A stretch of DNA of 5,782 nt, from positions 1 to 5,782 of the forward strand of contig JBFLYA010000237.1 in NCBI GenBank assembly GCA_040757115.1, read 5' to 3'. This document shows positions 1 to 5,782 of the stretch, piece after piece. Under the pieces are notes generated by a model. The model was not told the DNA's origin and did no database searches. It worked only from the letters and a program-made list of their open reading frames with translations. Every line of letters starts with the position of its first letter. Position 1 is the first letter of the stretch. The DNA comes from a bacterium. Its GTDB lineage: Bacteria > UBA9089 > CG2-30-40-21 > SBAY01. The position numbers and the translations under genes are program-made.

Positions 1-128
1 TAGTTTATGGTTTATAGTTTATAGTTTATGGTGTATAGTTTATAGTTTATGGTTTATAGTTTATGGTTTATAGTTTATAGTCTATAGTCCTTCAACTATA
101 AACTATCAACTATAAACTATCAACTATC
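1..128. repeat. Palindromic heptamer array, copy 1
   Basis: Twelve tandem heptamers of the form tagttta/tggttta (1-84) lead into tagt, then the apex ccttc (89-93), then five inverted heptamers aactata/aactatc (94-128). The two halves are nearly reverse complementary next to the apex, so either strand could fold into a long AT-rich hairpin with a CCTTC or GAAGG loop. The forward arm is longer than the reverse arm, so the outer units would stay unpaired. It is the first structure downstream of clpP and might impede transcription. It lacks the GC stem and U-tract of a standard intrinsic terminator. Confidence 0.85.
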
Positions 129-237
129 TACTACCTTTCAGCGTTAAAATACTTGAAGCAAAGATATTACCAAATTCCTCCAACTTTTTGAGAAACCAAA
201 CTACTTCCTTTTTGAAATTTGATTTGTAATTTTGCAT
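124..237 (-). CDS. Small 37-aa ORF inside repeat element, copy 1
   Basis: The frame starts with ATG at 237 and ends with TAG at 124-126, inside the reverse arm of the hairpin array. The product begins MQNYKSNFKK, has a likely amphipathic helical middle (EVVWFLKKLEEFGNIF) and ends SSILTLKGSR. The homologous ORF at 5498-5611 is also 37 codons with no indels, and 31 of 37 residues match. No Shine-Dalgarno sequence precedes the ATG; the upstream bases are the AT heptamer array. Most differences between copies change the amino acid, so selection for protein function is not shown. The tail faintly resembles the C-terminus of small four-helix-bundle (S23/TIGR02436-like) proteins, which raises the possibility of an internally deleted remnant. 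That resemblance is from memory and weak. Confidence 0.25.
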   Translation of the reverse strand: MQNYKSNFKKEVVWFLKKLEEFGNIFASSILTLKGSR

Positions 238-240
238 TTT

Positions 241-279
241 GATATTTATATTTGATATTTAATATTTGATATTTATTTG
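241..279. repeat. GATATTT-type AT-rich heptamer array, copy 1
   Basis: Degenerate repeats of gatattt/atttgat with a period near 7 lie directly upstream of the small ORF's ATG. The matching array in copy 2 (5615-5661) is longer and more regular. The repeat character fades into the first codons of the ORF. Confidence 0.75.
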
Positions 280-324
280 TTGTCTCCCCCAAATCCTATT
301 TTGCAGAACCCTATTCTTGTTCCT

Positions 325-918
325 TTATTTTTTTTCCTTCCTTGTTACCATAACTTCATCTATTATTCCGTATTCTTTTGCCTGTTCGGCAGACATAAAG
401 AAATCGCGGTCAGTATCTCTTTCTATTCTTTCTAAAGGTTGATGTGTATGTTTTTCTAATATTTTATTTAATATTTCCCGCATTCTAATAATCTCGCGAG
501 CTTGAATATCAATATCCGTTGCCTGTCCTTGAACACCACCCAGTGGTTGATGAATCATAATTCTGGCATGAGGTAAAGCATAGCGTTTACCTTTTGTGCC
601 TGCGGCTAAAAGTAAGGCGCCCATACTTGCCGCCTGTCCAATACATATCGTGGCAATATCTGATTTAATATACTGCATCGTATCATAAATTGCCAGTCCT
701 GCAGTGACTACTCCTCCTGGATTATTAACATATAAGTTTATTTCCTTGTCAGGATTATCCGCTTCAAGGAAAAGAAGTTGGGCAATGATTAGATTAGCCA
801 CATCATCATCAATTAATGAGCCAATAAAAATTATTCGTTCTTTTAAAAGTCGCGAAAATATATCATACCCTCGCTCTCCTCGATTACTTTGTTCTACCAC
901 CATTGGAACTAAAGCCAT
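325..918 (-). CDS. clpP: ATP-dependent Clp protease proteolytic subunit ClpP
   Basis: ClpP is the cytoplasmic serine peptidase that forms a two-ring tetradecameric chamber and degrades proteins unfolded by ClpX or ClpA/C-type ATPases. The 197-aa product has the family length and begins [10 protein letters not shown], which matches the mature E. coli N-terminus, so there appears to be no long propeptide. The catalytic triad is Ser98 (GQAASMGA), His123 (MIHQPLGG) and Asp172 (ERDTDRDFF). The oxyanion-hole glycines are in NNPGG (65-69), where most relatives have NSPGG. The ATG at 918 follows the tig stop after 3 nt, and AAGGAGG lies 9 nt upstream, inside the last tig codons. The gene is the last of the operon: the 324 nt downstream contain no clpX, no convincing terminator, and mostly repeat sequence. 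Confidence 0.98.
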
Positions 919-921
919 TGT

Positions 922-2223
922 TTATTTCCTCCTTTTTTCCTCACATTTTTTAATATCGGCAATTTCGAGTAAAAAATTAAGTGTTTTTTGCATTCTCAAT
1001 TCTTCCATCAGAATTGCCTTTTGTTGGTTATCTTCAAGATATTCTTTTATCTTTTGTGGTTGTGTTCTAAAATTATCTTTTACCAGGATTTCATATTCTT
1101 CATTTTCTATTTTAATATTTTCCTTTTGTGCGATTGCATCTAAAATCAAATATTTCTTTACCCGCTCCATCGCCTGGGGCCTGAATTCATCCCGACAATC
1201 CTCAATAGTCATATTTTTCTTTTTAAGATAATCATTAAGTTCAAATCCTTGTGATTGTAAATTATTATGGAGGTTAACCACCAGATAATCAATTTCTCTT
1301 TCTACTAATACCTTAGGTAGAGGGAAAGAGTGTTGTGAAATTAAAAGTGTTGTAAGTTCGTCTTTTAATTTTTCTGTTGACTCAAGTTCTGCGGCTTCAA
1401 TAAGGTCTTTTTTAAATGCCTCTTTTAATTCTTTAATCGTATCAAATTGACCCAAATCTTTAGCAAATTCATCATCTAAAACTGGTAATTTTCTTTCTTT
1501 GACTTCATTAATTTTTACCTTAAATGTTACCTTTTGTCCCGCCATATTAGGGTCAGAGTATTCTTTTGATAACTTAATTTTAAAGGTTTTTTCCTTACCT
1601 TTTTTGAGACCAAATAATTGTTGTTCAAACTCTTGAGGGAAGATTTTTTTACCCACCTCTAATAAAAAATCTTTGTGACTTCCATCAGGCAGTGGTTTGT
1701 TATCCTTGAAACTCTCAAAATCAAAAATAACAATGCTCTTTTTCCCAATAGGTTTTTCCACTACCTCTATTGGTGCATATTTTTCCTGGAGTCTGTGGAG
1801 TCCATCATCCACATCTTTATCCGTAATATTGGTCACCTTTTTGGTAAGTGGAATTCCATGGTAAGTTGTAAGTTCAATTTCAGGTAATACTTCTACTTTC
1901 GCTACAAAAGAAAACGGTTCATCTTTCTTGATATAATTGACCTCTTCTATCTTTGCCTGGGAAATTATCCGGATATTTTTTTCTTTTATTGCTTGTAGAT
2001 AGCGATTAGAAATAAGGTTTCCTATAACTTCTTTTTCTACCGCTGGGCCGTATCGTGTTTCTAAAACCTGACGAGGCACTTTACCTTTTCTAAAACCTTG
2101 AAGTTTAGCCGTTTGAGTTAATTTCTGATATTTTTTATCAAATTCTTGCTCAAGTTCTTCCTTAGAAACTGTAATTTTTAATGTTAATTCACATTCATTG
2201 TGGTCAATTGTTTCTAGTTCCAT
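922..2223 (-). CDS. tig: Trigger factor (ribosome-associated chaperone / peptidyl-prolyl isomerase)
   Basis: Trigger factor docks on ribosomal protein L23 at the exit tunnel and shelters nascent chains; its middle domain is an FKBP-type prolyl isomerase. The 433-aa length is typical. The N-terminal domain (about 1-115) carries the ribosome-binding signature GFRKGKVP at 43-50. The PPIase domain spans roughly 155-245 (with VIFDFESF, LLEVGKKIFPQEFEQQLFG and the strand KVTFKVKINEVKERKLP). A helical, charged C-terminal domain (about 250-430) forms the chaperone arms. The start is ATG at 2223, immediately after the rsmE TAA with no spacer, so translation is probably coupled to rsmE. The last codons double as the clpP ribosome binding site. 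The tig-clpP pairing is common in bacteria; linkage to the alpha operon is less usual. Domain limits are approximate. Confidence 0.97.
   Translation of the reverse strand: MELETIDHNECELTLKITVSKEELEQEFDKKYQKLTQTAKLQGFRKGKVPRQVLETRYGPAVEKEVIGNLISNRYLQAIKEKNIRIISQAKIEEVNYIKKDEPFSFVAKVEVLPEIELTTYHGIPLTKKVTNITDKDVDDGLHRLQEKYAPIEVVEKPIGKKSIVIFDFESFKDNKPLPDGSHKDFLLEVGKKIFPQEFEQQLFGLKKGKEKTFKIKLSKEYSDPNMAGQKVTFKVKINEVKERKLPVLDDEFAKDLGQFDTIKELKEAFKKDLIEAAELESTEKLKDELTTLLISQHSFPLPKVLVEREIDYLVVNLHNNLQSQGFELNDYLKKKNMTIEDCRDEFRPQAMERVKKYLILDAIAQKENIKIENEEYEILVKDNFRTQPQKIKEYLEDNQQKAILMEELRMQKTLNFLLEIADIKKCEEKRRK
928..934 (-). promoter_or_regulatory. clpP ribosome binding site inside the tig 3' end
   Basis: AAGGAGG is formed by the tig codons for the terminal Lys-Arg-Arg-Lys, 9 nt before the clpP ATG. 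The extreme C-terminus of trigger factor is therefore constrained by, or created by, the clpP Shine-Dalgarno, and ribosomes finishing tig are placed to restart on clpP. Confidence 0.85.
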
Positions 2224-2967
2224 TTATCCTATCATCCCTAATTCATATAATATGATACTTTCTGTAACAATACTTGCGGATTCACATCTCAGAATATTTG
2301 CCCCAAGTGATACAGGAATAATTCCTTTAATTTGGACTGCGGTTATTTCCTCCTCAGTAAATCCTCCTTCTGGACCAACAAAAACAGCAATCTTTTTTAG
2401 TAAGGTAACATCCCTATTGAGAAAAACTTCTCGTAAGGGTGTTTTTGCATTCTCATATAAAATTAACCCTAAATCAACTTCTTTTATTAACTCTAATGAG
2501 GTTTTGAGATTAGTTACAGGATAAATTATAGGGATTATACATCGTTGACATTGAGATGAGGAGGCTTTAGCTATTTTTTGCCACCGTGTGAGTTTTGTCG
2601 ATTCGTTTTTTAAATTTATCAATGACCTTTGTGTTTTAACTGGAATTATTCTTGTTACACCCAATTCAGTGGATTTACTTATTATCAAATCCATCCTGGC
2701 TATTCTGGGTAGTGCCTGAAGTAATGTTAATTCTACTTTTTGCGGTGGATGGATAATTTTTTCAACAATGTTAGTTTTAACTTTATCCGCGGCAATCGAA
2801 GTAATCGTTGCGTGATATTCATTTCCCAAACCATCTAACGCAATAATCTTATCTTTTTCTTTTAGCCGAAGGACATTTTTGAGATGATGAATATCATCTT
2901 TATCCACAATATCAACATTATTTTTAACTATACTTTCAGGATTGACAAAAAACCTGCGATGCATCAT
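2224..2967 (-). CDS. rsmE: 16S rRNA (uracil1498-N3)-methyltransferase RsmE
   Basis: RsmE uses S-adenosylmethionine to methylate N3 of U1498 in 16S rRNA, near the decoding centre of the assembled 30S subunit. The 247-aa product has the family layout: an N-terminal PUA-like RNA-binding domain (about 1-72, starting MMHRRFFV), then a SPOUT (trefoil-knot) domain. Visible SPOUT motifs are KSTELGV (98-104), VFVGPEGGFTEEE (195-207) and SLGANILRCESA (220-231). The last varies from the common LG.RILR.ETA with Cys-Glu-Ser. The QCQRCIIP segment (139-146) corresponds to the usual Q..R..P motif. The ATG at 2967 overlaps the rplQ TGA in an ATGA junction; a second ATG follows directly at 2964, so the start could be one codon later. 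No strong Shine-Dalgarno is present, which fits coupled translation. Earlier annotations call this family DUF558/YggJ. Confidence 0.95.
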   Translation of the reverse strand: MMHRRFFVNPESIVKNNVDIVDKDDIHHLKNVLRLKEKDKIIALDGLGNEYHATITSIAADKVKTNIVEKIIHPPQKVELTLLQALPRIARMDLIISKSTELGVTRIIPVKTQRSLINLKNESTKLTRWQKIAKASSSQCQRCIIPIIYPVTNLKTSLELIKEVDLGLILYENAKTPLREVFLNRDVTLLKKIAVFVGPEGGFTEEEITAVQIKGIIPVSLGANILRCESASIVTESIILYELGMIG

Positions 2968-3317
2968 TCTACTAATTCAATTAAAGACATCTCTGCTCCA
3001 TCACCGATTCTTTTGCCAACTTTCAGTATTCTCGTGTATCCTCCATTTCGATTCTGGAATCTTGGTCCAATAACTTCAAATAATTTTTTCCCTACATCTT
3101 TACTTTTAACATAAGTCAGTACTTGTCTTCTTGAATGTAGGTCGCCGATTTTTGTCAGAGAGATTAATTTATCTGCTAACCCGGTTAATTCCTTTGTTTT
3201 GGCTGAAGTTGTTGCAATCTTCCCATGTCGAAATAATTCGGTGACAAGATTATTTAACAGAGCCTTTTTATGGCTTATGGTGCGATTAAGTTTTCTACCT
3301 TTTTTTAAATGACGCAA
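2964..3317 (-). CDS. rplQ: 50S ribosomal protein L17 (TTG start)
   Basis: L17 is a 50S protein that sits near the bottom of the subunit around the peptide exit region. The 117-aa product has the usual bacterial core length and conserved segments: MRHLKKGRKLNRTISHKKAL at the N-terminus, KIATTSAKTKEL (33-44), and GGYTRILKVGKRIGDGAEMS followed by IELVE at the end. The family N-terminus MRH is encoded with TTG at 3315-3317 as initiator; no in-frame ATG or GTG exists between it and the Shine-Dalgarno AAGGAG (3330-3335), which is 12 nt away. It lies 41 nt downstream of rpoA, as in classical alpha operons, and its TGA overlaps the rsmE ATG by 4 nt. Nothing appears truncated. Confidence 0.97.
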   Translation of the reverse strand: MRHLKKGRKLNRTISHKKALLNNLVTELFRHGKIATTSAKTKELTGLADKLISLTKIGDLHSRRQVLTYVKSKDVGKKLFEVIGPRFQNRNGGYTRILKVGKRIGDGAEMSLIELVE

Positions 3318-3329
3318 TTGTATTTCACA

Positions 3330-3335
3330 CTCCTT
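3330..3335 (-). promoter_or_regulatory. rplQ ribosome binding site with long spacer
   Basis: AAGGAG lies 12 nt before the TTG initiator, longer than the usual 5-9 nt. It still supports the TTG start because no other in-frame initiator is available and the L17 N-terminus MRH is conserved. Confidence 0.7.
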
Positions 3336-3358
3336 ATCTTTGGTAGGCTAAATAGTTA

Positions 3359-4357
3359 CTATTTCTTATTATTTTCTAATAAATGGTCTATATCTTTCAT
3401 TCCTAATGAAACTCCATAAGTGGCTAATTTATTTTTTATTTCTGTGAGTGATTTTTTACCGAAATTTCGAGTTTTTAACATATCATTTTCGGTTTTTTTA
3501 ACCAATTCACCTAATATTTTAATATTAGCGGCTTTAAGGCAATTAGACGACCTGACTGATAATTCTAATTCTTCGATGTTCATTTTTAAAATATTCTTTA
3601 ATCTTTCAGTTTCTTTATCCACTATTGGTTCTTCAGATTTGTCTTCTTCCTCCTTAATATCAATAAAAGCCGCGATTTGGTCTTTGATAAGTCTGGCGGC
3701 CTGGGCTACGGCTTGATGAGGTTGTAGAACTCCATTTGTCCACACTTCTAATATCAACCGTTCATAATCGGTCATTTGTCCTACGCGGACACCTTCTACT
3801 GAATAGGCAACGCGAACTACTGGAGAAAAAAAGGAATCTATGCATATAACTCCGATTGATTCCTGTCCTGTTTTATTCTGTTCAGCTGATACATAACCGT
3901 ATCCTTTCGCTATTTCTAATTCCATATTTAATTTTCCATCAGTATCCATTGTGGCAATATGGAGATTTTTGTTAAGTATTTCTACTTGTGGTGGACATTG
4001 AAAATCCTCTCCCGTTACTTCTCCTTCTCCTTCTTTGTTTAAGTAAATTTTTACTGCTTCAGAATCATGTAATTTTAAAATCAATTTTTTCAGATTTAAA
4101 ATTATCTCCGGAACATCTTCAACTACCCCTGGAATAGTAGAGAATTCATGAAGAACACCCTCTATTTTTACCGAGGTAATCGCCGCACCTTCTATTGCGG
4201 TTAATAACATTCTTCGCAGGCTATTGCCAATAGTTGTTCCTCTACCTGGTTCAAATGGTTCTGCAATTAATTTACCGTAGCTATCAGTTAAAGTTTCTTT
4301 TTCCCATTCTATTTTTTTAATCCTTTTTAAGGCACTTATTCCGCCCTTACTACCCAT
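3359..4357 (-). CDS. rpoA: DNA-directed RNA polymerase subunit alpha
   Basis: The alpha dimer is the scaffold on which beta and beta' assemble; its C-terminal domain contacts UP elements and activators. The 332-aa product is full length. The N-terminal domain (about 12-240) holds [15 protein letters not shown] (38-52) and [15 protein letters not shown] (68-82), the dimer and beta-contact region. An acidic flexible linker follows (about 234-252, [10 protein letters not shown]). The C-terminal domain (about 253-325) retains [11 protein letters not shown] (269-279), which aligns with the E. coli DNA-contact residues R265, N268, C269 and K271, and the helix-hairpin-helix [17 protein letters not shown] (295-311). 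UP-element recognition is therefore probably intact. The ATG at 4357 has AAGGAGG 13 nt upstream. The 115-nt gap to rpsD contains a heptamer array. An out-of-frame ATG at 4368 nearer the Shine-Dalgarno opens only a 10-codon frame. Confidence 0.98.
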
Positions 4358-4370
4358 AATTTTTTCATAA

Positions 4371-4377
4371 CCTCCTT
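4371..4377 (-). promoter_or_regulatory. rpoA ribosome binding site with long spacer
   Basis: A strong AAGGAGG lies 13 nt before the rpoA ATG and only 6 nt downstream of the heptamer array at 4384-4444. A competing ATG (4366-4368) lies 2 nt after it, in another frame that ends after 10 codons. Confidence 0.75.
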
Positions 4378-4383
4378 AATTTT

Positions 4384-4444
4384 GGTAATTGGTAACTGGT
4401 AACTGGTAATTGGTAACTGGTGAATGGTAATTAGTTACCAATTA
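4384..4444. repeat. GGTAACT/GGTAATT heptamer array with inverted end, between rpsD and rpoA
   Basis: Seven tandem heptamers run from 4384 to 4432: ggtaatt, ggtaact, ggtaact, ggtaatt, ggtaact, ggtgaat, ggtaatt. They end in the inverted segment agttaccaatta (4433-4444). That segment is the exact reverse complement of taattggtaact, which occurs at both 4386-4397 and 4407-4418, so two mutually exclusive 12-bp stems (loops of 35 or 14 nt) can form in the rpsD-rpoA intercistronic RNA. The array is transcribed with the operon and ends close to the rpoA Shine-Dalgarno. Copy number in such arrays can change by replication slippage; whether this alters rpoA expression is unknown. Confidence 0.85.
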
Positions 4445-4472
4445 TCTGCTTTTAATTTTATGAAACCATATT

Positions 4473-5096
4473 CTATTTTGAATATAACGCCACGATTAAC
4501 GATTCATTAACTGGCTGGTCAATATCCTGTCTATTTGGCAATGAAACTACATTGGCTAATAATTTATCTTCATCCATTGCTAACCAACTCGGTATCCCTT
4601 TAGGTGAGGCGATTGTCTTTAATATTTCTTTAATTCTATCCTGGCTTTTGGGTTTTACGGTAATGGTATCATTTGCCTTGACTAAAAATGAAGGAATATT
4701 AACCTTTCTGCCATTAACGATTATGTGGCTATGTCTAACTAATTGTCGTGCCTGTGCCCTTGATTCTGCCCACCCTAAGCGATAGACAATATTATCTAAT
4801 CGTCGCTCTAACAAGATTAACAAATTTTCGCCAGTAATGCCTTTTTGAGTAACAGCTTTGGTGTAATAATTTCTAAATTGTTGTTCAAGGATTCCATAGA
4901 TATGGCGAACCTTTTGTTTCTCTCGCAATTGAAGGGCATAATCGGATACTTTTTTCCGTTCCTGACCTTTTAATCCTGGTGCATAGTTGCGTTTGTTAAG
5001 TGAACATTTTTCTGAGATACAACGCGTTCCTTTTAAAAAAAGTTTCTCTCCACTTCGTCGGCAAACCTTACATTTTGATTCAGTATATCGTGCCAT
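4473..5096 (-). CDS. rpsD: 30S ribosomal protein S4 (zinc-binding Cys4 type)
   Basis: S4 is a primary 16S rRNA binding protein that starts 30S assembly (5' domain), helps shape the mRNA entry channel, and autoregulates its operon in some bacteria. The 207-aa product is of normal length. The N-terminal segment keeps four cysteines, C9-x2-C12-x13-C26-x4-C31, the same spacing as the zinc site of Thermus S4, so this is a C+ (zinc) form. The S4 RNA-binding domain covers about 96-160 ([20 protein letters not shown], then [16 protein letters not shown]). The ATG at 5096 is preceded directly by an in-frame TAA, which fixes it as the first start in frame; AGGAGG lies 12 nt upstream. It is the first gene of the transcript, with its own promoter about 40 nt upstream, instead of following rpsM-rpsK as in a classical alpha operon. 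Confidence 0.98.
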
Positions 5097-5108
5097 TTAC
5101 TTAATCAT

Positions 5109-5114
5109 CCTCCT
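5109..5114 (-). promoter_or_regulatory. rpsD ribosome binding site with long spacer
   Basis: AGGAGG lies 12 nt before the rpsD ATG. The spacer contains ATG ATT AAG TAA in the rpsD frame, a three-codon frame that stops right at the rpsD start. Its ATG abuts the Shine-Dalgarno with no spacer, so it is unlikely to be used. Confidence 0.75.
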
Positions 5115-5137
5115 GATTTTTATGAGATAATTATATT

Positions 5138-5191
5138 ATATTATCACATATTTATAAATTTGTCAACATTTTTTGAATAAAATTTTTCAAC
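5138..5191 (-). promoter_or_regulatory. Sigma70-type promoter of the rpsD-clpP operon, with AT-rich UP-like region
   Basis: On the minus strand a perfect -35 TTGACA (5161-5166) is followed after 17 nt by TAATAT as the -10 (5138-5143). The bases upstream of the -35 (about 5167-5191) are A/T tracts that resemble an UP element, as expected for a strong ribosomal promoter. Transcription would begin near 5131, giving a leader of about 35 nt that holds the Shine-Dalgarno. This leaves no room for a large structured S4-binding leader on this transcript. Overlapping TATAAT-like hexamers further downstream make the exact -10 less certain. Confidence 0.8.
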
Positions 5192-5372
5192 CTGTGCAGT
5201 TAGGTTTAAAATTAGTAACTATTCACCACGAAGAGCACGAAGGACACGAAGATGTTACAGAACAGATCTCTTTATGCTTTTTTGGTGGTGTCTGAAAATA
5301 ACTCTAATAGTGAAATCTATGCAGATTTGGTGTCCAAAAGGGATTTCCTCCAAAGAGCAAAATGCAAAACTC
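5167..5372. other. Intergenic stretch without a recognisable gene, upstream of the rpsD promoter
   Basis: Apart from the UP-like A/T tracts and the 9-nt repeat, this stretch shows no convincing coding sequence. Open frames are short, the longest being 42 codons from an ATG at 5252. The twelve bases at 5358-5369 (caaaatgcaaaa) are repeated in inverted form at 5604-5615 across the second element copy. Confidence 0.5.
5227..5253. repeat. 9-nt tandem repeat of the cacgaagNN type
   Basis: Three consecutive units, cacgaagag, cacgaagga and cacgaagat, are preceded by ttcac. Similar strings are familiar in intergenic DNA and at the 5' ends of small ORFs in many environmental bacterial genomes; that is recalled, not searched. 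In the plus-strand frame starting at 5224 the repeat runs into H-E-D-V-T-E-Q-I and then a stop at 5293-5295. This looks slightly like the start of a GxxExxY-family protein, so the segment may be a gene relic. Confidence 0.6.
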
Positions 5373-5477
5373 GTTTATAGTTTAGAGTTTATAGTTTATA
5401 GTGTATAGTGTATAGTGTATAGTCCTTCAACTATCAACTATCAACTATCAACTATAAACTATCAACTATAAACTATC
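5373..5477. repeat. Palindromic heptamer array, copy 2
   Basis: Seven forward units, gtttata/gtgtata (5373-5421), the apex gtccttc (5422-5428) and seven inverted units, aactatc/aactata (5429-5477), form a near-symmetrical hairpin. The apex string agtccttcaactat is identical to copy 1 although unit number and sequence in the arms differ. Confidence 0.85.
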
Positions 5478-5497
5478 TTTGCCAAAGTTCAGTAAAA

Positions 5498-5611
5498 TTA
5501 TCTCTTTCCTTTCAGCGTTAAAATACCTGAAGCAAAAATATTACCAAATTCCTCCAACTCTTTGAGAAACCCTGCTACTTCCTCTTTGAAATTTGATTTG
5601 TAATTTTGCAT
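5498..5611 (-). CDS. Small 37-aa ORF inside repeat element, copy 2
   Basis: The frame starts with ATG at 5611 and ends with TAA at 5498-5500. The product begins MQNYKSNFKE, continues EVAGFLKELEEFGNIF and ends SGILTLKGKR. It differs from copy 1 at six residues: K10E, V13A, W14G, K18E, S29G and S36K. The frame has no indels relative to copy 1, but no Shine-Dalgarno precedes it. The central part is likely an amphipathic helix. Whether it is translated is unknown. It could be a genuine micro-protein, an internally deleted remnant of a repeat-borne small helical protein, or chance. Confidence 0.25.
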   Translation of the reverse strand: MQNYKSNFKEEVAGFLKELEEFGNIFASGILTLKGKR

Positions 5612-5614
5612 TTT

Positions 5615-5661
5615 GATATTTATATTTGATATTTATATTTGATATTTGATATTTGATATTT
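5615..5661. repeat. GATATTT-type AT-rich heptamer array, copy 2
   Basis: Repeats of gatattt with period 7 are clearest at 5641-5661, with an atattt variant phase before that. The array is longer than in copy 1 and lies directly upstream of the small ORF. Confidence 0.75.
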
Positions 5662-5727
5662 AACCTGCAATCGGCAAGTGAGCTAACCAGAATAGCGTTA
5701 ACCCCTTGATATATCAGTAGTTAATCT

Positions 5728-5753
5728 GTTAAAAAATCTGTAGATTTTTTAAC
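5728..5753. other. Perfect 26-bp palindrome (12-bp arms)
   Basis: The arms gttaaaaaatct (5728-5739) and agattttttaac (5742-5753) are exact reverse complements separated by gt. Symmetry and AT richness fit a protein-binding operator or a weak hairpin. The stem has few G-C pairs and no separate U-tract, so a normal intrinsic terminator is unlikely. A TTGACA hexamer follows on the plus strand at 5762-5767; any -10 partner would be outside the window. Confidence 0.6.
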
Positions 5754-5782
5754 AAAAATGATTGACATTGGCCTCCTTCTAT

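Follow-up and report, generated by a model that had tools for sequence, protein, structure and literature searches.

Independent mini-transposon insertions probably account for a pair of look-alike repeats around a bacterial rpsD-to-clpP gene block

Several groups of bacterial repeats (BOX/RUP/SPRITE, Correia, ERIC and MITEAba12) are short, AT-rich and non-coding, with terminal inverted repeats, target duplications and stable hairpins (PMC3049150, PMC6382973), and the pneumococcal ones are over-represented between convergent genes (PMC3049150). A published ISAba3-like element of the IS1 family has GGTGGTGTTTCAAAAAG ends (GGTGGTGTTTCAAA..., GGTGGTGT...) and generates 8-bp duplications (PMC6382973). 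Further, 7-bp arrays that lie near start codons and vary in 7-nt length steps have been described as TAACTGA in Beggiatoaceae, STRR in cyanobacteria and GGGAATC in Xanthomonas (PMC4679880, PMC4692102).

Here we describe two dispersed families of MITEs, A and B, which resemble BOX/RUP/SPRITE, Correia, ERIC and MITEAba12 in all of the traits listed above. Family A is similar in its ends and 8-bp duplications to the IS1 family, ISAba3-like elements and the MITEs that share insertion sequence ends; its larger partner likewise has InsA-like and InsB-like frames but a divergent transposase, and, unlike in IS1-linked MITEs, family-A ends have here captured the body of another mini-transposon. Whereas pneumococcal repeats favour convergent genes, family B is found immediately upstream of gene starts, in one orientation and at a fixed spacing. 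Our families share with the TAACTGA, STRR and GGGAATC repeats direct 7-bp arrays near start codons, with 7-nt steps in length, but those are simple arrays with no known means of transfer; in our families, inverted arrays form a hairpin within mobile elements, and the arrays of different copies vary in sequence.

The window, meaning the whole stretch of DNA that we analysed, is an entire contig (C237, 5,782 bp) of a draft genome of 4.32 Mb (462 contigs, 99.9% complete), which is why both repeats under study lie at contig ends. Pfam searches confirmed the six genes that had been named between them, which run rpsD, rpoA, rplQ, rsmE, tig, clpP, all on the minus strand (Table 1). In an RpoA search of named genomes, six loci matched at ~50-66% identity, five of Candidatus Omnitrophota and one of Kiritimatiellae, and the phylum is therefore probably Omnitrophota. 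The distant Omnitrophota loci have rpsD, rpoA and rplQ side by side, and an rpsK-like frame directly precedes rpsD; the window's rsmE, tig and clpP had no match around this trio. In our genome rpsK lies at C36:8997-9326 rather than on C237, and the ribosomal operon is therefore either interrupted at copy 2 or in an unusual order. A third repeat, the 7-bp hairpin family H1, fills the gap between rpsD and rpoA. It folds weakly (z -1.8), its array ends near the rpoA Shine-Dalgarno site (CCTCC, 4371-4375), and H1 precedes many other genes in the same arrangement. No known RNA family was matched anywhere in the window by Rfam.

Table 1 Features of the 5,782-bp window
Feature	Position (nt)	Strand	Evidence
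Copy 1, family-B MITE, left part lost at contig start	1..313	+	Core and right-end matches
Copy 1 7-bp array (TTTATAG)n, left arm of long hairpin	1..88	+	TRF
Copy 1 7-bp array (TCAACTA)n, right hairpin arm	92..133	+	TRF, fold
Copy 1 140-nt core, common to family B and A-B chimera	122..261	+	92% identity to 5496-5635
Family-B right terminal inverted repeat TATTTTGCAGAACCCTA, copy 1	297..313	+	Genome matches
clpP	325..918	-	PF00574, E 4e-87
tig (trigger factor)	922..2223	-	PF05697/PF05698
rsmE	2224..2967	-	PF04452
rplQ	2964..3317	-	PF01196
rpoA	3359..4357	-	PF01000, PF03118, PF01193
Third repeat element, H1	4382..4472	-	TRF
rpsD	4473..5096	-	PF00163, PF01479
Copy 2, A-B chimeric MITE without right end	5284..5661	+	Sequence matches
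Copy 2 family-A left terminal inverted repeat GGTGGTGTCTGAAAATA	5284..5300	+	Exact genome matches
Copy 2 inverted 7-bp arrays (TTTATAG)n / (TCAACTA)n	5373..5477	+	TRF
Copy 2 core	5496..5635	+	92% identity to copy 1 core
End of a different multicopy repeat, interrupts copy 2 and closes contig	5662..5782	+	Copies on three contigs

The original prediction was that direct copies of a single element, at 1-279 and 5373-5661, bracket the six genes. Two look-alike copies in direct orientation are indeed present and share a 140-nt core, but their boundaries shifted: copy 1 reaches position 313, and the first base of copy 2 is 5284. Nor are they one element in two copies. Copy 1 has a family-B right end and copy 2 a family-A left end, and they are therefore different mobile units with an interior in common. 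Copy 1 is closed at 313 by the terminal repeat TTTTGCAGAACCCTA, with unique sequence beyond, and its right end lies 11 nt from the clpP stop codon. Copy 2, which starts 187 bp upstream of the rpsD start codon, consists of a left family-A part (5284-5340), a junction (5344-5369) and a core match (5509-5621). In both, inverted 7-bp arrays lie before the core and a TTTGATATTT array lies after it (TRF). The two arrays of copy 1 pair with each other (z -8.0 and -6.9 on the two strands), and the array hairpin of copy 2 is also very stable (z -7.2 / -6.2). Neither copy contains an open reading frame of at least 60 amino acids. Copy 2 was itself hit by another repeat at 5662; the stretch from there to the contig end, probably an insertion sequence, recurs at C56:74-193, C72:7-125 and C124:11037-11157, each time <200 bp from a contig end.

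We read 2.26 Mb of DNA on 141 contigs, about half of the genome. The genome search for the core that had been proposed as a check gave at least 40 full or near-full matches, scored at 91-100% among 255 first-look candidates, so the core is not confined to these two copies. The family-A left end had 65 exact matches (a few of them in the IS1-like element described below) and the family-B right end 98 matches with at most one mismatch. Fragments counted, parts of the elements occupy 119 places, two of them in the window and about 117 elsewhere, for a density of ~1 per 19 kb. Intact MITE copies measure ~199-494 bp, and both families have terminal inverted repeats at both ends, with target site duplications in intact copies. 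A pattern scan of other genomes for the exact core motif gave no match; a sequence search did detect the core within the genus, and fragments of it elsewhere in the phylum, in other families.

Family A carries GGTGGTGTCT at both ends and, by base-by-base comparison, starts with GGTGGTGTCTGAAAATAAC and finishes with GCTAGATTAAGACACCACC. Exact 8-bp duplications were present in 17 of 28 copies with both ends, compared with 4 of 756 mismatched left-right pairs, and the targets that were duplicated are rich in A and T and follow a GAAATTTC-like pattern. Contig C232 carries a 1,270-bp element (L189:1480-2749) that likewise has family-A ends (GGTGGTGTCTGAA), with the 8-bp duplication AAATATTG on both sides and with the InsA-like and InsB-like frames in the expected order. 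We call this partner IS1-like because its profile matches (NF033558, E 1.8e-4; PF03400, E 5e-4; PF12759, E 0.044) all fall below curated cut-offs. An IS481-like frame beside a GGTGGTGTCTGAAAATAG end at C66 was set aside, as that frame is a fragment and it is the IS1-like frame that recurs with this end on several other contigs, once with both ends.

While the solo form of family A is 200 bp long and has an interior unlike that of the chimera, intact A-B chimeras (336-482 bp) consist of family-A ends around a family-B interior. Their right part holds a complete family-B right end with family-A sequence directly after it; the B left end is absent, and the duplications are of the family-A type. 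In the simplest history that these sequences suggest, a B copy would have jumped into an A copy, the composite would have lost its B left end, and the IS1-like transposase may then have spread and multiplied the A-B composite. One family-A chimera is present at a single orthologous site in the two species of the genus, where 159 of 160 flank bases are identical. Its 7-bp arrays differ between the two species in unit number and sequence; set beside such near-identical flanks, this indicates that the arrays change faster than their surroundings.

Family B has AG(G/A)GTTCTGCAAAA at both ends, starting with AG(A/G)GTTCTGCAAAAC and finishing with the right terminal repeat of copy 1 (Table 1). Duplications of 10-14 bp abut the terminal repeat in 17 of 22 copies with both ends; in most cases each copy has a duplicated sequence of its own, and these are therefore independent insertions. 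Within the 2.26 Mb read, we found no transposase between family-B ends. Counting gene starts as unannotated open reading frames with a motif, we found that 21 of 32 usable B left ends face a gene start plus Shine-Dalgarno motif at a distance of 13-23 nt, as compared with none of 30 right ends and 4.2% of random intergenic points. A motif-free count of start codons gave the same 21 of 32 and 0 of 30, against 10% at random. Several of the 11 left ends that missed lie at short genes with a clear Shine-Dalgarno site. The spacing was narrower still when measured from the target: among 14 copies with a recognised Shine-Dalgarno core, 12 have a duplication that begins 5 or 6 nt before it. About half of B targets contain TTGGTAA repeats of H1, which itself sits at Shine-Dalgarno sites and could thus pass its own position on to family B; targets outside H1 show nearly equal spacing (3-6 nt). 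Family A has no such preference (7 of 41 left and 3 of 34 right ends, at scattered distances). The rule was noticed in the same data in which it was counted, and its independent checks are clpX and the second species of the genus, in which both B left ends read face a Shine-Dalgarno motif (n=2). A literature search found no MITE or insertion sequence targeted to Shine-Dalgarno sites, although absence there proves nothing.

The gene clpX commonly follows clpP. From the family-B rule we set the prediction that the missing left end of copy 1 faces a gene in line with clpP. A genome search gave clpX as the sole match over the cut-off at C246:313-1518, and an end search located a B left end that faces clpX from the opposite strand, at C246:214-235. 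With clpX behind a B left end, copy 1 would lie inside a gene line and not at its edge; very probably, it is a family-B insertion between clpP and clpX. The duplicate of the copy-1 flank, TTCTTGTTC, was found neither beside a B left end nor at a Shine-Dalgarno motif at clpX, and the join of C237 to C246 is thus well supported but not proven. A search for TTCTTGTTC near Shine-Dalgarno motifs gave one match, apparently unrelated.

On balance, we favour a reading in which family B is a mini-transposon directed one way round to a point 5-6 nt before the Shine-Dalgarno sequence, rewriting 5' leaders genome-wide while sparing the start region. Its transposase, or a partner, would recognise the ribosome-binding-site region. 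The tentative alternative, which we consider possible but less likely, is that family B inserts anywhere between genes and that selection keeps those copies adjacent to Shine-Dalgarno sites whose orientation is compatible with expression or improves it, through RNA processing at the hairpin or an outward promoter. Consistent with selection, B copies mostly lie in gaps between co-directional genes, which offer few harmless positions, and hairpin stability is very high (z -6 to -8 on either strand). Promoter-like matches also exceed those in shuffles (7 versus 2.0), in one copy and arising from AT-rich arrays. Selection should, however, also permit sites further upstream; most gaps offer tens of nucleotides, yet the duplications cluster at 5 or 6 nt, and family A in the same genome lacks the preference. 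We infer from this that targeting to the ribosome-binding-site region, and not sorting by selection, accounts for where family B lies.

In aggregate, we consider it probable that the two repeats are independent MITE insertions, from family A with its IS1-like partner and from family B with its Shine-Dalgarno placement, that copy 2 is a chimera of the two, and that the contig ends result from the repeats themselves. The locus had been flagged as a risk point for assembly, and this held up genome-wide, with 24% of places falling within 300 bp of a contig end as opposed to 3% of random positions. Since repeats break short-read assemblies, contigs end at both copies, and given the enrichment a short contig with repeats at both ends is normal for a fragmented assembly. 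As had also been argued, the pair is not an artefact of contig circularity: the copies have different ends and different flanks. That the repeats are assembly artefacts misjoined to contig ends is very unlikely. Their concentration there would fit, as would several family-A copies without matching duplications, which misjoins could cause, but many copies lie deep in contigs with exact duplications on both sides, and the chimera shared with the second species is an orthologous insertion in near-identical flanks. Least credible of all, and rejected on ends and element density, is a model in which the two copies terminate a composite transposon, or a six-gene block that was once duplicated: their orientation is equal, their interiors are similar and genes lie between them, but they belong to different subfamilies with different ends, a common outer-flank duplication cannot be shown with both outer ends missing from the contig, clpX carries the gene line past copy 1, and at the density observed such a pair around a 5-kb block is expected (34 neighbouring pairs, direct and inverted, lie <8 kb apart in the 2.26 Mb, a few of them being two parts of a single copy). 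The cores could in principle recombine; nothing seen shows that they have done so.

The bracketing pair itself is ordinary, and the apparent bracket is largely a by-product of assembly breakpoints; the placement of family B is less ordinary. The placement rule has already been useful, pointing to a contig that probably adjoins C237. If the rule is true, a mobile element addressed to the Shine-Dalgarno region would represent an unusual form of safe-haven targeting, because a low-cost site with a fixed orientation would be available at each gene that has a ribosome-binding site. It would also mean that long, fast-changing hairpins have been placed in the leaders of many mRNAs, that of clpX probably among them.

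Tandem arrays with a period of 7 bp or multiples of 7 bp numbered 470 in the genome sample (2.26 Mb of sequence), in which 7 was the commonest tandem-array period, and their units comprised many different sequences. In about 25 genes of this sample, (A/G)TTACC arrays lie immediately 5′ of the Shine-Dalgarno site, most of them at a spacing of 7 nt. Within the window, we mapped one hairpin element of the 7-bp family H1 together with two further repeats.

Further repeats in the window and copies elsewhere in the draft genome
Feature	Window position	Location or other copies
H1 7-bp hairpin element (TAGGGCTTCACGAAATTA ... TTACCA)	4382-4472	Occupies the interval from the rpsD stop codon to the rpoA Shine-Dalgarno site
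CACGAAG-type short repeats (caccacgaagagcacgaaggacacgaag)	5221-5252	rpsD leader region
Terminal part of another multicopy element	5662-5782	Contigs C56:74-193, C72:7-125, C124:11037-11157

The last of these, an element end containing the inverted repeat GTTAAAAAATC/GATTTTTTAAC, was seen only close to contig ends in all its copies. Separately, the IS1-like element in stretch L189 is adjoined by IS256-like and IS66-like frames (L189:2-484 and L189:1119-1511); its surroundings are a transposon-rich stretch.

Relatives of the core, the 140-nt segment common to the two mini-transposon copies, occur in five loci from other families of the phylum (L032, L033, L037, L041 and L045), where they are flanked by different surroundings (ACTTTGGCAAA / TTTGCCAAAGT). 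In L045, one such relative lies directly 5′ of a gene's Shine-Dalgarno site; the frame of this gene reads as rplI-like.

Across the sequences upstream of ~1,000 Shine-Dalgarno sites in the genome sample, we identified two big repeat clusters, of 92 and 90 sites, in register with the Shine-Dalgarno site. The terminal sequence of one cluster, TATTTTCAGGAGAA, has 156 copies in the sample at ≤1 mismatch, 44 of which have a start codon within 15 nt. Many copies (on C14, C47, C61, C62 and C68) are followed on the 3′ side by a small hairpin of the form CATG-stem-loop-stem-CACAAA; its stem varies in sequence among copies while pairing is retained. The repeat ending in TATTTTCAGGAGAA seems, by virtue of that end, to supply its own Shine-Dalgarno sequence.
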